Assembly: GCA_015057705.1 (NCBI GenBank)
Contig: SVDU01000003.1
Location: 124,001-188,000, forward strand
Origin: Paenibacillaceae bacterium
GTDB taxonomy: Bacteria; Bacillota; Clostridia; Lachnospirales; Lachnospiraceae
Length of the DNA: 64,000 bases
Direction: 5' to 3'
Below, one piece after another: positions 1-64,000 of the stretch (position 1 is the stretch's first letter; the number at the start of each line of letters is the position of its first letter). A model generated the notes under the pieces. That model was not told the DNA's origin, searched no databases, and saw only the letters and a list, made by a program, of their open reading frames with translations. Both the position numbers and the translations under genes were made by a program.

Positions 1-236
1 TACACCTGGTTGCCATGTTTTTATCAGCAGGTGCAGTGGGAAATATGATTGACCGGTTCACCAGAGGTTATGTGGTAGACTTTTTGTATTTTAAATTAAT
101 TGATTTTCCTATTTTTAATGTGGCTGACTGTTATGTTACGGTTTCCATGTTCATTTTTCTGCTATTATTTTTATTTTATTATAAAGAAGAAGACTTACAA
201 TGCCTGTCTTTTCGTAAAAAGGAGGAACAGGCTTGA
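1..236 (+). CDS. lspA: Lipoprotein signal peptidase (signal peptidase II), 3' part only
   Basis: The reading frame is open from the window edge, so the 5' end is missing. The visible part carries both family signatures: GAVGNMIDR followed by GYVVDF, and FNVAD, whose aspartates form the catalytic pair of this membrane aspartic peptidase that removes signal peptides from prolipoproteins. A hydrophobic last membrane helix follows FNVAD and the protein ends in a basic tail. The stop codon overlaps the TTG start of rluD, the usual lspA-rluD coupling in Firmicutes. Several lipoproteins in this window (for example the ugpB and rbsB-like products) would be its substrates. Confidence 0.93.
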
Positions 237-1147
237 ATCAGGAATATTTTGTAGAAGCGGGCGAATCAGCAATCCGCATTGACCGGTATCTAAGCGAGCG
301 AAACCAGGACATATCCCGGTCTTATTTACAAAAGCTTTTAAAGGATGAAAAAGTTCTGGTAGATGGTAAACCAGTAAAAAGCAATTATAAAGTAAGTGCC
401 GGAGATAAAATTCAGCTAACCATTCCGGATGCGGTTGAACTGGAGATTGAAGCAGAGGAAATGGATCTGGACATTCTTTATGAAGATAAAGATATTATTC
501 TTATAAATAAACCTAAGGGCATGGTGGTTCACCCGGCTGCCGGACATTTTAGCGGTACGCTGGTAAATGCTCTGATGGCTCATTGCCGTGATGATTTGTC
601 AGGAATTAATGGAGTCATGCGTCCGGGTATCGTTCACCGCATTGATATGGATACCACAGGCGTTTTAATTGTGTGCAAAAATGACAACTCTCACAATTCC
701 ATCGCACAGCAGTTAAAAGACCACTCCATTACAAGAAAGTATTATGCAATTGTCCATGGTGTGCTAAAGGAAGAGGAAGGCACTGTTTCTGCCCCCATCG
801 GACGCCATCCCGTTGACCGGAAAAAGATGAGCGTGAATGAAAAAAACGGAAGAGAAGCAACTACCCATTTTCGTGTTCTGGAACGCTTTAAACAGTTTAC
901 CTATGTGGAATGCCAGCTGGAAACGGGGCGTACCCACCAGATCCGCGTTCATATGGCCAGTATCGGTCATCCGCTTTTAGGAGATGTTGTTTATGGTCCC
1001 TCAAAAAGTCCCTACAAATTAACGGGTCAGACTCTTCATGCAGGAGTATTGGGGATTGTACACCCCACCACAGGGGAATATATGGAGTTTCATGCACCAT
1101 TACCAGATTATTTTGAAGATTTATTGAGAAAATTACGTGCCACCTAG
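233..1147 (+). CDS. rluD: Ribosomal large subunit pseudouridine synthase, RluD family
   Basis: The 304-residue product has an N-terminal S4 RNA-binding domain (about residues 12-75) followed by the RluA/RluD pseudouridine synthase domain. The catalytic motif [12 protein letters not shown] is visible near residue 130, and the motif [11 protein letters not shown] near 230. It should isomerise uridines in 23S rRNA (helix 69 in the classic RluD). The start is TTG at 233, preceded by AAGGAGG at the right distance and overlapping the lspA stop, so the two are translationally coupled. A rho-independent terminator overlaps the stop codon. RluD versus another RluA-family member cannot be separated by eye. 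Confidence 0.92.
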
Positions 1148-1171
1148 ATCATTAGATCCAGGTGGTTTTTT
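1140..1171 (+). terminator. Rho-independent terminator after rluD
   Basis: CCACCT pairs with AGGTGG around a loop that can itself pair GATC with GATC, and six T residues follow. The left arm contains the end of the rluD coding region. Confidence 0.85.
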
Positions 1172-1267
1172 ATTTGGATAATAACTGTTAAATATGGATA
1201 AAATATGGATTTTTCAGAAATTTTGTTGTATAATAGTATTATAAGATAACTGGAAGGAGTGATCGAT

Positions 1268-1909
1268 ATGAGTGAAAACTTAGTGATTGCGATTGGAAGG
1301 CAGTGCGGAAGTTCTGGTAAGGTTATTGGAGAGAAAGTGGCGGCCGCCCTTGGTATTAAATGCTATGATAAGGAGTTACTGGCACTGGCTGCCAAGAATA
1401 GTGGTTTATGTGAGGAATTATTTCAAAGCCATGATGAAAAGCCAACCAATAGCTTTTTATATTCTCTGGTTATGGATACATATAATGTTGGATTAACAAG
1501 TTCCGGTTATATGGATATGCCTATAAATCACAAGATTTTTCTGGCGCAGTTTGATACGATTAAGAAGCTGGCAGAAGAAGAATCCTGTGTTATTGTTGGA
1601 AGATGTGCGGACTATGCATTGGCAGATGATCCAAATCTTGTTTCTGTATTTATTACAGCAGATGACAAAGATAAGATACAGTCCTTAAAAGAGCTGTACC
1701 AGATTGATGACGCAAAGGCAAAGGAAGTAATGGTTAAGACAGATAAAAAGCGTTCCAGTTACTATAACTACTATTCCAATAAAAAGTGGGGAGATGTGAG
1801 AAGCTACGATTTATGTATTAACCGCAGCCCTATTGGTGTGGATGGTGCAGTAGATATGATACTGAAGTATATTGAAGTAAAAGATAAGGGAAAAAACCAA
1901 CAGAAGTAA
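1268..1909 (+). CDS. Cytidylate-kinase-like family protein
   Basis: The 213-residue product begins with the nucleotide-binding loop GRQCGSSGKVIGEKVA, as in the cytidylate kinase-like family (Pfam Cytidylate_kin2), in which the P-loop is degenerate compared with Cmk. Further family marks are CYDKELL and VIVGRCADYAL. It probably phosphorylates a nucleotide or related substrate, but the real substrate of this clostridial family is not known. ATG at 1268 is preferred over the in-frame GTG at 1259 because GGAAGGAG lies 8 bases upstream of it. The gene stands alone between two terminators. Confidence 0.82.
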   Translation: MSENLVIAIGRQCGSSGKVIGEKVAAALGIKCYDKELLALAAKNSGLCEELFQSHDEKPTNSFLYSLVMDTYNVGLTSSGYMDMPINHKIFLAQFDTIKKLAEEESCVIVGRCADYALADDPNLVSVFITADDKDKIQSLKELYQIDDAKAKEVMVKTDKKRSSYYNYYSNKKWGDVRSYDLCINRSPIGVDGAVDMILKYIEVKDKGKNQQK

Positions 1910-1923
1910 ATAGATTTTAAAAG

Positions 1924-1954
1924 CGGACATTTCTTGGATCAGGGGAAATGTCCG
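1924..1954 (+). terminator. Hairpin after the cytidylate-kinase-like gene
   Basis: A perfect 10-bp stem (CGGACATTTC with GAAATGTCCG) lies just after the stop codon. There is no real T tract, and its right arm touches the -35 box of the yhf promoter, so termination efficiency is uncertain. Confidence 0.55.
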
Positions 1955-1983
1955 TTGACATTTACTCATGAATGTGATAATGT
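1955..1983 (+). promoter_or_regulatory. Promoter of the yhf operon
   Basis: A consensus TTGACA (1955-1960) is separated by 17 bases from TAATGT (1978-1983). The palindromic operator starts 3 bases further on, so a bound regulator would block the start region. Confidence 0.7.
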
Positions 1984-1986
1984 TTG

Positions 1987-2008
1987 AATATACAAAATAA
2001 TGTAAATT
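1987..2008 (+). promoter_or_regulatory. Operator copy 1 of the yhf operon
   Basis: AATATACA-N6-TGTAAATT is an inverted repeat with one mismatch, directly downstream of the -10 box and 20 bases before yhfZ. The same element with the same spacer recurs at 2982-3003. The likely ligand is the YhfZ regulator encoded between the two sites. Confidence 0.7.
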
Positions 2009-2027
2009 ATGATGAGAGCGTGATTGG

Positions 2028-2963
2028 ATGAAAGAAAAGAACCTGGGGTATGGGAGCTTATATCAGAAAACCGGAGTAACAAAAAGCCTGCTGGCTCTTG
2101 ATTTAATGTCAAGAGATGTGGGAGACAGACTTCTCCCCATATCAGAGTATCAGGAAAAATTCGGAGTTTCCCGTGGAACGATACAGAATGCGTTTGCCTT
2201 TTTGAAGGATAGCAATGCGGTTGTTTTAGAAAATCATGGTCACCAGGGAACTTATATTACATCACTGGATCATAAGAAGCTGCAGGAGAATTGTATGCCC
2301 AGAGGGGTTATGGGTATCATGCCTCTGCCTTATTCCGTAACGTATGAAGGTTTGGCTACTGCCATGTATGAACAATTTTCTTCTTTAAACTTTAACATGG
2401 CTTATGCAAGAGGAGCGGTGGGACGTATAGAACTGGTGGAATCAGGTACGTATCATTTTGCACTATGTTCCCAGTTTGCTGCTGAACAATCCATAAAAGA
2501 TGGAAAACAGATTGAAATAGCAATAAATTTTGGACCCGGAAGTTTTCTTTCCAGGCATGTTCTGCTTTTGGCTGATTCCAGATATGACAGTATCCAGGAT
2601 GGAATGAGAGTAGCTTATGACAGCAATTCCCTGGATCAAAGCTTCATTACAAGAAATATCATTCATGGCAGGAATGTGACGCTGGTTCCCATCAGAACAC
2701 AGCAGACTTTAACTGCATTAAAAGAAGGAATCATAGATGCGGGTGTATGGAATTATGATGACATTCAGGAGAATAAGCATGATTCTGTGAAAGTGGCATT
2801 TCTTGCAGACTCTGATTACAATAACCTGTTTTCCACGGCGGTTCTTGTGATTGGAAAAGAAGAGGAGTACTTAAAAGCAATGTTATTAAAATATATTCAT
2901 ACAGCACAGGTTACCGCTATTATACGTGATGTTAGAGAAAAGAAAAGAGAACCCTTTTTTTAA
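2028..2963 (+). CDS. yhfZ: YhfZ-family GntR-like transcriptional regulator
   Basis: The 311-residue product has an N-terminal winged helix-turn-helix of GntR type (SRDVGDRLLPISEYQEKF, then VSRGTIQNAFAFL) at about residues 25-75. It is followed by a long domain resembling a type 2 periplasmic binding protein, as expected of a YhfZ effector domain. It is the first gene of the yhf operon and is bracketed by two copies of one palindrome, which suggests autoregulation. The effector is unknown. The ribosome binding site is weak (GAGAG), giving modest translation as is common for repressors. Confidence 0.85.
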   Translation: MKEKNLGYGSLYQKTGVTKSLLALDLMSRDVGDRLLPISEYQEKFGVSRGTIQNAFAFLKDSNAVVLENHGHQGTYITSLDHKKLQENCMPRGVMGIMPLPYSVTYEGLATAMYEQFSSLNFNMAYARGAVGRIELVESGTYHFALCSQFAAEQSIKDGKQIEIAINFGPGSFLSRHVLLLADSRYDSIQDGMRVAYDSNSLDQSFITRNIIHGRNVTLVPIRTQQTLTALKEGIIDAGVWNYDDIQENKHDSVKVAFLADSDYNNLFSTAVLVIGKEEEYLKAMLLKYIHTAQVTAIIRDVREKKREPFF

Positions 2964-2973
2964 TTGGGTTTTT
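2950..2973 (+). terminator. Weak hairpin with T tract between yhfZ and yhfY
   Basis: AACCC pairs with GGGTT over an AT loop, followed by a short T run at the end of yhfZ. The 5-bp stem is marginal. It could reduce readthrough from the regulator into the structural genes. Confidence 0.35.
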
Positions 2974-2981
2974 AATCTATC

Positions 2982-3003
2982 AATATACAAAATAATGTAT
3001 ATT
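2982..3003 (+). promoter_or_regulatory. Operator copy 2 of the yhf operon
   Basis: AATATACA-N6-TGTATATT is a perfect 8-bp inverted repeat located between yhfZ and yhfY. It shares its spacer and almost all arm bases with the copy at 1987-2008. Confidence 0.72.
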
Positions 3004-3019
3004 AGACTTGGGGGAAATC

Positions 3020-3379
3020 ATGAATCTAAATGAACTTTTAATGGAACGTCTGAACATTCTGGAAGAGAATCATGTAATTTGTACGGAAGCAGCTAATTAT
3101 TCAAAAATAGCCGTGATGCGTATTCTGGCTGAAATACCGGATTTGGAAGAATCAAAAGCGGTGATGTTCATTACCCATCTTGCTATGGCAGTACAGAGAA
3201 TTTTAAGTGGTGAGGATGAAACTGCGTTGGACAGTCAGGTTTTAAAAAGTGTAATGGATGAGCCGGTTTTCAAACAGGCGCAGGAACTTAGGGATGAACT
3301 ATTGCAGGAAACCGAAATTCAGTTTCCACAATCAGAAAAGGATTTTTTAGCCGTTCATCTTTGTAACCTGCTTACATAA
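3020..3379 (+). CDS. yhfY: YhfY-type PRD-domain protein
   Basis: The 119-residue product consists of a single PTS regulation domain. Two conserved-type histidines are visible, in FITHLAMAVQRI and in FLAVHLCNLL. PRDs are normally phosphorylated by PTS proteins, but no DNA-binding or EII domain is attached here, as in E. coli YhfY. ATG at 3020 is chosen over the upstream in-frame TTG at 3008 because GGGGG lies directly before it. The context suggests a regulatory or adaptor role for the YhfU/YhfT pair. The function is not established. Confidence 0.75.
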   Translation: MNLNELLMERLNILEENHVICTEAANYSKIAVMRILAEIPDLEESKAVMFITHLAMAVQRILSGEDETALDSQVLKSVMDEPVFKQAQELRDELLQETEIQFPQSEKDFLAVHLCNLLT

Positions 3380-3434
3380 TAAGGTGTGAATGCGAAATCG
3401 CATTTATATAAAGGAGAAAAAAGGAGGTAGCAAA

Positions 3435-3803
3435 ATGAAAATTGTGGTTGGGGGCCAGATTGACAAGGAAGAAATCGCTAAAATTGTGAGTCAGCTTATG
3501 AATGGAAAAGCTGAGATCGAAATTAAGGGTGATCTCGATGGTGCCATGGGAATCAGGGAAGGGAAATACGATTATTATGTGGGGGCTTGTAATACAGGAG
3601 GGGGCGGAGCCCTTGCAATGGCACTGGCGCTGTTAGGCTCTAAATCCTGTTCTACTATTTCCATGCCTGGCCAGATTAAAAGCGAAGCATTTATACGGGA
3701 AGAGGTAGACAAAGGGAAAAAAGCGTTTGGTTTTACAGCCCAGCATAAAGATGAGGTTCTACCGGTTCTGTTAAAGGCAATCTGCGAAAAAGAGGGGGTA
3801 TAA
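3435..3803 (+). CDS. yhfU: YhfU family protein (DUF2620)
   Basis: The 122-residue soluble protein starts with MKIVVGGQID and contains a glycine-rich patch (ACNTGGGGALAMALALLG). It matches the small DUF2620/YhfU family. An AAGGAGG site precedes ATG 3435. It is followed 4 bases later by the membrane gene yhfT, so the two probably act together. The biochemical role is unknown; a small phosphoryl- or ligand-carrying domain paired with a permease is an inference only. Confidence 0.78.
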   Translation: MKIVVGGQIDKEEIAKIVSQLMNGKAEIEIKGDLDGAMGIREGKYDYYVGACNTGGGGALAMALALLGSKSCSTISMPGQIKSEAFIREEVDKGKKAFGFTAQHKDEVLPVLLKAICEKEGV

Positions 3804-3807
3804 TGAT

Positions 3808-5118
3808 ATGAAATATCTTGTAATTACATTAATCGGAGCGCTGGCTTCTGTTCTTTCTAACCAGGGAATTGCAGTATTTAATGATGGTTTTAGACCAATT
3901 GCAGGTCAGTATTTTAATGGAGAAATCAGCCGTAAAGAATTAGCGGCCATGAGTTTTGCCATCAGCTTCGGACTGGTAATTGGATTTGGTATTCCCACTT
4001 CCATAGCAGCAAGTATTATTCTCATCCACTGTTTGCTGCTGACCACAGATATGATCGGTTCCTTCTGCAATAACAGCAGAAACGGTATGATTCTTTCAGC
4101 GGTTATCGGAGCGGTTTATGGTGTTGCCATTCTGGCAGGACTGGAATTTATCGTTAAATTTTTTGGTTATCTTCCTTACAATTTTACAAGTGATTTAGGA
4201 AGTGTATCTGGCTACATAACAGTGGCATTTGCCATATTCCCTGCAATTGGGATTGCTTATCAGCATGGCTTTAAGAAAGGTATGACAGCTGGAGGGGTAA
4301 CGATTCTGGTTTATTATCTGATTAAAAAATTCGGAGTTTTTACACTTGGAGCTGGTAAGGTTACTTTAAATGCAGAAGGCATGGCAATGTTGGCAGGAAT
4401 GATACTAATGATTATTTTTGCTGCACAGCGCAAAGGAACAGAAAATACCAACGAGGTACTTACCCAGGGCTTTGAAGGCAATATTCTCCGGATTCGTAAG
4501 AAATGGCTGCTTCTTGCAATTATGGGCGGTCTTCTTGCGGCAGGAACCAGTCTTTCCATCGTAGCAGGTGATCCGGCCTCCTTGGCACTGTTAGCAAAAC
4601 AAGAGTACAGCAACGCCGGTCTGACTGCTCTGGCGAGAGCAATCGGTTTTATTCCACTTGTATTTACCACTGCCATTGTTACTGGAGTTTATGGCGTGGC
4701 AGGATGCACATTTGTTTTTGTGATTGGGCTGTTTTTCCATGGCAATCCCATTGTTGCTTTTGTTCTTGGTTTCGCAGTTATGGTCGCTGAAATTTATCTC
4801 ATCAATATATTTGCAAAGGGCATGGATCGTTTCCCCGGCGTGAAAGATATGGGTGAATATGTGAGAACTTCCATGAATAAGGTGCTTGAGGTTTCACTGC
4901 TGGCAGGAGGAATCGTGGCCGCTGAAAAAATGTCTGTGGCTGCCTCCGGCTACACAGGAATTGGTGCACTGTTTGTAATAGGGGCATTTCTGTTAAATAA
5001 AAAAGCAAAAAAACCAATCGTAGATCTTGCTGTTGGTCCGGTGGCCTGTATCGTATTTGGTATAATGATGAATCTGCTTTTACTGATTGGACTCATCGCA
5101 GTTCCTGTTGCGAAATAA
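3808..5118 (+). CDS. yhfT: YhfT family integral membrane protein, putative transporter
   Basis: The 436-residue protein is almost entirely hydrophobic with about ten to twelve predicted membrane segments, for example near residues 1-20, 45-75, 85-115, 125-150, 190-210, 230-255 and 395-430. It belongs to the YhfT family, which has no described substrate. It sits between yhfU and the catabolic enzymes, so it most likely imports the substrate of the pathway. The motif NDGFRPIAGQYFNGEISRKE after the first helix is charged and probably cytoplasmic. Confidence 0.8.
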   Translation: MKYLVITLIGALASVLSNQGIAVFNDGFRPIAGQYFNGEISRKELAAMSFAISFGLVIGFGIPTSIAASIILIHCLLLTTDMIGSFCNNSRNGMILSAVIGAVYGVAILAGLEFIVKFFGYLPYNFTSDLGSVSGYITVAFAIFPAIGIAYQHGFKKGMTAGGVTILVYYLIKKFGVFTLGAGKVTLNAEGMAMLAGMILMIIFAAQRKGTENTNEVLTQGFEGNILRIRKKWLLLAIMGGLLAAGTSLSIVAGDPASLALLAKQEYSNAGLTALARAIGFIPLVFTTAIVTGVYGVAGCTFVFVIGLFFHGNPIVAFVLGFAVMVAEIYLINIFAKGMDRFPGVKDMGEYVRTSMNKVLEVSLLAGGIVAAEKMSVAASGYTGIGALFVIGAFLLNKKAKKPIVDLAVGPVACIVFGIMMNLLLLIGLIAVPVAK

Positions 5119-5127
5119 GGTCATTTT

Positions 5128-6117
5128 ATGGAAAAGATTGTACATTATGCAAAGAAGACATTTCTTGCTCTGAAAGATCCCTATCATACGGTTATTACTG
5201 TAAAACCAGGCATTATTGACAGAGCGGCTTCTTTTTTGGAGAACCAGAGTGCGGTCTGGTACACGGGAATTAAAAATACAGACACCATACCGGCAGAACT
5301 AAAAGAACGGCTGGAGGAAAGGGGATTCCTCATTCATACAACGGATCAGATGGCTTTAGGAGGAAGAGCAATTGACTTACAGCTTATTAATCCCATCACT
5401 GGGAACTGGATGACCGGATCCAGCAGCGGTACGGCCTTAAATGTATTTTATGGAATCAATGATGCCGGTATTGGAACGGATGGCGGGGGTAGTGTGCTTG
5501 CCCCAGCCGCCGCTCTCAATCTTTACGGTTTTATATCTCCAATGATCGAGCAGGAGAAAATGATTAGTCATCATAGGATTTCAACAGATGGAATCGGATT
5601 TCAGCCTGCCATAGGCGCCATTACTAGAGATCTTGATACCATGGAGAAGCTGTTAAGCCCTCTGTTTGGATACGCCATAACCAAGTTTCAGCCCCAGGAA
5701 GATACTTACACAATAATTGAGACGGAAAAATGCCATAACCTTCCTGATATTTATGGAAGCCGGGAACCATTGATTGAATATCTAAACAGTACGGTGAAGT
5801 CCCGTACTGTTGTTATATCCAAAGAAGGTCCGGTAGACGTGAATGCTCCTGGAGACAGCATATTCGGACATTTCGATGAAGAAACAGCCAAATGTCAGAG
5901 CCGGTCTGGAAAAGGGCTGATGCGGGTTATTAATATGAGCGGAAAATCAGCACTGACCGTTCCTTCAAAAGGGCTTGGCCGCTGTACGGTTCTTATCTGT
6001 GAAAGCAGGCCGGAGGATATCGCTTATATGTTCCAGCTGGCAAGGGCATACCAAAATCAGCCTTCCCCATTAATTCAACGGTATTTCATGAATTTTGATA
6101 TGTATTTTCAGCAGTAA
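5128..6117 (+). CDS. Short amidase-signature family protein in the yhf operon
   Basis: The 329-residue product carries a compact amidase signature: ALGG, then NPITG, GSSSGTA (97-103) and GTDGGGSVLAPAAALN. The spacing allows an intact Ser-cisSer-Lys triad: Ser122 as nucleophile, Ser98 exactly 24 residues before it, and Lys26 in the motif ITVKPGIID, which aligns with the usual AVKD segment. It is shorter than typical amidases (about 450-500 residues), lacking much of the C-terminal region. E. coli yhf operons do not contain this gene. It would hydrolyse an amide bond in the pathway substrate or an intermediate. The assignment to the family is firm by motif, the substrate is unknown. Confidence 0.75.
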   Translation: MEKIVHYAKKTFLALKDPYHTVITVKPGIIDRAASFLENQSAVWYTGIKNTDTIPAELKERLEERGFLIHTTDQMALGGRAIDLQLINPITGNWMTGSSSGTALNVFYGINDAGIGTDGGGSVLAPAAALNLYGFISPMIEQEKMISHHRISTDGIGFQPAIGAITRDLDTMEKLLSPLFGYAITKFQPQEDTYTIIETEKCHNLPDIYGSREPLIEYLNSTVKSRTVVISKEGPVDVNAPGDSIFGHFDEETAKCQSRSGKGLMRVINMSGKSALTVPSKGLGRCTVLICESRPEDIAYMFQLARAYQNQPSPLIQRYFMNFDMYFQQ

Positions 6118-6132
6118 AGAGAGGAGGAACTT

Positions 6133-7011
6133 ATGAAAAAAGGATATACACTAATGCATGAACACATCACCATAGATTTATCCGGAATCAAGAATGATGA
6201 GGACTGCCGTCTGGACTGCTTTGAGGAGTCACAAAATGAGCTGTTACGACTGTATGAGCTAGGGGTAAGAAGAATCCTCGATGTAACCAATATCGGCATG
6301 GGACGAAACTCTAATTACTGCCGTCTGATGGAAGAAAGCACCGGGATACAGATTCTTTCAGCAACTGGGTTTTATAAGGAGCCCTTTCTTCCGGATTTTG
6401 TTTATACCACGTCTGTCAGGGAACTGGCCAAGCTTGCGGTAAAAGAAATCTCAGAAGGGATTGCAAATACAGGAATTAAGGCAAGTGTAATCGGGGAATT
6501 CGGCACCAGTAAGGATACCTTTACTGAAATGGAACGGAAAGTTTTTGATTCCATGGCTCTTGCAGCCGTACAAACCGGTGCAGTTGTCACGACCCATACG
6601 ACCCTTGGAACCATGGCTTTGGAACAGGCAGAATATTTAAAGACCGAAGGAGTAAAGCCGGAAAATATTATTATCGGGCATCTGGATCTGTCCCAAAATC
6701 CCGATACCATTATATCGGTATTGAAGGAAGGCGTAAATATTGGATTTGATACAGTAGGAAAAAATAATTACTGTCCGGATACATTCCGCGCCCAGATGTT
6801 AAAACGAATAGCTAAAGAAGGTTATCTGGATCAGGTGGTGCTATCCATGGATATTACCAGAAAGTCACATTTAAAGAAGTGGGGAGGACCAGGCTATGCA
6901 TATTTGTTTGAGACATTTCTCCCCATGCTTCTGGAATACGGGTTGTCTGAGGCGCAGATTGAGCAGTTGATGATTGATAATCCAAACAGGATATTAAAAC
7001 AGGAGGCTTAA
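6133..7011 (+). CDS. php: Phosphotriesterase homology protein
   Basis: The 292-residue amidohydrolase-superfamily protein shows the expected binuclear metal ligands: MHEHI (HxH) at residues 9-13, GEFG near 117 with glutamate as the bridging ligand as in E. coli PHP, TTHTT, IGHLDLS and a late SMDIT aspartate. Related enzymes hydrolyse lactones or phosphoesters, but the E. coli protein itself has no agreed substrate. A GAGGAGG site precedes the ATG. The gene is tightly spaced with its neighbours in the operon. Confidence 0.88.
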   Translation: MKKGYTLMHEHITIDLSGIKNDEDCRLDCFEESQNELLRLYELGVRRILDVTNIGMGRNSNYCRLMEESTGIQILSATGFYKEPFLPDFVYTTSVRELAKLAVKEISEGIANTGIKASVIGEFGTSKDTFTEMERKVFDSMALAAVQTGAVVTTHTTLGTMALEQAEYLKTEGVKPENIIIGHLDLSQNPDTIISVLKEGVNIGFDTVGKNNYCPDTFRAQMLKRIAKEGYLDQVVLSMDITRKSHLKKWGGPGYAYLFETFLPMLLEYGLSEAQIEQLMIDNPNRILKQEA

Positions 7012-7012
7012 C

Positions 7013-8107
7013 ATGAATACCAGTCCACTTAACAGCTTATCCGTTCAGGAAGCAGCCAGACTGCAATTTAAAATCATTGACTGCATTACGAAAAGATTTG
7101 AAGGTCATGAAATATTAACACAGGGAGATTTTGGAGTCACTCCAGGAATCAACAAACCTGTCATAACTCAGAAAGCAGAACACGTAATTGCAGATATTTT
7201 TGATGCAGAAGCCTGTATTCTGGTGAGAGGGGCAGGAACTGGAGCTATTCGCCTGGGACTTCACAGTATGTTAAAACCAGGTGAAAAAATACTGGTTCAC
7301 AAAGCGCCTGTTTACAATACTACAGCTGTTTCCATGGAAATGATGAACATTTCGGCGGTTGAGGCAGATTATAATGACTTAAGTGAGATCAAGCAGGTAA
7401 TAAAGGAGAACCCGGGTCTAAAAGGAGCACTGATACAGTATACAAGACAGAAACCGGAGGATGCCTACGATATGGCCCAGGTGGTGAAAACAATAAAAGA
7501 AAGCGGCAGTCTGCCAGTTCTCACTGATGACAATTATGCCGTTATGAAAGTCAGCCGGATTGGAATTCAGTGCGGCGCTGATCTTTCCTGTTTTTCAGCG
7601 TTTAAACTTCTGGGACCGGAGGGGGTCGGCGTAATCGTAGGAAAGGCTTCCTATATTGAAAAGCTGGTGAGAGAAAATTATTCCGGTGGTATGCAGGTGC
7701 AGGGATACGAGGCACTTGAAGTACTCCGTGGTTTTGCATATGCGCCGGTGGCTCTTGCCATACAGGCAGAGGTAAACGAAGAATGTGTAACACGGCTGAA
7801 TTCAGGTGAGATACCTTGCGTAAAGCAGGCATTTCTTGCAAATGCACAGTCAAAGGTTCTTCTGGTGGAGTTTAAAGAAGAGATTGCTGAGAAAGTTCTT
7901 AAAGAAGCAGAGAAATTAGGAGCAGCGCCTAATCCGGTAGGAGCTGAATCGAAATATGAGATCGTACCCATGTTTTACAAGATATCCGGGACGTTTCAGA
8001 GTACAGATCCGGCACTTAAGAAGCGCATGATTCGTATCAATCCCATGCGTTCAGGTGCTGATACCATTTTACGTATATTAAGAGAAGCAGCGGAAAGAGT
8101 GATATAG
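7013..8107 (+). CDS. yhfS: YhfS family PLP-dependent enzyme, aminotransferase fold
   Basis: The 364-residue product has the fold type I PLP pattern: a glycine-rich cofactor loop (VRGAGTGAIRLGL), the aspartate in LTDDNYAV, and the likely Schiff-base lysine in SCFSAFKLLGPEGVG. It resembles cysteine desulfurase/threonine aldolase-like enzymes grouped as YhfS. It starts 2 bases after the php stop codon. Transamination or side-chain cleavage of an amino compound would fit, but which one cannot be told from the sequence. Confidence 0.82.
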   Translation: MNTSPLNSLSVQEAARLQFKIIDCITKRFEGHEILTQGDFGVTPGINKPVITQKAEHVIADIFDAEACILVRGAGTGAIRLGLHSMLKPGEKILVHKAPVYNTTAVSMEMMNISAVEADYNDLSEIKQVIKENPGLKGALIQYTRQKPEDAYDMAQVVKTIKESGSLPVLTDDNYAVMKVSRIGIQCGADLSCFSAFKLLGPEGVGVIVGKASYIEKLVRENYSGGMQVQGYEALEVLRGFAYAPVALAIQAEVNEECVTRLNSGEIPCVKQAFLANAQSKVLLVEFKEEIAEKVLKEAEKLGAAPNPVGAESKYEIVPMFYKISGTFQSTDPALKKRMIRINPMRSGADTILRILREAAERVI

Positions 8108-9265
8108 ATGTTTTTAGAGCAGACAGTAAAACGAAACAGGGATTTAGCAGAGGTTTCTTTTCAAATGCATCAAAGCGGACAAATCCAGCCGGATTCCTAT
8201 GTGATAGACGTGGATACATTTCTGGAAAATGCTGCTCTGATGCTTAAGGAAGCAAAGAAAATAGGGATCCGGCTGTTTTTTATGCTGAAGCAGGTGGGCA
8301 GGAACCCATATCTTGCCGGAAAGCTGATGGAACTTGGCTTTGAAGGAGCGGTGGCAGTTGATTACAGGGAAGCCAGAATCCTGATGGATCATCGGATTCC
8401 CATAGCCAATATCGGTCATCTGGTGCAAATCCCCGACTCCCAGATTGAGGAGTTTGTGGCATACCGTCCAAAGATGATTACGGTTTATTCCGAGGAAAAA
8501 ATAAGCCGGATACATGAGGCAGCCGAGAAGATGGGAGTGAATCAGGATGTGATTTTACGTGTTTACAATGATTCAGACATGATATATTCCGGTCAGACAG
8601 CAGGGTTTCATCTGAATGAGCTAGGAGCGCTTACTGCACGGATTAAACGTTTGTATCCCTGTGTCACCATTACAGGTGTAACTTCCTTCCCCTGTTTTTT
8701 ATATGATGAAACTGCCGGAGATCTTAGAGCCACCCAGAATATGAATACAGTAAAAAAGGCTGTTGAAATTCTTAACAGGAACGGAATAAACTGCAGTGTT
8801 ATTGATACTCCTTCCGGAACCTGTATCCATGCTTTGGAAAAAATAAAGGAGCAGGGAGGTAACTGCGGAGAACCAGGTCATGGACTTTCAGGTACAACAC
8901 CAATGCATGCAGTAAAGATGATGCCGGAACTACCATGTGTAACATACGTAAGTGAAGTATCCCATAATTTTAGGGGTCAGGCTTATTGTTATGGAGGCGG
9001 TTATTACAGGCGTTCCCATTTGCAAAATGCATTGGTTGGCGTATCTCTTGAAAAATCAGAAGAAATGGGCGTAACCCCTCCGTCTGATGAAAATATTGAT
9101 TACTATATTGGATTGGAGAAAGAGTGTGCAGTAGGGGATACAGTTGTAATGGCTTTCCGCTTTCAAATATTTGTAACCAGATCTGATGTTGTACTGATAG
9201 AAGGATTAAAAGAGAAAAAACCGTATATTGCCGGGATCTATAACAGCATGGGGATGAAAAAATGA
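8108..9265 (+). CDS. yhfX: YhfX family PLP-dependent enzyme, alanine racemase-like barrel
   Basis: The 385-residue protein resembles fold type III PLP enzymes (alanine racemase N-terminal barrel). SYVIDVDTFLENA leads to FFMLKQVGRNPYLA, whose lysine is the probable PLP anchor. The glycine-rich EPGHGLSGTTPMH would hold the cofactor phosphate. It directly abuts yhfS, so two PLP enzymes act in one pathway. A racemase or decarboxylase reaction is plausible; none is shown for the family. Confidence 0.83.
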   Translation: MFLEQTVKRNRDLAEVSFQMHQSGQIQPDSYVIDVDTFLENAALMLKEAKKIGIRLFFMLKQVGRNPYLAGKLMELGFEGAVAVDYREARILMDHRIPIANIGHLVQIPDSQIEEFVAYRPKMITVYSEEKISRIHEAAEKMGVNQDVILRVYNDSDMIYSGQTAGFHLNELGALTARIKRLYPCVTITGVTSFPCFLYDETAGDLRATQNMNTVKKAVEILNRNGINCSVIDTPSGTCIHALEKIKEQGGNCGEPGHGLSGTTPMHAVKMMPELPCVTYVSEVSHNFRGQAYCYGGGYYRRSHLQNALVGVSLEKSEEMGVTPPSDENIDYYIGLEKECAVGDTVVMAFRFQIFVTRSDVVLIEGLKEKKPYIAGIYNSMGMKK

Positions 9266-10482
9266 AAAAAAGGTTTATTGTTATTGTTTTAGATGGATTT
9301 GGCATCGGAGCGATGGAAGATGCTGTCAGAGTCAGGCCGGGAGATGAAAGAGCCAATACTTTAAAAAGCATTTTAAAGGATTACCCGGATTTAAAGCTTC
9401 CAACCCTTGAAAAGCTGGGTCTGATGAATGCGTATGGGGAAGAAAGTGAACGGATGAAATTTTCTTCGGAGGCAAATTACGGCAGCTGCCAGCTGATGCA
9501 TTTTGGTGCGGATACTTTTATGGGACATCAGGAAATCATGGGGACACTTCCGAAGGAGCCTAAGATTCACCCGTTCCAGGAGAAAGTGGATGAAATAAAA
9601 AACCATCTTAAGGCAAGCGGGCATGATGTTCAGATTATGGAAAAGCAGGGGCTGCGATATCTTCTGGTGGATGAATATGTAACGGTAGCAGATAATCTGG
9701 AAGCAGATCCTGGCATGTGCTACAATGTAACGGCTCCACTGGATTTCATATCTTTTGAGAAAGAATACGAAATTGCCCGAAAGGTAAGAGAAATTGCCTT
9801 AGTTGGCCGTGTCATTGTATTTGGCGGAAGTGGAAATACAATGGAGGATCTGTTTCAGGCAGAAGAAGTGAAGCAGAATCGCTTTATTGGTATCTCCTCA
9901 GTAAAATCAAAATCCTATGAGCGTGGATATCAGTGCAGACACTTAGGATATGGAGTAGACCAGAACGTACAGGCTCCTACAATTCTGACAAACCAGGGAT
10001 ATTCCTGTACATTGATTGGAAAAGTGGCGGACATTGTTGCAAACGACAATGGGTTAAGCATCTCCTGCGTACCTACAAAAGAGGTTATGGATCTGACGAT
10101 CCGTGAAACAAAAGCCATGACTGAGGGATTTGTCTGTACCAATGTACAGGAAACAGATCTGGCAGGTCACTCTCAGTCTACCAAAAACTATAAGGAGATT
10201 TTGGAGATTGCTGACAGGGGAATTGGAGAATTGATTTCTGAACTGACATCGGATGATATACTAGTCGTAATGGCTGACCATGGAAATGATCCTTTAATTG
10301 GTCACAGCAGACATACGAGAGAATGTGTCCCTCTTCTGGTATACAAAAAGGGCGTGACTGGCAGAAATATCGGAAGAAGAAAAAGTCTTTCCGATGCGGG
10401 TGCATCTGTCTGTGATTACTTTAACACAATGAAACCACAAAATGGAGAATCATTTCTATATGATCTCTTACAAAGAAAATAG
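9262..10482 (+). CDS. yhfW: YhfW family phosphopentomutase-like metalloenzyme
   Basis: The 406-residue product belongs to the alkaline phosphatase/phosphopentomutase superfamily. VLDGFGIGAM is the first metal site, GADTFMGHQEIMGT contains the threonine that becomes phosphorylated in phosphopentomutase, and MADHGNDPLIGHSRHTRE supplies the last metal ligands. Its start overlaps the yhfX stop (ATGA). Its presence suggests that the pathway handles a phosphorylated sugar. It is the last gene of the operon. Confidence 0.85.
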   Translation: MKKRFIVIVLDGFGIGAMEDAVRVRPGDERANTLKSILKDYPDLKLPTLEKLGLMNAYGEESERMKFSSEANYGSCQLMHFGADTFMGHQEIMGTLPKEPKIHPFQEKVDEIKNHLKASGHDVQIMEKQGLRYLLVDEYVTVADNLEADPGMCYNVTAPLDFISFEKEYEIARKVREIALVGRVIVFGGSGNTMEDLFQAEEVKQNRFIGISSVKSKSYERGYQCRHLGYGVDQNVQAPTILTNQGYSCTLIGKVADIVANDNGLSISCVPTKEVMDLTIRETKAMTEGFVCTNVQETDLAGHSQSTKNYKEILEIADRGIGELISELTSDDILVVMADHGNDPLIGHSRHTRECVPLLVYKKGVTGRNIGRRKSLSDAGASVCDYFNTMKPQNGESFLYDLLQRK

Positions 10483-10487
10483 TAGAA

Positions 10488-10527
10488 AAGGCTGGAATTT
10501 CCATCACCTATGGAGATTCCAGCCTTT
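10488..10527. terminator. Bidirectional terminator between yhfW and glmS
   Basis: An 11-bp stem (AAGGCTGGAAT with ATTCCAGCCTT) has T runs on both sides and lies between two convergent genes. Confidence 0.88.
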
Positions 10528-10546
10528 CGTGTTGTTTCTTATAATT

Positions 10547-12364
10547 CTATTCTACAGTCACGGATTTAGCCAGATTCCTGGGCTGATCCACATCTAAGTT
10601 TTTCCCTACAGATGCATAATAAGCAATAAGCTGTAAAACCACTGCAATAGGAAATACCGTGAAACGATCCCCGATATCGGGAATATTGATCTGGATATCT
10701 GCGATGCCGGGATCTACATTCAAACTTTCTTTTGTAAGCAGAATTACAAAGGCCCCTCTTGCTTTTACTTCCCTGATATTGGATATGGTCTTTAAAAAGA
10801 CATTTTCCTGGGTGGCAATGGCAATTACGGGCACCTCCTGTGTGATAAGAGCGATGGTACCGTGTTTTAATTCGCCGGCAGCGTAGGCTTCCGCATGAAT
10901 ATAAGAAATTTCCTTTAATTTTAATGCGCCCTCAAGGGAGAATGCGTAATCAAGTCCCCGGCCAATGAAAAAGGCATCCGGCTTATTGATTAAATGGGTT
11001 ACCAGTGCTTTTACCATATCCTTTTTTTCTATCATGGCTTCCATGGCAGGAATGGAGTCAAGGAGCTTCTTCATAAAATCCTCAGCTTCAGCTACGCTGT
11101 ATTTTTCCCTTACAAGAGCCATACGGCAGCAAACCATATAGAGGGCAGCCAGCTGAACGGAATAAGCTTTTGTGCTGGCTACTGCAATTTCAGGGCCTGC
11201 GTGGGTATAGAGTACAAAATCGCTTTCTCTTGCAATGGTAGAGCCTTTTACATTAACGACTGAAAGGGTTCTGGAACCATAGCTTTTAGCCAGACGAAGA
11301 GCTGCCAGAGTATCGATGGTCTCACCGGATTGGGAGATAATAATAACCAGGGTTTTATCATCAACCAGTGGATCTTCATACCGGAATTCCGATGCAATGG
11401 ATACTGTGACTGGAATTCGAAGAAGAGGTTCCATTAAGGCTCTTGCAGCCATACCGGCATGCATGGCAGTCCCGCAGGCCACAATCTGAACCTGATTACA
11501 ATCCTTAAATACATAGTCAGGTATCTGGTCATCAGTAAAATCAGGCAACCCCTTTGCAAGGCGGGGGAGTATGGTATTTTTTAACGCATCTGGCTGTTCG
11601 TGAATTTCTTTCAGCATGAAATGAGGAAAACCGTTCTTCATGGCAGCATCCATATTCCAGTTTACTTCCAGAATTTCCGGCTCCTGCTCCTTTAAGTCCA
11701 GGTCATATAGATGGACTTTGTAGGAGGTGAGTCTTAAAATGTGATCCTCAGGTACCACAAAATATTGTCTGGTATAAGGAATCAGCGCAGTCAGATCCGA
11801 TGCCACAAAGGATCCTGAGTGGGTATATGCAGCCACAAGAGGACTTACGTTCCGGATTGCATAGATTTCGCCCGGATGATCTTCAAACATCATACAGAAG
11901 CTATAAGAACCTTTTAAATGGGTAACCAGCTTTGAAATGGCTTCTGCCGGATTTCCGTCATAAAGACTTTCAAGAACCCAGGCTGCCACTTCGCTGTCTG
12001 TTTCAGAGAGAAGCTTTCCTTCCAGATGAAAGTCAGTGGTGAGCTGATGATAGTTTTCAATAATGCCATTGTGAACCAGTATGACCCGTCCTGCTCTGTG
12101 AGGGTGAGTGTTTTCCGTAGTGACACCACCGTGGGTTGCCCATCTGGTGTGTCCCAGTCCACAGTGAGATACCTGGCTTATATCCTCACAGCCCTTTTTC
12201 AGATTAGAAACTTTTCCGGTATGACGTACTAGCTGAATCCTGGAATTTTCCATACAAAGGGCAATTCCTGCACTGTCATATCCACGGTATTCCAGCTGGG
12301 AAAGTCCTTCCAGCAATATTTTCTTTGAATCCAAAGGTCCTGTATATCCTATAATTCCACACAT
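10547..12364 (-). CDS. glmS: Glutamine-fructose-6-phosphate aminotransferase (isomerizing)
   Basis: The 605-residue enzyme converts fructose-6-phosphate and glutamine to glucosamine-6-phosphate, the entry to peptidoglycan and amino-sugar synthesis. It begins MCGIIGY, giving the N-terminal Cys nucleophile of the class II glutamine amidotransferase domain, followed by EYRGYDSAG and TRWATHG. Two SIS domains occupy the C-terminal half (IISQSGETIDTLAAL, then the end LAKSVTVE). Control is by the glmS ribozyme in the leader. The gene stands alone. Confidence 0.97.
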   Translation of the reverse strand: MCGIIGYTGPLDSKKILLEGLSQLEYRGYDSAGIALCMENSRIQLVRHTGKVSNLKKGCEDISQVSHCGLGHTRWATHGGVTTENTHPHRAGRVILVHNGIIENYHQLTTDFHLEGKLLSETDSEVAAWVLESLYDGNPAEAISKLVTHLKGSYSFCMMFEDHPGEIYAIRNVSPLVAAYTHSGSFVASDLTALIPYTRQYFVVPEDHILRLTSYKVHLYDLDLKEQEPEILEVNWNMDAAMKNGFPHFMLKEIHEQPDALKNTILPRLAKGLPDFTDDQIPDYVFKDCNQVQIVACGTAMHAGMAARALMEPLLRIPVTVSIASEFRYEDPLVDDKTLVIIISQSGETIDTLAALRLAKSYGSRTLSVVNVKGSTIARESDFVLYTHAGPEIAVASTKAYSVQLAALYMVCCRMALVREKYSVAEAEDFMKKLLDSIPAMEAMIEKKDMVKALVTHLINKPDAFFIGRGLDYAFSLEGALKLKEISYIHAEAYAAGELKHGTIALITQEVPVIAIATQENVFLKTISNIREVKARGAFVILLTKESLNVDPGIADIQINIPDIGDRFTVFPIAVVLQLIAYYASVGKNLDVDQPRNLAKSVTVE

Positions 12365-12423
12365 AATATAATCTCCTTTTTCATTGTTCTATTAATTTAT
12401 AATCTGAATCTGTCAATTACGCA

Positions 12424-12466
12424 CACAAAAACAAGCTGTCTTCCATCGTTTGTAAAAACGGACAGC
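12424..12466 (-). terminator. Terminator-like hairpin between glmS ribozyme and glmS
   Basis: On the minus strand GCTGTC (12466-12461) pairs with GACAGC (12440-12435), with an inner CGTTT/AAACG stem, and the sequence continues TTGTTTTTG. It lies 60 bases upstream of the glmS start and downstream of the ribozyme. Confidence 0.5.
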
Positions 12467-12499
12467 AATTTGTTTATCAGGTTTTCTCTTGTATCTACC

Positions 12500-12667
12500 G
12501 GTTCCAGAGTGGTTGTTTTGCAGTTACCTGCATATTTCACAATGGATACACGCCCGGCTGGCATGGAAGGGCATCCGCCGAAAATTCGATCACCCTTCAC
12601 CTCGTTAACCCTGGATACCGTTTTCATACGAAAACGTTCACGTTCGCATCCTCAGGTGCATGGCGCT
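12500..12667 (-). ncRNA. glmS self-cleaving ribozyme/riboswitch
   Basis: The minus strand shows the conserved glmS ribozyme core: AAGCGCC at the cleavage site (cut expected between 12667 and 12666), GTTAACGAGG, ATCGAA, CGGCGGATGCCCTTCC, and a 3' domain with pairing of CCAGAGTGGTTGTTTTGCAG-type arms. Glucosamine-6-phosphate activates cleavage, destabilising the glmS mRNA and closing a feedback loop. The 3' boundary is approximate. Confidence 0.92.
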
Positions 12668-12711
12668 TAGCTTTGCTATTTGTATTTATGCCTCCTTCAT
12701 AAATTTAGTTT

Positions 12712-12740
12712 ATTATAACTTTTCTTTCTTTGTGCGTCAA
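12712..12740 (-). promoter_or_regulatory. glmS promoter
   Basis: TTGACG (12740-12735) and TATAAT (12717-12712) with 17-base spacing, about 45 bases upstream of the ribozyme cleavage site. Confidence 0.85.
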
Positions 12741-12836
12741 TAGCATGATTTACATTCATTTTACTAAAAGATTCTTTTTCATTTTACATGGGTTCTCTAA
12801 AATGAAGTCAGGACATAAGAAAGGAAGCGGCATCAT

Positions 12837-13937
12837 ATGGCAAGTCTATCTTTGGTAAATGTATGCAAAACATTTAAAAATGGTCAGGTTGCGGTAAAGA
12901 ATTTCAATCTGGATATAAGAGATCAGGAATTTCTGATTCTGGTAGGTCCTTCCGGCTGTGGAAAATCTACCACACTGCGGATGATAGCCGGACTTGAAGA
13001 GATATCCTCCGGGGAGTTGTGGGTAGACGGAGAATTAATGAATCTGACTGTTCCGCAAAAAAGAGATCTATCCATGGTGTTTCAGTCTTATGCTCTTTAT
13101 CCCCATATGACTGTTTATGAGAACATGGCATTTAGTTTGCGGGTACGAAATGCTGTAAAAACGGATATTGATCAGCGAGTGAGAAAAGCGGCAGATGTTT
13201 TATGTATCAGCCACTTATTAGACCGGAAACCCCACGCTTTATCCGGCGGCCAAAAGCAGAGAGTGGCAATCGGGAGCGCCATTGTCCGTGAACCAAAAGC
13301 TTTCCTGATGGATGAGCCTCTGTCCAATCTGGATGCAAAGCTGAGAACACAGATGAGGGTTGAATTATCTAAGATACACAGGGAGCTTGGGGCAACCATT
13401 ATATATGTAACTCATGATCAGGTAGAAGCAATGACTTTGGGAACCAGAATCGTGGTTATGAATTCCGGGGTTATATTACAGGCTGCAGAACCAAACGTCC
13501 TATATACAAATCCAATTAATAAATTTGTAGCTGGCTTCATCGGATCTCCTTCCATGAATTTCATTCCAGTTTGGGTGGAGAGAAGAGAAGAACGGATTTG
13601 TGTGGAGTTTTCAAAGAACAGATTGTTTGTAAATGAGGAATGCGCAAAAAGGCTTATGGACGGTGACTATCTGGGTAGAAGAGTATATCTGGGTATCCGT
13701 CCCGAGGATTTGCATGAAACTGGTTCCAAAGATCAGGAACTGAAATTGAGTGTCGAGATAAAGGAAGTTCTGGGATCTGAAATCCTTCTTCATGGAAAAA
13801 TAGGAAGAAGCCCGGTATGTGCCAGACTGAAGCCGGATTTTCCGTCTGTAGTGGGGAAGGAAGTCTCCATCTTTGCAGACATGAGCCGGATTTTACTGTT
13901 TGATATGGAGACGGAAGAAAATATATTATACCGTTAA
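12837..13937 (+). CDS. ugpC: Sugar-type ABC transporter ATPase (UgpC/MsmK family)
   Basis: The 366-residue ATPase has Walker A GPSGCGKSTT, signature LSGGQKQRVAIG, Walker B LMDEPLSNLD and the H-loop YVTHDQVEAMT. A C-terminal OB/TOBE domain begins near residue 235, as in carbohydrate importers of the CUT1 class. It is first in an operon with two permeases, a binding lipoprotein and a glycerophosphodiesterase, which points to glycerol-3-phosphate or glycerophosphodiester uptake. MsmK-type ATPases can also serve several permeases. Confidence 0.88.
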   Translation: MASLSLVNVCKTFKNGQVAVKNFNLDIRDQEFLILVGPSGCGKSTTLRMIAGLEEISSGELWVDGELMNLTVPQKRDLSMVFQSYALYPHMTVYENMAFSLRVRNAVKTDIDQRVRKAADVLCISHLLDRKPHALSGGQKQRVAIGSAIVREPKAFLMDEPLSNLDAKLRTQMRVELSKIHRELGATIIYVTHDQVEAMTLGTRIVVMNSGVILQAAEPNVLYTNPINKFVAGFIGSPSMNFIPVWVERREERICVEFSKNRLFVNEECAKRLMDGDYLGRRVYLGIRPEDLHETGSKDQELKLSVEIKEVLGSEILLHGKIGRSPVCARLKPDFPSVVGKEVSIFADMSRILLFDMETEENILYR

Positions 13938-13948
13938 GGAGCAATTCA

Positions 13949-14815
13949 ATGAATTATAAAATAGTTATGAGAAAATTAAGTCCGTATGGATACATCGCTC
14001 CTGCCATGGCAATCTTTGTACTTTTTCTGTTTTTCCCATTTTTCAAAACTATTTATTTAAGCCTTTTTAAAACAAATAAAATGGGTCAGGCAAAGTTGTT
14101 TGTGGGTGCAGGAAATTATTCGGAGCTTTTAAGCTCAGCGTCTTTTTTTAACAGCCTTTTTGTAACGGTTGTATTTGTACTGATCGTAGTAAGTGTCAGT
14201 ATGCTTCTCGGTCTTATCACGGCTGTATTATGTAATCAATCTTTTCCAGGTATCCGCATATTCAGCACTGCTTATGCGCTCCCAATGGCAATTGCTTCCA
14301 GCTCAGCTGCCATGATATTTAAAATCATGCTTCATCCGGCTATTGGAATCGTTAATAAGATCCTGGGATTACATATTAACTGGATCAGCGATCCCAGGTA
14401 TGCACTGATTTGTGTGGCACTTTTAACAGCGTGGCTTAACAGCGGCATTAACTTTCTTTACTTTAGCGCTGGTTTAAGTAATATTGATGAAGTTATTTAT
14501 GAGAGAGCATCGGTAGATGGAGCCAATTCATTCCAGAAATTTTTCCGCCTGACACTTCCTGGTTTAAGCCCGATTCTGTTTTATACGCTGGTTGTCAATA
14601 TTATTCAGGCATTCCAGTCCTTTGGTCAGGTTAAGGTATTAACCATGGGAGGACCGGGGGAATCCACCAATCTAATAGTTTACTCCATTTACAGAGATGC
14701 TTTTTTTAATTACCGTTTTGGCAGCGCAGCAGCCCAGTCTGTGATTCTATTTGTCATCATTATGGTTCTGACTTTATGTATGTTTCGATTGGAAAAGAAA
14801 GGAGTACACTATTAA
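13949..14815 (+). CDS. ugpA: ABC transporter permease, UgpA type
   Basis: The 288-residue membrane protein has six predicted helices and the EAA loop (YERASVDGANSFQKFFRLTLPGLSP around residue 190), which docks on the ATPase. It follows ugpC by 11 bases, and its stop overlaps the ugpE start. It forms half of the CUT1 translocation pore. Confidence 0.9.
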   Translation: MNYKIVMRKLSPYGYIAPAMAIFVLFLFFPFFKTIYLSLFKTNKMGQAKLFVGAGNYSELLSSASFFNSLFVTVVFVLIVVSVSMLLGLITAVLCNQSFPGIRIFSTAYALPMAIASSSAAMIFKIMLHPAIGIVNKILGLHINWISDPRYALICVALLTAWLNSGINFLYFSAGLSNIDEVIYERASVDGANSFQKFFRLTLPGLSPILFYTLVVNIIQAFQSFGQVKVLTMGGPGESTNLIVYSIYRDAFFNYRFGSAAAQSVILFVIIMVLTLCMFRLEKKGVHY

Positions 14816-15723
14816 TGGAATCTGTTATTTCAAGGGTTGTAAAAGATATTAGCAGAGAAGAACTTGAGAATCTGAAAAGAGAAGCATTAAAGAAAGCGGT
14901 CTTTCGCCGCAGGGCTGCTAAACTGGCTTTTACCGGGGTTAATTTGCTTATGGCACTGTTCCTTCTGCTACCGCTTTTATATGCCGTCAGCATTGCCCTA
15001 ATGCCCTCAGGTGAACTGTTTACAACCAGTATGAACTTAATACCGGCAACACCAACACTTGATAATTTCCGTCAGGCCATGGTTAAAATACCTCTAACCC
15101 GCTTTATTGTGAATTCATTTTTAGTATCAGGCTGTATCACAGCAGGACAGATCATATCCTGTTCACTGGCGGCATTTTCCTTTTCCTTTCTGGAATTTAA
15201 GGGCAAAAATCTGCTGTTTATGCTTGTGATGGCGACTATGATGATACCTGGAGAAGCCACGATCATATCCAATTACTTAACGGTAAGCGGATTTCGGTGG
15301 CTTGACAGCTATAAGGTTTTAATTATTCCTTATCTGACATCTGCTATGGGAATCTTTTTATTCCGGCAGTTCTATAAATCGTTTCCCATATCATTATACG
15401 AATCGGCACGGATTGACGGATGCTCTGACTTGAGATTCATTTACAGCATCCTCATACCTCTTACGAAATCAGCCATAGGTGCCATGGCAGTCTATACCTT
15501 CATCAATGCCTGGAATATGTATTTGTGGCCCCTTCTTGTTACAGGTTCAGATAAAATGAGAATGGTTCAGATTGGAATCGGGATGTTAGACAGCGTGGAT
15601 TCCCAGTCAATTTCCATGATGATAGCCGGAGTCGTAATGATTATCATACCATCAATTTCCGTATTTATCTTAGGACAAAAACAGCTGATCAGAGGAATGT
15701 TTTCAGGAGCCGTAAAAGGCTGA
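14815..15723 (+). CDS. ugpE: ABC transporter permease, UgpE type
   Basis: The 302-residue product is the second permease. ATG 14815 overlaps the ugpA stop codon and has AAAGGAG 11 bases upstream; the in-frame ATG at 14776 lies inside ugpA and lacks a good site. The N-terminal 60 residues are charged and cytoplasmic, which is longer than usual. Six helices follow, with the EAA loop YESARIDGCSDLRFIYSILIP. Confidence 0.9.
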   Translation: MESVISRVVKDISREELENLKREALKKAVFRRRAAKLAFTGVNLLMALFLLLPLLYAVSIALMPSGELFTTSMNLIPATPTLDNFRQAMVKIPLTRFIVNSFLVSGCITAGQIISCSLAAFSFSFLEFKGKNLLFMLVMATMMIPGEATIISNYLTVSGFRWLDSYKVLIIPYLTSAMGIFLFRQFYKSFPISLYESARIDGCSDLRFIYSILIPLTKSAIGAMAVYTFINAWNMYLWPLLVTGSDKMRMVQIGIGMLDSVDSQSISMMIAGVVMIIIPSISVFILGQKQLIRGMFSGAVKG

Positions 15724-15765
15724 CCTGATTCAGAATAAATCTTACATAAAATTTGGAGGACAATC

Positions 15766-17163
15766 ATGAAAAAGAGAGCAGTTTCCTTTTGTATGGCGGC
15801 TATCATGGCTGCAGGACTGTTATCCGGCTGTTCCAGCCAGACCGGATCCGGAAATACCGCTGCATCTGAAACGAAAGAAGAAGTAACGACCAGTGCAGTA
15901 CCTGTTGCCGCAGAAACTTCAGGAAATACACAAAAAACTTCCATTACATTCTGGCACTCCATGGGCGGCGTCAATGGAAAAGCAATTGATGCACTTGTAG
16001 AAAAATTTAATAAGGAAAACACTTCCGGGATCACAGTTGAGGCTCAGTATCAGGGCAGCTATGACGATGCCATCAACAAGTTAAAAAGCGCACAGATTGG
16101 TAACATGGGTGCAGATCTTGTACAGATTTACGACATTGGAACCAGATTCATGATTGATTCAGGCTGGGTTGTGCCAATGCAGCAGCTGATTGATGAGGAT
16201 AAATGGGATCTTTCTCAGGTTGAACCTAATATTGCGGCATACTATACAGTTAATGGTACTTTATATTCCATGCCCTTTAACTCATCTACTCCTATTCTAT
16301 ACTATAACAAAGATATTTTTAAGAAAGCTGGAATTACAGAGATTCCAGACAGCCTTCCGGGAATTGAACGGGTGGGAGACGACCTGCTTAAGAAAGGCGG
16401 AGCCGGAGAGGTTATTTCACTTGGAATTTATGGCTGGTTTTTTGAGCAGTTTACCTGCAAGCAGCAGGCCAATTATGCAGACAATGGAAATGGAAGAGAA
16501 TCAGCAGCAATTGCCGTTGATTTCGATAAAAATGGAGCAGGTGTAAAAACACTGACTGCATGGAAAGAATTATCAACCAAAGGATATGCACCAAACGTGG
16601 GTAGAGGAGGAGATGCAGGTCTTGCAGACTTCAGTTCTGGAAAATCTGCCATGACACTGGGTTCAACTGCCTCCTTAAAACAGATCTTAAATGATGTAAA
16701 TGGAAAATTTGAAGTAGGAACCGCTTATTTCCCCAAAGTCAGTGATGATGATAAGGGAGGCGTATCCATCGGAGGCGGTTCTTTGTGGGCATTAAATAAT
16801 AATGATGCAAACAAACAGAAAGCGGTATGGGAATTTGTTAAGTTTCTTGTTTCACCGGAAAGCCAGGCATTCTGGAATTCCCAGACAGGATATTTTCCAA
16901 TCACCACTGCAGCTCATAATGAACCAGTTTTTAAAGATAACATAGCAAAGTTCCCACAATTTCAGACTGCCATTGATCAGCTTCATGATTCCACACCGCA
17001 GTCAGCAGGCGCTTTATTAAGTGTATTTCCAGAAGCAAGACAGACGGTGGAAACAGAAATTGAAAACATGATTAACAACAATGGTAAACCAGAGGATGCC
17101 GTTAAGAAGATGGCAGATAGCATCAATAAATCCATTGCAGATTATAATTTATTAAATAAATAG
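15766..17163 (+). CDS. ugpB: Extracellular solute-binding lipoprotein, UgpB type
   Basis: The 465-residue family 1 binding protein has a signal peptide ending in the lipobox LLSGC at residue 22, followed by a Ser/Thr/Glu-rich linker to about residue 55. The body begins with ITFWHSMGG, a pattern typical of UgpB. It would capture glycerol-3-phosphate or glycerophosphodiesters and deliver them to UgpAE. The neighbouring phosphodiesterase supports this ligand, but other phosphorylated or carbohydrate ligands are possible. Confidence 0.88.
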   Translation: MKKRAVSFCMAAIMAAGLLSGCSSQTGSGNTAASETKEEVTTSAVPVAAETSGNTQKTSITFWHSMGGVNGKAIDALVEKFNKENTSGITVEAQYQGSYDDAINKLKSAQIGNMGADLVQIYDIGTRFMIDSGWVVPMQQLIDEDKWDLSQVEPNIAAYYTVNGTLYSMPFNSSTPILYYNKDIFKKAGITEIPDSLPGIERVGDDLLKKGGAGEVISLGIYGWFFEQFTCKQQANYADNGNGRESAAIAVDFDKNGAGVKTLTAWKELSTKGYAPNVGRGGDAGLADFSSGKSAMTLGSTASLKQILNDVNGKFEVGTAYFPKVSDDDKGGVSIGGGSLWALNNNDANKQKAVWEFVKFLVSPESQAFWNSQTGYFPITTAAHNEPVFKDNIAKFPQFQTAIDQLHDSTPQSAGALLSVFPEARQTVETEIENMINNNGKPEDAVKKMADSINKSIADYNLLNK

Positions 17164-17184
17164 TATCAGAAAGGATATTAGCAG

Positions 17185-17916
17185 ATGAAAACAAAGGTTT
17201 GGGCTCACAGGGGAGCTTCCGCTTATGCGCCGGAAAACACACTGGAAGCATTTGAATTGGCAGCCAGGCAGCAGGCAGATGGAGTGGAGCTGGACGTACA
17301 GCTTACCAAAGACGGGAAACTGGCAGTAATCCATGATGAAACAATTGACCGTACCTGTAATGGTTTGGGTAATGTAAAAGATTACACCATGGCTGAGCTA
17401 AAACAATTTTCCTGTAATAAAACACACCCGGAATATACAGCTGCAGTCATACCAGAGCTAAAGGAAGTTCTCAAGCTGTTAAAGCCAACTGATTTAACTG
17501 TTAATATCGAACTGAAAACCGGTGTATACCGTTACAAGGGAATTGAAGAAAAAGTATTAAAGCTGGTTAAAAAAATGGAAATGGAAGAGAGGGTAATATA
17601 TTCCTCCTTCCACCATCCCAGCATTATAAAAATCAAAAAGCTGGATCCGGAAGCAAAAACAGGTATTTTATACTCGGATGGCTGGATTCATGTGGTCGCT
17701 TATGCAAAACTGATCGGAGCAGACGCTCTTCACCCGTCTATTAATAACCTGCGGTCAGAAAAATTAATCAAAGAATCAAAAAAGAAGAAGATTCCTCTTC
17801 ATGTATGGACTGTAAACGAGGAAGCGTTAATGGAATATTTAGTGGAACAGGGGGTTGGAGCAATTATAACCAATTATCCTGATATCGCAAGAAGAATAGT
17901 GGATAAGAAAGGATAA
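17185..17916 (+). CDS. ugpQ: Glycerophosphodiester phosphodiesterase
   Basis: The 243-residue enzyme starts VWAHRGASAYAPENTLEAF, giving the catalytic His and the HRG and PEN motifs of the GDPD family, with ELDVQLTKDG and VIHDETIDRT metal-binding motifs. It lacks a signal peptide, so it acts in the cytoplasm on imported glycerophosphodiesters, releasing glycerol-3-phosphate and an alcohol. It is the fifth gene of the ugp operon, 21 bases after ugpB. Confidence 0.92.
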   Translation: MKTKVWAHRGASAYAPENTLEAFELAARQQADGVELDVQLTKDGKLAVIHDETIDRTCNGLGNVKDYTMAELKQFSCNKTHPEYTAAVIPELKEVLKLLKPTDLTVNIELKTGVYRYKGIEEKVLKLVKKMEMEERVIYSSFHHPSIIKIKKLDPEAKTGILYSDGWIHVVAYAKLIGADALHPSINNLRSEKLIKESKKKKIPLHVWTVNEEALMEYLVEQGVGAIITNYPDIARRIVDKKG

Positions 17917-17923
17917 AAATTAT

Positions 17924-18784
17924 ATGATACGATTAATAGCCTCCGATATGGATGGAACATTGTTAAACCGTTATGGTAAAATTTCTTTAAAAAATCAGGC
18001 TGCTGTTCATGCATTGAACAGAAGAAATATTGGCTTCGTTGTATGCACAGGGCGAAATTATGCAGATGCTTATGCGCCTTTAGAGGAAGCGGGAATATCC
18101 TGTGACATCATTTGCATGAATGGCGCTGCTGTTTACAACAGCATGGGGGAACAAATCCGCAAGCAGACATTATTTAAAAATCAGGTTAGCCGTATTCTCA
18201 CCATATGCCGGCCATTTTCCGTGCTTTACGATTTTATGACGGATGAGGGCAGTTACACCACCTCAAGTCTGGAGGACTTTAGGGAAAGCTTCGAGAACAA
18301 AATTTTTCTTTCCATGATTTCCGATGAACATACCTTCGAAACCATTGTGAGACGTTTTCAGTTTGTTTCGGAAGAGGCTCTGCTTCAATCTGATACTGAT
18401 ATTTATAAAATGTCGATTGTACATGAAGATCCTAAAGTTCTTTCTTATATCCGTTCCTGTCTGGAGAAGGAAGAAGGAATATCCATTGCATCCTCAGCCG
18501 CTACCAATCTTGAAATAACACATTTCTATGCTCAAAAAGGAAATGCACTGCTAGAATACGCCATTAATAATAAAATTCATCCCAGGGAAATTCTTGCCAT
18601 GGGAGATAGTGAAAATGATTTATCCATGCTCATTCTTCCACTGGGTTACACCGTTGCTATGGAAAATGGATCTGAAAAAATCAGGAAAAGTGCGCGGCTC
18701 ATCACCAGATCCAATGAAGAGGATGGAGTAGCAGCAGCAATTGAAGCGCTGGTTTTGTCGGATGCAGCTTTAGCAACCGGTTAA
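17924..18784 (+). CDS. Cof-type HAD family phosphatase
   Basis: The 286-residue HAD IIB hydrolase has motif I DMDGTLLN, motif II VVCTGR, a cap domain at about residues 85-190 and motif IV MGDSENDLSMLILPLGYTVAMENG. These cytoplasmic phosphatases act on sugar phosphates, FMN or similar small molecules. It starts 7 bases after ugpQ, so it is probably cotranscribed. The substrate is not predictable. Confidence 0.85.
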   Translation: MIRLIASDMDGTLLNRYGKISLKNQAAVHALNRRNIGFVVCTGRNYADAYAPLEEAGISCDIICMNGAAVYNSMGEQIRKQTLFKNQVSRILTICRPFSVLYDFMTDEGSYTTSSLEDFRESFENKIFLSMISDEHTFETIVRRFQFVSEEALLQSDTDIYKMSIVHEDPKVLSYIRSCLEKEEGISIASSAATNLEITHFYAQKGNALLEYAINNKIHPREILAMGDSENDLSMLILPLGYTVAMENGSEKIRKSARLITRSNEEDGVAAAIEALVLSDAALATG

Positions 18785-19030
18785 TAAACTATTATCATTC
18801 AAATAATCATCTGATATCATATCTGAATCCTCATCTTTTCCCTTTTATTCTACCTTTCAAACTCATTTCTGAACATTCAATTTCTACTTCACCCCGGTTT
18901 TATCCGGTTCTTTTGAAAGATTATTGATTGACCGATAAAATTAAGAGAAAAGCAAGAAATAAGAGTTGAATTTCTGTTAGAATATGTGGGGTTGTCTAAG
19001 ACAACATGGGAAAGGATTGAGGACAGAGTC

Positions 19031-20560
19031 ATGGATCATGAGGATGAATTAGATCGTATGAGGGCCCGGAAGAAAAGAAGCGATAATGGCAGAATGCGTG
19101 AGAAGCCTACACAACATACACCGGAAAGAAAAAGTCAGGCACAGGAGCCAATGCAGGCTTCCCATGGTGACAGAACCTATTACAGTACTGGTGATGGCAG
19201 GAATCCACGGGCCAGATACAGTGGTCAGCAGACCAGTTCAAACCACAAAAAGAAAAAAAGACATCATAAGAAGCACAAAATTGTAGTTAAATTAATTATC
19301 ATTGCAGCATTGCTGATTGCAGGAATATTTCTTTTTAAACAGAGAACCCATCAGAAGGGTTATTGGACAATTGCCGTTTTCGGCGTGGATTCCAGAGATG
19401 GAAACTTAGACAAAGGCGCCTTATCGGATGTGGAGATGCTTTGCAATATTAATAAGGAAACAGGTGAAATCAAGCTGTTGTCTGTTTACCGCGATACCTA
19501 TTTAAAGATTAACAGCAAGGGCACTTATCATAAAATCAATGAAGCGTATTTTAAGGGTGGGCACAAACAAGCCATGGAAGCCCTTAACGAGAATCTGGAT
19601 TTAAATATTGACGATTATGCAACCTTTAACTGGAAGTCTGTAGCAGATGCCATTAATATCCTTGGAGGAATTGATCTGGAAATCACAGACTCAGAATTTG
19701 CTTACATAAATGGTTTTATCACAGAGACAGTAAATTCCACGGGAGTTGGTTCTCATCAGCTGAAACATGCCGGTACGAATCATTTAGATGGTGTACAGGC
19801 AGTTGCTTACGCAAGACTGCGTCTGATGGATACTGACTTTAACCGAACCGAACGTCAGAGAAAAGTCGTAAATCTGGCTATGGAAAAAGCAAAAAATGCA
19901 GATTTTGCCACCAGAAAAACACTGGTAGCAACAGTTTTCCCGCAGATCTCCACCAGTGTGGGCATGAATGATATTCTGGCAATAGCAAAAGGCATCAGCA
20001 AATATCACATAGGAGAAACTGCCGGCTTCCCATTCTCACGTACAACCATGAAAGTTGGGAAAATGGACTGTGTAATACCAACCACCCTGGAGAGCAACGT
20101 AGTGCAGCTGCATCAGTTCCTCTATGGTCAGGAAAACTATGCTCCGTCCTCCACAGTAAAGAAAATCAGTGCATCGATTTCAAAAGAAACCGGACTCACA
20201 GAACCTGGTAAAAATACCCCGACAGGAGGCAGTTCCAGCGGCAAAAAAAGTAAGAAAAAAACGGAGGCTGCTGTAGAGACAGCTCCGGTACAGACAGAGG
20301 CTGTTGTTGAAACGACGGAGGAAACAAAAGAGACGGTAAAGGAAACAACGGTACCAGAGACGAAAGAGCAGGAGAGTGGGAAAACTCCAACCAATGAAGA
20401 CGGAAGTCTGATCGGGCCTGGAGCAAAAGTTCCTGATACAAAAGAAGAAACGACGAAAGAAGAAACAACAAAAGAAACGAAAAAACCAGTCAGCTCAGAC
20501 AAAGCTTCAGAAGAAGAAGTACCCACGGAACCAGAGACAGATGCAGGTCCAGGGGCATAA
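19031..20560 (+). CDS. LytR-CpsA-Psr (LCP) family protein
   Basis: The protein of about 509 residues has a charged cytoplasmic N-terminus, one membrane helix (KLIIIAALLIAGIFLF) and an extracellular LCP domain starting IAVFGVDSRD, with the phosphate-binding arginines in LLSVYRDTYLKI and VAYARLRLMDTDFNRTERQ. LCP enzymes transfer teichoic acids or other glycopolymers to peptidoglycan. The C-terminal 115 residues are a low-complexity Thr/Glu/Lys tail. ATG 19031 has GAGGAC upstream; an in-frame GTG at 18986 would add 15 residues. Confidence 0.9.
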   Translation: MDHEDELDRMRARKKRSDNGRMREKPTQHTPERKSQAQEPMQASHGDRTYYSTGDGRNPRARYSGQQTSSNHKKKKRHHKKHKIVVKLIIIAALLIAGIFLFKQRTHQKGYWTIAVFGVDSRDGNLDKGALSDVEMLCNINKETGEIKLLSVYRDTYLKINSKGTYHKINEAYFKGGHKQAMEALNENLDLNIDDYATFNWKSVADAINILGGIDLEITDSEFAYINGFITETVNSTGVGSHQLKHAGTNHLDGVQAVAYARLRLMDTDFNRTERQRKVVNLAMEKAKNADFATRKTLVATVFPQISTSVGMNDILAIAKGISKYHIGETAGFPFSRTTMKVGKMDCVIPTTLESNVVQLHQFLYGQENYAPSSTVKKISASISKETGLTEPGKNTPTGGSSSGKKSKKKTEAAVETAPVQTEAVVETTEETKETVKETTVPETKEQESGKTPTNEDGSLIGPGAKVPDTKEETTKEETTKETKKPVSSDKASEEEVPTEPETDAGPGA

Positions 20561-20575
20561 ATATAATTAATTTCC

Positions 20576-20607
20576 ATCGGAGTTGTTTTAAACAACTCCG
20601 ATTTTTT
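20576..20607 (+). terminator. Terminator after the LCP gene
   Basis: A perfect 12-bp stem (ATCGGAGTTGTT with AACAACTCCGAT) with a 3-base loop is followed by TTTTT. Confidence 0.93.
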
Positions 20608-20658
20608 GCCTGTAAACATAAAACTCCGGCTAAGGTCCAGATTAGTAATAACTTTTTA

Positions 20659-21843
20659 ATGGATCGATGCCTGGGCAATATAAATCAATTAGAAATGATT
20701 GATTCAATAGAATATTCTGCAGAATCAGCACAAAACATACAAGATATATTTGATGAATTAATAAAAAACTCTGAAAATATGCAGTCAAGAAAGGCATTTC
20801 AAGAAGCATCGGATTATTTCTCAAGTATCACTAAAGACAAAAAGAATATATTTGGTAAACTAATGGCTGGTATATTAAAAACGCTGGAAGGCGTCATGCA
20901 ATTTGCTGGTGATATAATTTGTAACGTGATCCAATTAGTATTTACAGGTATCCGCATTATACTAAACAGAATCCGTAGTCTGATATATGCCAGAATAAAG
21001 ATACCATTTCTGTCAGATTTATATAAATATATATCGAAAGATGAATTAACATTTTCTGATCTTATTTCATTAATTCTTGCGTTACCGGTCTCTGGATACT
21101 GCAGAGTTGCTTTTCATGAAAATCTAATGCCTAATGATGATGCGCTGGAAAAATTTAAAAGAGATATTTCATTTAAACAGCTGTTTACGGGAGGTAATTA
21201 CGTAAAAGCAGTACCTAAAAAATCTCAGAATGCATTAAATGCAATAAGTGGTTTATCTTCATTTAGTTTCTATTATTTAACAGTTCGTGTTGATTATTTG
21301 GGTATTCCCAAGCCAACACTGGAACAAGTAGAGAATGTGCAAAAAACTACGATTGATCCTTTATCTATCCTTTGCTGCCTGTCCGAAACGATATGGCAGA
21401 TATGCTGTTCTCCATTTTGGTTTGCTGCTAAACCGGTAGACGTTGATATTGTATGCTGGTCATATTGCTGGATGGGACTATCCATGGATTATATTATTAC
21501 TTATGTATCCGGTAGGTATACTGATTTTTCTGAATTTGGGCGGGTGCTGACTGTTATATATGGTGTTGGGAATTTAGCTGAGTCCATCTGTGCAAGAATA
21601 GGAAATGAATCCAGTGGTGCATCTGCGCATTTGACAAATTTCATACCAAGTATTGTTGAAACATCTAAATTTTGCTTCTTAAAATCTTTACTAATTGCAA
21701 CAGAAAGTATATCTGGCTATATAGGTGTAGCAATTGATTGCTTTGGCGGTTCAGGAATGGCATTGGCTTACAGTGGCTTTTTCGGTTATGAAGAAAAGTA
21801 TACATTAAATAATTATAATTGGGTTAGGGGGATTACTTGGTAA
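20659..21843 (+). CDS. Uncharacterised membrane-associated protein, possibly 5'-truncated
   Basis: The open frame encodes 394 residues of no family I can name. Residues 55-115 are hydrophobic/amphipathic (LMAGILKTLEGVMQFAGDII, then a basic stretch), and IPFLSDLYKYIS followed by DLISLILALPVSGYC looks like a segment seen in large secreted or toxin-like proteins; this resemblance is recall, not a search. More hydrophobic stretches follow. No convincing ribosome binding site precedes ATG 20659, which lies only 51 bases after the LCP terminator. Together with AT-rich codon use this suggests an acquired gene that has lost its 5' end. Confidence 0.55.
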   Translation: MDRCLGNINQLEMIDSIEYSAESAQNIQDIFDELIKNSENMQSRKAFQEASDYFSSITKDKKNIFGKLMAGILKTLEGVMQFAGDIICNVIQLVFTGIRIILNRIRSLIYARIKIPFLSDLYKYISKDELTFSDLISLILALPVSGYCRVAFHENLMPNDDALEKFKRDISFKQLFTGGNYVKAVPKKSQNALNAISGLSSFSFYYLTVRVDYLGIPKPTLEQVENVQKTTIDPLSILCCLSETIWQICCSPFWFAAKPVDVDIVCWSYCWMGLSMDYIITYVSGRYTDFSEFGRVLTVIYGVGNLAESICARIGNESSGASAHLTNFIPSIVETSKFCFLKSLLIATESISGYIGVAIDCFGGSGMALAYSGFFGYEEKYTLNNYNWVRGITW

Positions 21844-22024
21844 TATTAGGAACATTATAAGAATTGTGGGTACAATAAGCAGCGTGTGGCCTATTAATGG
21901 CGACAAAACAGTAGCGGAGAGGAGAAAAGCGCCTAATAGTGGGTATATCTATTGATATTTATTAGAAAATAATTGTAATGAAGTATTTATTATGATATTA
22001 TGGAAAAAAAAGGAGGTTTAATGT

Positions 22025-22498
22025 ATGAAGGGGTTTTTTAGAGCTATAATTGCAACAATTATACTTACTGCTTTGATGATTATACCTGCAAGCGCTGCAG
22101 AAGACCAGGCTGTTAACTGGGGAGATGAAAGATATCAGATTATGGTTCCAGGCTTTATTGAAGCAAGAGACATGACTATTAATGGACAGACCACAACAGT
22201 AATCGTTGTTCAAAAACCAGAAAAAAATGCTGAGAATAAGTATCGTTTTTTTGATGTTGTGACAACTGATACAAATGCAGTATCCATAACTTCAACTGTT
22301 TGTAAATTAAATCAGGAATATGCAGGCGATTTAATGACTGATCTTGAAAATGGCCGCGTCAGCTACGTTCCATTTTTAGATGACGATTTTGAAAACTTAT
22401 CCAAAGAGCCCATGTATTTTGGATTCTCATTTAGGGATAGTAGTTGGAATAAAATTTATGATTTCCCACTTTGGGTTGTGTTTGAAGATAAGAAATAA
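22025..22498 (+). CDS. Small secreted protein of unknown function
   Basis: The 157-residue product begins with a clear signal peptide (MKGFFRAIIATIILTALMII, cleavage near ASA-AE at residue 26). The mature part is about 130 residues, acidic, with no cysteine pair and no recognised domain. An AAGGAGG site and an AT-rich stretch with TATGAT/TATTAT words lie just upstream, so it has its own promoter. Base composition is like the rest of the accessory patch. Confidence 0.7.
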   Translation: MKGFFRAIIATIILTALMIIPASAAEDQAVNWGDERYQIMVPGFIEARDMTINGQTTTVIVVQKPEKNAENKYRFFDVVTTDTNAVSITSTVCKLNQEYAGDLMTDLENGRVSYVPFLDDDFENLSKEPMYFGFSFRDSSWNKIYDFPLWVVFEDKK

Positions 22499-22666
22499 AT
22501 TTTTATAAATATAGTTATTTTGGTGCGGGACTATTGGTAAAGTAGAGAAATCTATGGTAACGAATAGTCCCCATTTTTCTAATATAAAGTAGCAGGACAT
22601 ATCAGTTGATATTAAGTTTTGTATTTATGGAGCTCTTGATAAGATAAAGTTTATGAGTGGGGAAAT

Positions 22667-22765
22667 ATGGGTACTAAATTTACGGACGAATATCAATATG
22701 ACCTAAATGAGCCCAATCCGCCTCTTAAGACATATGTGTACCGGATAACTTTGAACGGAGAGTAG
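22667..22765 (+). CDS. Possible 32-residue ORF
   Basis: ATG 22667 follows GTGGGGAAAT and encodes 32 residues (starting MGTKFTDEYQYDLNEPN). It could be a tiny gene or the 3' remnant of a larger one. The rest of the 300 bases between 22498 and 22799 shows a hairpin-like GGGACTATT/AATAGTCCC pair near 22525-22571 and nothing else. Confidence 0.25.
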   Translation: MGTKFTDEYQYDLNEPNPPLKTYVYRITLNGE

Positions 22766-22798
22766 GAGAGACTATTTTAAATATAAAGGTGTATCTAT

Positions 22799-23212
22799 AT
22801 GAAATTTATACAGAAATTATGCTTTTCAGGGGAGACAGAGGAAGCATTGGAGGAATACAAGAAAGCCTTTGGCTGTACAATAAGGAATCTATTACATTAT
22901 TCCGATGCCGTAAAAAACGGCTGGGAACGGCCAGATGAAGCAAAGGAATCATTGGTGTATCATTCCGAGATTATGTTTGGGGAACAGGAGGTAAGGATGA
23001 ATGATCTTTCCGATGAAGCGGAAGTGGAACTTACCAGGAAAGTGATTCAAATTATCGGGTTTGATACAGTAGAAGAAGTTGAAAAGGCCTTTTCAGTACT
23101 TAGTGATGGGGGAGAGGTAATAAGGCCACTTGAAAGACCACCGTACATGTTAATAATTGGTACTGTAAAGGATCGCTTTGGAGTTAAATGGGAGCTGATG
23201 TGTGACTTTTAA
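22799..23212 (+). CDS. VOC family (glyoxalase/PhnB-like) protein
   Basis: The 137-residue product has the beta-alpha-beta-beta-beta layout of PhnB-like VOC proteins: FSGETEEALEEYKKAFG at the start, HSEIMFGEQEVRMND in the middle and the terminal IGTVKDRFGVKWELM. These proteins bind small ligands or metals; specific activities vary (resistance, isomerase, demethylase-like folds). No operon partner is evident. Confidence 0.8.
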   Translation: MKFIQKLCFSGETEEALEEYKKAFGCTIRNLLHYSDAVKNGWERPDEAKESLVYHSEIMFGEQEVRMNDLSDEAEVELTRKVIQIIGFDTVEEVEKAFSVLSDGGEVIRPLERPPYMLIIGTVKDRFGVKWELMCDF

Positions 23213-23255
23213 CGGTGGAATTTCAACGGACTATTTGCAAAAGGAGAGTTAAAGA

Positions 23256-23861
23256 ATGAAGGTTTACGTAGTCAGACATGGGGATAAAGCAGAAGGTGAT
23301 TATTTTAACGAATATCTTAAGCATCAGGATGAGCCGTTAAGCGAATCAGGTGAAGCAAAAGCAAAAATATTATGTACTTATTTTAAAGACATAAATATCT
23401 CCCAAATTTATACCAGTGAATATCTGCGTACAAAGCAGACTGCAAAATATGTGGCCGAATTAAAGCGTATAACTCTCATAGAGGACAGACGGCTGAATGA
23501 AATAGACAATGGTATAATTGAATCTATGAGTGATGATGAAATAAAAAAGCGATATCCTGAGTTTTGGGCAGACTTTTTCAGTTATACCAAAGATGTTAGA
23601 TTTCCAGATGGAGAAACCGGAGAAGAGGTTAAGGCACGGCAAAAAGAATTATTTGATGATATACTTAAATATGGACAGGATGTATTGTTGTTCAGCCATG
23701 AGGGCTATATCAGGTTATTAGCTTGCCATATACTTGGGATACCTGTATATAAAAGAAATCAATTCAAATTTGATTTTTGTGGCATTATGGAGCTTTATTA
23801 TGACGTCGAAAATAAACTTTGGAAGATAATCAGATTGAATCAAATAGTTGAGGTTCAGTAG
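23256..23861 (+). CDS. Histidine phosphatase family protein (phosphoglycerate mutase-like)
   Basis: The 201-residue enzyme starts MKVYVVRHGDK, with the RHG motif whose histidine is phosphorylated, then YTSEYLRTKQTA, and the second catalytic histidine in LLFSHEGYIRLLA. It is a small broad-type phosphatase; the substrate is unknown. AAAGGAG precedes the ATG. It lies 43 bases after the VOC gene and just before repeat copy A. Confidence 0.87.
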   Translation: MKVYVVRHGDKAEGDYFNEYLKHQDEPLSESGEAKAKILCTYFKDINISQIYTSEYLRTKQTAKYVAELKRITLIEDRRLNEIDNGIIESMSDDEIKKRYPEFWADFFSYTKDVRFPDGETGEEVKARQKELFDDILKYGQDVLLFSHEGYIRLLACHILGIPVYKRNQFKFDFCGIMELYYDVENKLWKIIRLNQIVEVQ

Positions 23862-23878
23862 CAAGTTTTCATTATGTG

Positions 23879-23963
23879 ATTGGACTATGATAATTCCAGT
23901 ATGATATACTGATAGTATCTCATGAAAAAAAGACAAAACAATAGTAAATTTTTTAGATTATAG
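23879..23963 (+). repeat. Direct repeat copy A
   Basis: The segment contains the words GACTAT, TATGATATACT, TAGTAT and ATGAAAA, and ends in a 32-base core at 23932-23963 beginning GACAAAACAATAG. The core matches the core at 25040-25071 at 29 of 32 positions, and the whole segment resembles 24934-25022. The copies flank the PHP-family gene. Confidence 0.7.
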
Positions 23964-24012
23964 TAGTTTATGTAAATAGTAAAAGATATAACCGAAAAGC
24001 AGGAGATTAGAA

Positions 24013-24069
24013 ATGCGACAAAATTTTTTCTCCAACAAAAAATTAGTTAAGGAAGTGGCAGTATGGTAG
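24013..24069 (+). CDS. Possible 18-residue upstream ORF
   Basis: ATG 24013 is preceded by AGGAG at good spacing and encodes 18 residues ending KEVAVW. Its stop codon overlaps the start of the PHP-family gene, so translation could be coupled. It may equally be the remnant of a displaced gene. Confidence 0.35.
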   Translation: MRQNFFSNKKLVKEVAVW

Positions 24070-24860
24070 ACGGTCATATTCATATTGAACGAGGAGAATA
24101 TACGTATGAATGGGTAAATCAATTTGTTAACAAAGGAGTTGAAAAGCAATTAGATGAGATTTGGCTACTTGAGCATTGTTATCGGTTTGAAGAATTTGTT
24201 CCTATGTACGATTCTGTTTGTGCTTATAGCAATTATATAGATACATGGTTTCATAGAAAAGCAGGAGTTCTTAAACTGGAAAAATATTTGTCACTTATCA
24301 AACAAATTAGAAACAATCAATTTCCTGTTAAGATTAAGTTTGGTCTTGAGATTTGCTATTTTAAAGAGTTTGAAGATTTAGTCGTAGAATTAACTAAAGA
24401 TAAAGATTTTGATTTTTTGCTAGGCAGCGTACATTTTGTTGATAATTTTGCCTTTGACCATAAGGTGGAGCATTGGAATGGAATTAATGTGGATGAAATA
24501 TATCATAGATATTTTGAAACATCTGTTTCACTTGCTCAAAGTGGCATTTATGATGGTATTGCTCATCCCGATGCGATTAAACTTTTTGGGCATAAACCAT
24601 CATATTCTCTAACAGAATACTACACTAGTTTAGCAAAGGAGCTTTCTAAAAATGATATGTACGCAGAACAAAACAGTGGAGTATTTCGACGTTGTCCTAA
24701 TACAGCCACACTAGGTATGGATGAAGAGATGCTAAAAATAATGAGAAATTATAATGTGAAGATCATTACAGTATCGGATGCTCATTGCCCTGAAGATGTT
24801 GGTGATAGAATACTAGAACTTAACAATTTCAATGAGTCCCAAAAAGAAGTTATATTATAA
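24063..24860 (+). CDS. PHP-domain phosphoesterase, histidinol-phosphatase-like
   Basis: The 265-residue protein carries PHP metal-binding motifs in order: DGHIHIE at the start, FGLEICYF, GSVHFVDN, IAHPDAIK and TVSDAH near the C-terminus. This matches HisK/HisJ-type histidinol phosphatases, although no his genes are nearby, so another phosphoester is possible. Codon use is strongly AT-biased compared with the surrounding core genes. The gene sits alone between direct repeats, which makes recent acquisition likely. Confidence 0.82.
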   Translation: MVDGHIHIERGEYTYEWVNQFVNKGVEKQLDEIWLLEHCYRFEEFVPMYDSVCAYSNYIDTWFHRKAGVLKLEKYLSLIKQIRNNQFPVKIKFGLEICYFKEFEDLVVELTKDKDFDFLLGSVHFVDNFAFDHKVEHWNGINVDEIYHRYFETSVSLAQSGIYDGIAHPDAIKLFGHKPSYSLTEYYTSLAKELSKNDMYAEQNSGVFRRCPNTATLGMDEEMLKIMRNYNVKIITVSDAHCPEDVGDRILELNNFNESQKEVIL

Positions 24861-24933
24861 AAAGAGGAAAAAGGAGCCTTGTTCGCATTGTAATGGGATG
24901 TGCAGAAAAATGCATAATTTTTTACAATATCAT

Positions 24934-25022
24934 TAGACTAGATTCATAATATTATGATATACTATTATGAATAGTATTGAATGGAAAACGATAAAACAGC
25001 AGTAGTAATTTTTTTGGTTATA
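24934..25022 (+). repeat. Direct repeat copy B
   Basis: This copy shares with copy A the order GACTA, TATGATATACT, TAGTAT, ATGgAAAA and then a diverged core (GATAAAACAGCAG onward, 24990-25022). It includes the 10-bp inverted repeat around the shared TATGATATACT word. Confidence 0.6.
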
Positions 25023-25039
25023 AACAGATTTTGGTAATA

Positions 25040-25071
25040 GACAAAACAGTAGTAAATTTTTTCGGTTATAG
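25040..25071 (+). repeat. Direct repeat core copy C
   Basis: A 32-base core beginning GACAAAACAGTAG and ending GGTTATAG, 17 bases after copy B. It differs from copy A at three positions. A further 13-base match, GACAAAACAGTAG, occurs at 21902-21914. Confidence 0.72.
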
Positions 25072-25388
25072 AGTTAATTCGTGGCTGATCAAACTATTCG
25101 CGAAAGTCTAGTTTAACGCATAGTTATATAGAAATCAAAGTAATACATATATATAATTAATACATGCCAATGTAAACCTTCAACTCCTATATTACCTTAT
25201 CACTACATCACTACGTCATTGCATTTGCATTACTGCTGTTATACGGGTTCAACCTTTAAATACGATCTTTATATGATAGCAACCATATTTACAATTTTTA
25301 GTTTTTCCTTATTTCTACATAGACACTATGCAAACAAATTAAGATCTTATTTAAGGGTTTATAAATAAATAAAACAAGAGGTGATTTC

Positions 25389-26444
25389 ATGAAAGCTACA
25401 CTCTCCTACCATCAGCAAAAAGATATTGAAAATGTAAAGCATCTGCGTGAACTGATCAAAGAGCTTCCTCGTTTCTGCGGTGATTTTTTTCGTGGTATTG
25501 AGCCACGTACATCTTCACGCACCAGGATCGCATATGCTTACGATTTAAGGGTGTTTTTTGACTTCCTGCAAAAGGAAAATCCGGTTATTGGTAAGATTGA
25601 TATGAAAGAAATTCCATTAGATTTTTTAAATACCCTCAGGGTTGTTGATATAGAGGAATATATGGAGTATTTAAAATACCGGTTTAATGATAGAAATCAG
25701 GAAGTAACCAATAAAGAGCGTGGAATTATGCGGAAAATCTCCTCTTTAAAAAGCTTCTATAATTATTATTACCGCAATGAACGACTTCAAAACAATCCAG
25801 CAGCCTTAATTCAGCTACCCAAGCTGCATGAGAAAGAAATTATACGTTTGGATGTTGATGAGGTTGCTCTATTGCTTGATGAAGTAGAAAAAGGTGAGTC
25901 TTTAACAGAGAAACAAAAGGCCTATCACGAGAAAACGAAGGTTCGGGATTTGGCACTGTTAACACTTTTACTTGGCACTGGTATCCGGGTATCGGAATGC
26001 GTAGGCCTGGATCTTAATGATATTGATTTTAAAAACGGAGGAATCCGGATACATAGAAAAGGTGGAAAAGAAGTTACGGTTTACTTCGGATCTGAAGTAG
26101 AGGATGCCCTCCTGGATTATCTGGAAGAACGTAATCAGATGATCCCTGAAGGCGGCAGTGAAAATGCCCTTTTCCTCTCCATGCAGAAAAAGAGAATTGC
26201 CGTACGCAGCGTTGAGAATCTGGTAAAGAAATATTCCAGGCTGGTTACTCCTTTAAAAAAGATTACTCCTCATAAGCTACGTAGTACCTATGGTACCTCA
26301 CTTTATAAGGAAACTGGTGATATCTATTTGGTGGCGGATGTTCTGGGGCATTCAGATGTAAATACTACAAAGAAACATTATGCTGCATTGGAAGATGAAC
26401 GTCGCCGCAGTGCCAGAAATAAAGTAAAATTGAGGGAAGAATAA
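25389..26444 (+). CDS. Tyrosine recombinase, XerC/XerD type
   Basis: The 351-residue protein has an N-terminal SAM-like core-binding domain (residues 25-130) and a C-terminal catalytic domain. The catalytic residues are visible: Arg in GTGIRVSECVGLDL, Lys in HRKGGKEVTVYF, HKLRSTYG (H-x-x-R), LGHSDVNTTKKHYA with the last His and the Tyr nucleophile. Size and position near lexA agree with the chromosomal recombinases of Lachnospiraceae, so it may be housekeeping, but the direct repeats just upstream leave open a mobile role. Confidence 0.88.
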   Translation: MKATLSYHQQKDIENVKHLRELIKELPRFCGDFFRGIEPRTSSRTRIAYAYDLRVFFDFLQKENPVIGKIDMKEIPLDFLNTLRVVDIEEYMEYLKYRFNDRNQEVTNKERGIMRKISSLKSFYNYYYRNERLQNNPAALIQLPKLHEKEIIRLDVDEVALLLDEVEKGESLTEKQKAYHEKTKVRDLALLTLLLGTGIRVSECVGLDLNDIDFKNGGIRIHRKGGKEVTVYFGSEVEDALLDYLEERNQMIPEGGSENALFLSMQKKRIAVRSVENLVKKYSRLVTPLKKITPHKLRSTYGTSLYKETGDIYLVADVLGHSDVNTTKKHYAALEDERRRSARNKVKLREE

Positions 26445-26493
26445 TAAACAGCAAATAGAAACTGAATTACACTATTTGTGTATAATTTTATAA

Positions 26494-26685
26494 CAATTCA
26501 AAAACGCTGTATTGCATAGTGATACGAACCAAGTGGGATATGATTGGCTTGAGATAAAAACGCTGAATCATTTACCCCTTTATCCCTCTAAATTGCGAAG
26601 ACAGATTATGAACTTATATGAAGGAAAAGAATACAAGGTATATTTAGGAAATGAAGAAATTGGAGACCCAGAAGTTACTGATTAA
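26494..26685 (+). pseudogene. Gene remnant with no start
   Basis: An open frame of 63 codons ends at TAA 26685 and contains DWLEIKTLNHLPLYPSKLRR and MNLYEGKEYKVYLGNEEIGD. It has no ribosome binding site or plausible start upstream, and the composition is protein-like. It is probably the 3' end of a lost gene; an internal ATG at 26608 would give only 25 residues. I do not recognise the family. Confidence 0.35.
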
Positions 26686-26705
26686 CAAAGATATTTTTTT
26701 ACTTA

Positions 26706-26758
26706 TCCCCACCACTGCCCCCTTATAGAATGGCAGAGATGGGGAGTGTTTTGTTTTT
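26706..26758 (+). terminator. Terminator downstream of the recombinase region
   Basis: TCCCCA and CTGCC pair with GGCAG and TGGGGA across an internal loop, followed by a T-rich GTTTTGTTTTT. Confidence 0.65.
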
Positions 26759-26799
26759 CACTGATAATGCACTCTTCGCTCCATGAAAGGTATCGCATT

Positions 26800-27567
26800 T
26801 CATTCTCCTCTTTCCAGATACTGTGTACTCTTTTTTCCTTTATACAAAATTGCATTTACCGGGCATGCATTAATGCATCGCATACAAAAAATACATTTTC
26901 GACCAAATACAGGTTTGTTCTGAACCATCCTTATATTCATTCTTGGGCAATTGCAGGCACATATTTTACAACCGATACATTCTTCTGAAGGTGAATATTT
27001 CATACCTGCTATAGGCATTAATTTTGTGAATACAACTGCAGTGAAATGATATAGGATGCTTATGGGCCTTAACACTTTCTCTTTGCTCTCTTTTCCAAGA
27101 AAAAAACCATCTAATAGCGGATCAATCTGTGACTTTATAATTCTTTTATTTTCCTTTAAAACCTCCGGAGTGGTTGAACTAAACATCGTAAAAATCATAA
27201 GATTGTTGGCATAAGGAAAACTCTTAGATGTAATCAGACGGTGATTCTTTTTCCTTAATAATCGTTCCAAACCTGAAAAGTCGGTTAAGGAATGTCCTGA
27301 TTGGGTGCAATACGCCAAAGTTGGAATGACCTGTTCTCTCTTCTTCAGATTGAGATCTAAATAATTTAAAGCATAAAGTACAGGATATTCATAATATTTA
27401 GGAAAGCCCACGATTAGAAAGTCATATGGATATGATGGGGGATTGAACTTCTCTTCCATCGAATGAACTTCGACTGTATAATCTCTTAAAATTAAAGCAC
27501 GATAAAACTCCTCTGCGACTGCTTTTGTATTCCCGGTTCCACTAAAGTAAAGAATTAAGACATTCAT
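26800..27567 (-). CDS. EFR1 family flavodoxin-ferredoxin protein
   Basis: The 255-residue protein joins an N-terminal flavodoxin-like domain (ILYFSGTGNTKAVAEEF, the FMN phosphate loop) to a C-terminal double 4Fe-4S ferredoxin domain (CIGCKICACNCP and CIFCMRCINACP). Such cytoplasmic proteins probably carry electrons in anaerobes; the partner is unknown. ATG 27567 is preferred to TTG 27573 because GGGGAG is better spaced. A paralogue lies at 55406-56272. Confidence 0.85.
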   Translation of the reverse strand: MNVLILYFSGTGNTKAVAEEFYRALILRDYTVEVHSMEEKFNPPSYPYDFLIVGFPKYYEYPVLYALNYLDLNLKKREQVIPTLAYCTQSGHSLTDFSGLERLLRKKNHRLITSKSFPYANNLMIFTMFSSTTPEVLKENKRIIKSQIDPLLDGFFLGKESKEKVLRPISILYHFTAVVFTKLMPIAGMKYSPSEECIGCKICACNCPRMNIRMVQNKPVFGRKCIFCMRCINACPVNAILYKGKKSTQYLERGE

Positions 27568-27724
27568 AATCAATCTCTCCCCTGTGATAAAATGGCAGTT
27601 TGCTTAGAAAGGTTGGACTTCATAATTAAGTTACCCCTGATTCAGCAATAATTGCTTCTTAAGCTAATAATATCAGCTGTGAGGTATATATTCAAGTCCT
27701 CCTTTAAGCGGAGATACTGGATCG

Positions 27725-27758
27725 GTACAGAGCCAGGTTACTGATCCTGGCTCTGTAC
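27725..27758. other. Perfect 13-bp hairpin spanning the end of the LysM gene
   Basis: GTACAGAGCCAGG (27725-27737) pairs exactly with CCTGGCTCTGTAC (27746-27758). The LysM-gene stop codon lies in the 8-base loop. There is no T tract on either side, so this is an mRNA 3' hairpin rather than a standard terminator. Confidence 0.75.
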
Positions 27759-28040
27759 AAAATATGCTACCGTAAGATACTGTCCGGAATGAATGGTATC
27801 TTCCCTTAATCTGTTCATACTTCTTAATTCCTGTACATATTGGGCAGTGGACATGCCGCTGTTCTCCACATACTGATCTGCAATACTCCAGAGACTGTCT
27901 CCGCTCTTGATCTCTATACTGGTGTAATACTTTTCTATCAGCGGTGTCCCCACCTCGCCGGCCAATGAATTCATAAGGGAATGTCCGCAAAAATAAGCTC
28001 CCAGCATGACTGCCAGGGTTAACATGATCAACTGTTTCAT
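27738..28040 (-). CDS. LysM-domain protein, YneA-like SOS cell-division suppressor
   Basis: The 100-residue product has one N-terminal membrane helix (MKQLIMLTLAVMLGAYF) and a LysM peptidoglycan-binding domain (IKSGDSLWSIADQYV ... SGQYLTV). This matches YneA of Bacillus, which is divergent from lexA and delays division during DNA damage. Here it is also divergent from lexA with SOS boxes between them. ATG 28040 has AGGAGG at 9-10 bases; the ATG at 28049 is too close to that site. Confidence 0.83.
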   Translation of the reverse strand: MKQLIMLTLAVMLGAYFCGHSLMNSLAGEVGTPLIEKYYTSIEIKSGDSLWSIADQYVENSGMSTAQYVQELRSMNRLREDTIHSGQYLTVAYFVQSQDQ

Positions 28041-28064
28041 ATTATGCATACCTCCTCAAACGTA

Positions 28065-28078
28065 AGAACATATGTTCC
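28065..28078. promoter_or_regulatory. SOS box 1 (LexA site)
   Basis: AGAACATATGTTCC contains a perfect GAAC-N4-GTTC palindrome, 25 bases upstream of the LysM gene start. Confidence 0.85.
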
Positions 28079-28103
28079 TTTTTCTGAATTTATCATATCA
28101 CTA

Positions 28104-28117
28104 AGAACATACGTTTG
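28104..28117. promoter_or_regulatory. SOS box 2 (LexA site)
   Basis: AGAACATACGTTTG matches GAAC-N4-GTTC at all but one core position. Confidence 0.75.
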
Positions 28118-28138
28118 TCAATCTGTTTTGCATTTTTT

Positions 28139-28152
28139 CGAACAAAGGTTTG
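28139..28152. promoter_or_regulatory. SOS box 3 (LexA site)
   Basis: CGAACAAAGGTTTG keeps the CGAAC half and a GTTT half, one position away from consensus. Confidence 0.7.
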
Positions 28153-28161
28153 CATTTTTAC

Positions 28162-28175
28162 CGAACATATGTTAC
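28162..28175. promoter_or_regulatory. SOS box 4 (LexA site)
   Basis: CGAACATATGTTAC lies 37 bases before lexA, so it is the likely autorepression site. Confidence 0.8.
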
Positions 28176-28211
28176 TATAGTTTTAATGATTAGGAATGAG
28201 GAGGCTGTGAT

Positions 28212-28832
28212 ATGGCGCAAGAAAAAATTACACCCAAACAGCAGGAAATTTTAGAATATATAAAAGAGACTATTTTGAAGAAGGGTTATCCGCCTGCAGT
28301 CAGGGAGATCTGTGAAGCGGTCCATTTGAAATCCACATCTTCTGTACACTCTCATCTGGAAACACTTGAGGAAAAAGGATATATAAGAAGAGATCCGACC
28401 AAACCCCGTACCATTGAGATTATTGATGACTGCTTTAACCTTACCCGCCGGGAAGTTGTGAACGTTCCCATACTTGGAACGGTTGCTGCCGGACAGCCTT
28501 TATATGCAGAAGAGAATATTGAAAATTACTATCCCATTCCCTCTGATCTCCTGCCTAACGCAGAGACTTTCATGTTAAAGGTAAGGGGCAATTCCATGAT
28601 CAATTCAGGTATATTAGAAGGGGATCAGATTATTGTGGAGCACTGTTCCACTGCCCAGAATGGGGAGATCGTTGTAGCACTGGTAGATGATTCCGCTACG
28701 GTAAAGCGCTTTTTTAAAGAGAACGGACATTATCGTCTTCAGCCTGAGAATGATACCATGGATCCTATTATAGTCGATCATGTGGAGATTCTTGGTAAAG
28801 TAATTGGTTTATTTCGTTTAGGGATTCATTAA
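28212..28832 (+). CDS. lexA: LexA repressor
   Basis: The 206-residue SOS repressor has an N-terminal winged helix (KQQEILEYIKETILKKGYPP, STSSVHSHLETLEEKGYI) and a C-terminal S24 autoprotease domain. Ser in VRGNSMINSG and Lys in VDDSATVKRFF form the catalytic dyad, and the cleavage region VAAGQP contains the Ala-Gly bond. It should repress itself and the divergent LysM gene through the four boxes. GAGGAGG lies upstream of ATG 28212. Confidence 0.97.
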   Translation: MAQEKITPKQQEILEYIKETILKKGYPPAVREICEAVHLKSTSSVHSHLETLEEKGYIRRDPTKPRTIEIIDDCFNLTRREVVNVPILGTVAAGQPLYAEENIENYYPIPSDLLPNAETFMLKVRGNSMINSGILEGDQIIVEHCSTAQNGEIVVALVDDSATVKRFFKENGHYRLQPENDTMDPIIVDHVEILGKVIGLFRLGIH

Positions 28833-28839
28833 GAAGTAA

Positions 28840-28886
28840 TTAGGCTTAAAGTTAACATAATTATTTTATGTAAACTTTAAGCCTAA
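28840..28886. other. 14-bp inverted repeat after lexA
   Basis: TTAGGCTTAAAGTT (28840-28853) pairs perfectly with AACTTTAAGCCTAA (28873-28886), loop 19 bases. It precedes the bidirectional terminator and has no T tract in the plus direction. Confidence 0.65.
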
Positions 28887-28925
28887 AAAAACGGCTCACA
28901 ATATTTGTTAAGCCGTTGATTTTTA
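28884..28925. terminator. Bidirectional terminator between lexA and rsfS
   Basis: AACGGCT pairs with AGCCGTT, with an inner ACAA/TTGT stem. The minus strand continues into seven T residues (rsfS side), and the plus strand into GATTTTT (lexA side). Confidence 0.87.
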
Positions 28926-28943
28926 ATTTAATTATATTCAGAT

Positions 28944-29303
28944 CTATTTTACATCTAAATCTTCCACTGAGATTGTCTTTCCATCTCTCCAGATTCGTTC
29001 CAGATCATAGAAAAGACGGTTCTCTTTATCAAAGACATGCACGATGATATCGCCATAGTCCATGAGAATCCAATTGGCAGTCTGATAGCCTTCTACCTGT
29101 TTGCATACATATCCCTTTTTACCCAGTTCCTCTTCCACGTTGTCTACCATTGCCTGTACCTGGTTTGAGTTAGTACCGCTGGCAATAATAAAGTAATCAG
29201 CAAGAACTGATACGTTACGAATGTCAATGACGCTTACATCCTCACCTTTTTTATCAGATAAAGCTGCATAAGCTGTTTTTACCATATCCATGGGTTGATT
29301 CAT
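28944..29303 (-). CDS. rsfS: Ribosome silencing factor RsfS
   Basis: The 119-residue RsfS/YbeB/Iojap protein binds ribosomal protein uL14 and blocks subunit joining in starvation. Family marks are VIDIRNVSVLADYFIIASGTNSNQVQAM and ANWILMDYGDIIVHVF. It is the last gene of the nadD cluster, and its start overlaps the yqeK stop. Confidence 0.94.
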   Translation of the reverse strand: MNQPMDMVKTAYAALSDKKGEDVSVIDIRNVSVLADYFIIASGTNSNQVQAMVDNVEEELGKKGYVCKQVEGYQTANWILMDYGDIIVHVFDKENRLFYDLERIWRDGKTISVEDLDVK

Positions 29304-29896
29304 CTTGTTTCTCCCTTCTTTTCATTGTGAACCTGTTTATAATAAGCATATGCCTGGTTAGAAACAGAATCCACAAAACTTCCTTTGCTTTCCAGATATT
29401 CAAGAGTATTCTTAAGAATCTGATAAACACATTCATCCAAATCTGTAAATGCAAGAGAACGAATATGAAGCAGATCAGGCGCACGCTCCCGCCTGGGTTC
29501 AATATAATCTGCCGTAAAAACGATTTTTTCAAGCAGGGCCATTTGGGGTCTTCCTGTTGTATGCCACCGAATGGCACTTAAAACCTCCTGGTCAGTTACA
29601 TTATATTTATTCTCCGCCAGCCATGCCCCGTATTTGGCATGAAGCACGACTGGGGCCTTAAGTTCATCATCAGTTAGTTGAATATCCTGTTTCCGGCATT
29701 TTTTAATGATTTCTTCGTTTCCGTAATGCTTTGCACAATCGTGAAGCAGACCTGCAAGCTCTGCCTGATCTAAATTACAACCGTATCGCATGGCCAATGC
29801 GGTACAGATAAAAGATACACTTAATGTGTGTTCAAATCTTAAAGGGTTCAATTTATCCTTTAAATCATTTCTCAATTCCATTATAACATCTATCAT
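29300..29896 (-). CDS. yqeK: HD-domain hydrolase YqeK, probable diadenosine tetraphosphatase
   Basis: The 198-residue HD protein shows FEHTLSVSF, LLHDCAKH and VLHAKYGAWLA metal-binding motifs and IRWHTTGRPQMALLEKIVFTADYIEPRR near the middle. YqeK enzymes symmetrically hydrolyse Ap4A. It overlaps nadD by 4 bases (ATGA), a conserved arrangement. Confidence 0.92.
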   Translation of the reverse strand: MIDVIMELRNDLKDKLNPLRFEHTLSVSFICTALAMRYGCNLDQAELAGLLHDCAKHYGNEEIIKKCRKQDIQLTDDELKAPVVLHAKYGAWLAENKYNVTDQEVLSAIRWHTTGRPQMALLEKIVFTADYIEPRRERAPDLLHIRSLAFTDLDECVYQILKNTLEYLESKGSFVDSVSNQAYAYYKQVHNEKKGETR

Positions 29897-30513
29897 GCTT
29901 TATCCTTCTCCTGATACAAGCCTTGATCTTTAATATATGTCAGTACCTTAGTGGGTACATATTCTGAAACAGAAAGACCGCCTGCAATTCGTTCTCGTAG
30001 CATGGCGGAGGAAATATCCATCTCTTTACAATGAAGAATGCGGATATCTGCCTTGTACCTGGTGCCCAGGTAGGCAATCTGCTGTTCCATGGAAAGGTGC
30101 GCATCTTCATATTCCCGCCGAGCGGCTAATATCACGGCTTGAGACAGAACCTGATCCGGTTCATACCAGTGTTCAATTTCATAAAGCGAATCAGCTCCAA
30201 TGATAAAAAAGTATTGATGCTGTGGATAAGCTTCCCGCAGCAATCTTAAGGTCTGAGCGGTATAGGTACTTCCGTTTCTTCTGACCTCAAAATCAGAGCA
30301 TACCAGACCGTTTTTACCCTCAATGGCAAGTTGTGTCATCGTAAGGCGGATGTCTGGATCGGTTATTTTCTGATTTTTTTTGTGAGGTGGATGCCCGGAT
30401 GGCATAAACCATACCTCATCCAGCTGGTATTCTTTATAAGCCTGTTCTCCAAGCATTAGATGACCATTGTGGATCGGATCGAATGTTCCGCCCATAATCC
30501 CTATATTACCCAT
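29893..30513 (-). CDS. nadD: Nicotinate-nucleotide adenylyltransferase
   Basis: The 206-residue enzyme makes nicotinic acid adenine dinucleotide in NAD synthesis. Motifs are GIMGGTFDPIHNGHL, with the nucleotidyltransferase HxGH, MPSGHPPHK and the C-terminal ISSAMLRERI. It is in the usual position between yhbY and yqeK. Confidence 0.96.
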   Translation of the reverse strand: MGNIGIMGGTFDPIHNGHLMLGEQAYKEYQLDEVWFMPSGHPPHKKNQKITDPDIRLTMTQLAIEGKNGLVCSDFEVRRNGSTYTAQTLRLLREAYPQHQYFFIIGADSLYEIEHWYEPDQVLSQAVILAARREYEDAHLSMEQQIAYLGTRYKADIRILHCKEMDISSAMLRERIAGGLSVSEYVPTKVLTYIKDQGLYQEKDKA

Positions 30514-30547
30514 AATTATCGACTCCCTGGCCTAATAATAAGACCTG

Positions 30548-30844
30548 TTATTTAGGAAGAGCAATTTTTCTCTTTGTTTCGTCTTTTGCCTGTTTGTAAA
30601 GGACGATTTTTCTTCCAATGACCTGAACTACTTCAGAACGAGTCCGTTCAGACAAAATAGAAGCAATACTGTTACCATCATCGGCACAATTTTTTAAAAT
30701 GGTTATTTTAATTAATTCTCTTGCTTCTAAAGCCTCTGCGATCGCGTTTGTGATCTCAGGAGTCAGGCTGGATTTGCCAATCTGAAAGATTGGATCTATA
30801 TTCATCGCTAATCCTTTTAAATAGGATCTCTGTTTACTTGTCAT
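30548..30844 (-). CDS. yhbY: YhbY/CRM family RNA-binding protein
   Basis: The 98-residue protein consists of one CRM domain: LTSKQRSYLKGLAMNIDP-type start, FQIGKSSLTPEITNAIAEAL and the GIGR-like VIGRKIVLYK. It binds rRNA during 50S assembly. ATG 30844 has AAGGAG at 6 bases, so upstream in-frame codons that overlap obgE are not used. Confidence 0.92.
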   Translation of the reverse strand: MTSKQRSYLKGLAMNIDPIFQIGKSSLTPEITNAIAEALEARELIKITILKNCADDGNSIASILSERTRSEVVQVIGRKIVLYKQAKDETKRKIALPK

Positions 30845-30857
30845 ATTATTCTCCTTG

Positions 30858-32141
30858 TTACTTGTAATAGTCAAATTCAAGACCATACATGCGGACCGTA
30901 TCGCCTTCCTGAATGCCGGCATTTTCCAGTTCTTCCAATATACCGTTGTCTTTTAAGAACTTCTGGAAGAAAGTAAAGCCCTTTTCTGATTCCAGATTTG
31001 TATAACCAAGCATCTTTTCAATACGGGGACCCTCTACCACATAAACTCCGTCTTCCGTTACTTCTACTGAATAAGGCAGCAATATGCCTGACAGACTCTT
31101 TAAGTCAAATTCTTTTTCGAAGATCAAAGGACTTAAATTAACGGTTTTAAGCAGTTCATATACTGCATAGAGCAGCTCCTTAACGCCCTGGCCGCTAACT
31201 GCAGAGATCGGGTAAACTTTAATTCCCTGAGGTTCAAATTCAGCTTTCAGTTTATCAATTGGACTCTCACCATCTTCATAAATGGCATCAATCTTGTTGG
31301 CAGCTATAATTTGAGGCCGCTTTATTAATTCAGGATTATAGGCTTCCAGTTCTTTATTAATAGCTTTGATATCGGCAACGGGATCACGTCCTTCTGTGGA
31401 AGCAGCATCTACAACGTGAACCAGTACTCTTGTCCGCTCAATATGGCGAAGGAAATCATGTCCAAGTCCTACCCCTTCAGAAGCACCCTCAATCAGACCG
31501 GGAATATCTGCCATGACAAAGCCTTTTCCTCCATCGATATCAACCACACCCAGATGAGGATTTAAAGTGGTAAAATGATAGTTGGCAATTTTAGGTCTTG
31601 CATTGCTGACACGTGATAAAAGTGTTGATTTTCCCACATTGGGGAATCCTACCAGCCCTACATCGGCAATTACTTTTAATTCCATCTGCACCCAGAGTTC
31701 CTGAGAAGGCTGTCCAGGCTGTGCGTATTTCGGCGCCTGCATGGTAGGGGTTGCAAAGTTCATATTGCCCTGTCCACCTCTGCCGCCTTTTAAAATAACT
31801 TCACGTCGATTATCTCCTGACATATCAGCAATCACTTTTCCGGATTCAAAATCCTTTAAAACAGTTCCTTCCGGTACTTTTATGATTAAGTCGCTGCCGT
31901 CTTTTCCGTGACACCGGCGCTTTCCGCCTGGTTCTCCGTCCTGTGCAGTATACTTATGAATGTGTCTGAAGTCACTTAACGTATTAAGTCCCTCATCCAC
32001 TTCAAAAATAATATTACCGCCCCGGCCGCCATCACCGCCGTCAGGACCGCCGCAGGGAACATAAAGTTCTCTCCGGAAGCTGACATGACCATCGCCGCCC
32101 TTTCCGGATCTTATATATATTTTTGCTCTATCGGCAAACAT
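30858..32141 (-). CDS. obgE: GTPase ObgE
   Basis: The 427-residue GTPase has the glycine-rich Obg fold (residues 1-158), a G domain with GFPNVGKST, DIPGLIEGAS and NKID, and a C-terminal OCT domain typical of Gram-positive Obg (from about residue 345). It acts in 50S maturation and stress signalling. It is separated from rpmA by a terminator, so it probably has its own promoter. Confidence 0.97.
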   Translation of the reverse strand: MFADRAKIYIRSGKGGDGHVSFRRELYVPCGGPDGGDGGRGGNIIFEVDEGLNTLSDFRHIHKYTAQDGEPGGKRRCHGKDGSDLIIKVPEGTVLKDFESGKVIADMSGDNRREVILKGGRGGQGNMNFATPTMQAPKYAQPGQPSQELWVQMELKVIADVGLVGFPNVGKSTLLSRVSNARPKIANYHFTTLNPHLGVVDIDGGKGFVMADIPGLIEGASEGVGLGHDFLRHIERTRVLVHVVDAASTEGRDPVADIKAINKELEAYNPELIKRPQIIAANKIDAIYEDGESPIDKLKAEFEPQGIKVYPISAVSGQGVKELLYAVYELLKTVNLSPLIFEKEFDLKSLSGILLPYSVEVTEDGVYVVEGPRIEKMLGYTNLESEKGFTFFQKFLKDNGILEELENAGIQEGDTVRMYGLEFDYYK

Positions 32142-32217
32142 TCATTCACCTGTTTCCTTTCTTGTGATAAAAAAACGGAATCCCATTATTCTATGTTCAG
32201 ATTAATGGGCGTATCGT

Positions 32218-32251
32218 AAAAAACGGCTCCATACGTCAAGGTATGAAGCCG
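32218..32251 (-). terminator. Terminator between rpmA and obgE
   Basis: On the minus strand CGGCTTCATAC pairs with GTATGGAGCCG and is followed by TTTTTT. It separates the ribosomal protein unit from obgE. Confidence 0.88.
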
Positions 32252-32257
32252 GTCCAA

Positions 32258-32548
32258 TTATTCGTTAATTGCTTTTGGATAAACAGAAACCTGCTTTTTG
32301 TCTCTGCCTTTTCTCTCGAATTTCACAACGCCATCCACTAAAGCGAATAATGTATCATCACCGCCGCGGCCTACGTTGATGCCTGGATGAATGTGAGTTC
32401 CACGCTGTCTGTAAAGAATGTTGCCAGCTAATACGAACTGTCCATCAGCTCTTTTGGCACCTAATCTCTTAGACTCGGAATCTCTGCCGTTCTTTGTAGA
32501 ACCAACACCCTTTTTATGAGCGAAAAATTGAAGGTTCATCTTTAACAT
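32258..32548 (-). CDS. rpmA: 50S ribosomal protein bL27 with cleavable N-terminus
   Basis: The 96-residue precursor begins [14 protein letters not shown]. In Firmicutes the protease Prp removes everything before AHKKG, and the gene for Prp lies directly upstream. The body has [15 protein letters not shown] and GTHIHPG, conserved in L27, whose processed N-terminus reaches the peptidyl transferase centre. ATG 32548 is preferred to GTG 32551 by spacing from AGGAGG. Confidence 0.96.
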
Positions 32549-32551
32549 CAC

Positions 32552-32890
32552 TTACACCTCCTTAAATCGGATTTTAATATATGGTTCTCCATATTCTTCC
32601 TCAATATCCTGTAATCCGAATATCAGAGAATTCATAAGGAGCTGCGACCCGGAACTTATGTCAGAGGTAAACCGAAACTGAAAAGATCCTGTCTTTTCTT
32701 CCTGGTTTACTTCGAAAGAATCCTCTGTGAATTGCTCCACACTGTTGGCCATATTAAAAGTCAGTGCTGAAACAGCGGAACAGACAAGCTCTTGTCCATC
32801 CTGATGATCATCAGCCAACCCTGCATGTCCTAACATATCAATTCCTGTATAACGTTGTTCTGAATCAACAAATACGGTTACTCTTATCAT
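32552..32890 (-). CDS. prp: Ribosomal-processing cysteine protease Prp
   Basis: The 112-residue protein has the catalytic pair of the family: His in MLGHAGLAD and Cys in LVCSAVSAL. It cleaves the bL27 precursor. It sits between rplU and rpmA, the conserved order in Firmicutes. Confidence 0.94.
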   Translation of the reverse strand: MIRVTVFVDSEQRYTGIDMLGHAGLADDHQDGQELVCSAVSALTFNMANSVEQFTEDSFEVNQEEKTGSFQFRFTSDISSGSQLLMNSLIFGLQDIEEEYGEPYIKIRFKEV

Positions 32891-32892
32891 GA

Positions 32893-33201
32893 TTAAGCGT
32901 TGATCTTTTCGATCTTAACCTGAGTATAAGACTGTCTGTGACCATTCTTCTTATGGTATCCAGATTTTCTCTTATACTTGTAAACAATAACTTTTTTAGC
33001 TTTGCCTTCTTTAACAACTGTACCTGTTACGGTAGCACCTGCTACTGTCGGGCAGCCTACTGCTAATTCACCATTGTTTACAACAAGAACCTGGTCAAAT
33101 GTGACAGCTTCACCAGCGTCAACACCAAGCTTTTCAACTTTAATGATATCGCCTTCCGCTACTTTGTACTGCTTACCACCTGTTGCAATAATCGCGTACA
33201 T
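32893..33201 (-). CDS. rplU: 50S ribosomal protein bL21
   Basis: The 102-residue protein begins [14 protein letters not shown] and has the conserved [14 protein letters not shown] basic segment near its end. ATG 33201 follows AGGAGG with good spacing. It is the first gene of the rplU-prp-rpmA unit. Confidence 0.97.
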
Positions 33202-33317
33202 ATGGCACCTCCTATTATCATTACTCGCCAACTATGGTGCTCTGAATAATCAGAAACTTTTTAACCTCATTGTGCGGCATACTGTATAAATATAGCATTC
33301 CTTAACGGTTATGTCAA
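33202..33317 (-). promoter_or_regulatory. rplU promoter and leader
   Basis: TTGACA (33317-33312) and TATATT (33294-33289) have a 17-base spacer. In the leader, GAGCACC near 33242-33236 can pair with the GGTGC that overlaps the ribosome binding site near 33207, which would hide it. This suggests an autoregulatory L21 leader. Confidence 0.7.
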
Positions 33318-33368
33318 TAATTTTTTCTGGAAATTTATTAGAAAAAACGGGGGTTTTATGACTTCTCC

Positions 33369-33397
33369 TTGTATTTTTCCATTTCTCTTAGTATAAT
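33369..33397 (+). promoter_or_regulatory. Promoter of the MFS gene
   Basis: TTGTAT and TATAAT with a 17-base spacer, 35 bases before the start codon. Confidence 0.75.
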
Positions 33398-33431
33398 GGT
33401 CAATGTTTGATCATAAAAGGGGGTAATACCA

Positions 33432-34628
33432 ATGAAATCAGATCCAAGAAATTCAATATTTATCCGTTGCTGCTACGGATATGCTGTCAGCGGTATGGCT
33501 GTTTTAGTAATAGGAGCCATACTTCCATCCATTATTAAAGAAGCTGGAATCAGCTTTCTTGCAGCTGGAGGACTATTGTCAGTCATGGCAATCGGTAACC
33601 TGTCATCCAGCTTTATTTTTCCTGTTATGGTTCCTATTATGGGAAAAAAGAGGGCAATCACTCTGGTTACACTTTTTGTGCCGTCGTCTCTCATGGTTTT
33701 AAGTCTATTGCCTCCTCTTCCAGTCATGTACGCAGTTATGCTGCTCTACGGCTTTACCAGGGGATGTATTACAATTTTAAACAATGCGGCAGTCAATGAT
33801 ATCTATGGAGATTCTGCCACAGGAAAGCTTAACATTCTTCACTGTACGTTTGCAATCGGTGCATTTCTTGCTCCTTTACTTACGGCAATGATGATGAAAC
33901 TGGGATTTGGATGGCGGGTAACACTCTATATGATTGTAGTTCTTACTATTATATCCGCAATTTCATACGGTACTATGAATTATAATTTAATAAACCAGGC
34001 TCAGAAAGAAATTGAAGAAAGGAAAAGCAGGACCAAAAGTTCAGCGGCTGGAAACAAAGGATTTCTTCGTTCCTTTGCATTTTACTGCATAGCTTTTATT
34101 TTGTTCTTCTATCTTGGAGTAGAAAATTGCATAAATGGGTGGTTTGTCACTTATCTTCAGAATACAGGTGTTATGAGTGCGGAATTTGCCACAACACTCG
34201 TTTCACTAACCTGGCTTGTTATTATGGTTGGACGGTTACTGTGTGCCGCCATGTCTAAGAAAGTACATAGAAGCACTATATTACTGATTAACTCCATTGG
34301 CAGTGCTGTCTGCTTTTTTATATTAATCAAAGTTAACAGCTTACCTCTGGTTACTGCTTCTCTCCTTGGACTTGGTTTCTTCCTTTCAGGTATTTATCCT
34401 ACCTGTATCGCCAATGCCGGACCTCTGATTCAGGGTTCTACCCTGGGAATGTCTCTTCTCACAGCTATATCTGCTATGGGAGGAATCATAACGCCTCAGA
34501 TTGTAGGGGGTGTGGCTGATCGTGTGGGGATCGTTGCTGCAATCAGCATACTGGTTTTCAACGTGATATTTGTAATAGTTCTTTCGGCAGTTAATTTTAA
34601 GATCTGGCATCAGAAAAAGAAAGCCTGA
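33432..34628 (+). CDS. Major facilitator superfamily transporter
   Basis: The 398-residue membrane protein has about 12 hydrophobic segments with a charged central loop (QKEIEERKSRTKSS near residue 195) and the A-like motif PVMVPIMGKKRAIT between helices 2 and 3. It resembles the sugar/fucose-type or general MFS efflux carriers; the substrate is unknown. It has its own promoter and terminator, so it is a single-gene unit. Confidence 0.85.
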   Translation: MKSDPRNSIFIRCCYGYAVSGMAVLVIGAILPSIIKEAGISFLAAGGLLSVMAIGNLSSSFIFPVMVPIMGKKRAITLVTLFVPSSLMVLSLLPPLPVMYAVMLLYGFTRGCITILNNAAVNDIYGDSATGKLNILHCTFAIGAFLAPLLTAMMMKLGFGWRVTLYMIVVLTIISAISYGTMNYNLINQAQKEIEERKSRTKSSAAGNKGFLRSFAFYCIAFILFFYLGVENCINGWFVTYLQNTGVMSAEFATTLVSLTWLVIMVGRLLCAAMSKKVHRSTILLINSIGSAVCFFILIKVNSLPLVTASLLGLGFFLSGIYPTCIANAGPLIQGSTLGMSLLTAISAMGGIITPQIVGGVADRVGIVAAISILVFNVIFVIVLSAVNFKIWHQKKKA

Positions 34629-34648
34629 TTTCTGCTTTTATAAGATTG

Positions 34649-34682
34649 CAAAGCCCCCGGAATTTTCTCCGAGGGCTTTTTC
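34649..34682 (+). terminator. Terminator after the MFS gene
   Basis: AAGCCC and CCGGA pair with TCCG and GGGCTT, followed by TTTT. It lies between convergent MFS and trkH genes and could serve both. Confidence 0.85.
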
Positions 34683-34685
34683 TAT

Positions 34686-36128
34686 TTAGCTCTTCTTCCA
34701 TGTAGATGGTGCAAATAAAAGTAGCATAGGGAATATCTCCAGTCGCCCTGCCAGCATATCAAACATCATGACATACTTGGACAACGGTGAAAACAGGGAA
34801 AAGTTTTTGGCGGGACCGGCACCTGCCAATCCAGGGCCAATATTATTAAAAGTTGCCGCAATCGCAGTGAAATTTGTGGTAAAGTCAAAATTATCCAGAC
34901 TGACAATTAATACGGAAAAGATAAAAATAACGATATAAGCACCAAGAAACGTATTAATTGATCTCATTACCTGATGCTCTACAGGTTTGCCCTCCAGCTT
35001 TAAAACTTTTACGCTTCTTGGGTGAAGGAGAGAATCCAGCTCTTTTTTAACAGCTTTTAATAATACAACAACTCTTGATACTTTAATACCTCCGCCCGTA
35101 CTGCCGGCACAGGCTCCAATAAACATAAGTACTACCAGAATTCCCTTGGAAAATTCAGGCCATAAATCAAAATCAACCGTGGAGTAACCGGTGGTTGTAA
35201 TGATGGAAGCTACCTGGAATGCAGCATGATGGAATGCGGCAAAGATACTTCCAAAACCCCGATGAATGTTGATTGTAATTAACAATATGGAGACGCCGAT
35301 GATCCCTAAATAAGCTCTCGCTTCTTCACTGAATAAGGCTTCTTTGGGATGGCGTGTCAAAAAAAGATAATATACATTAAAATTCACACCGAAAAGTATC
35401 ATAAATACGGTGACAATGCCCTGTAAATAGTAGCTGTCATAGAATGCCATACTATTATTTTTAATACCAAATCCACCAGTACCGGCTGTACCAAAACTGA
35501 TGGTCAGAGAATCAAACAATGACATTCCGCCAATCATAAGCAGTACTACTTCCAGCGCCGTCATAAACAGGTAAATACCATATAGAATCTTAGCAGTAGT
35601 CCTGACTCTTGGTACCAGTTTACCCACGGAGGGTCCCGGGCTTTCTGCTTTCATAATATACATATTGTAACCACCGGCCAGGGGAAGAATGGATAAAATA
35701 AATACAAGAACCCCCATTCCTCCGATCCAGTGGGTGAAACTGCGCCAGAATAGCATGCATTTGGAAAGTGATTCCACATCAGGTAGAATACTTGCACCAG
35801 TTGTTGTAAAACCGGATATGACCTCAAACATGGCATCTTCGAATACTGGGATTTCTTTACTGATATAAAATGGAAGTGCCCCGAAAAAACTGAGAACGAT
35901 CCAGCTTAACGCTACTGAGACAAAACCTTCTTTAGCAAAAAACACCATATTAGTCGGTTTCCTGCGGGTACATAAGAATCCGATTCCACCACATACCGCA
36001 GCTACTGCAAGGAACCAGATGCCGCTTGTCTCTTTGTAAATCAATGCAACCACACAGGGGGGAAGCATAAATACTGCCTCTATGTTTAAGATCCAACCCA
36101 AAACATAAATGATAATTTTTTTATTCAT
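34686..36128 (-). CDS. trkH: Trk/Ktr potassium transporter membrane subunit
   Basis: The 480-residue membrane protein shows the four-fold pore repeat of K+ channels-like transporters with selectivity-type loops (SGFTTTGAS, FGTAGTGGFG, TTTGYSTVD, NNIGPGL). It pairs with the downstream-acting regulator TrkA encoded immediately upstream in the same operon. It imports K+ (possibly with Na+ or H+). Confidence 0.93.
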   Translation of the reverse strand: MNKKIIIYVLGWILNIEAVFMLPPCVVALIYKETSGIWFLAVAAVCGGIGFLCTRRKPTNMVFFAKEGFVSVALSWIVLSFFGALPFYISKEIPVFEDAMFEVISGFTTTGASILPDVESLSKCMLFWRSFTHWIGGMGVLVFILSILPLAGGYNMYIMKAESPGPSVGKLVPRVRTTAKILYGIYLFMTALEVVLLMIGGMSLFDSLTISFGTAGTGGFGIKNNSMAFYDSYYLQGIVTVFMILFGVNFNVYYLFLTRHPKEALFSEEARAYLGIIGVSILLITINIHRGFGSIFAAFHHAAFQVASIITTTGYSTVDFDLWPEFSKGILVVLMFIGACAGSTGGGIKVSRVVVLLKAVKKELDSLLHPRSVKVLKLEGKPVEHQVMRSINTFLGAYIVIFIFSVLIVSLDNFDFTTNFTAIAATFNNIGPGLAGAGPAKNFSLFSPLSKYVMMFDMLAGRLEIFPMLLLFAPSTWKKS

Positions 36129-36145
36129 TACTCTATCGCCTTTTC

Positions 36146-37501
36146 CTACCTTAGTATATCTTTCAAATCATTCAGTCCGGTTACCGTTGTAACAACGATG
36201 ACCCTGTCCCCCTCTTCTAAGGTGTCCTTTCCGCGTGGACTGATAAAACGTCCTTTGCGCATGATATAAGCTACCAGAAGATTATCTTTTAGTTCCAGCT
36301 TTTCCAGTGGGATTCCTACAATGCATGGCTCATTAACCACTTTAAATTCCAACGCTTCCGCCCGGTCCGCCACAATTTTATAAAGTGTTTCCACATTGCT
36401 TCCCATGGAATTCTGCATGGCGCGTACATACTGTAAAATGGTTTCTGCAGTAATCAGCTTTGGATAAATAATACTTCCCAGATTCATGGAATCTATGACA
36501 TTTTCAAATGCAATCCTGTTTATTTTAGTAATCAGCTTGGCCTTCGACTGGCTGGCTGCATAAAGGGACAGCATAATATTTTCTTCATCAAAGCCGGTGA
36601 GGGATGCAAATGCATCAGTCTGACCAATCCCCTCCTGCAAAAGCAGTTCCTGGTCAGAGGCGTCGCCATTTATTACCATGGCTCTTGGAAGCAATTCACT
36701 GAGTTCGTTACAGCGTTCTGCATTCTGCTCCAGAATCTTCACTTTAATTTTTGTGTTTTCCAGCAGTTTAGCTACGTAATAAGTGATTTTGCCTCCGCCT
36801 ACCAGCATGGCTGTTTTAATAACATTGTTGTCAATTCCAACCTGTTTAAAGAATTCATTGGATTCAACAGGAGATGCAATGAAAGATATCTTATCTCCTG
36901 CACTAATTATGGAGTCTCCTCCTGGTATAATGACCTCTGCATTGTGCTCGATGGCGCAGATCAGGACATTGCACTTAAGTCTTTCCAGGACCTCCCTGAC
37001 TTTCATATTATTAAGAACAGAATGATCAGGAACAATGAATTTTAAGATTTCTTTTTTCCCTTTTGCAAATGTATCAATCTTAATTGCAGAAGGGAACCGC
37101 AGCAGTCTTGCAATTTCCATGGCAGCCGCCATTTCAGGATTAATGGCCAAAGAAAGACCTAATTCTTCACGAATGTAGCCGATTTGGGAATCATATTCAG
37201 GGTTTCGGATTCTGGCAATTGTATGGCAGTTACCTGCTTTTTTTGCAATCAGGCAGCACAGCATATTCAGTTCGTCTGAATTAGTTGTTGCTATTAAAAG
37301 ATCTGTATCTTCGATCCCTGCATCCATCTGTACCTTATTTACTGCACCGTTTCCAACAACACCCATCACATCGATTCTTTCCGAAATGGAATTTACCACA
37401 CCGGCATTTTTATCGATAATGACGATATCATGGTGTTCTTTGTTTAACTGTTCTGCCAGGGTTGCCCCAACTTTTCCACAACCCACTATAATGATTTTCA
37501 T
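36146..37501 (-). CDS. trkA: Trk potassium transporter regulatory subunit TrkA
   Basis: The 451-residue cytoplasmic protein has two RCK modules: NAD-binding GCGKVGATLAEQL and VGGGKITYYVAKLLE, each followed by a TrkA_C domain. It gates TrkH in response to nucleotides. ATG 37501 has GGAG at 8-11 bases and overlaps the RNase G stop by 4 bases; a longer frame reaches into that gene but lacks support. Confidence 0.93.
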   Translation of the reverse strand: MKIIIVGCGKVGATLAEQLNKEHHDIVIIDKNAGVVNSISERIDVMGVVGNGAVNKVQMDAGIEDTDLLIATTNSDELNMLCCLIAKKAGNCHTIARIRNPEYDSQIGYIREELGLSLAINPEMAAAMEIARLLRFPSAIKIDTFAKGKKEILKFIVPDHSVLNNMKVREVLERLKCNVLICAIEHNAEVIIPGGDSIISAGDKISFIASPVESNEFFKQVGIDNNVIKTAMLVGGGKITYYVAKLLENTKIKVKILEQNAERCNELSELLPRAMVINGDASDQELLLQEGIGQTDAFASLTGFDEENIMLSLYAASQSKAKLITKINRIAFENVIDSMNLGSIIYPKLITAETILQYVRAMQNSMGSNVETLYKIVADRAEALEFKVVNEPCIVGIPLEKLELKDNLLVAYIMRKGRFISPRGKDTLEEGDRVIVVTTVTGLNDLKDILR

Positions 37502-38697
37502 AATGAAACCTTCTCCTTCATCTGTAACGCCTGCTCGCAAAGGGGCTTTCTTATTTTTTTTCTTGTAATTTCAACCAGATTTAATTTTGTTATTTCAACA
37601 ACTGTGGTTTTAACGGGATCTCTTGAGACGATTTCCTCAAGTCGTTTTAAAAGAAACTTTTTATCTTCTTCCCGTTCCATATCAATAAAATCGATCACAA
37701 TAATACCTGATAAATTTCGAAGTCTGATCTGGTGTCCGATTTCCTCAGCAGCTTCCAGATTGATTTTCATAATGGTTTCACGAAGTGCCTTTTTACCGGA
37801 ATATTTACCGGTATTTACATCAATCACCACTAAAGCTTCTGTGGGTTCAATGACTAAATAGCCTCCGGACTTCATCCAGACCTTTTTTCCAAGGGCTTCA
37901 CTCATGGTTTTTTCAATCCGGTACAGCTTTTTAAGAGGAAGCAGTGAATCTTCATAATAAGTCAGCAAATGGAGATCTTCCTGCTGGTGTTCACTTAAAT
38001 ATTCTTTTATTGCGTCATAAATATCCTGTTCATCGGTTACCACCGACTCCAGAGAAGACTGAAAGCTATCACGCAGACCACTTAAATAGGAGGGCGCGGA
38101 ACCGTATAGCAGGCTGTAGCAGGTCCTGTGTCCGGCATGGGTAAGGATATCAGATAAACGTCCTTTTAACAGATGAAGTTCCTCTATTAAGGATTCCATG
38201 GGAGCATTGTAAGCGTTGGTCCTGACAATGATACCCCAATCCTCTTTTTCACCTTCCAGATATTCCTTCATTTGCTGTTTCCAGCCTAAATCCTGGATTT
38301 TGGCTGAAAAACCGATCTGCTTTTTTCCCGAAGTGAGAACAAAGTATCTGCCGGTAATATTTAAATTCCCTGTAAGAACCGGAGCTTTCGTCTTTACCGC
38401 ATCCCGCTCCACCTGAACAACAATTTCATCTCCCTGACGGAGTTTCCCGTTAAACATGCGGCCATCGGCAAAATGAACAGATGAGTCACCAAGACTTAAA
38501 TAACCCATCTGCCCGTTCCCAATGTCCACAAATGCAGCATTGATATTTTTCACAATGTTATTTACTTTGCCAATATAGATGTTTCCTAAGAAAGAATGGC
38601 TTTCTTCCGGCTCAATATCAATTTGCAGGGTTTCCTTCCCTGACTGTAAAAGAGTGATAATACACCCATTCCATCTGGTAATGATCAATTTATTCAA
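37498..38697 (-). CDS. rng: Ribonuclease E/G family protein
   Basis: The 399-residue endoribonuclease has an S1 domain (GNIYIGKVNNIVKNINAAFVDI) and a catalytic domain with the two metal-binding aspartates in VVIDVNTGKYSGKK and GIIVIDFIDME. The Cys-x-x-Cys zinc link of RNase E is not seen: the C-terminus ends soon after RKKIRKPLCEQ. The TTG start follows AGGAG and overlaps the previous gene. It acts in mRNA decay and 16S rRNA processing. Confidence 0.9.
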   Translation of the reverse strand: MNKLIITRWNGCIITLLQSGKETLQIDIEPEESHSFLGNIYIGKVNNIVKNINAAFVDIGNGQMGYLSLGDSSVHFADGRMFNGKLRQGDEIVVQVERDAVKTKAPVLTGNLNITGRYFVLTSGKKQIGFSAKIQDLGWKQQMKEYLEGEKEDWGIIVRTNAYNAPMESLIEELHLLKGRLSDILTHAGHRTCYSLLYGSAPSYLSGLRDSFQSSLESVVTDEQDIYDAIKEYLSEHQQEDLHLLTYYEDSLLPLKKLYRIEKTMSEALGKKVWMKSGGYLVIEPTEALVVIDVNTGKYSGKKALRETIMKINLEAAEEIGHQIRLRNLSGIIVIDFIDMEREEDKKFLLKRLEEIVSRDPVKTTVVEITKLNLVEITRKKIRKPLCEQALQMKEKVSL

Positions 38698-39400
38698 CGG
38701 ATTCTCCTATGAGACCCAGAGGGACAAGAACAGGATTTGCTTCATCACCTGTATTCCCGTAAACTTCTTCTCTCTGGATACAAAATGCAAATTCAGGGCT
38801 GGCTTCCCCTCTCCACTGGTCATAAGCTTCCATTACCAGTTCGGGTTTTAAATTATCTGCACTTCCTGCTGATATTTTCATAAAAATTTTATTGTCGGAG
38901 ACAGAAAGCTGGTAGATGTAATTTTTTAAATCTACTTCTCTCTCTCCCTTTTTTGATTTTTTCACAATCAGAATGTGATCCTGCTCTTTAAACTTAAGAA
39001 GACCCTCAAAAAATCCTTTTATATCTTCTGGCTCTTTCCCTTCCCGGAATGTAACTGTGTAGTCAGCGGCAGCAACCAGAGACATGGCATTTTTGGCATT
39101 ATCATTTAACAGGTGGCATTCCGTAACACAAATACCTTCTGCCATCACATCATTTAACTGTTTCATCAGGGTGTCACAGTCTGTCATGGAATGAACCTCT
39201 ATATCCATGTATTCCCCATTGCTGGTAAGACCCACTCCGAGAGGTGCTGCAAATGACATGACCTGATGAGGGCTGAAGCCTTCGCTGTATTTAATATCCA
39301 CGTCCGCTCTTCGCATTGCTTTCTGGAAATAACGCATTACGTCAAGATGACCGATAAATTTAACTGGTCCCTGTTTGGTAAATTTAATTCTGATTTTCAT
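38690..39400 (-). CDS. TIGR03936 family radical SAM-associated protein (DUF2344)
   Basis: The 236-residue protein begins IRIKFTKQGPVKFIGHLDVMRYFQKAMRRA and continues YSEGFSPHQVMSFAAPLGVGLTS, diagnostic for the DUF2344 family. It always accompanies the TIGR03960 radical SAM gene, here overlapping its stop codon. The reaction is unknown; a tRNA or ribosome modification role is suspected from context. ATG 39400 is chosen on GGAGG spacing. Confidence 0.9.
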   Translation of the reverse strand: MKIRIKFTKQGPVKFIGHLDVMRYFQKAMRRADVDIKYSEGFSPHQVMSFAAPLGVGLTSNGEYMDIEVHSMTDCDTLMKQLNDVMAEGICVTECHLLNDNAKNAMSLVAAADYTVTFREGKEPEDIKGFFEGLLKFKEQDHILIVKKSKKGEREVDLKNYIYQLSVSDNKIFMKISAGSADNLKPELVMEAYDQWRGEASPEFAFCIQREEVYGNTGDEANPVLVPLGLIGESVE

Positions 39401-41249
39401 AGCAGACACCTCCTTTAAAACTCATGGCACCACAGCCAATACACTGCATGCGGCAGTTGGGGGTGACTTTCTCTCCAATGGCATTTTGCCATTCTCTCTT
39501 TAAAAATTCTTTGGAAACTCCGGCATTGATAAAGTCCCAGGGGAATGTTTCATCTAAACTTCTTTCCCTTATGGTATAGAAATCCGGATCCAGCCCACAG
39601 GTTTCAAAGGCTTTCATCCACACTTCATTTTTAAAGTGCTCAGACCATGAATCATAAAGAGCACCATTTTTATAAACCTCTTCAATGAGGGCCGATATCT
39701 TTCTGTCACCTCTTGCAAGAACACCTTCCAGGACGGTTAAATCAGCCTCGTGATAATTGTACTTTAAGCTCTTCTGATTCAGCATGGTACGGAATTTATC
39801 TTTCACAAGATAAGCTTTCTGTAAAAACTCATCCTTGGTGCTCATTCTTGCCCACTGAAACGGTGTGAACGGCTTTGGTACAAAGAAAGAAGAACTGGCA
39901 ATGACCTGGACTTTACCGTTTCGCTGGTCCTTGGGGATCTCATAATAGACTTCCGCCACTTTTTCCGAGAGTTCTGCGATTCCTTCCATATCTTCTACGG
40001 TTTCTGTAGGAAGCCCAAGCATGAAATAAAGCTTAACACGGTTCCAGCCGCCCTGGAATGCTTCGCTTGCACCTTTTAGAATAATTTCTTCAGTCAGTCC
40101 TTTGTTGATTACATCACGAAGTCTCTGAGAGCCTGCTTCCGGTGCAAAGGTCAGACTGCTCTTACGGATATCCTGAACTTTACTCATAACATCCAGTGAA
40201 AAAGCATCAATTCGAAGAGACGGAAGTGAAACGTTCACGCCTTTCCCTTTGAATTCATCGATGAGGAACGTTACGATTCCTTCCAGTTCACTGTAATCGC
40301 TGGAGCTTAAGGAACTTAAGGAAATTTCTTCGTGACCAGTATTCTTTAGCAGCTTATATGCATAATCTTTTAAATACTCAAGGCTGTGTTCCCGCATTGG
40401 CCGGTAAACGTTGCCTGCCTGGCAGAAGCGGCAGCCACGGATGCAGCCTCTTTGAATCTCCAGAACAACGCGGTCCTGAGTTGCTTTTATAAATGGAACA
40501 ACCGGTTTTTCAATATAGGTAGCATCATCCATATGAACAACCAGCTGTTTCGTTACGGTTGCCTTTGCATGGGGATTGTTGGGGGTCATGCTTTTGATCG
40601 TACCATCTTCATGGTAGAATACATCATAAAAGGAAGGAACATAAATTCCTTCGATCTCAGCTGCCATCTCAAGAAATTCTCTCCGGCTTCCTCCCTTTTT
40701 CTTGTTCTCCTTATAGCGGTCCATCAGTTCGTAATAAACGGTCTCTCCCTCTCCAATATAGAACATATCAAAAAACTCTGCAAGAGGCTCAGGATTATAG
40801 GCACAGGGACCGCCGCCGATTATAATCGGATCGCTCTCCTGTCTTTCGCTGGCATGAAGGGGAATCTGACCAAGATCAAGAATCTGCAGAATATTTGTAT
40901 AACACATTTCATATTGAAGTGTGATTCCAATAAAGTCAAATTCCTTAATCGGATCCTGTGATTCCAATGCAAAAAGAGGGATCTTTTTTTCTCTCATAAT
41001 TTTATCTAAATCGGTCCATGGAGAAAAAATACGTTCACAGTAGATATCCTCTCTTCTGTTAAACATATCATATAAAATCTGCATTCCAAGATGAGACATT
41101 CCAATTTCATAAACATCAGGGAAACACATACCAAAACGGATGTCTACGGAATCAGTGTCCTTTCTTACCATATTGACTTCATTCCCAATATATCGGGCAG
41201 GCTTTTCAATACTTAATAGTATTTCATCAGATAAAGCTAATTTTTTCAT
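39384..41249 (-). CDS. TIGR03960 family B12-binding-type radical SAM protein
   Basis: The 621-residue protein has an N-terminal Rossmann/B12-binding-like domain and a radical SAM core with the cluster motif RGCIRGCRFCQAG (Cys-x3-Cys-x2-Cys). A C-terminal cysteine cluster CRMQCIGCGA suggests a further metal site. Together with the DUF2344 protein and RNase G it forms a conserved three-gene unit. The substrate is unknown. Confidence 0.92.
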   Translation of the reverse strand: MKKLALSDEILLSIEKPARYIGNEVNMVRKDTDSVDIRFGMCFPDVYEIGMSHLGMQILYDMFNRREDIYCERIFSPWTDLDKIMREKKIPLFALESQDPIKEFDFIGITLQYEMCYTNILQILDLGQIPLHASERQESDPIIIGGGPCAYNPEPLAEFFDMFYIGEGETVYYELMDRYKENKKKGGSRREFLEMAAEIEGIYVPSFYDVFYHEDGTIKSMTPNNPHAKATVTKQLVVHMDDATYIEKPVVPFIKATQDRVVLEIQRGCIRGCRFCQAGNVYRPMREHSLEYLKDYAYKLLKNTGHEEISLSSLSSSDYSELEGIVTFLIDEFKGKGVNVSLPSLRIDAFSLDVMSKVQDIRKSSLTFAPEAGSQRLRDVINKGLTEEIILKGASEAFQGGWNRVKLYFMLGLPTETVEDMEGIAELSEKVAEVYYEIPKDQRNGKVQVIASSSFFVPKPFTPFQWARMSTKDEFLQKAYLVKDKFRTMLNQKSLKYNYHEADLTVLEGVLARGDRKISALIEEVYKNGALYDSWSEHFKNEVWMKAFETCGLDPDFYTIRERSLDETFPWDFINAGVSKEFLKREWQNAIGEKVTPNCRMQCIGCGAMSFKGGVCYENQN

Positions 41250-41440
41250 AATTATTCCTTTTTGAATTGTGCCAGATGCACATTATTATTAAATCTGTGT
41301 GATTGGAATAGCATGTGTAAAAAAGAAAAAAACAACAATCACCACAAAGTTTAATTATAAAATACTTTATAGGATTAAGCAACACTATTTACTAAAACTG
41401 CAGAAATTGGAACAAAATCTGACATTCTGCGCCATATCTG

Positions 41441-41479
41441 CCAGAAAGAAGGCGTTGATCCCCAGTAAGAATCAACGCC
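41441..41479 (-). terminator. Terminator of the GntR/ABC operon
   Basis: On the minus strand GGCGTTGAT pairs with ATCAACGCC, followed by TTCTTTC. Confidence 0.8.
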
Positions 41480-41484
41480 CCATA

Positions 41485-42285
41485 CTATTCCAGATTAAGT
41501 TTTTTCTTGAAAATATAATCAGTAATTCCAAAAAGGATTATCTGAGTAAAGACAGCGAGAAGGATGGTAAAGGGGAAAAAGAAATTAGCAAAAAAGGAAA
41601 ACATGGAATCTGCCGATTCACTGACCCTGTCAACATAAAAACTAACCGGTACCATTAAAACAACACTTACAATCTGTGAAACAACCTGGATAATGAAAAA
41701 TCCGATTATGGAACCTAATATTTTATTCTTGCTGATTACCTGACCAATTGCGATGGAAGCATAGTAAATCAGAGGTGCCGTAAATATACCCAGTATTACT
41801 ATAAAAATCATCTCTATGATAAGCAGAGTCATCAGGGAACTATTTATCGTGGTATTGATATAAAACCATGCATAAGAAAGTTTATCGATTAACAGGGATA
41901 AATGATCTGGTGTGAAAAACATTCCAAATATTGAGATAAATATAACACACCAACTGCTGACGGTCCATATACTTGCCACAATCAGTTTAGATAATATATG
42001 ACTTTCTGAAGAAACCGGGAGTGTATGCATTAAATACCCTTCCTCAGTTACCATGCTTTTATAAAAACGATAAATAATCAGCAATATACTTGCACTGGCA
42101 ACCATAATCAGGGAAGCTACATATACAAAAACAATAACAGTTGGGATGAATTTTAAAATCTCAGGGTAATTTCCGATCCAGAGTGTAAATCTGGTGATTG
42201 GCGTCAGCACAATTGCAATTAAAAACAAAGGTAAAAAATAGCGTGCAGTTGCCTTTAGTTCGTGTTTAATTAGTTTTCCTAACAT
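41485..42285 (-). CDS. ABC-2 type transporter permease
   Basis: The 266-residue membrane protein has six predicted helices and starts MLGKLIKHELKATARYFLPL, typical of YtrC/D or bacitracin-type ABC-2 permeases. It overlaps the ATPase gene by 7 bases. With the YtrA-type regulator it probably forms a cell-envelope stress or export system. Substrate unknown. Confidence 0.85.
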   Translation of the reverse strand: MLGKLIKHELKATARYFLPLFLIAIVLTPITRFTLWIGNYPEILKFIPTVIVFVYVASLIMVASASILLIIYRFYKSMVTEEGYLMHTLPVSSESHILSKLIVASIWTVSSWCVIFISIFGMFFTPDHLSLLIDKLSYAWFYINTTINSSLMTLLIIEMIFIVILGIFTAPLIYYASIAIGQVISKNKILGSIIGFFIIQVVSQIVSVVLMVPVSFYVDRVSESADSMFSFFANFFFPFTILLAVFTQIILFGITDYIFKKKLNLE

Positions 42286-42977
42286 TTATATACCTCCCTG
42301 AAATATGCATCAACAGATTTGCCTTCTTTCATACGGATATCATCCACTGATGACTGAAGGTTGATGCGTCCATTCTGAATGAAAATCACTTCATCCAGTA
42401 CATTTTCAACATCTGCAATCAGATGTGTTGAAATGAGGACGGTTGAATTTTCATTATAATTGCTGATAATGGTATCCAGAATATAATCTCTGGAGGCAGG
42501 GTCTACACCGCCGATTGGCTCATCCAGAACATACAGGTCAGCATTGCGGCTCATAACAAGAATCAGCTGTACTTTCTCTTTTGTGCCCTTGGACATAGTC
42601 TTTAAAGAATCATTGGGATTAATATGAAGTTTTTCCAACATGTCATATGCACGTTTTTTGTCAAAATTATAATAAAAATCTTCAAAGAAATTCAACAGAT
42701 CTTTCACTTTCATCCAATTGTTTAAGTAAGTCTTATCCGGCAGATAGGATACTACTTTTTTTGTCTCTGATCCAGGTGCTGTGCCATTGATTAAAAGCTG
42801 GCCTTTTGACGGAACCAGTAATCCGTTAATAAGCTTGATTAATGTGGTTTTTCCACTTCCATTGGGCCCCAGAAGACCTACGATTTTACCTCGTTCTAAT
42901 GTCAGATTGATATCTGATAAAGCAGTTACATTGCCATAGCGTTTACTTAACGCATTGCATTCAAGTAATGGATTCAT
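42279..42977 (-). CDS. ABC transporter ATPase of the GntR-regulated exporter
   Basis: The 232-residue ATPase has Walker A GPNGSGKTT, Walker B LYVLDEPIGGVDP and H-loop STHLI. The signature is MSKGTKEKVQ instead of LSGGQ, a change common in YtrB-like exporters. It lies between the regulator and permease genes. Confidence 0.9.
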   Translation of the reverse strand: MNPLLECNALSKRYGNVTALSDINLTLERGKIVGLLGPNGSGKTTLIKLINGLLVPSKGQLLINGTAPGSETKKVVSYLPDKTYLNNWMKVKDLLNFFEDFYYNFDKKRAYDMLEKLHINPNDSLKTMSKGTKEKVQLILVMSRNADLYVLDEPIGGVDPASRDYILDTIISNYNENSTVLISTHLIADVENVLDEVIFIQNGRINLQSSVDDIRMKEGKSVDAYFREVYKC

Positions 42978-43006
42978 ACTGATTACCTCCCATATATGAA
43001 TTTGAT

Positions 43007-43366
43007 TTACTGTACCGATTCCAGGATAAATGTTTTAACCTCTTCATCGCTGAAACCCAGTTTTTTTAATTGTTCCATAAAGTTTTCCAGCTGTTCTTTT
43101 GCCAGATCCAGCTTCATTTTTTGTATCATTGACTGATCCTCCGTAATAAAACGCCCACTGGTTCGATTGGTGACAAGCAATCCGCTGTGCTCCAGTTCCG
43201 AAAGTGCTTTTTGCATCGTATTGGGATTAACAGAAGCTTCAGCAGCCAAATCCCTGACACTTGGAAGCTTGGAACCGGATTTGTATTCACCGGATATGAT
43301 CCGAAAATGAATCTGCTCAATTAATTGAATATAGATAGGGCGGTCATTCTTAAGTTCCCATGACAT
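43007..43366 (-). CDS. GntR family regulator, YtrA type
   Basis: The 119-residue regulator contains an N-terminal GntR winged helix (PIYIQLIEQIHFRIISGEYKSGSKLPSVRDLA, VNPNTMQKALSELE) and only a short C-terminal dimerisation tail, which defines the YtrA subfamily. It is first in the operon and probably represses it through the inverted repeat at 43391-43420. Confidence 0.92.
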   Translation of the reverse strand: MSWELKNDRPIYIQLIEQIHFRIISGEYKSGSKLPSVRDLAAEASVNPNTMQKALSELEHSGLLVTNRTSGRFITEDQSMIQKMKLDLAKEQLENFMEQLKKLGFSDEEVKTFILESVQ

Positions 43367-43390
43367 TCTTTATTCCTCCTCCTGGTCAAA

Positions 43391-43448
43391 TTGTATTACT
43401 GTACTAATGACTTAATACAATAATACAACTGTGTAATTTATTTGTCAA
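43391..43448 (-). promoter_or_regulatory. Promoter and operator of the GntR operon
   Basis: On the minus strand TTGACA (43448-43443), 17 bases, TATTAT (43425-43420). A perfect 8-bp inverted repeat TTGTATTA-N14-TAATACAA (43391-43420) starts at the -10 box, a classic repressor position. Confidence 0.82.
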
Positions 43449-43465
43449 CTATTTTTTTAAAACCT

Positions 43466-43518
43466 TAAAAAAAGAGCTGTTGTACCAGTAAATTAATTAT
43501 TTACCCTTACAACAACTC
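43466..43518 (-). terminator. Terminator of the two-component operon
   Basis: On the minus strand GAGTTGTTGT pairs with ACAACAGCTC, with an inner GTAAAT/ATTTAC stem, and is followed by TTTTTTT. Confidence 0.85.
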
Positions 43519-43549
43519 TATTCATATGCAATCTTCTAATCGCAGCAGA

Positions 43550-44866
43550 TTATTTCTGCTGCTGCAGATATTTACTCACACTTCGCTGAAAGATCTTCAT
43601 ACTGCTGTCCACATTTTTATTTTCCTGCAGTATCTTGGAGACCTCCCCATCCGCCAGATTCATGACCTGCTGATACTGGAGAAGCTTGGGTTCGATGATT
43701 CCGTTTTCAATAACATGGCACAAGAGGGTGCTGCTTATAACCTGTTCACCTTCATCCATGTCCTCCTGAAGGCAATCCACCCCTTCCTGGGAAGAGGCCA
43801 CTGCTCTCAGTGCAGGCACCCCCTGGGAATAGCGGTAAACATCCATCTGCATTTCACCGTTATAGGTCAGTTGTTTTAAAAATTCCCAGGCAAGGGCTTC
43901 ATGTCTGGTTTTGCTGCCGATTCCGATTAGCAGGGCATCTACCTTGGATGTATTCCCGCCTTCTTTATCTGCCGGGAAGGTGATACAGTCCCACTGAAAT
44001 TTGGTATATTTCTTAATCCGGTACGGATAGGTTTTGTAGGTTCGGTACTCTGCAAAGGTGAGTGGCATAAAAGCCACTCTTCCAGCATTGAAATCTTCCT
44101 GTGTTACGCTCTGCCCCTGATTAATATCATTCAGACGTTTGATGTATTTAACTGCATTTAAAACCCGACTGTCAGTAAAGGATATCTGAGCCTGATTGTT
44201 CTCGTATAGATTGCCCCCACACGTATATAAGGCATCCCGCCAGCTGTAATTATAAGTTCCGAACTGATCTAAAAGCCCATCCTGATCCGTATCTTTTGTA
44301 ACCCTCTGACAGATCTCAGCCATATCTTCCCAGGTCCAGTCTTCCTTTGGCATATCAATCCCTTCTTTTGCAAGAAGAGACTTATTTACAAACATCAGGG
44401 TGGGAACCACTTCATAGGGAAGGGCATACTGATGCCCCCCGTTCCGTCCGGTATCCAAAGCAGTTGCGAAAAAGTCCTCCTTGTGAAAGCTGTCATCAGA
44501 GGACATTAAATCATCCAGATTCTTCATCACTCCAAGAGAAGTAAACTTATCAAAATCAGAATCCAGCACCATGAATGCATCCGGAGTTTTTCCTTCTAAA
44601 AGCTTTCTTGCACACCACTCGGAGTAATCCTCTTTTGCAATTCCACTGTAATAGTGAATCTTCACATGGGGATGATTTTTTTCAAAATCAGCGATGGCAC
44701 GGTCGAATATTTTAAAACTGTTGGCACTAGCCACATCCCAGTTGCTGCCGGTAAACATACCAAATTCCAGGACAACGGGACGGCTGTTTTTATTGTAGAG
44801 AAAAAAGCAGGTCAATAACAGAAGCAAACCGATTATCCCACTTAAAATAAAACGCCCTTTTTTCAT
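43550..44866 (-). CDS. Family 1 extracellular solute-binding protein, membrane-anchored
   Basis: The 438-residue protein has an N-terminal hydrophobic helix (FILSGIIGLLLLLTCFFLY). The residue before the cysteine is Thr, so it does not fit a lipobox well and may stay as an uncleaved anchor. The body (VLEFGMFTGSNWDVASAN, later WTWEDMAEICQRVTKD) is MalE/family 1 type. No permease genes accompany it. It is cotranscribed with the response regulator (overlap of 4 bases), so a sensory or accessory role is likely. Confidence 0.8.
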   Translation of the reverse strand: MKKGRFILSGIIGLLLLLTCFFLYNKNSRPVVLEFGMFTGSNWDVASANSFKIFDRAIADFEKNHPHVKIHYYSGIAKEDYSEWCARKLLEGKTPDAFMVLDSDFDKFTSLGVMKNLDDLMSSDDSFHKEDFFATALDTGRNGGHQYALPYEVVPTLMFVNKSLLAKEGIDMPKEDWTWEDMAEICQRVTKDTDQDGLLDQFGTYNYSWRDALYTCGGNLYENNQAQISFTDSRVLNAVKYIKRLNDINQGQSVTQEDFNAGRVAFMPLTFAEYRTYKTYPYRIKKYTKFQWDCITFPADKEGGNTSKVDALLIGIGSKTRHEALAWEFLKQLTYNGEMQMDVYRYSQGVPALRAVASSQEGVDCLQEDMDEGEQVISSTLLCHVIENGIIEPKLLQYQQVMNLADGEVSKILQENKNVDSSMKIFQRSVSKYLQQQK

Positions 44867-45558
44867 AAAGCACCCTCTGTTTCCAAGGGCCGCCCTTCCA
44901 CCTTATTTCTCACGTTGGTCTGAACTGCCCAGATTGCAAGCTGGGTCCGGTCTCTTAAATTCAGTTTATTTAAAATGGTGCTTAGATAATTTCGTACCGT
45001 TCCCTCTGATAAGTTTAAAGTCCGGGCGATTTCCCGGTTGCTTGCTCCTTTTTCAACCTGGGCAATGATCTTCCATTCTGCTCTCGTCAGCTCATCCATA
45101 TTTTTTTCTTTGACTGTAATGGAGTAATCAGCTTTTGCCATCTGGGAAAACAGTCTTAAAACCTTTGCTGTTATATCCGGATTAATCATTGCCCAGCCAT
45201 TGTAAACAGTCGTAATTGCATTGGCCAGTTCTTCCATGGAGACTCCTTTTAATAAATACCCGCTGGCACCATATTTCAGGGCATTGTATACATATTCATC
45301 ATCGTCAAATGTAGTCAGTATGATGATCTTAATCTGAGGGTAACTTTCCTTAATGAGTTTTGTGCATTGCACCCCATCCATTTTAGGCATACGCACATCC
45401 ATTAAGATCACGTCCGGTTTATTTTTGCGGATGCACCGCATCACTTCCTGGCCGTCTGCCGCCACATCGGTAACGGTCATATCTTTCCTGCTGTTTAAGA
45501 CAATCTGCAGACTCTGGCGTATCAGTTCCTGATCATCGGCAATCAATACTTTAATCAT
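44863..45558 (-). CDS. NarL/LuxR family response regulator
   Basis: The 231-residue regulator has a receiver domain with the acidic pair in LIADDQE, the phosphorylated Asp in VILMDVRMPKMDG and Lys in YLLKG. A C-terminal LuxR-type helix-turn-helix follows (ASNREIARTLNLSEGTVRNYLS). ATG 45558 follows GGAGGGGAG. It is the partner of the adjacent histidine kinase and probably activates the sugar genes upstream. Confidence 0.92.
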   Translation of the reverse strand: MIKVLIADDQELIRQSLQIVLNSRKDMTVTDVAADGQEVMRCIRKNKPDVILMDVRMPKMDGVQCTKLIKESYPQIKIIILTTFDDDEYVYNALKYGASGYLLKGVSMEELANAITTVYNGWAMINPDITAKVLRLFSQMAKADYSITVKEKNMDELTRAEWKIIAQVEKGASNREIARTLNLSEGTVRNYLSTILNKLNLRDRTQLAIWAVQTNVRNKVEGRPLETEGAL

Positions 45559-46864
45559 AGGTCTCTCCCCTCCGGATCGGTATTCTTGCATTTACGATAA
45601 AACCATCACTTCCATCAAATGTAACAGCTCCGTTCAGCATACGAATCCGCTCTTTCATATGCTTGGTGCCAAAACCGCTTTTCATTTCTTTACACCCAAT
45701 TCCATTATCTTTAATCTGTATCAGAATATCTCCATTTTCCATTTTCATGGTTACCCAGATCTCTTTTGCCTGTCCGTGGCGTATGGCATTGGTGATCCCT
45801 TCCTGAACTACACGGTAAATGGCATTCTCTTCGTCCTCACCGAATTTTAAATTACTTACCCTGCAGTCAAAATAGACTCTTGTTTCGGATACTGAATTGA
45901 TGTCAGTTACCATCTTATTAATGGCAAATTCCAGGCTGAAGCGGTCCAGGGCATCGGGTCTTAGTTCGCTGACAGAACGGCGGATGTCCTTAATCCCGTC
46001 CCTGGTAACTTTGCTTATCAGCTCCAGCTGCTTTTTTGTCTGCTCCGGTGAGATGCTGATTATCGCAATACAGGCATCTATTCCGGCAGAAATCCCTGTG
46101 AGTGTATGCCCCAGCGTATCATGAATTTCTCTTGCCAGACGGTTGCGTTCTCTGGTCTCCGCCATTTTTTCCGCCATAAGAGAATACTTTTGCAGCTGTT
46201 CATTCACATCGTGGAGTTTTTCGTTTAATCCGTGTATTTCATCAATATTTCCCTGCTGCTCATTGATAATATTAACACAGTAAGCAACAAACAGGATTAC
46301 ATTCAAAGATATGAAAATGTTATAAACACTCAGAAAATACTGCTGTTTTGAGGCACTGTAAAATGCAATATAATCCTGTATGGAATACAATCTGTAAGAG
46401 ATTGACAGCAGTTCATAATCGGCAAGAATAAAACTTCCGATGGCAACGGCTGCCAGTATATATCTGGATTTTCCATTTTTTACATACAGAATAACATTGG
46501 AAAAAACCAGCAACAGGATTCCGTTATAGTTGAAATTTAGTTCTATAATAATGGCAAAGCAGGCAATAAAATCTGCAACCAGACTGGTTAAAATAACCTT
46601 GCTGTTATTGGGAAACAACCGGTCTCTGATCACCATGCTTAAAGTTAGAAAACCTAATAGCAGGGCACAGAGCCAGATCTTTGTATAGGGATACCAGACG
46701 ATGGCCTGAATTTCATTTAAAAATTCTCTGGCAACGTAGGCTCTTCGGATTTTTTCAATAGTGGCGTATATAAAAATGCTGATCCCCATTACGGATATAA
46801 TATTAATAACCAGGATTGCGGTTTGCAAAATCCTGATCCTGCCGTTAAATTTATTATCTTCCAT
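45551..46864 (-). CDS. NarL-type sensor histidine kinase with multiple membrane helices
   Basis: The 437-residue kinase has about six membrane helices in residues 10-205 with no obvious extracellular sensor domain. A short coiled coil follows, then a HisKA_3 domain with His in LAREIHDTLGHTL, and an HATPase_c domain (NAIRHGQAKEI, DNGIGC, GFGTKHM). With so little extracellular sequence, ligand sensing probably relies on the lipoprotein encoded 7 bases upstream. Confidence 0.9.
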   Translation of the reverse strand: MEDNKFNGRIRILQTAILVINIISVMGISIFIYATIEKIRRAYVAREFLNEIQAIVWYPYTKIWLCALLLGFLTLSMVIRDRLFPNNSKVILTSLVADFIACFAIIIELNFNYNGILLLVFSNVILYVKNGKSRYILAAVAIGSFILADYELLSISYRLYSIQDYIAFYSASKQQYFLSVYNIFISLNVILFVAYCVNIINEQQGNIDEIHGLNEKLHDVNEQLQKYSLMAEKMAETRERNRLAREIHDTLGHTLTGISAGIDACIAIISISPEQTKKQLELISKVTRDGIKDIRRSVSELRPDALDRFSLEFAINKMVTDINSVSETRVYFDCRVSNLKFGEDEENAIYRVVQEGITNAIRHGQAKEIWVTMKMENGDILIQIKDNGIGCKEMKSGFGTKHMKERIRMLNGAVTFDGSDGFIVNARIPIRRGETYD

Positions 46865-46871
46865 CTCTCAC

Positions 46872-47819
46872 CTACTGCCAGCCGTCAATTTCGTATTCTG
46901 CCAGATTGTCCTTTGTAATTAAGGTACTGGACAGACTGATGTATGGATCCACCGGTTCTCCGTTTAAGTACTGGTAAGCGGTTTCCGCAGCGACCCTTCC
47001 AATGGACTTGGGGCTTTGGGCACTGGTACCGGTCACATACCCCATGTCCAGAATCGCCTTAAAGTCAGGAGAACCGTCTATCCCATAGATCAGTACTCCA
47101 TCATCCTTTCTGGCCTGCTGAAGTGCTGCCAGCGCACCAAGAGCCGTAGGGTCGTTGCCCCCAAGAACCACATCAAACCCTTTATTCTGGTTTAAAAACT
47201 CTTCCATCACTTTGGATGAAACCTCTATTTCCCCTGCTGCCGCATGCCGGTATACTACCCGGTAACCCGGATTGCCTGCAATGGCATCGGTAAACCCCTG
47301 TGCCCGGTAGGTAATAGACATCTGAATGGGATTATCCAGTATTACAATATCCGCAGATTTCCTTCGCTTCATCATATCCTGGGCGCAAAGCTGACCTGCC
47401 TGATAGTTGTCCGTTTCAATCACAGATATAACCAGATCCCGATCCTTCACCACAGTATCCACGTTAATTACTGCCACGCCTGCTTTTTTACAGGCCAGTA
47501 AAGCCGGACGGACCTCTTCCCAGTCCACCGGATTTAAGAAAAGCATGCTGATTCCTTCGTCGATGAGTTCCTCAATCTGTTCATTCTGCTTCTTCTGATC
47601 CTGCAAGGGATCTCTGGTTAAAAGAATATCACCATTAGCTTCCACCACTTCTTCAATCCCTTGTCCCAAAACATTAAAGTAGGGATTATTCCGCGTCATA
47701 TAGGTGGCACCAAATATGAGAGCTTCGTGAGGAGGTGCTTCGTCCTTCCTCCTGCTGCAGCCGGTAAACAAAGCTATAGTCAGTGCAATTAAGAGAAATA
47801 CTCCAGCCTTTCTCTTCAT
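46872..47819 (-). CDS. RbsB-type sugar-binding lipoprotein, probable sensor subunit
   Basis: The 315-residue lipoprotein has a signal peptide with lipobox LFTGC at residue 21 and a Peripla_BP_4 fold. It shares GGNDPTALGALAAL, YGIDGSPDFKA and a C-terminal DGWQ with the transport-linked binding protein at 50494-51600, so both probably bind the same ligand. It is encoded directly before the histidine kinase, like the XylFII-LytS arrangement known from clostridia. Confidence 0.85.
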   Translation of the reverse strand: MKRKAGVFLLIALTIALFTGCSRRKDEAPPHEALIFGATYMTRNNPYFNVLGQGIEEVVEANGDILLTRDPLQDQKKQNEQIEELIDEGISMLFLNPVDWEEVRPALLACKKAGVAVINVDTVVKDRDLVISVIETDNYQAGQLCAQDMMKRRKSADIVILDNPIQMSITYRAQGFTDAIAGNPGYRVVYRHAAAGEIEVSSKVMEEFLNQNKGFDVVLGGNDPTALGALAALQQARKDDGVLIYGIDGSPDFKAILDMGYVTGTSAQSPKSIGRVAAETAYQYLNGEPVDPYISLSSTLITKDNLAEYEIDGWQ

Positions 47820-47848
47820 GTATAAACACCCCCGTGTTTTTTTTATTT

Positions 47849-47878
47849 ATTATACCACAAAAAGCGTTTCACTGTTAA
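47849..47878 (-). promoter_or_regulatory. Promoter of the sensor operon
   Basis: TTAACA (47878-47873) and TATAAT (47854-47849) with an 18-base spacer, 30 bases before the lipoprotein gene. It overlaps the rbsC-like terminator. Confidence 0.55.
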
Positions 47879-47888
47879 GGAAACGCTC
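47857..47888 (-). terminator. Terminator after the RbsC-type permease gene
   Basis: AGCGTTTC pairs with GAAACGCT and TTTTTG follows on the minus strand. Confidence 0.82.
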
Positions 47889-47906
47889 CCTGCTTTTAGC
47901 AGAATT

Positions 47907-48875
47907 CTAGCCCTTTTTCTTGTTCCGCAGATAGTCTACAAATACTGCCAATAGAATGACAATACCTTTTACCACATATTGCCAGAATGAGTTGACATTT
48001 AAAAGATTTAGTCCGTTGTTTAATACACCAATGATCAGTCCTCCGATAATGGTTCCTCCGATTTTACCGGAACCGCCTGCCATGGAAGTTCCTCCAACCA
48101 CAACTGCCGCAATGGCATCCATTTCTGCTCCGTCTCCTGCTGTGGGCTGGCCGGAATACATACGGGAAGCGAGGACAACACCTGCAAGACCTGCCATAAG
48201 TCCGGAATAGGTATGTACCAGTAATTTTACTCTTGCCGTACTGATTCCGGAGAATCTGGCGGCCTGGGAATTACCTCCCACTGCATAGATGTGGCGTCCC
48301 AGCTTTGTCTTATTCATAATAACTGCAGTAATGATTAATACAAATACCAGGATTATAACAGGGGTCGGAACTCCTCCAATGTAGCCGGCACCAAGAAACT
48401 GCCATTTCTTCGTAACGACTCTTACGGGAGAACCGCCTGTATAAACGTAGGCCAGACCTTTCGCCACATTCATGGTGGCAAGTGTGACAATAAACGGCGG
48501 AATGGTTGTTTTGGAGATAACCACGCCGTTTGCCATACCAACTGCCGTACCGATGAGAACGCCGATTAATATAGCGGCAAATATGGGAAGATTATAACGT
48601 GCCACACAGCCTGCGGCAACACAGCCGGACAGGGCTATAATGGAACCTACGGAAAGGTCGATTCCTCCTAAAATAATTACCATGGTCATTCCGCATGCAA
48701 GGAATAAGTTGGATGAAATCTGCCTCAGTACATTAAATATATTTTTATGTGTCAGAAATACACCGCTGGTCTTTGGGAATATGGACAGGAAAATACACAG
48801 AATCAGCAGTGCACCGATAATTCCGATGTTATCTTTTAAATACTGTTTTACATTTTTTTGAATTCTTGTTGTCAT
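47907..48875 (-). CDS. Ribose-type ABC transporter permease (RbsC family)
   Basis: The 322-residue membrane protein has about ten helices and the family motifs GGIDLSVGSIIALSG and AVVVGGTSMAGGSGKIGGTIIG. It forms the homodimeric pore of a CUT2 sugar importer with the ATPase encoded upstream. The sugar is not identified; the operon enzymes suggest a pentose or related aldose. Confidence 0.9.
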   Translation of the reverse strand: MTTRIQKNVKQYLKDNIGIIGALLILCIFLSIFPKTSGVFLTHKNIFNVLRQISSNLFLACGMTMVIILGGIDLSVGSIIALSGCVAAGCVARYNLPIFAAILIGVLIGTAVGMANGVVISKTTIPPFIVTLATMNVAKGLAYVYTGGSPVRVVTKKWQFLGAGYIGGVPTPVIILVFVLIITAVIMNKTKLGRHIYAVGGNSQAARFSGISTARVKLLVHTYSGLMAGLAGVVLASRMYSGQPTAGDGAEMDAIAAVVVGGTSMAGGSGKIGGTIIGGLIIGVLNNGLNLLNVNSFWQYVVKGIVILLAVFVDYLRNKKKG

Positions 48876-48893
48876 CTGATTTCTCCCTCTTTC

Positions 48894-50381
48894 CTACTTG
48901 GCTGCCAGCTTCATAATCTGTTCCTGGGTAATGTTTTCACTATGGTGGAAACAGCCGGTGGTTCTCCCGTCACACATGACATATACCCGGTCGCTCATGT
49001 TAAGAATTTCCGGCAGTTCGGAAGAAATCATGATAATTGACATTCCCTCTTTGACCAGTTCATTCATGGTTGCATATATTTCTGATTTCGCCCCTACATC
49101 CACGCCTCTGGTTGGCTCATCTAGAATCAGGATGTCAGGAGAAGTGGCCAGCCATCTTCCGATCATGACCTTCTGCTGGTTTCCGCCGGATAAGTTTCCA
49201 ATCAGCTGTTCCTGGGAGGGTGTCTTTGTATCCATCATTTCAATATATTTTCCGGTTATTTCTTCTTCTTTTTTCAGATTGACCAGTATGCCTTTGATAA
49301 AAGATTTAAGCACTTCTATTGTGGAGTTAAAGCGCACGCTCTGCACCGGATAAAGGCCTTCCTGCTTCCGGTCCTCCGGCACCAGTGCTATTTTGTAGTT
49401 CATGGCATCTAAAGGAGATTTAATCTTTGCCGGTTTTCCATTTACATAGATCTCCCCGGACAGACATGGGGTCAGACCAAAAATACATTTCATGGTTTCA
49501 CTTCTGCCTGCTCCCACTAATCCGGCAAAGCCGATGATCTCTCCCTGACGCAGTTCAAAGCTGGCTCCTTTTACCATCCTGCCGTCTGTTATGTTTTCAC
49601 ATTTTAATACAACATCACCCGGTTCTTTATAATCCCGGGTATAATATTTTGTCAGTTCCCGCCCAACCATCATGGAGATTAACTGGTCTCTTGAAGTGTC
49701 ATTCACAACTTTTGTTCCCACATAGGTACCGTCCCTTAAAACAGTCACCCGGTCGCAGATCTGCTCAAGCTCATCCATTTTATGGGAAATATATATAATT
49801 CCCACACCTTTTTGGGTCAGCATACGCATGGTCTGAAACAGGAACTCCACCTCTTTATCCGATATGGAGGAGGTTGGCTCATCCATGACCAGTATTTTCG
49901 AACGGTAGGAAATAGCTTTTACGATTTCCACCATCTGCTGCTGGGCAATGGTTAAATCCTTGACAAAGGCTCCCGGAGAGATGCTCATATGATAATCATC
50001 TAAAAGCTTTCCTGCCTCCCGCTCCATTGTCTCATGGTCTATAAAACCGCCTTTCCCAGGTTCCCTTCCAAGAAAGATATTTTCTGCTACGGTCATATGA
50101 GGGACCAGTACCAGTTCCTGATGGATGATGGAAATTCCGTTGGCATGAGAAGCATTTACTCCGTCAATGACCACGTTCTGTCCTTCAATGAAAATTTCTC
50201 CCTCTTCTGCAATGTAAATTCCGCCTAATACCTTGATTAACGTGGATTTTCCAGCCCCGTTTTCACCAAGAAGGGCATGAACTTCCCCAGAGAACAGTTC
50301 AAAATCCACTCCCTGCAATGCATTGACTCCTGGGAAAGATTTATGTATATTTTTCATTTGAAGCAGAATTTTTTCACTCAT
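48894..50381 (-). CDS. Ribose-type ABC transporter ATPase with two domains (RbsA family)
   Basis: The 495-residue protein holds two fused ATPase domains, as in all CUT2 importers. The first has Walker A GENGAGKST, signature LTIAQQQMVEIVKA and Walker B VMDEPTSSI; the second has GLVGAGRSE, LSGGNQQKV and LDEPTRGVD. ATG 50381 is chosen for AGGTGA spacing. A partial terminator separates it from the binding-protein gene. Confidence 0.92.
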   Translation of the reverse strand: MSEKILLQMKNIHKSFPGVNALQGVDFELFSGEVHALLGENGAGKSTLIKVLGGIYIAEEGEIFIEGQNVVIDGVNASHANGISIIHQELVLVPHMTVAENIFLGREPGKGGFIDHETMEREAGKLLDDYHMSISPGAFVKDLTIAQQQMVEIVKAISYRSKILVMDEPTSSISDKEVEFLFQTMRMLTQKGVGIIYISHKMDELEQICDRVTVLRDGTYVGTKVVNDTSRDQLISMMVGRELTKYYTRDYKEPGDVVLKCENITDGRMVKGASFELRQGEIIGFAGLVGAGRSETMKCIFGLTPCLSGEIYVNGKPAKIKSPLDAMNYKIALVPEDRKQEGLYPVQSVRFNSTIEVLKSFIKGILVNLKKEEEITGKYIEMMDTKTPSQEQLIGNLSGGNQQKVMIGRWLATSPDILILDEPTRGVDVGAKSEIYATMNELVKEGMSIIMISSELPEILNMSDRVYVMCDGRTTGCFHHSENITQEQIMKLAAK

Positions 50382-50423
50382 ATATTCACCTGCCTGTTCG
50401 TTATCCATTTATGACGTCAGTCT

Positions 50424-50481
50424 GAAAAAAGGCACCGCCTCCCGGTGCATGCAACATGCTTATTCCAGGAGGCATGGTTCC
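50424..50481 (-). terminator. Intra-operon hairpin between RbsB- and RbsA-type genes
   Basis: On the minus strand GGAACC and GCCTCC pair with GGAGGC and GGTGCC around a long loop, followed by TTTTTT. It would make more binding-protein mRNA than ATPase/permease mRNA. Confidence 0.7.
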
Positions 50482-50493
50482 TCTTATCTGTAT

Positions 50494-51600
50494 TTACTGC
50501 CAGCCGTCTGTGCCATAATCCTTTACATTCTCAGATGTAATGAGGAATGTTTCAACGGGATACCGGTCAGCGACTTCTTCCCCGTTTAAGTATGAATACA
50601 TAATGTTAACTGCAGACTGAGCAATTTTAACTGGTGACTGAGCGCCGCTTCCTTCAATAAGAGATGTGCCGGAAGCCATTTCTGCCTTAATATCAGGAGA
50701 ACCGTCTACACCATAGATTTTGCAGTCCTTGATACCTGCTGCGTTAGCAGCTGCCAGTGCGCCCAGTGCAGTGGGATCATTTCCGCCGAAGATGGCAACT
50801 ACATTACCATGAGCCTGAAGTAAATCTTCTGCAATTCCCATGGAGACCTCTAAATTTCCCTTTGCATCCTGCTGGGCTACAATATTGAAGTTGTGGTTTT
50901 TAATGGCATCCAAAAATCCGTTTGTTCTGTCTGTCACGGAATTCATGGTTGGGGAATCAAGAACAATGATATCTCCTCCATTTGGACATTTCTTCACTAA
51001 ATCTTCTCCGCATACGAAACCTGCATTATAGTTATCAGAGCCGGTGTAAGAAATCAGATAGGACATATCAGCTACTTCTGTGTCAAAGCCTACTGTTGGA
51101 ATCTTTGCTTCTTTTAACTGATCCAGAGCGGGAAGGATTCCTTCTGCTTCTGCCGGATTCATAAACATGGCATCAATCTTTTGTGAGACCAAATCCTCAA
51201 CCTGGGTAATCTGAAGAGTTACATCATTTGCCGGATCGACTGAAACCAGTTCGTCTCCCTGGGCTTCAATCATTTCCCGCATGGTCTTTTCGATTGTTAC
51301 AAAGAATGGATTGGTACCGTCCATACAGGTATATCCGAATTTATAATGCTTACTTGGATCTTTCTTTTTTACATTTGCGTCTGCCATGTTTACGGCAGAA
51401 TCTGATTTCACCCCGGCTTTGGTTTCTGTTTTTGCCTCAGCTTTTGTTTCCGCCTTTGTTTCCGCTTTTGTGGTCTCCGCTGCTTTTGTTGTTTCAGGTG
51501 CCTTTGTTTCTGGTTCCCCATTGCTGCAGCCTGCCACAGACATTCCGGCAAGAGCTGCGCACATCAGAATTGCGGCAAGCTTTTTTGTGCTTTTTTTCAT
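50494..51600 (-). CDS. RbsB-type sugar-binding lipoprotein of the importer
   Basis: The 368-residue lipoprotein has a signal peptide ending in GMSVAGC, then a low-complexity Lys/Glu/Thr linker with repeated ETKA units (residues 32-70), and a Peripla_BP_4 domain. It delivers the sugar to the RbsA/RbsC-type proteins downstream. A well separated upstream region contains an 8-bp inverted repeat, so it probably has its own regulated promoter. Confidence 0.9.
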   Translation of the reverse strand: MKKSTKKLAAILMCAALAGMSVAGCSNGEPETKAPETTKAAETTKAETKAETKAEAKTETKAGVKSDSAVNMADANVKKKDPSKHYKFGYTCMDGTNPFFVTIEKTMREMIEAQGDELVSVDPANDVTLQITQVEDLVSQKIDAMFMNPAEAEGILPALDQLKEAKIPTVGFDTEVADMSYLISYTGSDNYNAGFVCGEDLVKKCPNGGDIIVLDSPTMNSVTDRTNGFLDAIKNHNFNIVAQQDAKGNLEVSMGIAEDLLQAHGNVVAIFGGNDPTALGALAAANAAGIKDCKIYGVDGSPDIKAEMASGTSLIEGSGAQSPVKIAQSAVNIMYSYLNGEEVADRYPVETFLITSENVKDYGTDGWQ

Positions 51601-51684
51601 GGTAAATCCTCCTTATACATTATATTATTGTGTTATATGCTACATAAATATCATATCACTCTGTTGTTTTTAAAACATGTGCAC

Positions 51685-51709
51685 AATGTAATTAGTTTTT
51701 CATTACATT
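51685..51709. promoter_or_regulatory. Inverted repeat upstream of the sugar-binding protein gene
   Basis: AATGTAAT (51685-51692) and ATTACATT (51702-51709) form a perfect 8-bp inverted repeat with a 9-base spacer, about 85 bases before the gene. The position suits an activator such as the NarL-type regulator. Confidence 0.5.
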
Positions 51710-51779
51710 TGTCATATTTAATATGCTGTATTAATTGAATCCGGATTGCCCATGGCTGAATTTTCATCACATTGCACAA

Positions 51780-52460
51780 TTACTCCGCCTTCGGGTATTC
51801 GTTGCAAAGGAGGCGGTAAGGTGGCTCGTCTTCTTCTATTTTGGGGAAGCGGCCGATTGGCTGGTAAAATCGGTTGTCCTCCTGATCATCGTTACACATG
51901 GATACTTCACCAAGCAGCACTGGACCGGAATGGGGTTCCACATGAAAGTCATGGTAGAGATAAGGATAAATGGTAATGCTCTCCCCAGGGTGCAGTGTTA
52001 CCACGGTTCCGGCAGGAACCATATAACTTCTTCCATCTCTGTTAACTGTTACGTCAGAATCAGAAAAACCTCCGTCTGGGCCGGATTCGTAAACACGGAT
52101 CTGCACATTGCCTCCCCCTCTGTTTATAATGTCCTCCATTTTTGTCCAGTGAAAATGCATGGCAGCTGACTGTCCTTCTTTTAAGAAGAGCAGCTTTTCT
52201 GCATAGGTTTTTGTATATTTCTTTTGCTTTACATTACCATTTCGAAGAGTAATCAGTGAAAAACCGGTCCGGTCAAAATCCCCAAGTCCAAAATCTGTAA
52301 TATCCCAGCCAAGCATATTGTCACGGATTTCATCGTATTCATGTCCTTTTTCCCTCCATTCCTCCGGAGTAAAGCTACTAAAAGGCGGAAGGGAAAATCC
52401 ACATGTCTGAATCATCTGTTCCATATCCTTTAAGGCTTTGTTAACTTCAGAACGTTTCAT
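51780..52460 (-). CDS. D-lyxose isomerase family protein
   Basis: The 226-residue cupin belongs to the D-lyxose ketol-isomerase family (PF07385). MHFHWTKMEDI supplies two His and nearby acidic ligands for the metal, and YHDFHVEPHSG a further His. Members interconvert D-lyxose and D-xylulose, and some D-mannose and D-fructose. ATG 52460 overlaps the aldolase stop codon (ATGA), so translation is coupled. The family call is firm, the true substrate is inferred. Confidence 0.85.
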   Translation of the reverse strand: MKRSEVNKALKDMEQMIQTCGFSLPPFSSFTPEEWREKGHEYDEIRDNMLGWDITDFGLGDFDRTGFSLITLRNGNVKQKKYTKTYAEKLLFLKEGQSAAMHFHWTKMEDIINRGGGNVQIRVYESGPDGGFSDSDVTVNRDGRSYMVPAGTVVTLHPGESITIYPYLYHDFHVEPHSGPVLLGEVSMCNDDQEDNRFYQPIGRFPKIEEDEPPYRLLCNEYPKAE

Positions 52461-53338
52461 CGCATTCCGCTCTCTTTCTGTTCCATACCAGAAAACACCT
52501 GAATGGTATGAAGCACGTCTTTTTTCATTGCCTCCACTCCCCAAAGGGTCACATCATGGTAAAAAACCACATCTTCTGTATTAGTGGCTTTTTCCTTTAC
52601 ATACATGCCGCCGGCCTTTGCCAGGTAGGTATAATAATTAATCTTACGGACCCCACGTTTGATGCACTGATAAAAATCTTCATCGCTGATTCCGGAACCT
52701 CCGTGCATGACAATGGGGAGAGCTACTTTGTCACGAATCCGGCTGATTCTGTCAAGGTCCAGATTGGGCTTTTTTAGATAGAGTCCGTGTACAGTGCCAA
52801 AGGAACAGGCCAATGCGTCAATTCCGGTAAGTGATGTAAATGCTTCCGCCTGATCCGGATCTGTGTAGCAGCTTTCGGCCGCTTCATTTCCCTCGCCTTC
52901 TCCCACGCTTTTGAATTCTTCTCTGCCCATTGCACCGATCTCTCCTTCAACGGAAGCTCCATATGCAGCCGCAAGTTCCACCGCAATTTGAGTACCTGCA
53001 GCATTTTCCTCAAAAGGCAGGGCGGAACCATCGTACATAATGGAAGTGAATCCCATGTCCAGGGCCTGTTTTAACTTCTTAAAATCGTCTCCGTGATCTA
53101 AGTGTACTGCTACGGGAACGGCAGCATGTTCTGCCATCATAACCATGATGGGTCCCATTATGGTGAGGGGTATAATTGTTTCATGGACAGGTGCAAACTG
53201 TAAAATGACCGGCTGACCGGTTTCCTCTGCGGCTCCTAACACTGCCTGGATTCCTTCCAGAGAAGTAATATTAAAGGCACCTACAGCAATGTTTCTGGCT
53301 TCTGCCAGGTTAAGAATTGATTTCATGGTAACAAGCAT
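52457..53338 (-). CDS. Class II fructose-bisphosphate aldolase family protein
   Basis: The 293-residue zinc aldolase of the FbaA/GatY family has the zinc ligands in VAVHLDHGDD, the second His in GTVHGLYLKKP and third in VMHGGSGISDED. It should split a ketose 1-phosphate or 1,6-bisphosphate into dihydroxyacetone phosphate and an aldehyde. ATG 53338 has AAGGAGG upstream. The neighbouring PfkB kinase and isomerase suggest a dedicated pathway rather than glycolysis. Confidence 0.88.
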   Translation of the reverse strand: MLVTMKSILNLAEARNIAVGAFNITSLEGIQAVLGAAEETGQPVILQFAPVHETIIPLTIMGPIMVMMAEHAAVPVAVHLDHGDDFKKLKQALDMGFTSIMYDGSALPFEENAAGTQIAVELAAAYGASVEGEIGAMGREEFKSVGEGEGNEAAESCYTDPDQAEAFTSLTGIDALACSFGTVHGLYLKKPNLDLDRISRIRDKVALPIVMHGGSGISDEDFYQCIKRGVRKINYYTYLAKAGGMYVKEKATNTEDVVFYHDVTLWGVEAMKKDVLHTIQVFSGMEQKESGMR

Positions 53339-53358
53339 ATGTAATTCCTCCTTTTCAT

Positions 53359-54495
53359 TTATGGCAGGATTCGTTTCTGTTCTTCCCACCCGTTTTTGAT
53401 TTTTTCCTCTAATGCTTTGAAAGGCAGCAGTCCGCTTACTGTATCATAAGCAGTCACACAGGAAGCACCTGTTGCCGACGCAAGTTTCACACAATCTTTT
53501 GGAGAACGTTTATCCAGCATGGCTTTAATAAATGCGGCAATACAGGTATCTCCGGCTCCGGTGGCAGAAAGAATCCGGTCTGGCAGAAAGCTGTTCTGGA
53601 AGTAAGAAATATCTGCCCAGTCTTTTAAGAAATCCGGTCCATCAGCAAACGCCTGTTTTGAAGCTGTTTTGAAGTACATTCCGGCTGCACCGCATTTTAA
53701 AAGAACTGCCTTTGTGCCCAGATGCAGAGCCTGATCTGCAATGGTTTCCACGTCATTCTTTAAAGAGAGAATAGAGGTAATATCATCGCCGTCAGCAATT
53801 TCCTGCCATTTCTCATAGAGCGGACGGTTTAACAAAAACCCCAGTTCTTCAATGCTGGGTACAAAAAAATCCACATAGGGAAGCACGGAATCAAAAATCC
53901 GGTCCCAGCGGCAGGATGCAGCTTCCGATTCCGGATCCACCGCCGCCAGATCCAGTGAAGTGGTAAGTCCAAGCTCTTTCATGCGGCAAAAAAGCTCTTT
54001 TAATTCCAGTCCGTCATTCTGGTAGAACCGCTTCATCAGTGTCGGATAACCAAAATGAAAATGAGCTGCTTTTGCCGCTTTACTAAAATCCACATGTTCA
54101 AAGCCAAAGGTGTCATTACAACCGGGATTATGAAGAAATAACCGGTCAACCCCCTTTGGTGCCAGAACAATCGTGTAGGATGTATCCTCTCCGGGAATAA
54201 CCGTAATGCAGCTTTCACACCCTCTTTCCTGTATTTTTCCTTTTAGGATCTGTCCAAAGTCATCATCCCCTGTGTTTGCCATCAAAAGGACATCTGCTCC
54301 CAATGCATGCAGCCCAAGCCCAGTGTTAAAAACCGCTCCGCCTCCGGATATGTTGGCTTTTCCCACTTCTAAAAGTTTACCGGGCCGGAAAGACTTTAAA
54401 ATTTTCCTTCCGTCACTGCTTTTAAAGACTGGTGTAATATCCAGGGAAATGTGTCCGGCAACAATTATTTTTTTATTTCCCGTCTCATCTGGCAT
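53359..54495 (-). CDS. PfkB family carbohydrate kinase
   Basis: The 378-residue kinase has the glycine motif SGGGAVFNTGLGLHALGADV near residue 50 and the catalytic GAGDTCIAAFIKAML near residue 310, with the Asp acting as base. It is first in the sugar operon and overlaps the untranslated leader of the aldolase gene. It probably phosphorylates the ketose made by the isomerase-family enzyme. Confidence 0.88.
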   Translation of the reverse strand: MPDETGNKKIIVAGHISLDITPVFKSSDGRKILKSFRPGKLLEVGKANISGGGAVFNTGLGLHALGADVLLMANTGDDDFGQILKGKIQERGCESCITVIPGEDTSYTIVLAPKGVDRLFLHNPGCNDTFGFEHVDFSKAAKAAHFHFGYPTLMKRFYQNDGLELKELFCRMKELGLTTSLDLAAVDPESEAASCRWDRIFDSVLPYVDFFVPSIEELGFLLNRPLYEKWQEIADGDDITSILSLKNDVETIADQALHLGTKAVLLKCGAAGMYFKTASKQAFADGPDFLKDWADISYFQNSFLPDRILSATGAGDTCIAAFIKAMLDKRSPKDCVKLASATGASCVTAYDTVSGLLPFKALEEKIKNGWEEQKRILP

Positions 54496-54584
54496 ATAAA
54501 TACCCCCTTTCCTGTCTTCATCATAACAACCGCAGGAGGAAAGTCAATGATTTTTATGCATATATCACTACGCATCTTGTCTAT

Positions 54585-54598
54585 ATGACAATTGTCAT
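54585..54598. promoter_or_regulatory. 14-bp palindrome upstream of the PfkB operon
   Basis: ATGACAATTGTCAT is a perfect palindrome with partly symmetrical flanks. On the minus strand its TTGTCA is followed 18 bases later by TGATAT, so it may overlap the -35 region of the PfkB promoter. Confidence 0.6.
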
Positions 54599-54670
54599 GT
54601 GTATATTGCACAATGGTTTTTTCTTTCCTACTTAAGATTCTAACGATATAAAAACTTTTTCATTTAACTG

Positions 54671-54699
54671 TTGACAAATGAATACAAAGTCCTTATATT
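54671..54699 (+). promoter_or_regulatory. Promoter of the remnant eut locus
   Basis: TTGACA and TATATT with a 17-base spacer, 122 bases before the eutA remnant. Confidence 0.75.
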
Positions 54700-54733
54700 A
54701 ATTGTTAATATAGAAACTTCATACGAAATATGA

Positions 54734-54777
54734 AAGACGAAGACGTTTCCTGCCAGGAAATCCCCTTCGTCTTTTTT
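54734..54777 (+). terminator. Leader terminator before the eutA remnant
   Basis: AAGACGAAG pairs with CTTCGTCTT and TTTTT follows. A smaller TTTCC/GGAAA stem sits inside. Leader terminators of eut operons are typically controlled by the EutVW antiterminator, but the AxxG-type loops were not clear here. Confidence 0.75.
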
Positions 54778-54820
54778 ATTTGTACTTTCGTTTGTGAAGC
54801 TGCCGGAAGGAGGTATATGG

Positions 54821-54879
54821 TTGTACAGTATTGGCGTGGATATAGGAACCAGTACAACGGAAATTATTAGGATCTTGGA
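54821..54879 (+). pseudogene. eutA: 5' remnant of ethanolamine ammonia-lyase reactivase gene
   Basis: From TTG 54821, after GGAAGGAGG, the frame reads LYSIGVDIGTSTTEII, the ASKHA-fold phosphate loop that begins EutA. After about 18 codons the similarity stops and the frame ends at TGA 54900-54902. The rest of eutA (over 400 codons) is absent. Confidence 0.75.
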
Positions 54880-55344
54880 AGACGTTATTCCGATGAAACC
54901 CTGAATATAATCAGGGAAAACTGCAGACACGATGCAGATGTGCAGATTATCGCAGGTGACGGTCTTAGTTCTCCTGCAATTACCAGTAATCTTCCGGATA
55001 TTTATCCTATGCTAATGGATGAACTGAAAGAAAAAGGCTATACGACAGGTGATCCAATCTTTGTTAAATTTGCAAGGGTTGCCACTATGGACCGGATCAG
55101 TGAAGCATTACATGCTAAAATCACCATTATTCTCATAGGAGAAAGACCTGGTCTTGCAACTGGAGAAAGCTTAAGTGCCTATATGGCATATGAGTCAAGT
55201 ACGAAGAAGCCGGAATCCCAGAGAACGGTAGTTTCCAATATTCATAAGAACGGAATGCCGCCGGTAGAGGCCGGAGCACAGATTATATCTATTGTAGATG
55301 CAATGATGGAAGCAAAAACCAGCGGGATTGATTTAAAATTATAA
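54880..55344 (+). pseudogene. eutC: 3' remnant of ethanolamine ammonia-lyase small subunit gene
   Basis: The frame reads YSDETLNIIRENC, then DVQIIAGDGLSS, LIGERPGLATGESLSAYMAY and RTVVSNIHKNGMPPVEAGA, which is the conserved body of EutC to its natural C-terminus. The N-terminal 130 or so residues are missing, and the fragment is out of frame with the eutA remnant just before it. An internal GTG at 54940 could start a 134-residue product, but without the cobalamin-binding parts or EutB it should be inactive. Confidence 0.85.
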
Positions 55345-55353
55345 CTACATTTA

Positions 55354-55395
55354 AGGCGGGGTACGGATTCCTTTTAAGGAACTCATACCCCGCCT
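55354..55395. terminator. Hairpin between the eutC remnant and the EFR1 gene
   Basis: AGGCGGGGTA pairs with TACCCCGCCT, with an inner TTCCTT/AAGGAA stem. The T tracts are weak (GGTTTTATT further on), so efficiency is uncertain; it lies between convergent units. Confidence 0.7.
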
Positions 55396-55405
55396 GACTT
55401 CGGTT

Positions 55406-56272
55406 TTATTGTAAATAGTCACTAATGCCCTTCCAGGCACCTTTTAAATGAAACTCAGTCTGTTTCTCACTCATATCGTGTGATTCCTGTTTTTTATACT
55501 TCTGTAGATGAAAACCGTCTTTTAAAACTGCAGAGGTTAAGATTCCTGGCTTCAGTACATGAACCGGACAGGAATAGATGCATCTTAAGCACAAAATACA
55601 ACGAAAGCCAAATTTGGGAATCCCCTGATTCATTTTAATGTTTCTGGTCGGGCACTTTTGTGAACATTTCCCACAGTGAGTGCATTGTGATGATGGGTGG
55701 ATGGAAGCGCCAAAAAATCTTGCACCCAGATGCTCTCCTTTTCCAAGCATTGCAAGAAAACGATCCTGGTGCTTTGCCATCAGAAAATGATGTTCTCCGT
55801 TCAGAATGTCTTCAATCATCTCTTTTGTTTTTTCAGGTAATATGCGTATTAATTGCTGATTAATTTCATCTCCCGCATTGGTACCGAAATTAGACGGCAT
55901 TACGATCATTTTTTCATAGATCAGATGGTATCCCTTTTTCTTTAACATCCGTCTGCAAGAAATGGTGCAGGCCGTATTAGGTGAGATATCCCCTCCTCCC
56001 GACACAGGTACGATCACAACCATGGTGCGACTGGATCCTGGAAGCCCTTTGACCCATTTTTCAGTAATGGAAGCCAGGCGGAAGGCGTATACAGGCGAAA
56101 ATATCACCAGGAGATCCGGCGGTTTTAAATTTCCCGGATCATGATTTTCCAGATTGACAGTTTTGCTTTCCAACCCCTTCTTTGCCAATTGTTGTGCGAA
56201 ACACAGACAGACTTCCTTTGTACAACCAGTCCCTGAAAAATAAGCCAGGGTGATTTTTTTTGGTTTTAACAA
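55406..56272 (-). CDS. EFR1 family flavodoxin-ferredoxin protein (second copy)
   Basis: The 288-residue protein has a flavodoxin-like half (TLAYFSGTGCTKEVCLCFAQQ) and a double 4Fe-4S half (CTHCGKCSQKCP, CILCLRCIYSCP). It is longer than the paralogue at 26800-27567 by a C-terminal tail. The TTG start at 56272 is chosen because GAGGGGG lies 8 bases before it. It is divergent from the DUF1858/GTPase/ATPase trio, which raises the possibility that it supplies electrons to that system. Confidence 0.82.
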   Translation of the reverse strand: MLKPKKITLAYFSGTGCTKEVCLCFAQQLAKKGLESKTVNLENHDPGNLKPPDLLVIFSPVYAFRLASITEKWVKGLPGSSRTMVVIVPVSGGGDISPNTACTISCRRMLKKKGYHLIYEKMIVMPSNFGTNAGDEINQQLIRILPEKTKEMIEDILNGEHHFLMAKHQDRFLAMLGKGEHLGARFFGASIHPSSQCTHCGKCSQKCPTRNIKMNQGIPKFGFRCILCLRCIYSCPVHVLKPGILTSAVLKDGFHLQKYKKQESHDMSEKQTEFHLKGAWKGISDYLQ

Positions 56273-56472
56273 TGTAATTCCCCCTCTGCGAATCAAATTT
56301 TTATGAATTTATCATACTATCTCAGTAATGAAAAAGATAGTGCCTTAACAAGAAATAATATCAAATCTATTAGAAATAAGTTGTTTTTACAACAAACAAA
56401 ACAGAGAAACTATGATATGATAAACGTAATTTCAGAAACCAACTTACAATTAACATAGAGAAAGGAAATATT

Positions 56473-57726
56473 ATGTCAAATTATTTTAAAGCTTCTGATA
56501 CGATCTTTCATATCACGGAAACCTATCCGGAGACCATTGAAGTATTTATTGCCAATGGTTTTGAGAATTTAAGCAATCCCGTTATGCGCAGAACTCTTGG
56601 AAAAACCATTTCTTTAGAAACAGCATTGGCTATGAGAAAGGTAAACCAGGAACTTTTTATAAAGAAACTGGAGGAAGTAATCGGTCAGAAGGCGCCCAGC
56701 CTGACGGATGGTCTCACTCCTGCACAATCAGAGAATAAAGGGGATATCCGTATCGAAGGCGTACTGCCCTGCCCCATCCGCATTCCTCTGTTAGAAAAAT
56801 TCGAATCCTGGCTTGAGGAGAATAAAGACTCCCTTGGATATGAGGTGGAGTATCATTTAAAATCTGCAAACCTGGGACTTGATGATGTAAAGGATCGGGT
56901 TATTTTAGCAGATGGAAATCCTGACGGTCTGTCAGACCTTTATCTTTCAGCCGGTTTTGATTTATTCTTTGACAAAAAGATGATTGGCGGTTATCAGGAT
57001 TTAGGCGTATTTGAAGATCTTTCCGGTATGGAGCATTTAAACACTGATCTTGATAATGAGAACATATCACTGAAGGACCCTAAAAACCAGTATGCCATCA
57101 TCGGAATTGTTCCTGCAGTTTTCATGGTTAACACCAATGTATTAGGAGATCGTCCATTCCCTGAGAGCTGGGCAGATTTAATGAAGCCGGAGTTTGAGAA
57201 CAGCATCAGCCTTCCCATGAAGGATCTGGATATGTTTAATGCATTTTTGCTTCACATCTACCGTTTTTATGGGGAAGAAGGAATCGAAAAGATGGGGAAA
57301 GCCCTCTTACAGAGTATGCATCCGGCTCAGATGATCAAATCCCACAAGTTAAAGGATGGAAATAAGATTCCCGCCATTACAGTTGCACCCTATTTCTTTG
57401 CAAGCATGACAGATGAGAAAAGCCCTATGCGTCCGGTATGGCCAAAGGACGGAGCCATAATCAGTCCGATTTTCCTGCTGGCAAAATCAAAGAATAAGGA
57501 TAAGGTAAAACCTTTCGTTGATCTTTTATATTCAAAAGATATTGGAGATATTCTTTCCTCCAACGGAAAATTTCCATCTACCAATCCCCTGGTGGACAAT
57601 CAGCTGAAACCCGACCAGAATTTCATGTGGATAGGCTGGGATTTTATACACAACAATGATATTGGAGAATTAATTAAAAAAATTGAAAAGCTGTTCTTTG
57701 CGGCTGCTCAGAAGGAGTTCTTATGA
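56473..57726 (+). CDS. DUF1858-domain protein fused to a cytoplasmic substrate-binding-like domain
   Basis: The 417-residue protein starts with a DUF1858-like helical domain (TIFHITETYPETIEVFIANG, to about residue 70). It is followed by a long domain built like a type 2 extracellular binding protein (EGVLPCPIRIPLLEKFESW ... LSDLYLSAGFDLFF ... AIIGIVPAVFMVNTNVL ... PESWADLMKPEF). There is no signal peptide or membrane helix, so this binding fold works in the cytoplasm, which is unusual. The stop overlaps the GTPase start. I do not know a characterised homologue; ligand capture for the following GTPase and ATPase is inferred. Confidence 0.7.
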   Translation: MSNYFKASDTIFHITETYPETIEVFIANGFENLSNPVMRRTLGKTISLETALAMRKVNQELFIKKLEEVIGQKAPSLTDGLTPAQSENKGDIRIEGVLPCPIRIPLLEKFESWLEENKDSLGYEVEYHLKSANLGLDDVKDRVILADGNPDGLSDLYLSAGFDLFFDKKMIGGYQDLGVFEDLSGMEHLNTDLDNENISLKDPKNQYAIIGIVPAVFMVNTNVLGDRPFPESWADLMKPEFENSISLPMKDLDMFNAFLLHIYRFYGEEGIEKMGKALLQSMHPAQMIKSHKLKDGNKIPAITVAPYFFASMTDEKSPMRPVWPKDGAIISPIFLLAKSKNKDKVKPFVDLLYSKDIGDILSSNGKFPSTNPLVDNQLKPDQNFMWIGWDFIHNNDIGELIKKIEKLFFAAAQKEFL

Positions 57727-58424
57727 ATCTGATTGTATTTTCAGGCCCGCCCTCTTCCGGTAAGACATCGGTCATTTTAAAAACGATTTCTTCCTTTCAT
57801 GATAAGAATATTAAAGTGGGCGTGGTAAAATTTGACTGTCTTTATACAGACGATGACGTTGCCTATGAAAAAGCAGGAATCCCTGTGAAAAAGGGCTTAT
57901 CCGGTGCTTTATGCCCGGATCACTTCTTCGCTTCCAATATTGAAGAGGTGGTTAACTGGGGAAATGAAGAAAAGCTTGATCTGCTTATTACAGAATCGGC
58001 AGGTCTGTGCAACCGCTGTTCCCCTTATTTAAAAGAAGTAAAGGGAGTTTGTGTAATCGACAACTTATCCGGTATTAATACCCCTAAAAAAATAGGTCCC
58101 ATGTTAAAATTCGCCGATTTTGTGGTGATTACCAAAGGAGATATCGTTTCCCAGGCAGAACGGGAGGTATTTGCTTCCTGTGTCAGCTCTGTAAACCCAA
58201 GAGCCATTACCATGCATGTAAACGGACTGACTGGACAGGGAGCTTACGAACTGGCAAGCCTTCTTTATGATGAAAACCAGAACATTCAGACCGTCCAGGG
58301 AATGCAGCTTCGTTTTCCCATGCCTTCCGCCCTGTGCTCCTATTGTCTTGGCGAAACAAGAATCGGAGAAGCCTATCAGATGGGTAATGTAAAGAAAATT
58401 GATTTAGGCGGTGATAAAAAATGA
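57723..58424 (+). CDS. HypB/CobW-like P-loop GTPase with CxxC motifs
   Basis: The 233-residue protein has P-loop GPPSSGKT (8-15), a Walker B-like LDLLITESAG (85-94) and the guanine motif TKGD (137-140), as in SIMIBI-class metal-insertion GTPases. Two Cys-x2-Cys pairs lie at 96/99 (LCNRCSP) and 205/208 (LCSYCLGE), with further cysteines at 39 and 64, all suited to metal or cluster binding. Start and stop both overlap neighbours by 4 bases. The metal and target are unknown. Confidence 0.8.
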   Translation: MNLIVFSGPPSSGKTSVILKTISSFHDKNIKVGVVKFDCLYTDDDVAYEKAGIPVKKGLSGALCPDHFFASNIEEVVNWGNEEKLDLLITESAGLCNRCSPYLKEVKGVCVIDNLSGINTPKKIGPMLKFADFVVITKGDIVSQAEREVFASCVSSVNPRAITMHVNGLTGQGAYELASLLYDENQNIQTVQGMQLRFPMPSALCSYCLGETRIGEAYQMGNVKKIDLGGDKK

Positions 58425-59428
58425 CAAATTTAAGCATAAAAAAACTGCTGGAGGAATATCCGTTTGCTGCTGCATATTTTGAACAGAATAAGCTTACAAT
58501 CGCTGGATTTGAAGATCAGACATTTGAGGAATTTTTAAATCATTTCTCAGAAGAAGAACTGGAAGATCAGGCGATTGATAAAGCAAAGCTTTTGTCTGAC
58601 CTGCCTGTGTATCTGGATCAGATGCGTCAGTTTTTGGGAATGGAAAATGACCGGCTGGTGCATTCTCTGACAATTTTACCAGGTCATGATAAATCAGGAA
58701 CAGTGGAAGGCTTTCAGGAACTGACCGTAGAAACATCCCAGATTATATCCATAGTGGGTCCTACCGGTTCAGGAAAAAGCCGGCTTTTAGCAGATATCGA
58801 GTGGACGGCTCAAAATGACACTCCTACCGGACGAAGCATTTTAATTAACGGCGAAGTCCCTGATATGAAGTGGCGTTACTCCTCAAATAACAAGCTGGTG
58901 GCCCAGCTTTCCCAGAACATGAACTTTGTTATGGACTTAACGGTAGTTGACTTTTTACGTATGCATGCGGAAAGCCGTATGGTTCAGGATCCTCAGTCTG
59001 TAATAGACCGGATTATTGCCGCAGCCAATGATCTGGCAGGAGAAAAATTTGAACTTTCTACTCCGGTTACCAGCTTAAGCGGCGGACAGTCCAGAGCGCT
59101 AATGATTGCAGATACTGCCATATTAAGCTCCTCTCCCATTGTCCTGATTGATGAAATTGAAAATGCCGGAATCGACCGGAAAAAGGCTTTAAAGCTTCTA
59201 GTGACATCAGATAAGATCGTATTGATGGCAACCCACGATCCTCTTCTTGCATTAATGGCAGATAAGCGGATTGTCATTAAAAATGGTGGTATTAATCATG
59301 TGATTTATACCAGTGAAGAAGAAAAACAGCTGCTTGATAAGTTGGAGAAAATGGATTCCCTTATCCAGACCGCACGCCAGGAACTTCGGTCAGGAAATAC
59401 ACTTTCTCCCGACCTGCTGGCAAATTAA
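58421..59428 (+). CDS. ABC-type ATPase with N-terminal DUF1858-like domain, no permease
   Basis: The 335-residue protein begins with a helical domain resembling DUF1858 (LSIKKLLEEYPFAAAYFEQN, residues 1-70), related to that of the first gene in the trio. The ATPase domain has Walker A GPTGSGKS (113-120), signature LSGGQ (219-223), Walker B VLIDE (241-245) and His272 in the H-loop. No membrane gene is nearby, so this is not an ordinary transporter; a soluble ATPase acting with the GTPase is more likely. A terminator follows. Confidence 0.78.
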   Translation: MTNLSIKKLLEEYPFAAAYFEQNKLTIAGFEDQTFEEFLNHFSEEELEDQAIDKAKLLSDLPVYLDQMRQFLGMENDRLVHSLTILPGHDKSGTVEGFQELTVETSQIISIVGPTGSGKSRLLADIEWTAQNDTPTGRSILINGEVPDMKWRYSSNNKLVAQLSQNMNFVMDLTVVDFLRMHAESRMVQDPQSVIDRIIAAANDLAGEKFELSTPVTSLSGGQSRALMIADTAILSSSPIVLIDEIENAGIDRKKALKLLVTSDKIVLMATHDPLLALMADKRIVIKNGGINHVIYTSEEEKQLLDKLEKMDSLIQTARQELRSGNTLSPDLLAN

Positions 59429-59441
59429 AAAGATTTTTGTT

Positions 59442-59487
59442 AATCCTCCAATCAGGTTTCAAACAGCCTGTATTGGAGGATTTTCTT
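59442..59487 (+). terminator. Terminator after the GTPase/ATPase operon
   Basis: AATCCTCCAAT pairs with ATTGGAGGATT, with an inner AGG/CCT pair, followed by TTTCTTT. It also separates the unit from convergent ribH. Confidence 0.88.
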
Positions 59488-59493
59488 TCTGAT

Positions 59494-59961
59494 TTAAGCC
59501 TGTATCCCGCGGATTAAATTAACCATCTCAATAGCTCCCGATGCGCAGTCAAACCCTTTGTTGCCTGCTTTCGTTCCTGCCCGCTCAATTGCCTGTTCAA
59601 TGTTTTCTGTCGTCAGAACTCCAAACATGACCGGAATTCCACTGCTTAAGGAGACCTGGGCAATGCCCTTGGAGACCTCACTGCAAACATAATCGTAGTG
59701 AGTGGTGCTGCCGCGAATGACCGCACCCAGACATATGACAGCATCATATTTGCCACAGCCTGCCATCTTGGAAGCGATCAGCGGGATCTCAAAAGCTCCG
59801 GGCACCCATGCTACTTCCATGTCTTCCTCACTGATCCCATGTCGTTTTAAACAATCCACAGCGCCCCCCAGAAGCTTTGATGTTATAAATTCATTGAAAC
59901 GTGCGGCTACAATGCCGATTTTGATTTTCTCTGATACCAGTGAACCTTCGAAAACTTTCAT
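59494..59961 (-). CDS. ribH: 6,7-dimethyl-8-ribityllumazine synthase
   Basis: The 155-residue enzyme condenses the ribityl-pyrimidine and the butanone phosphate. Motifs are [24 protein letters not shown] and [16 protein letters not shown], with the catalytic His in the last. It is the last gene of the rib operon. Confidence 0.97.
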
Positions 59962-59980
59962 AATAAATTCTCCTTTATGA

Positions 59981-61180
59981 TTAATAGTGTAAAATGTGTC
60001 CCATTTTCTTCTGCTTGGTTTTTAAATAAAACAAATCGTGATCATTTGCCGCAATCTGTATGGGAACCCGCTCAATAATTTCCATACCAAAGCCAGACAG
60101 TCCATACACCTTTTCCGGATTATTGGTAAGCAGGAGCAGGGTTTTAACTCCTAATTCTCTTAATATCTGAGCGCCGATGTAATATTCTCTGGGATCGCCT
60201 TCAAAGCCTAATGCAAGGTTGGCTTCCAGAGTATCCATGCCTTTGTCCTGCAGAGCGTAAGCACGCAGTTTGTTAACCAGTCCGATGCCTCTGCCTTCCT
60301 GGCGCATATAAAGGAGAATGCCCCTGCCTTCCTGTTCAATCTGGGTCATGGCGGCAGCAAGCTGCTGCCCGCAGTCACAGCGCATGGAGCCGAACGCATC
60401 TCCGGTCAGGCACTCAGAATGAACACGGCACAAAATGTTTTCTCCATCACCGATATCGCCTTTGACAAGAGCGACATGATGCTCCCCGTTTAATTGATTA
60501 ACAAAGCAGTAAGCTTTAAACTCTCCATATTTTGTAGGCATGTCGCTGATTGATGTCTGCTCCACCAGTCTGTCATGTTTTTTGCGGTATTCCTGCAATG
60601 CAGCGATGGTTATAAATGGAATCTTCCACTTTTTTGCCAGCTCTATGAGATCAGGAGTCCGCATCATGGTACCATCCTCTCCCATGATCTCGCAGCAAAG
60701 TCCGCATTCTTTCAGCCCTGCCAGACGCATGAGATCCACGGTGGCTTCTGTGTGTCCGCCACGCTCCAACACTCCGTTTCGTTTTGCAAGCAATGGAAAC
60801 ATATGCCCGGGACGACGGAAATCTTCCGCTTTCGCTGTATCATCCACACATTTCATTGCAGTAAGTGATCGCTCCGCTGCAGAGATCCCGGTGGATGTAT
60901 CTCCATGATCTATAGATACAGTAAAGGCAGTGGAATGGTTGTCGGTATTTTCAGAAATCATCTGGGGCAATTCCAGGCGGCGGCACAATTCTTCATTCAT
61001 GGGCATGCAGATCAGCCCTTTCCCATGCGTAGCCATAAAGTTAATATTTTCGGTGGTGGCAAACTGGGCGGCGCAGATGAAATCGCCTTCATTTTCCCGT
61101 CCCTCATCGTCTGTTACAAGGATGATTTTTCCCTGCTGAAGCCATTCAAGCGCCTCTTCTATGGTATTATATTCAAACAT
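59981..61180 (-). CDS. ribBA: Bifunctional DHBP synthase / GTP cyclohydrolase II
   Basis: The 399-residue protein joins RibB (1-200: [27 protein letters not shown]) to RibA (from about 205: [22 protein letters not shown] with the zinc cysteines, RQEGRGIGL). It supplies both precursors of riboflavin. The C-terminal part ends KKMGHILHY. Confidence 0.97.
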
Positions 61181-61190
61181 TTTACTCCTC

Positions 61191-61838
61191 CTAATAGCCA
61201 GATTTTGTTAAGAATTCTCTTGTGATACCGCTGGGCTGCGGTTTATCCGGTTCAGATAATAAAAATTTTTCCATGTATTTCCCCACAAGGTCATTTTCCA
61301 GATTAACCAGATCACCAGCTTTTTTATATGACAGGATGGTGGATTTTACTGTATGGGGAATAACAGAAATACAAAACTCCGTATTATTTACGGTTGCCAC
61401 TGTCAGACTGATGCCATCCACTGCAACGGAGCCTTTCTCTACGATATAACGGAGTATCCTGCTGTCAGCGGCAATGGTGTACCAGATGGCATTGTCATCT
61501 CTTCGAACGGACATTATCTTACCTGTTCCATCGATATGACCAGAGACAATGTGTCCGCCAAAACGTCCGTCAGCCGCCATTGCACGTTCCAGATTAACAA
61601 AATCGCCAGGATGCAGCTTTCCAAGACAGGAACGGTTTAAGGTCTCATGCATCACATCAGCCCGGAACGTATGGGAAGAAAGACTGGCTGCCGTTAAGCA
61701 TACACCGTTTACTGCCACACTGTCCCCAATTGCCAGATTACCGAAAATTACCCTGCCCTGTATAGTCAGCGAAGCGGACTGAGCACCCTTTTTTAATTCC
61801 TTCAGTACGCCTGTTTCTTCAATAATTCCTGTGAACAT
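61191..61838 (-). CDS. ribE: Riboflavin synthase alpha subunit
   Basis: The 215-residue enzyme dismutates two lumazine molecules. It shows the internal duplication of the family: [10 protein letters not shown] with VNGVCLTA in the first half, and GHIDGTG with VDGISLTV in the second. Its start lies inside the end of ribD. Confidence 0.97.
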
Positions 61839-62925
61839 TAGGCATTACCTCACTTTCAATTAAAATATCTTCGCCCCAATAGGATACTGCAGTGTTTGTG
61901 AGAAGAAATCCATCTTTTGGGCTGGGTACACCAAGTCCTGCAACTGGTGATTTCCCGTTTGATCCTCCAAAAAACTTTGGCGCAATGTAAGTCTGCACTT
62001 TGTTTACAATTCCTGCCTGCAATGCTGACCAGTTAAGAGTACCGCCGCCCTCCAGCAATATGCTGTCAATTTTTTCTTCACCAAGTTTTGTCATGAGCTC
62101 TGATAAATCCAAATGTCCATCTGACTGTTTTACAAATAGTATCCGGCATCCAGCGTTTCCATAGGCCTGCTGTGCCTGCAGATCTCTGCAGGATGTTGCG
62201 ATTAAAGTCGGAACCTCATTTGCAGTCGTCACAATCTTTGATGTAAGCGGAAGACGCAGATTTGTATCGCAGATAATGCGAAGGGGGTTGCGTCCTCCCT
62301 CCGTCCGACAGGTAAGAAGGGGATCATCTGCCATAACGGTACCAATTCCCACCATTATGGCACTGTAACGAAGCCGGTCTTTTTGTACGTTTTCCCTTGC
62401 AGCTTTCCCGGTTATCCATTTGGAGTCGCCTGAATACGCTGCTGTTTTTCCGTCCATGGTCATGGCATATTTCATGACAACATATGGTTTCCCCGATTGG
62501 ATAAAATGGAAAAATACTTCATTGAGCCTGTCACACTCCGATTTTCGTATTCCCTCTGTAACTTCAATTCCTTTTTCCAGCAGCTGTTTAATCCCCTTTC
62601 CTTTGACCAAAGGGTTAGGATCCAAACTTCCAACTACGACTCTTCGGATTCCTGCATTTAGAATAGCTTCTGTACAGGGAGGAGTCTTTCCATAGTGGCA
62701 GCAGGGTTCCAGTGTTACATAAAGAGTTGCCCCATCCGGAGATTCTTCACAGCTGGCAAGGGCATTTATTTCTGCGTGGGTAGCACCAAACTGCGCATGG
62801 TACCCTGTGCCAATCACCCTTCCATCCTTTACAATTACAGCTCCAACCATTGGATTGGGATTTACAAAGCCACACCCATTTTTTGCAAGCTCCAAAGCCA
62901 TACCCATACATTCCATGTCGTCCAT
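61819..62925 (-). CDS. ribD: Bifunctional riboflavin deaminase/reductase
   Basis: The 368-residue protein has an N-terminal cytidine-deaminase-like zinc domain (THAEINAL, then TLEPCCHYGKTPPCT) and a C-terminal RibG reductase domain (SKWITGKAAR, ILLEGGGTLNWSAL). ATG 62925 is chosen because GGTGGTGTGAT precedes it and the longer frame upstream crosses a terminator. It is first in the operon under an FMN riboswitch. Confidence 0.96.
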   Translation of the reverse strand: MDDMECMGMALELAKNGCGFVNPNPMVGAVIVKDGRVIGTGYHAQFGATHAEINALASCEESPDGATLYVTLEPCCHYGKTPPCTEAILNAGIRRVVVGSLDPNPLVKGKGIKQLLEKGIEVTEGIRKSECDRLNEVFFHFIQSGKPYVVMKYAMTMDGKTAAYSGDSKWITGKAARENVQKDRLRYSAIMVGIGTVMADDPLLTCRTEGGRNPLRIICDTNLRLPLTSKIVTTANEVPTLIATSCRDLQAQQAYGNAGCRILFVKQSDGHLDLSELMTKLGEEKIDSILLEGGGTLNWSALQAGIVNKVQTYIAPKFFGGSNGKSPVAGLGVPSPKDGFLLTNTAVSYWGEDILIESEVMPNVHRNY

Positions 62926-62944
62926 ATCACACCACCTTTCATTC

Positions 62945-62983
62945 AAAAAAAATGCCTTGAACACAGGGTTCAGGGCATTTTTC
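62945..62983 (-). terminator. Second leader terminator of the rib operon
   Basis: On the minus strand AATGCCCTGAAC pairs with GTTCAAGGCATT, followed by a T run of six or more. It lies only 20 bases before ribD. Confidence 0.8.
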
Positions 62984-63015
62984 CGGCAATCCATCCATTG
63001 TTTATGGCCATCAAC

Positions 63016-63056
63016 ACAAAAAGCTCTGAAATGAAATGATCATTCCAGAGCGTGTT
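63016..63056 (-). terminator. First leader terminator of the rib operon
   Basis: On the minus strand GCTCTGGAATGA pairs with TCATTTCAGAGC (one mismatch), followed by TTTTT. It is directly after the aptamer and is the expected expression platform. Confidence 0.82.
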
Positions 63057-63094
63057 AATCAGCAGATATATCATAAATATGAAAAAGCTGCATC

Positions 63095-63201
63095 ATCTTC
63101 TTTCATCCAGACTTTACTGTCGGCTTCGGAGTTACACCGAATCATGCCTTGCGGCTCGTGGGCTATACCACCGGTAGGGAATTACACCCTGCCCTGAAGA
63201 T
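63095..63201 (-). ncRNA. FMN riboswitch (RFN element)
   Basis: The minus strand shows the RFN aptamer: closing stem ATCTTC/GAAGAT (63201-63196 with 63100-63095), then AGGGCAGGGTG, AATTCCCTACCGGTGGTAT, AGCCCACGAGCC, GATTCGGTG, CTCCGAAGCCGACAGT and GTCTGGATGAAAGAAG. FMN binding should favour the downstream terminators and shut off the rib operon. Confidence 0.96.
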
Positions 63202-63219
63202 TGTTGTTCAATTGGGGTT

Positions 63220-63248
63220 ATAATACTCCCCTATGAGATAAATGTCAA
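63220..63248 (-). promoter_or_regulatory. rib operon promoter
   Basis: TTGACA (63248-63243), 17 bases, TATTAT (63225-63220), about 20 bases before the aptamer. Confidence 0.85.
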
Positions 63249-63375
63249 GTGAAAAAGTGAAAATCCCTTCTGCAAACTGTTCTGAAACGTCAGAATCCTA
63301 ACTATTATTATAAAAAAAATTAAATCATGCTTGCAATTCATACTGTTTTGGTATAGTATGAAATCACAAAGATAT

Positions 63376-63391
63376 GTTAGTAAATACTAAC
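63376..63391. promoter_or_regulatory. Palindromic operator upstream of sufC
   Basis: GTTAGTAAATACTAAC is a perfect 7-bp inverted repeat with a 2-base centre, 42 bases before sufC. TATAGT near 63352 could be the -10 box, placing the palindrome just after the transcription start. An Rrf2/IscR-type regulator is a reasonable guess. Confidence 0.55.
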
Positions 63392-63433
63392 CATTAAATT
63401 CTCATTTGGGGAATAAAGGAGGTTGATTGATAT

Positions 63434-64000
63434 ATGAGTCATTCATTACTTGAAATTAAAGATTTAATTGTTTCTGTGGAAGATAAAATAATACTAAACG
63501 GAATTAATCTTTCCATAGGTTCGGGAGAACTTCATGTCCTTATGGGACCAAACGGAACAGGTAAATCCACTCTCGTATCTGCCATTATGGGGGATCCCCG
63601 GTTTCAGATTGAAAGCGGACAGATCCTTTTAGATGGGAAGGATATCACAGAAATGAAAGCAGACGAGCGAGCAAAAGCCGGTGTCTTTCTCTCATTCCAG
63701 GTTCCGGAAGAGATTCCGGGTGTCACTTTGGAAGATTTTCTCCGCACAGCGAAAGGCTCTCTTGAAAAACGTCCCCCAAAGATCCTGCAGTTTAAAAAGG
63801 AACTGAAAGAACAGATGAAAGCGTTAGATATGGATCCCAGTTATGCGGAACGGTACTTAAATGTTGGCTTTTCCGGCGGTGAAAAAAAGAAAACGGAGAT
63901 TCTTCAGCTTCTTATGCTACAGCCAAAGCTGGCTCTTTTAGACGAAACGGATTCCGGGCTTGATGTGGATGCAGTCCGTACCGTTACAAAAGGGATCCGG
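63434..64000 (+). CDS. sufC: Fe-S cluster assembly ATPase SufC, 5' part
   Basis: The first 189 codons are inside the window. Walker A is GPNGTGKST, the signature FSGGEKKKTEILQ and Walker B ALLDETDSGLDVDAV, the exact SufC variants. SufC powers the SufBCD scaffold for iron-sulfur cluster assembly. AAAGGAGGT lies upstream. The sufB and sufD genes should follow beyond the edge. Confidence 0.95.
   Translation, partial: MSHSLLEIKDLIVSVEDKIILNGINLSIGSGELHVLMGPNGTGKSTLVSAIMGDPRFQIESGQILLDGKDITEMKADERAKAGVFLSFQVPEEIPGVTLEDFLRTAKGSLEKRPPKILQFKKELKEQMKALDMDPSYAERYLNVGFSGGEKKKTEILQLLMLQPKLALLDETDSGLDVDAVRTVTKGIR

Follow-up and report, generated by a model that had tools for sequence, protein, structure and literature searches.

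The three-gene set (trio) at 56473-59428 of the window, which is the whole 64-kb stretch of DNA analyzed, is probably a member of the HcpR regulon with a functional tie to nitric oxide (NO) defence, and this assignment was well supported. Hcp, the hybrid cluster protein, is a NO reductase widespread in anaerobes. More tentatively, as a plausible rather than a probable reading, the trio may deliver iron or cluster parts to Hcp and in this way assemble or repair its hybrid cluster under NO. As a conserved operon of three genes that shares its type of regulatory site with hcp, the trio is a candidate for Hcp cluster assembly or repair or for nitrosative-stress iron handling, and through it DUF1858, a domain of unknown function, becomes linked to nitrogen-oxide biology. 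No description of the trio as a set was found in the full-text literature searched (main texts, largely outside subscription journals), and no assembly factor for the unusual cluster of Hcp was found in the parts of that literature covered by the search. The features in the window are as follows.

56380-56393, no strand assigned: CRP/FNR (HcpR-type) palindrome GTTGT-N4-ACAAC, 93 bases upstream of the first start codon
56473-57726, + strand: binding-protein gene (DUF1858 plus SBP_bac_6; Pfam), ORF of 417 aa
56494-56658, + strand: DUF1858 domain of the binding protein (Pfam PF08984; solved relative 2fi0)
56770-56772, + strand: codon of Cys100 (LPCP motif), which opens the first helix of the binding fold and is invariant in 36/36 aligned proteins
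57723-58424, + strand: CobW/HypB/UreG-type GTPase gene (Pfam cobW), ORF of 233 aa
58421-59428, + strand: soluble ABC ATPase gene (Pfam ABC_tran), ORF of 335 aa
63434 (start), strand not given: sufC, beyond the riboflavin genes

The sequence-only reading had described the three genes as coupled, and this was confirmed in the source genome: each ORF shares 4 bases with the next, and all lie on the + strand. Conservation was compared in 88 loci, comprising 80 kept from a scan, seven from a search of the family and the source locus itself (L012 and L050 are one organism, and several loci are near-copies). Clustered ORFs were found for the binding protein in 87, the GTPase in 87 and the ATPase in 84 of these loci, some of the misses being cut contigs; the trio is therefore not a chance association. 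The exact 4-base overlap was present in 31 of 86 binding protein/GTPase pairs and 23 of 84 GTPase/ATPase pairs (first-start ORF calls), so it is not universal among the loci. The scan, run with a GTPase alignment on one genome per species (84,980 species), gave at least 528 confirmed relatives, and the 80 kept for comparison belong to Lacrimispora, Tissierellia, Peptostreptococcus, Pectinatus and Leptotrichiaceae/Fusobacteriales bins. In the 88 loci the trio spans Clostridia, Tissierellia, Negativicutes and Fusobacteriales bins. The binding protein was found in 8 of 150 genomes of the family, source genome counted, and the rows nearest to the source on the GTPase tree include Lacrimispora xylanisolvens and a Hungatella bin. 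A selenoprotein reading was rejected for the two family matches with one in-frame TGA each; the TGA is at the protein end in both.

The palindrome at 56380-56393 was the sole match to three motif forms within the window. Of the 83 trio upstream regions counted (five of the 88, shorter than 150 bases, were dropped beforehand), 58 hold an HcpR-type palindrome, in 51 cases 45-150 bases ahead of the called start. The mean in dinucleotide shuffles was 0.03, with at most 1 in 100 runs, and the other genes of the same loci gave 8 in 993. Thirty-four of the 58 sites have the form GTAACnnnnGTTAC (GTAAC), 20 the form GTTGTnnnnACAAC (GTTGT) and four the form GTTGCnnnnGCAAC (GTTGC). In the text of Rodionov and co-workers (PMC1274295) available to us, GTAACnnnnGTTAC is the HcpR2 motif predicted upstream of hcp in Clostridium and others. 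Only the GTAAC form is published; the GTTGT form, to which the source site belongs, and the GTTGC form were defined post hoc from the data. The same three forms also precede hcp, in 21 of 40 hcp genes (10 GTAAC, 6 GTTGT and 5 GTTGC), and the two unpublished forms thus gain support. These 40 genes were hand-picked, 20 from trio genomes, with 11 palindromes, and 20 from trio-less genomes, with 10. When the sites at the trio and at hcp were compared in 15 trio genomes, the form was the same in three (G547, G568, G050) and different in two (G054, G554), and the site was present at the trio only in three, at hcp only in six and at neither in one. A re-scan of 24 of the 25 trio regions that lacked an exact site (one was omitted) showed a site at one mismatch in 13, and with two mismatches allowed a site was found in 19 of 28 regions scanned versus 6.75 in shuffles. 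In the upstream scan, four further orthologues and all 34 distant relatives lacked the exact site; the distant groups are therefore regulated differently from the trio.

Lacrimispora xylanisolvens carries the GTTGT form upstream of the trio, of hcp and of the CRP/FNR gene adjacent to hcp. The source genome has it at three sites, namely the trio, one sugar-transporter-like locus and the following regulator gene, opposite which lie a hemerythrin gene and, by reading, a cupin-like gene.

G000:C19:81683-82336, strand not given: HcpR-like CRP/FNR gene, 39% to a trio-adjacent CRP protein, with the same palindrome upstream

Genome-wide enrichment of the GTTGT form was considered and rejected, with three sites in the source and eight in a relative versus three and seven for a reversed control; therefore only the position and the conservation of the palindrome carry weight. 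The source genome thus has both a palindrome in the trio promoter and a CRP/FNR gene of the HcpR type, HcpR-like by sequence. Like the known members hcp and frdX, the trio has palindromic CRP/FNR-type sites and co-located hcp and CRP/FNR genes, whereas the regulon as published in the main texts names hcp, frdX and other genes but not the trio. In Clostridium difficile, HcpR controls hcp, frdX and NO tolerance, and the part of that hcpR study available to us lists one unspecified ABC ATP-binding protein up 1.06 and no gene assignable to the trio (PMC12915319). A DUF1858 gene belongs to the NnrR regulon of Bradyrhizobium, according to the portion of that report seen (PMC6710368).

A search of orthologue neighbourhoods for a recurrent metalloenzyme, as proposed with the sequence-only reading, did yield one. 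With its gene no more than 5 kb downstream of the trio and on the same strand in 28 of 88 loci, Hcp is by far the commonest operon partner; frequent orders are trio-small protein-Hcp and trio-CRP-Hcp. Hcp adjacency required seven state changes on the GTPase tree (70 labelled rows) and is therefore not a single inherited block. The small protein, 80 residues long and Cys-rich, occurs in 22 of 88 loci overall, and a CRP cluster in 12 of 88; the 80-aa gene had no match in seven genomes, in a search run without a positive control. One trio-adjacent Hcp scored 760 bits on TIGR01703, and its tail matches DUF1858 and the overlapping TIGR03980, the ‘hybrid cluster protein-associated redox disulfide domain’. 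The gene after the trio codes not for Hcp but for a flavodiiron protein, made up of ODP and flavodoxin domains, in three loci of Peptostreptococcus. The best NCBIfam profile for two of the three is anaerobic NO reductase flavorubredoxin, at 284 and 294 bits and below its cut-off of 635. In loci of Lacrimispora type, the operon for SUF Fe-S assembly is close to the trio: it comes immediately after it in L027 (199-base gap) and L029 (191-base gap), and a few kb beyond it in five other loci.

Hcp was found in 49 of 50 trio genomes searched (42 chosen from the 80 kept scan loci, plus the eight family genomes), the sole miss being the source genome. In the family draw, Hcp was present in 7 of 8 trio genomes versus 57 of 142 trio-less ones (one-sided Fisher 0.011). 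In the phylum draw it was present in 286 of 398 genomes and in 10 of 11 direct trio genomes (E < 1e-130), which was not significant (0.14). The trio is not an obligatory maturation factor, present wherever Hcp is: the 57 trio-less genomes of the family encode Hcp, so Hcp cannot need the trio everywhere. A special type of Hcp as client was also rejected, as Hcp ends compared by eye were alike in trio and trio-less genomes. The source genome measures 4.53 Mb, and its five sisters (L018, L019, L021, L023, L024), all with Hcp, measure 5.5-5.9 Mb. The 12-kb hcp region of L. xylanisolvens had no DNA match in the source genome in a search run without a positive control. The missing Hcp is possibly a loss or an assembly gap.

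The DUF1858 domain covers residues 8-62 of the binding protein (60.6 bits, cut-off 32.2) and SBP_bac_6 covers residues 153-395 (249.7 bits; both Pfam). The sequence-only reading saw no export signal, and this agrees with a DUF1858 domain that starts as early as residue 8, judged by reading of the sequence. The predicted model has an FbpA-type fold, and the ferric-binding proteins FbpA and FutA were its nearest folds; by sequence, organic-ligand proteins are nearer relatives. The first helix of the binding fold comprises residues 100-121, with Cys100 at its start. Cys100 and Tyr307 lie at suggestive places and may be candidate iron ligands. In contrast to FbpA and FutA, the trio protein has no visible export signal, carries DUF1858 ahead of the binding fold and has an invariant Cys opening helix 1; its iron ligands are putative.

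For the GTPase, a kinship with HypB and CobW insertion factors had been proposed, and it held in part. The protein has a P-loop, passed the cut-off of the Pfam cobW family (44.6 bits, cut-off 20.7), as a G3E/CobW GTPase would, and found HypB as its best NCBIfam profile (E 5.7e-15) with UreG second, but its 55.4 bits fall short of the 121.2 needed for the HypB equivalog. Its Cys/His motifs are CPDH, CNRC and CSYC, and CPDH resembles the CPH motif of UreG. Cys64, His67, Cys96, Cys99, Cys205 and Cys208 were invariant in 28 orthologues, and likewise in all 39 wider relatives that were aligned (L142 and L166, of 40 fetched loci, had no GTPase ORF and are omitted), and a total of eight Cys/His residues were invariant in the alignment of 28. 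The trio GTPase thus shares with the metal-insertion GTPases HypB and UreG a cobW-family P-loop with a metal-type Cys/His site, and differs from them in its additional CxxC pairs, its score below the HypB cut-off and its coupling to an ABC ATPase and a binding protein. RecA matches in the structure search were rejected as one weak P-loop match repeated.

The third protein matches ABC_tran (57.2 bits, cut-off 25; Pfam). Its Walker A lysine, signature, Walker B and H-loop were invariant in 34 of 34 aligned ATPases, and by these motifs the ATPase is intact. The predicted model (pLDDT 85.5) has an additional N-terminal helical domain, at about residues 1-82. DUF1858 had been read in both the first and the third protein; Pfam bore this out for the first, but found no DUF1858 in the ATPase at E up to 1, and only a distant alignment was left. 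As the 82 N-terminal residues aligned with the DUF1858 domain of the binding protein at an hhalign probability of 67% (E 5e-5, 36 columns), they are likely a distant DUF1858 relative. A Suf-like SMS complex chain was at rank 26 among the fold matches, and sufC was not among the best 25 NCBIfam profiles. No specific fold kinship was retained, the best 50 structure matches being general ABC ATPases. Like SufC-type and other permease-less ABC ATPases, the trio protein is intact without a membrane partner, but differs from the SufC type by its own N-terminal helical domain.

The ATPase had indeed been read as lacking a membrane partner, and a dedicated permease adjacent in most genomes, specified beforehand as the contrary finding, was not seen for direct orthologues. 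The scan covered 69 of the 73 neighbour proteins, leaving aside two copies and two proteins of extreme length, one very long and the other very short; Hcp, the 80-residue protein and the neighbours of the source locus had been excluded beforehand. Among the first 25 of 76 families, no importer-permease family and no kinase-type family matched at least two of these immediate same-strand neighbours. Six of the 69 are ABC exporters with ABC_membrane, and eight have a cNMP-binding (CRP-type) domain. A canonical ABC importer, in contrast, has an adjacent permease and an exported binding protein.

The proposal of a cytoplasmic machine that loads a metalloenzyme has gained in Hcp a candidate enzyme, by adjacency, by co-occurrence and by HcpR-type sites, while the delivery of metal or cofactor is what we infer. 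The trio would be an operon of the HcpR nitrosative-stress regulon in anaerobic Firmicutes and some neighbours. NO or related species would act on a CRP/FNR regulator of the HcpR kind, and the trio would be made alongside Hcp. The cytosolic ferric-binding-protein-like protein would hold the cargo, iron or an iron-containing cluster part, perhaps via Cys100. The HypB/UreG-type GTPase would take the metal into its Cys/His site and free it upon GTP turnover, and the lone ABC ATPase would power the hand-over, as SufC does for Fe-S scaffolds. DUF1858-type domains, with the DUF1858 tail on some Hcp copies, may dock the trio parts to Hcp as the recipient, toward which transfer would run. The outcome would be a hybrid cluster assembled or repaired under NO.

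The nearest rival, somewhat unlikely in our analysis, is a general role in iron salvage or in the repair of Fe-S clusters under NO, in which the binding protein would catch iron from nitrosylated clusters and the GTPase and ATPase would return it to several acceptors, with Hcp a regulon partner and not a client. The same regulatory and fold evidence would fit it as fits delivery to Hcp. It also accommodates the source trio, which stands without Hcp in a genome where the HcpR-like CRP gene that shares the trio's palindrome lies opposite a hemerythrin gene, as well as the flavodiiron gene that replaces Hcp in three loci and the SUF operon that adjoins the trio in two loci and is near in others. 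On the other hand, the predominance of Hcp as operon partner and the DUF1858 domain common to the trio and an Hcp tail argue for delivery to Hcp. Insertion of nickel, cobalt or molybdenum into another enzyme, in the manner of HypB and UreG, would suit the order of the GTPase profiles and the likeness of CPDH to CPH. It is very unlikely, given the missed HypB cut-off, and no nickel enzyme was recognised among the 45 listed neighbour clusters.

That the trio is a cytosolic accessory serving a metal-chelate or cofactor importer encoded elsewhere, from which its cargo would come, appears unlikely, but this reading draws on the more distant GTPase/ABC pairs. These form further groups, delimited as subfamilies by eye from E-values. 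A binding protein is frequent in three of them, and component genes of FecBCD- or BPD-type importers are close by in 20 of 26 loci, as judged from translated starts and, in four, checked with Pfam. One such cluster has a DUF364 ‘heavy-metal chelation’ gene (Pfam), with similar genes in others (reading). Against this stand the lack of a recurrent importer-permease family among the trio neighbours, within the families considered, and of exact HcpR-type sites before the distant relatives. The least probable reading is a ligand-sensing or signalling module, in which the binding protein would sense a small molecule and the two NTPases would relay it without metal transfer. The signal-transduction protein 6lkg, at rank 37 among the binding-protein fold matches, and the closer sequence kinship with organic-ligand proteins point that way, while the invariant multi-Cys/His set of the GTPase and the lack of a recurrent kinase-type family among the immediate neighbours, over the same families, stand against it.

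The distant groups have importer genes or an Fe-S protein as partners, which speaks for a general metal or cofactor GTPase/ABC core with changing clients and counts, like the trio-less genomes with Hcp, against delivery to Hcp. Such a core could open a family of cofactor machines, none of them assayed in the literature searched. It is conceivable, though doubtful, that this is an undescribed class of cytosolic metal-cofactor machines with a fixed GTPase plus ABC core and an exchangeable third partner, which may be a DUF1858 binding protein, a plain binding protein or a CODH/ACS-subunit-like Fe-S protein. The source version would then be a device dedicated to loading or repairing the hybrid cluster during the NO response, and the first factor of this kind for Hcp. 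The Fe-S protein belongs to another distant group, and its FeS domain is weakly like the acetyl-CoA synthase gamma subunit (25 bits). Methyltransferase and NTPase_1 genes, like DUF364, lie near some distant pairs (one of each scanned).

An EFR1-type flavodoxin/ferredoxin gene (NF038196), present in 8 Lacrimispora-type loci counting the window, is divergent from the trio. Because the HcpR-type palindrome falls in the upstream region common to both, this gene may be co-regulated with the trio. Positions of this and the other accompanying genes are given below; L-numbers denote loci outside the window, and L222 is from the window's own genome.

Window 55406-56296, minus strand: EFR1-type gene, divergent from trio
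L222:4654-7905: HcpR-like CRP gene region, same palindrome as trio
L013:6944-7186, with counterparts in 21 further loci: Cys-rich protein of 80 aa (MHEGCSG...)
L052:12144-13349, Peptostreptococcus: flavodiiron (NorV-like) gene, immediately 3' of trio
L078:12272-13468, Peptostreptococcus: flavodiiron (NorV-like) gene, immediately 3' of trio
L096:11900-13099, Peptostreptococcus: flavodiiron (NorV-like) gene, immediately 3' of trio
Window 63434-64000 (cut at window end), plus strand, as trio: SUF Fe-S assembly operon
L027:11912-16426, trio's strand: SUF operon, immediately 3' of trio
L029:11910-16811, trio's strand: SUF operon, immediately 3' of trio

In the L222 region, cupin-like (by reading) and hemerythrin genes lie opposite the HcpR-like CRP gene. 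In the window, riboflavin genes separate the trio from the SUF operon.

The 80-aa protein, which was without match in Pfam or NCBIfam, is in many loci encoded after the ATPase gene and before hcp. Downstream of it in L089 and L097, a chemoreceptor-like gene (by reading) takes the place held by hcp elsewhere, perhaps indicating a link to NO-related taxis. Hcp copies in L174, L179, L184-L187, L191 and L201 carry a DUF1858-like C-terminal tail with a CxxC motif, judged by profile for one copy and by eye for the remainder. Such tailed copies were found both in trio genomes and in genomes without the trio.

Among distant relatives, GTPase/ABC pairs with binding proteins (L132-L160) adjoin FecBCD- or BPD-type importer genes, and some of these loci also contain DUF364, methyltransferase and NTPase_1 genes. 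These gene sets are possibly metal or cofactor uptake systems. At L161-L169, where no binding protein was seen, an ABC ATPase and a GTPase are accompanied by a protein of ~220 aa; in the one scanned, a PF04060 FeS domain showed weak likeness to the CODH/ACS gamma subunit.
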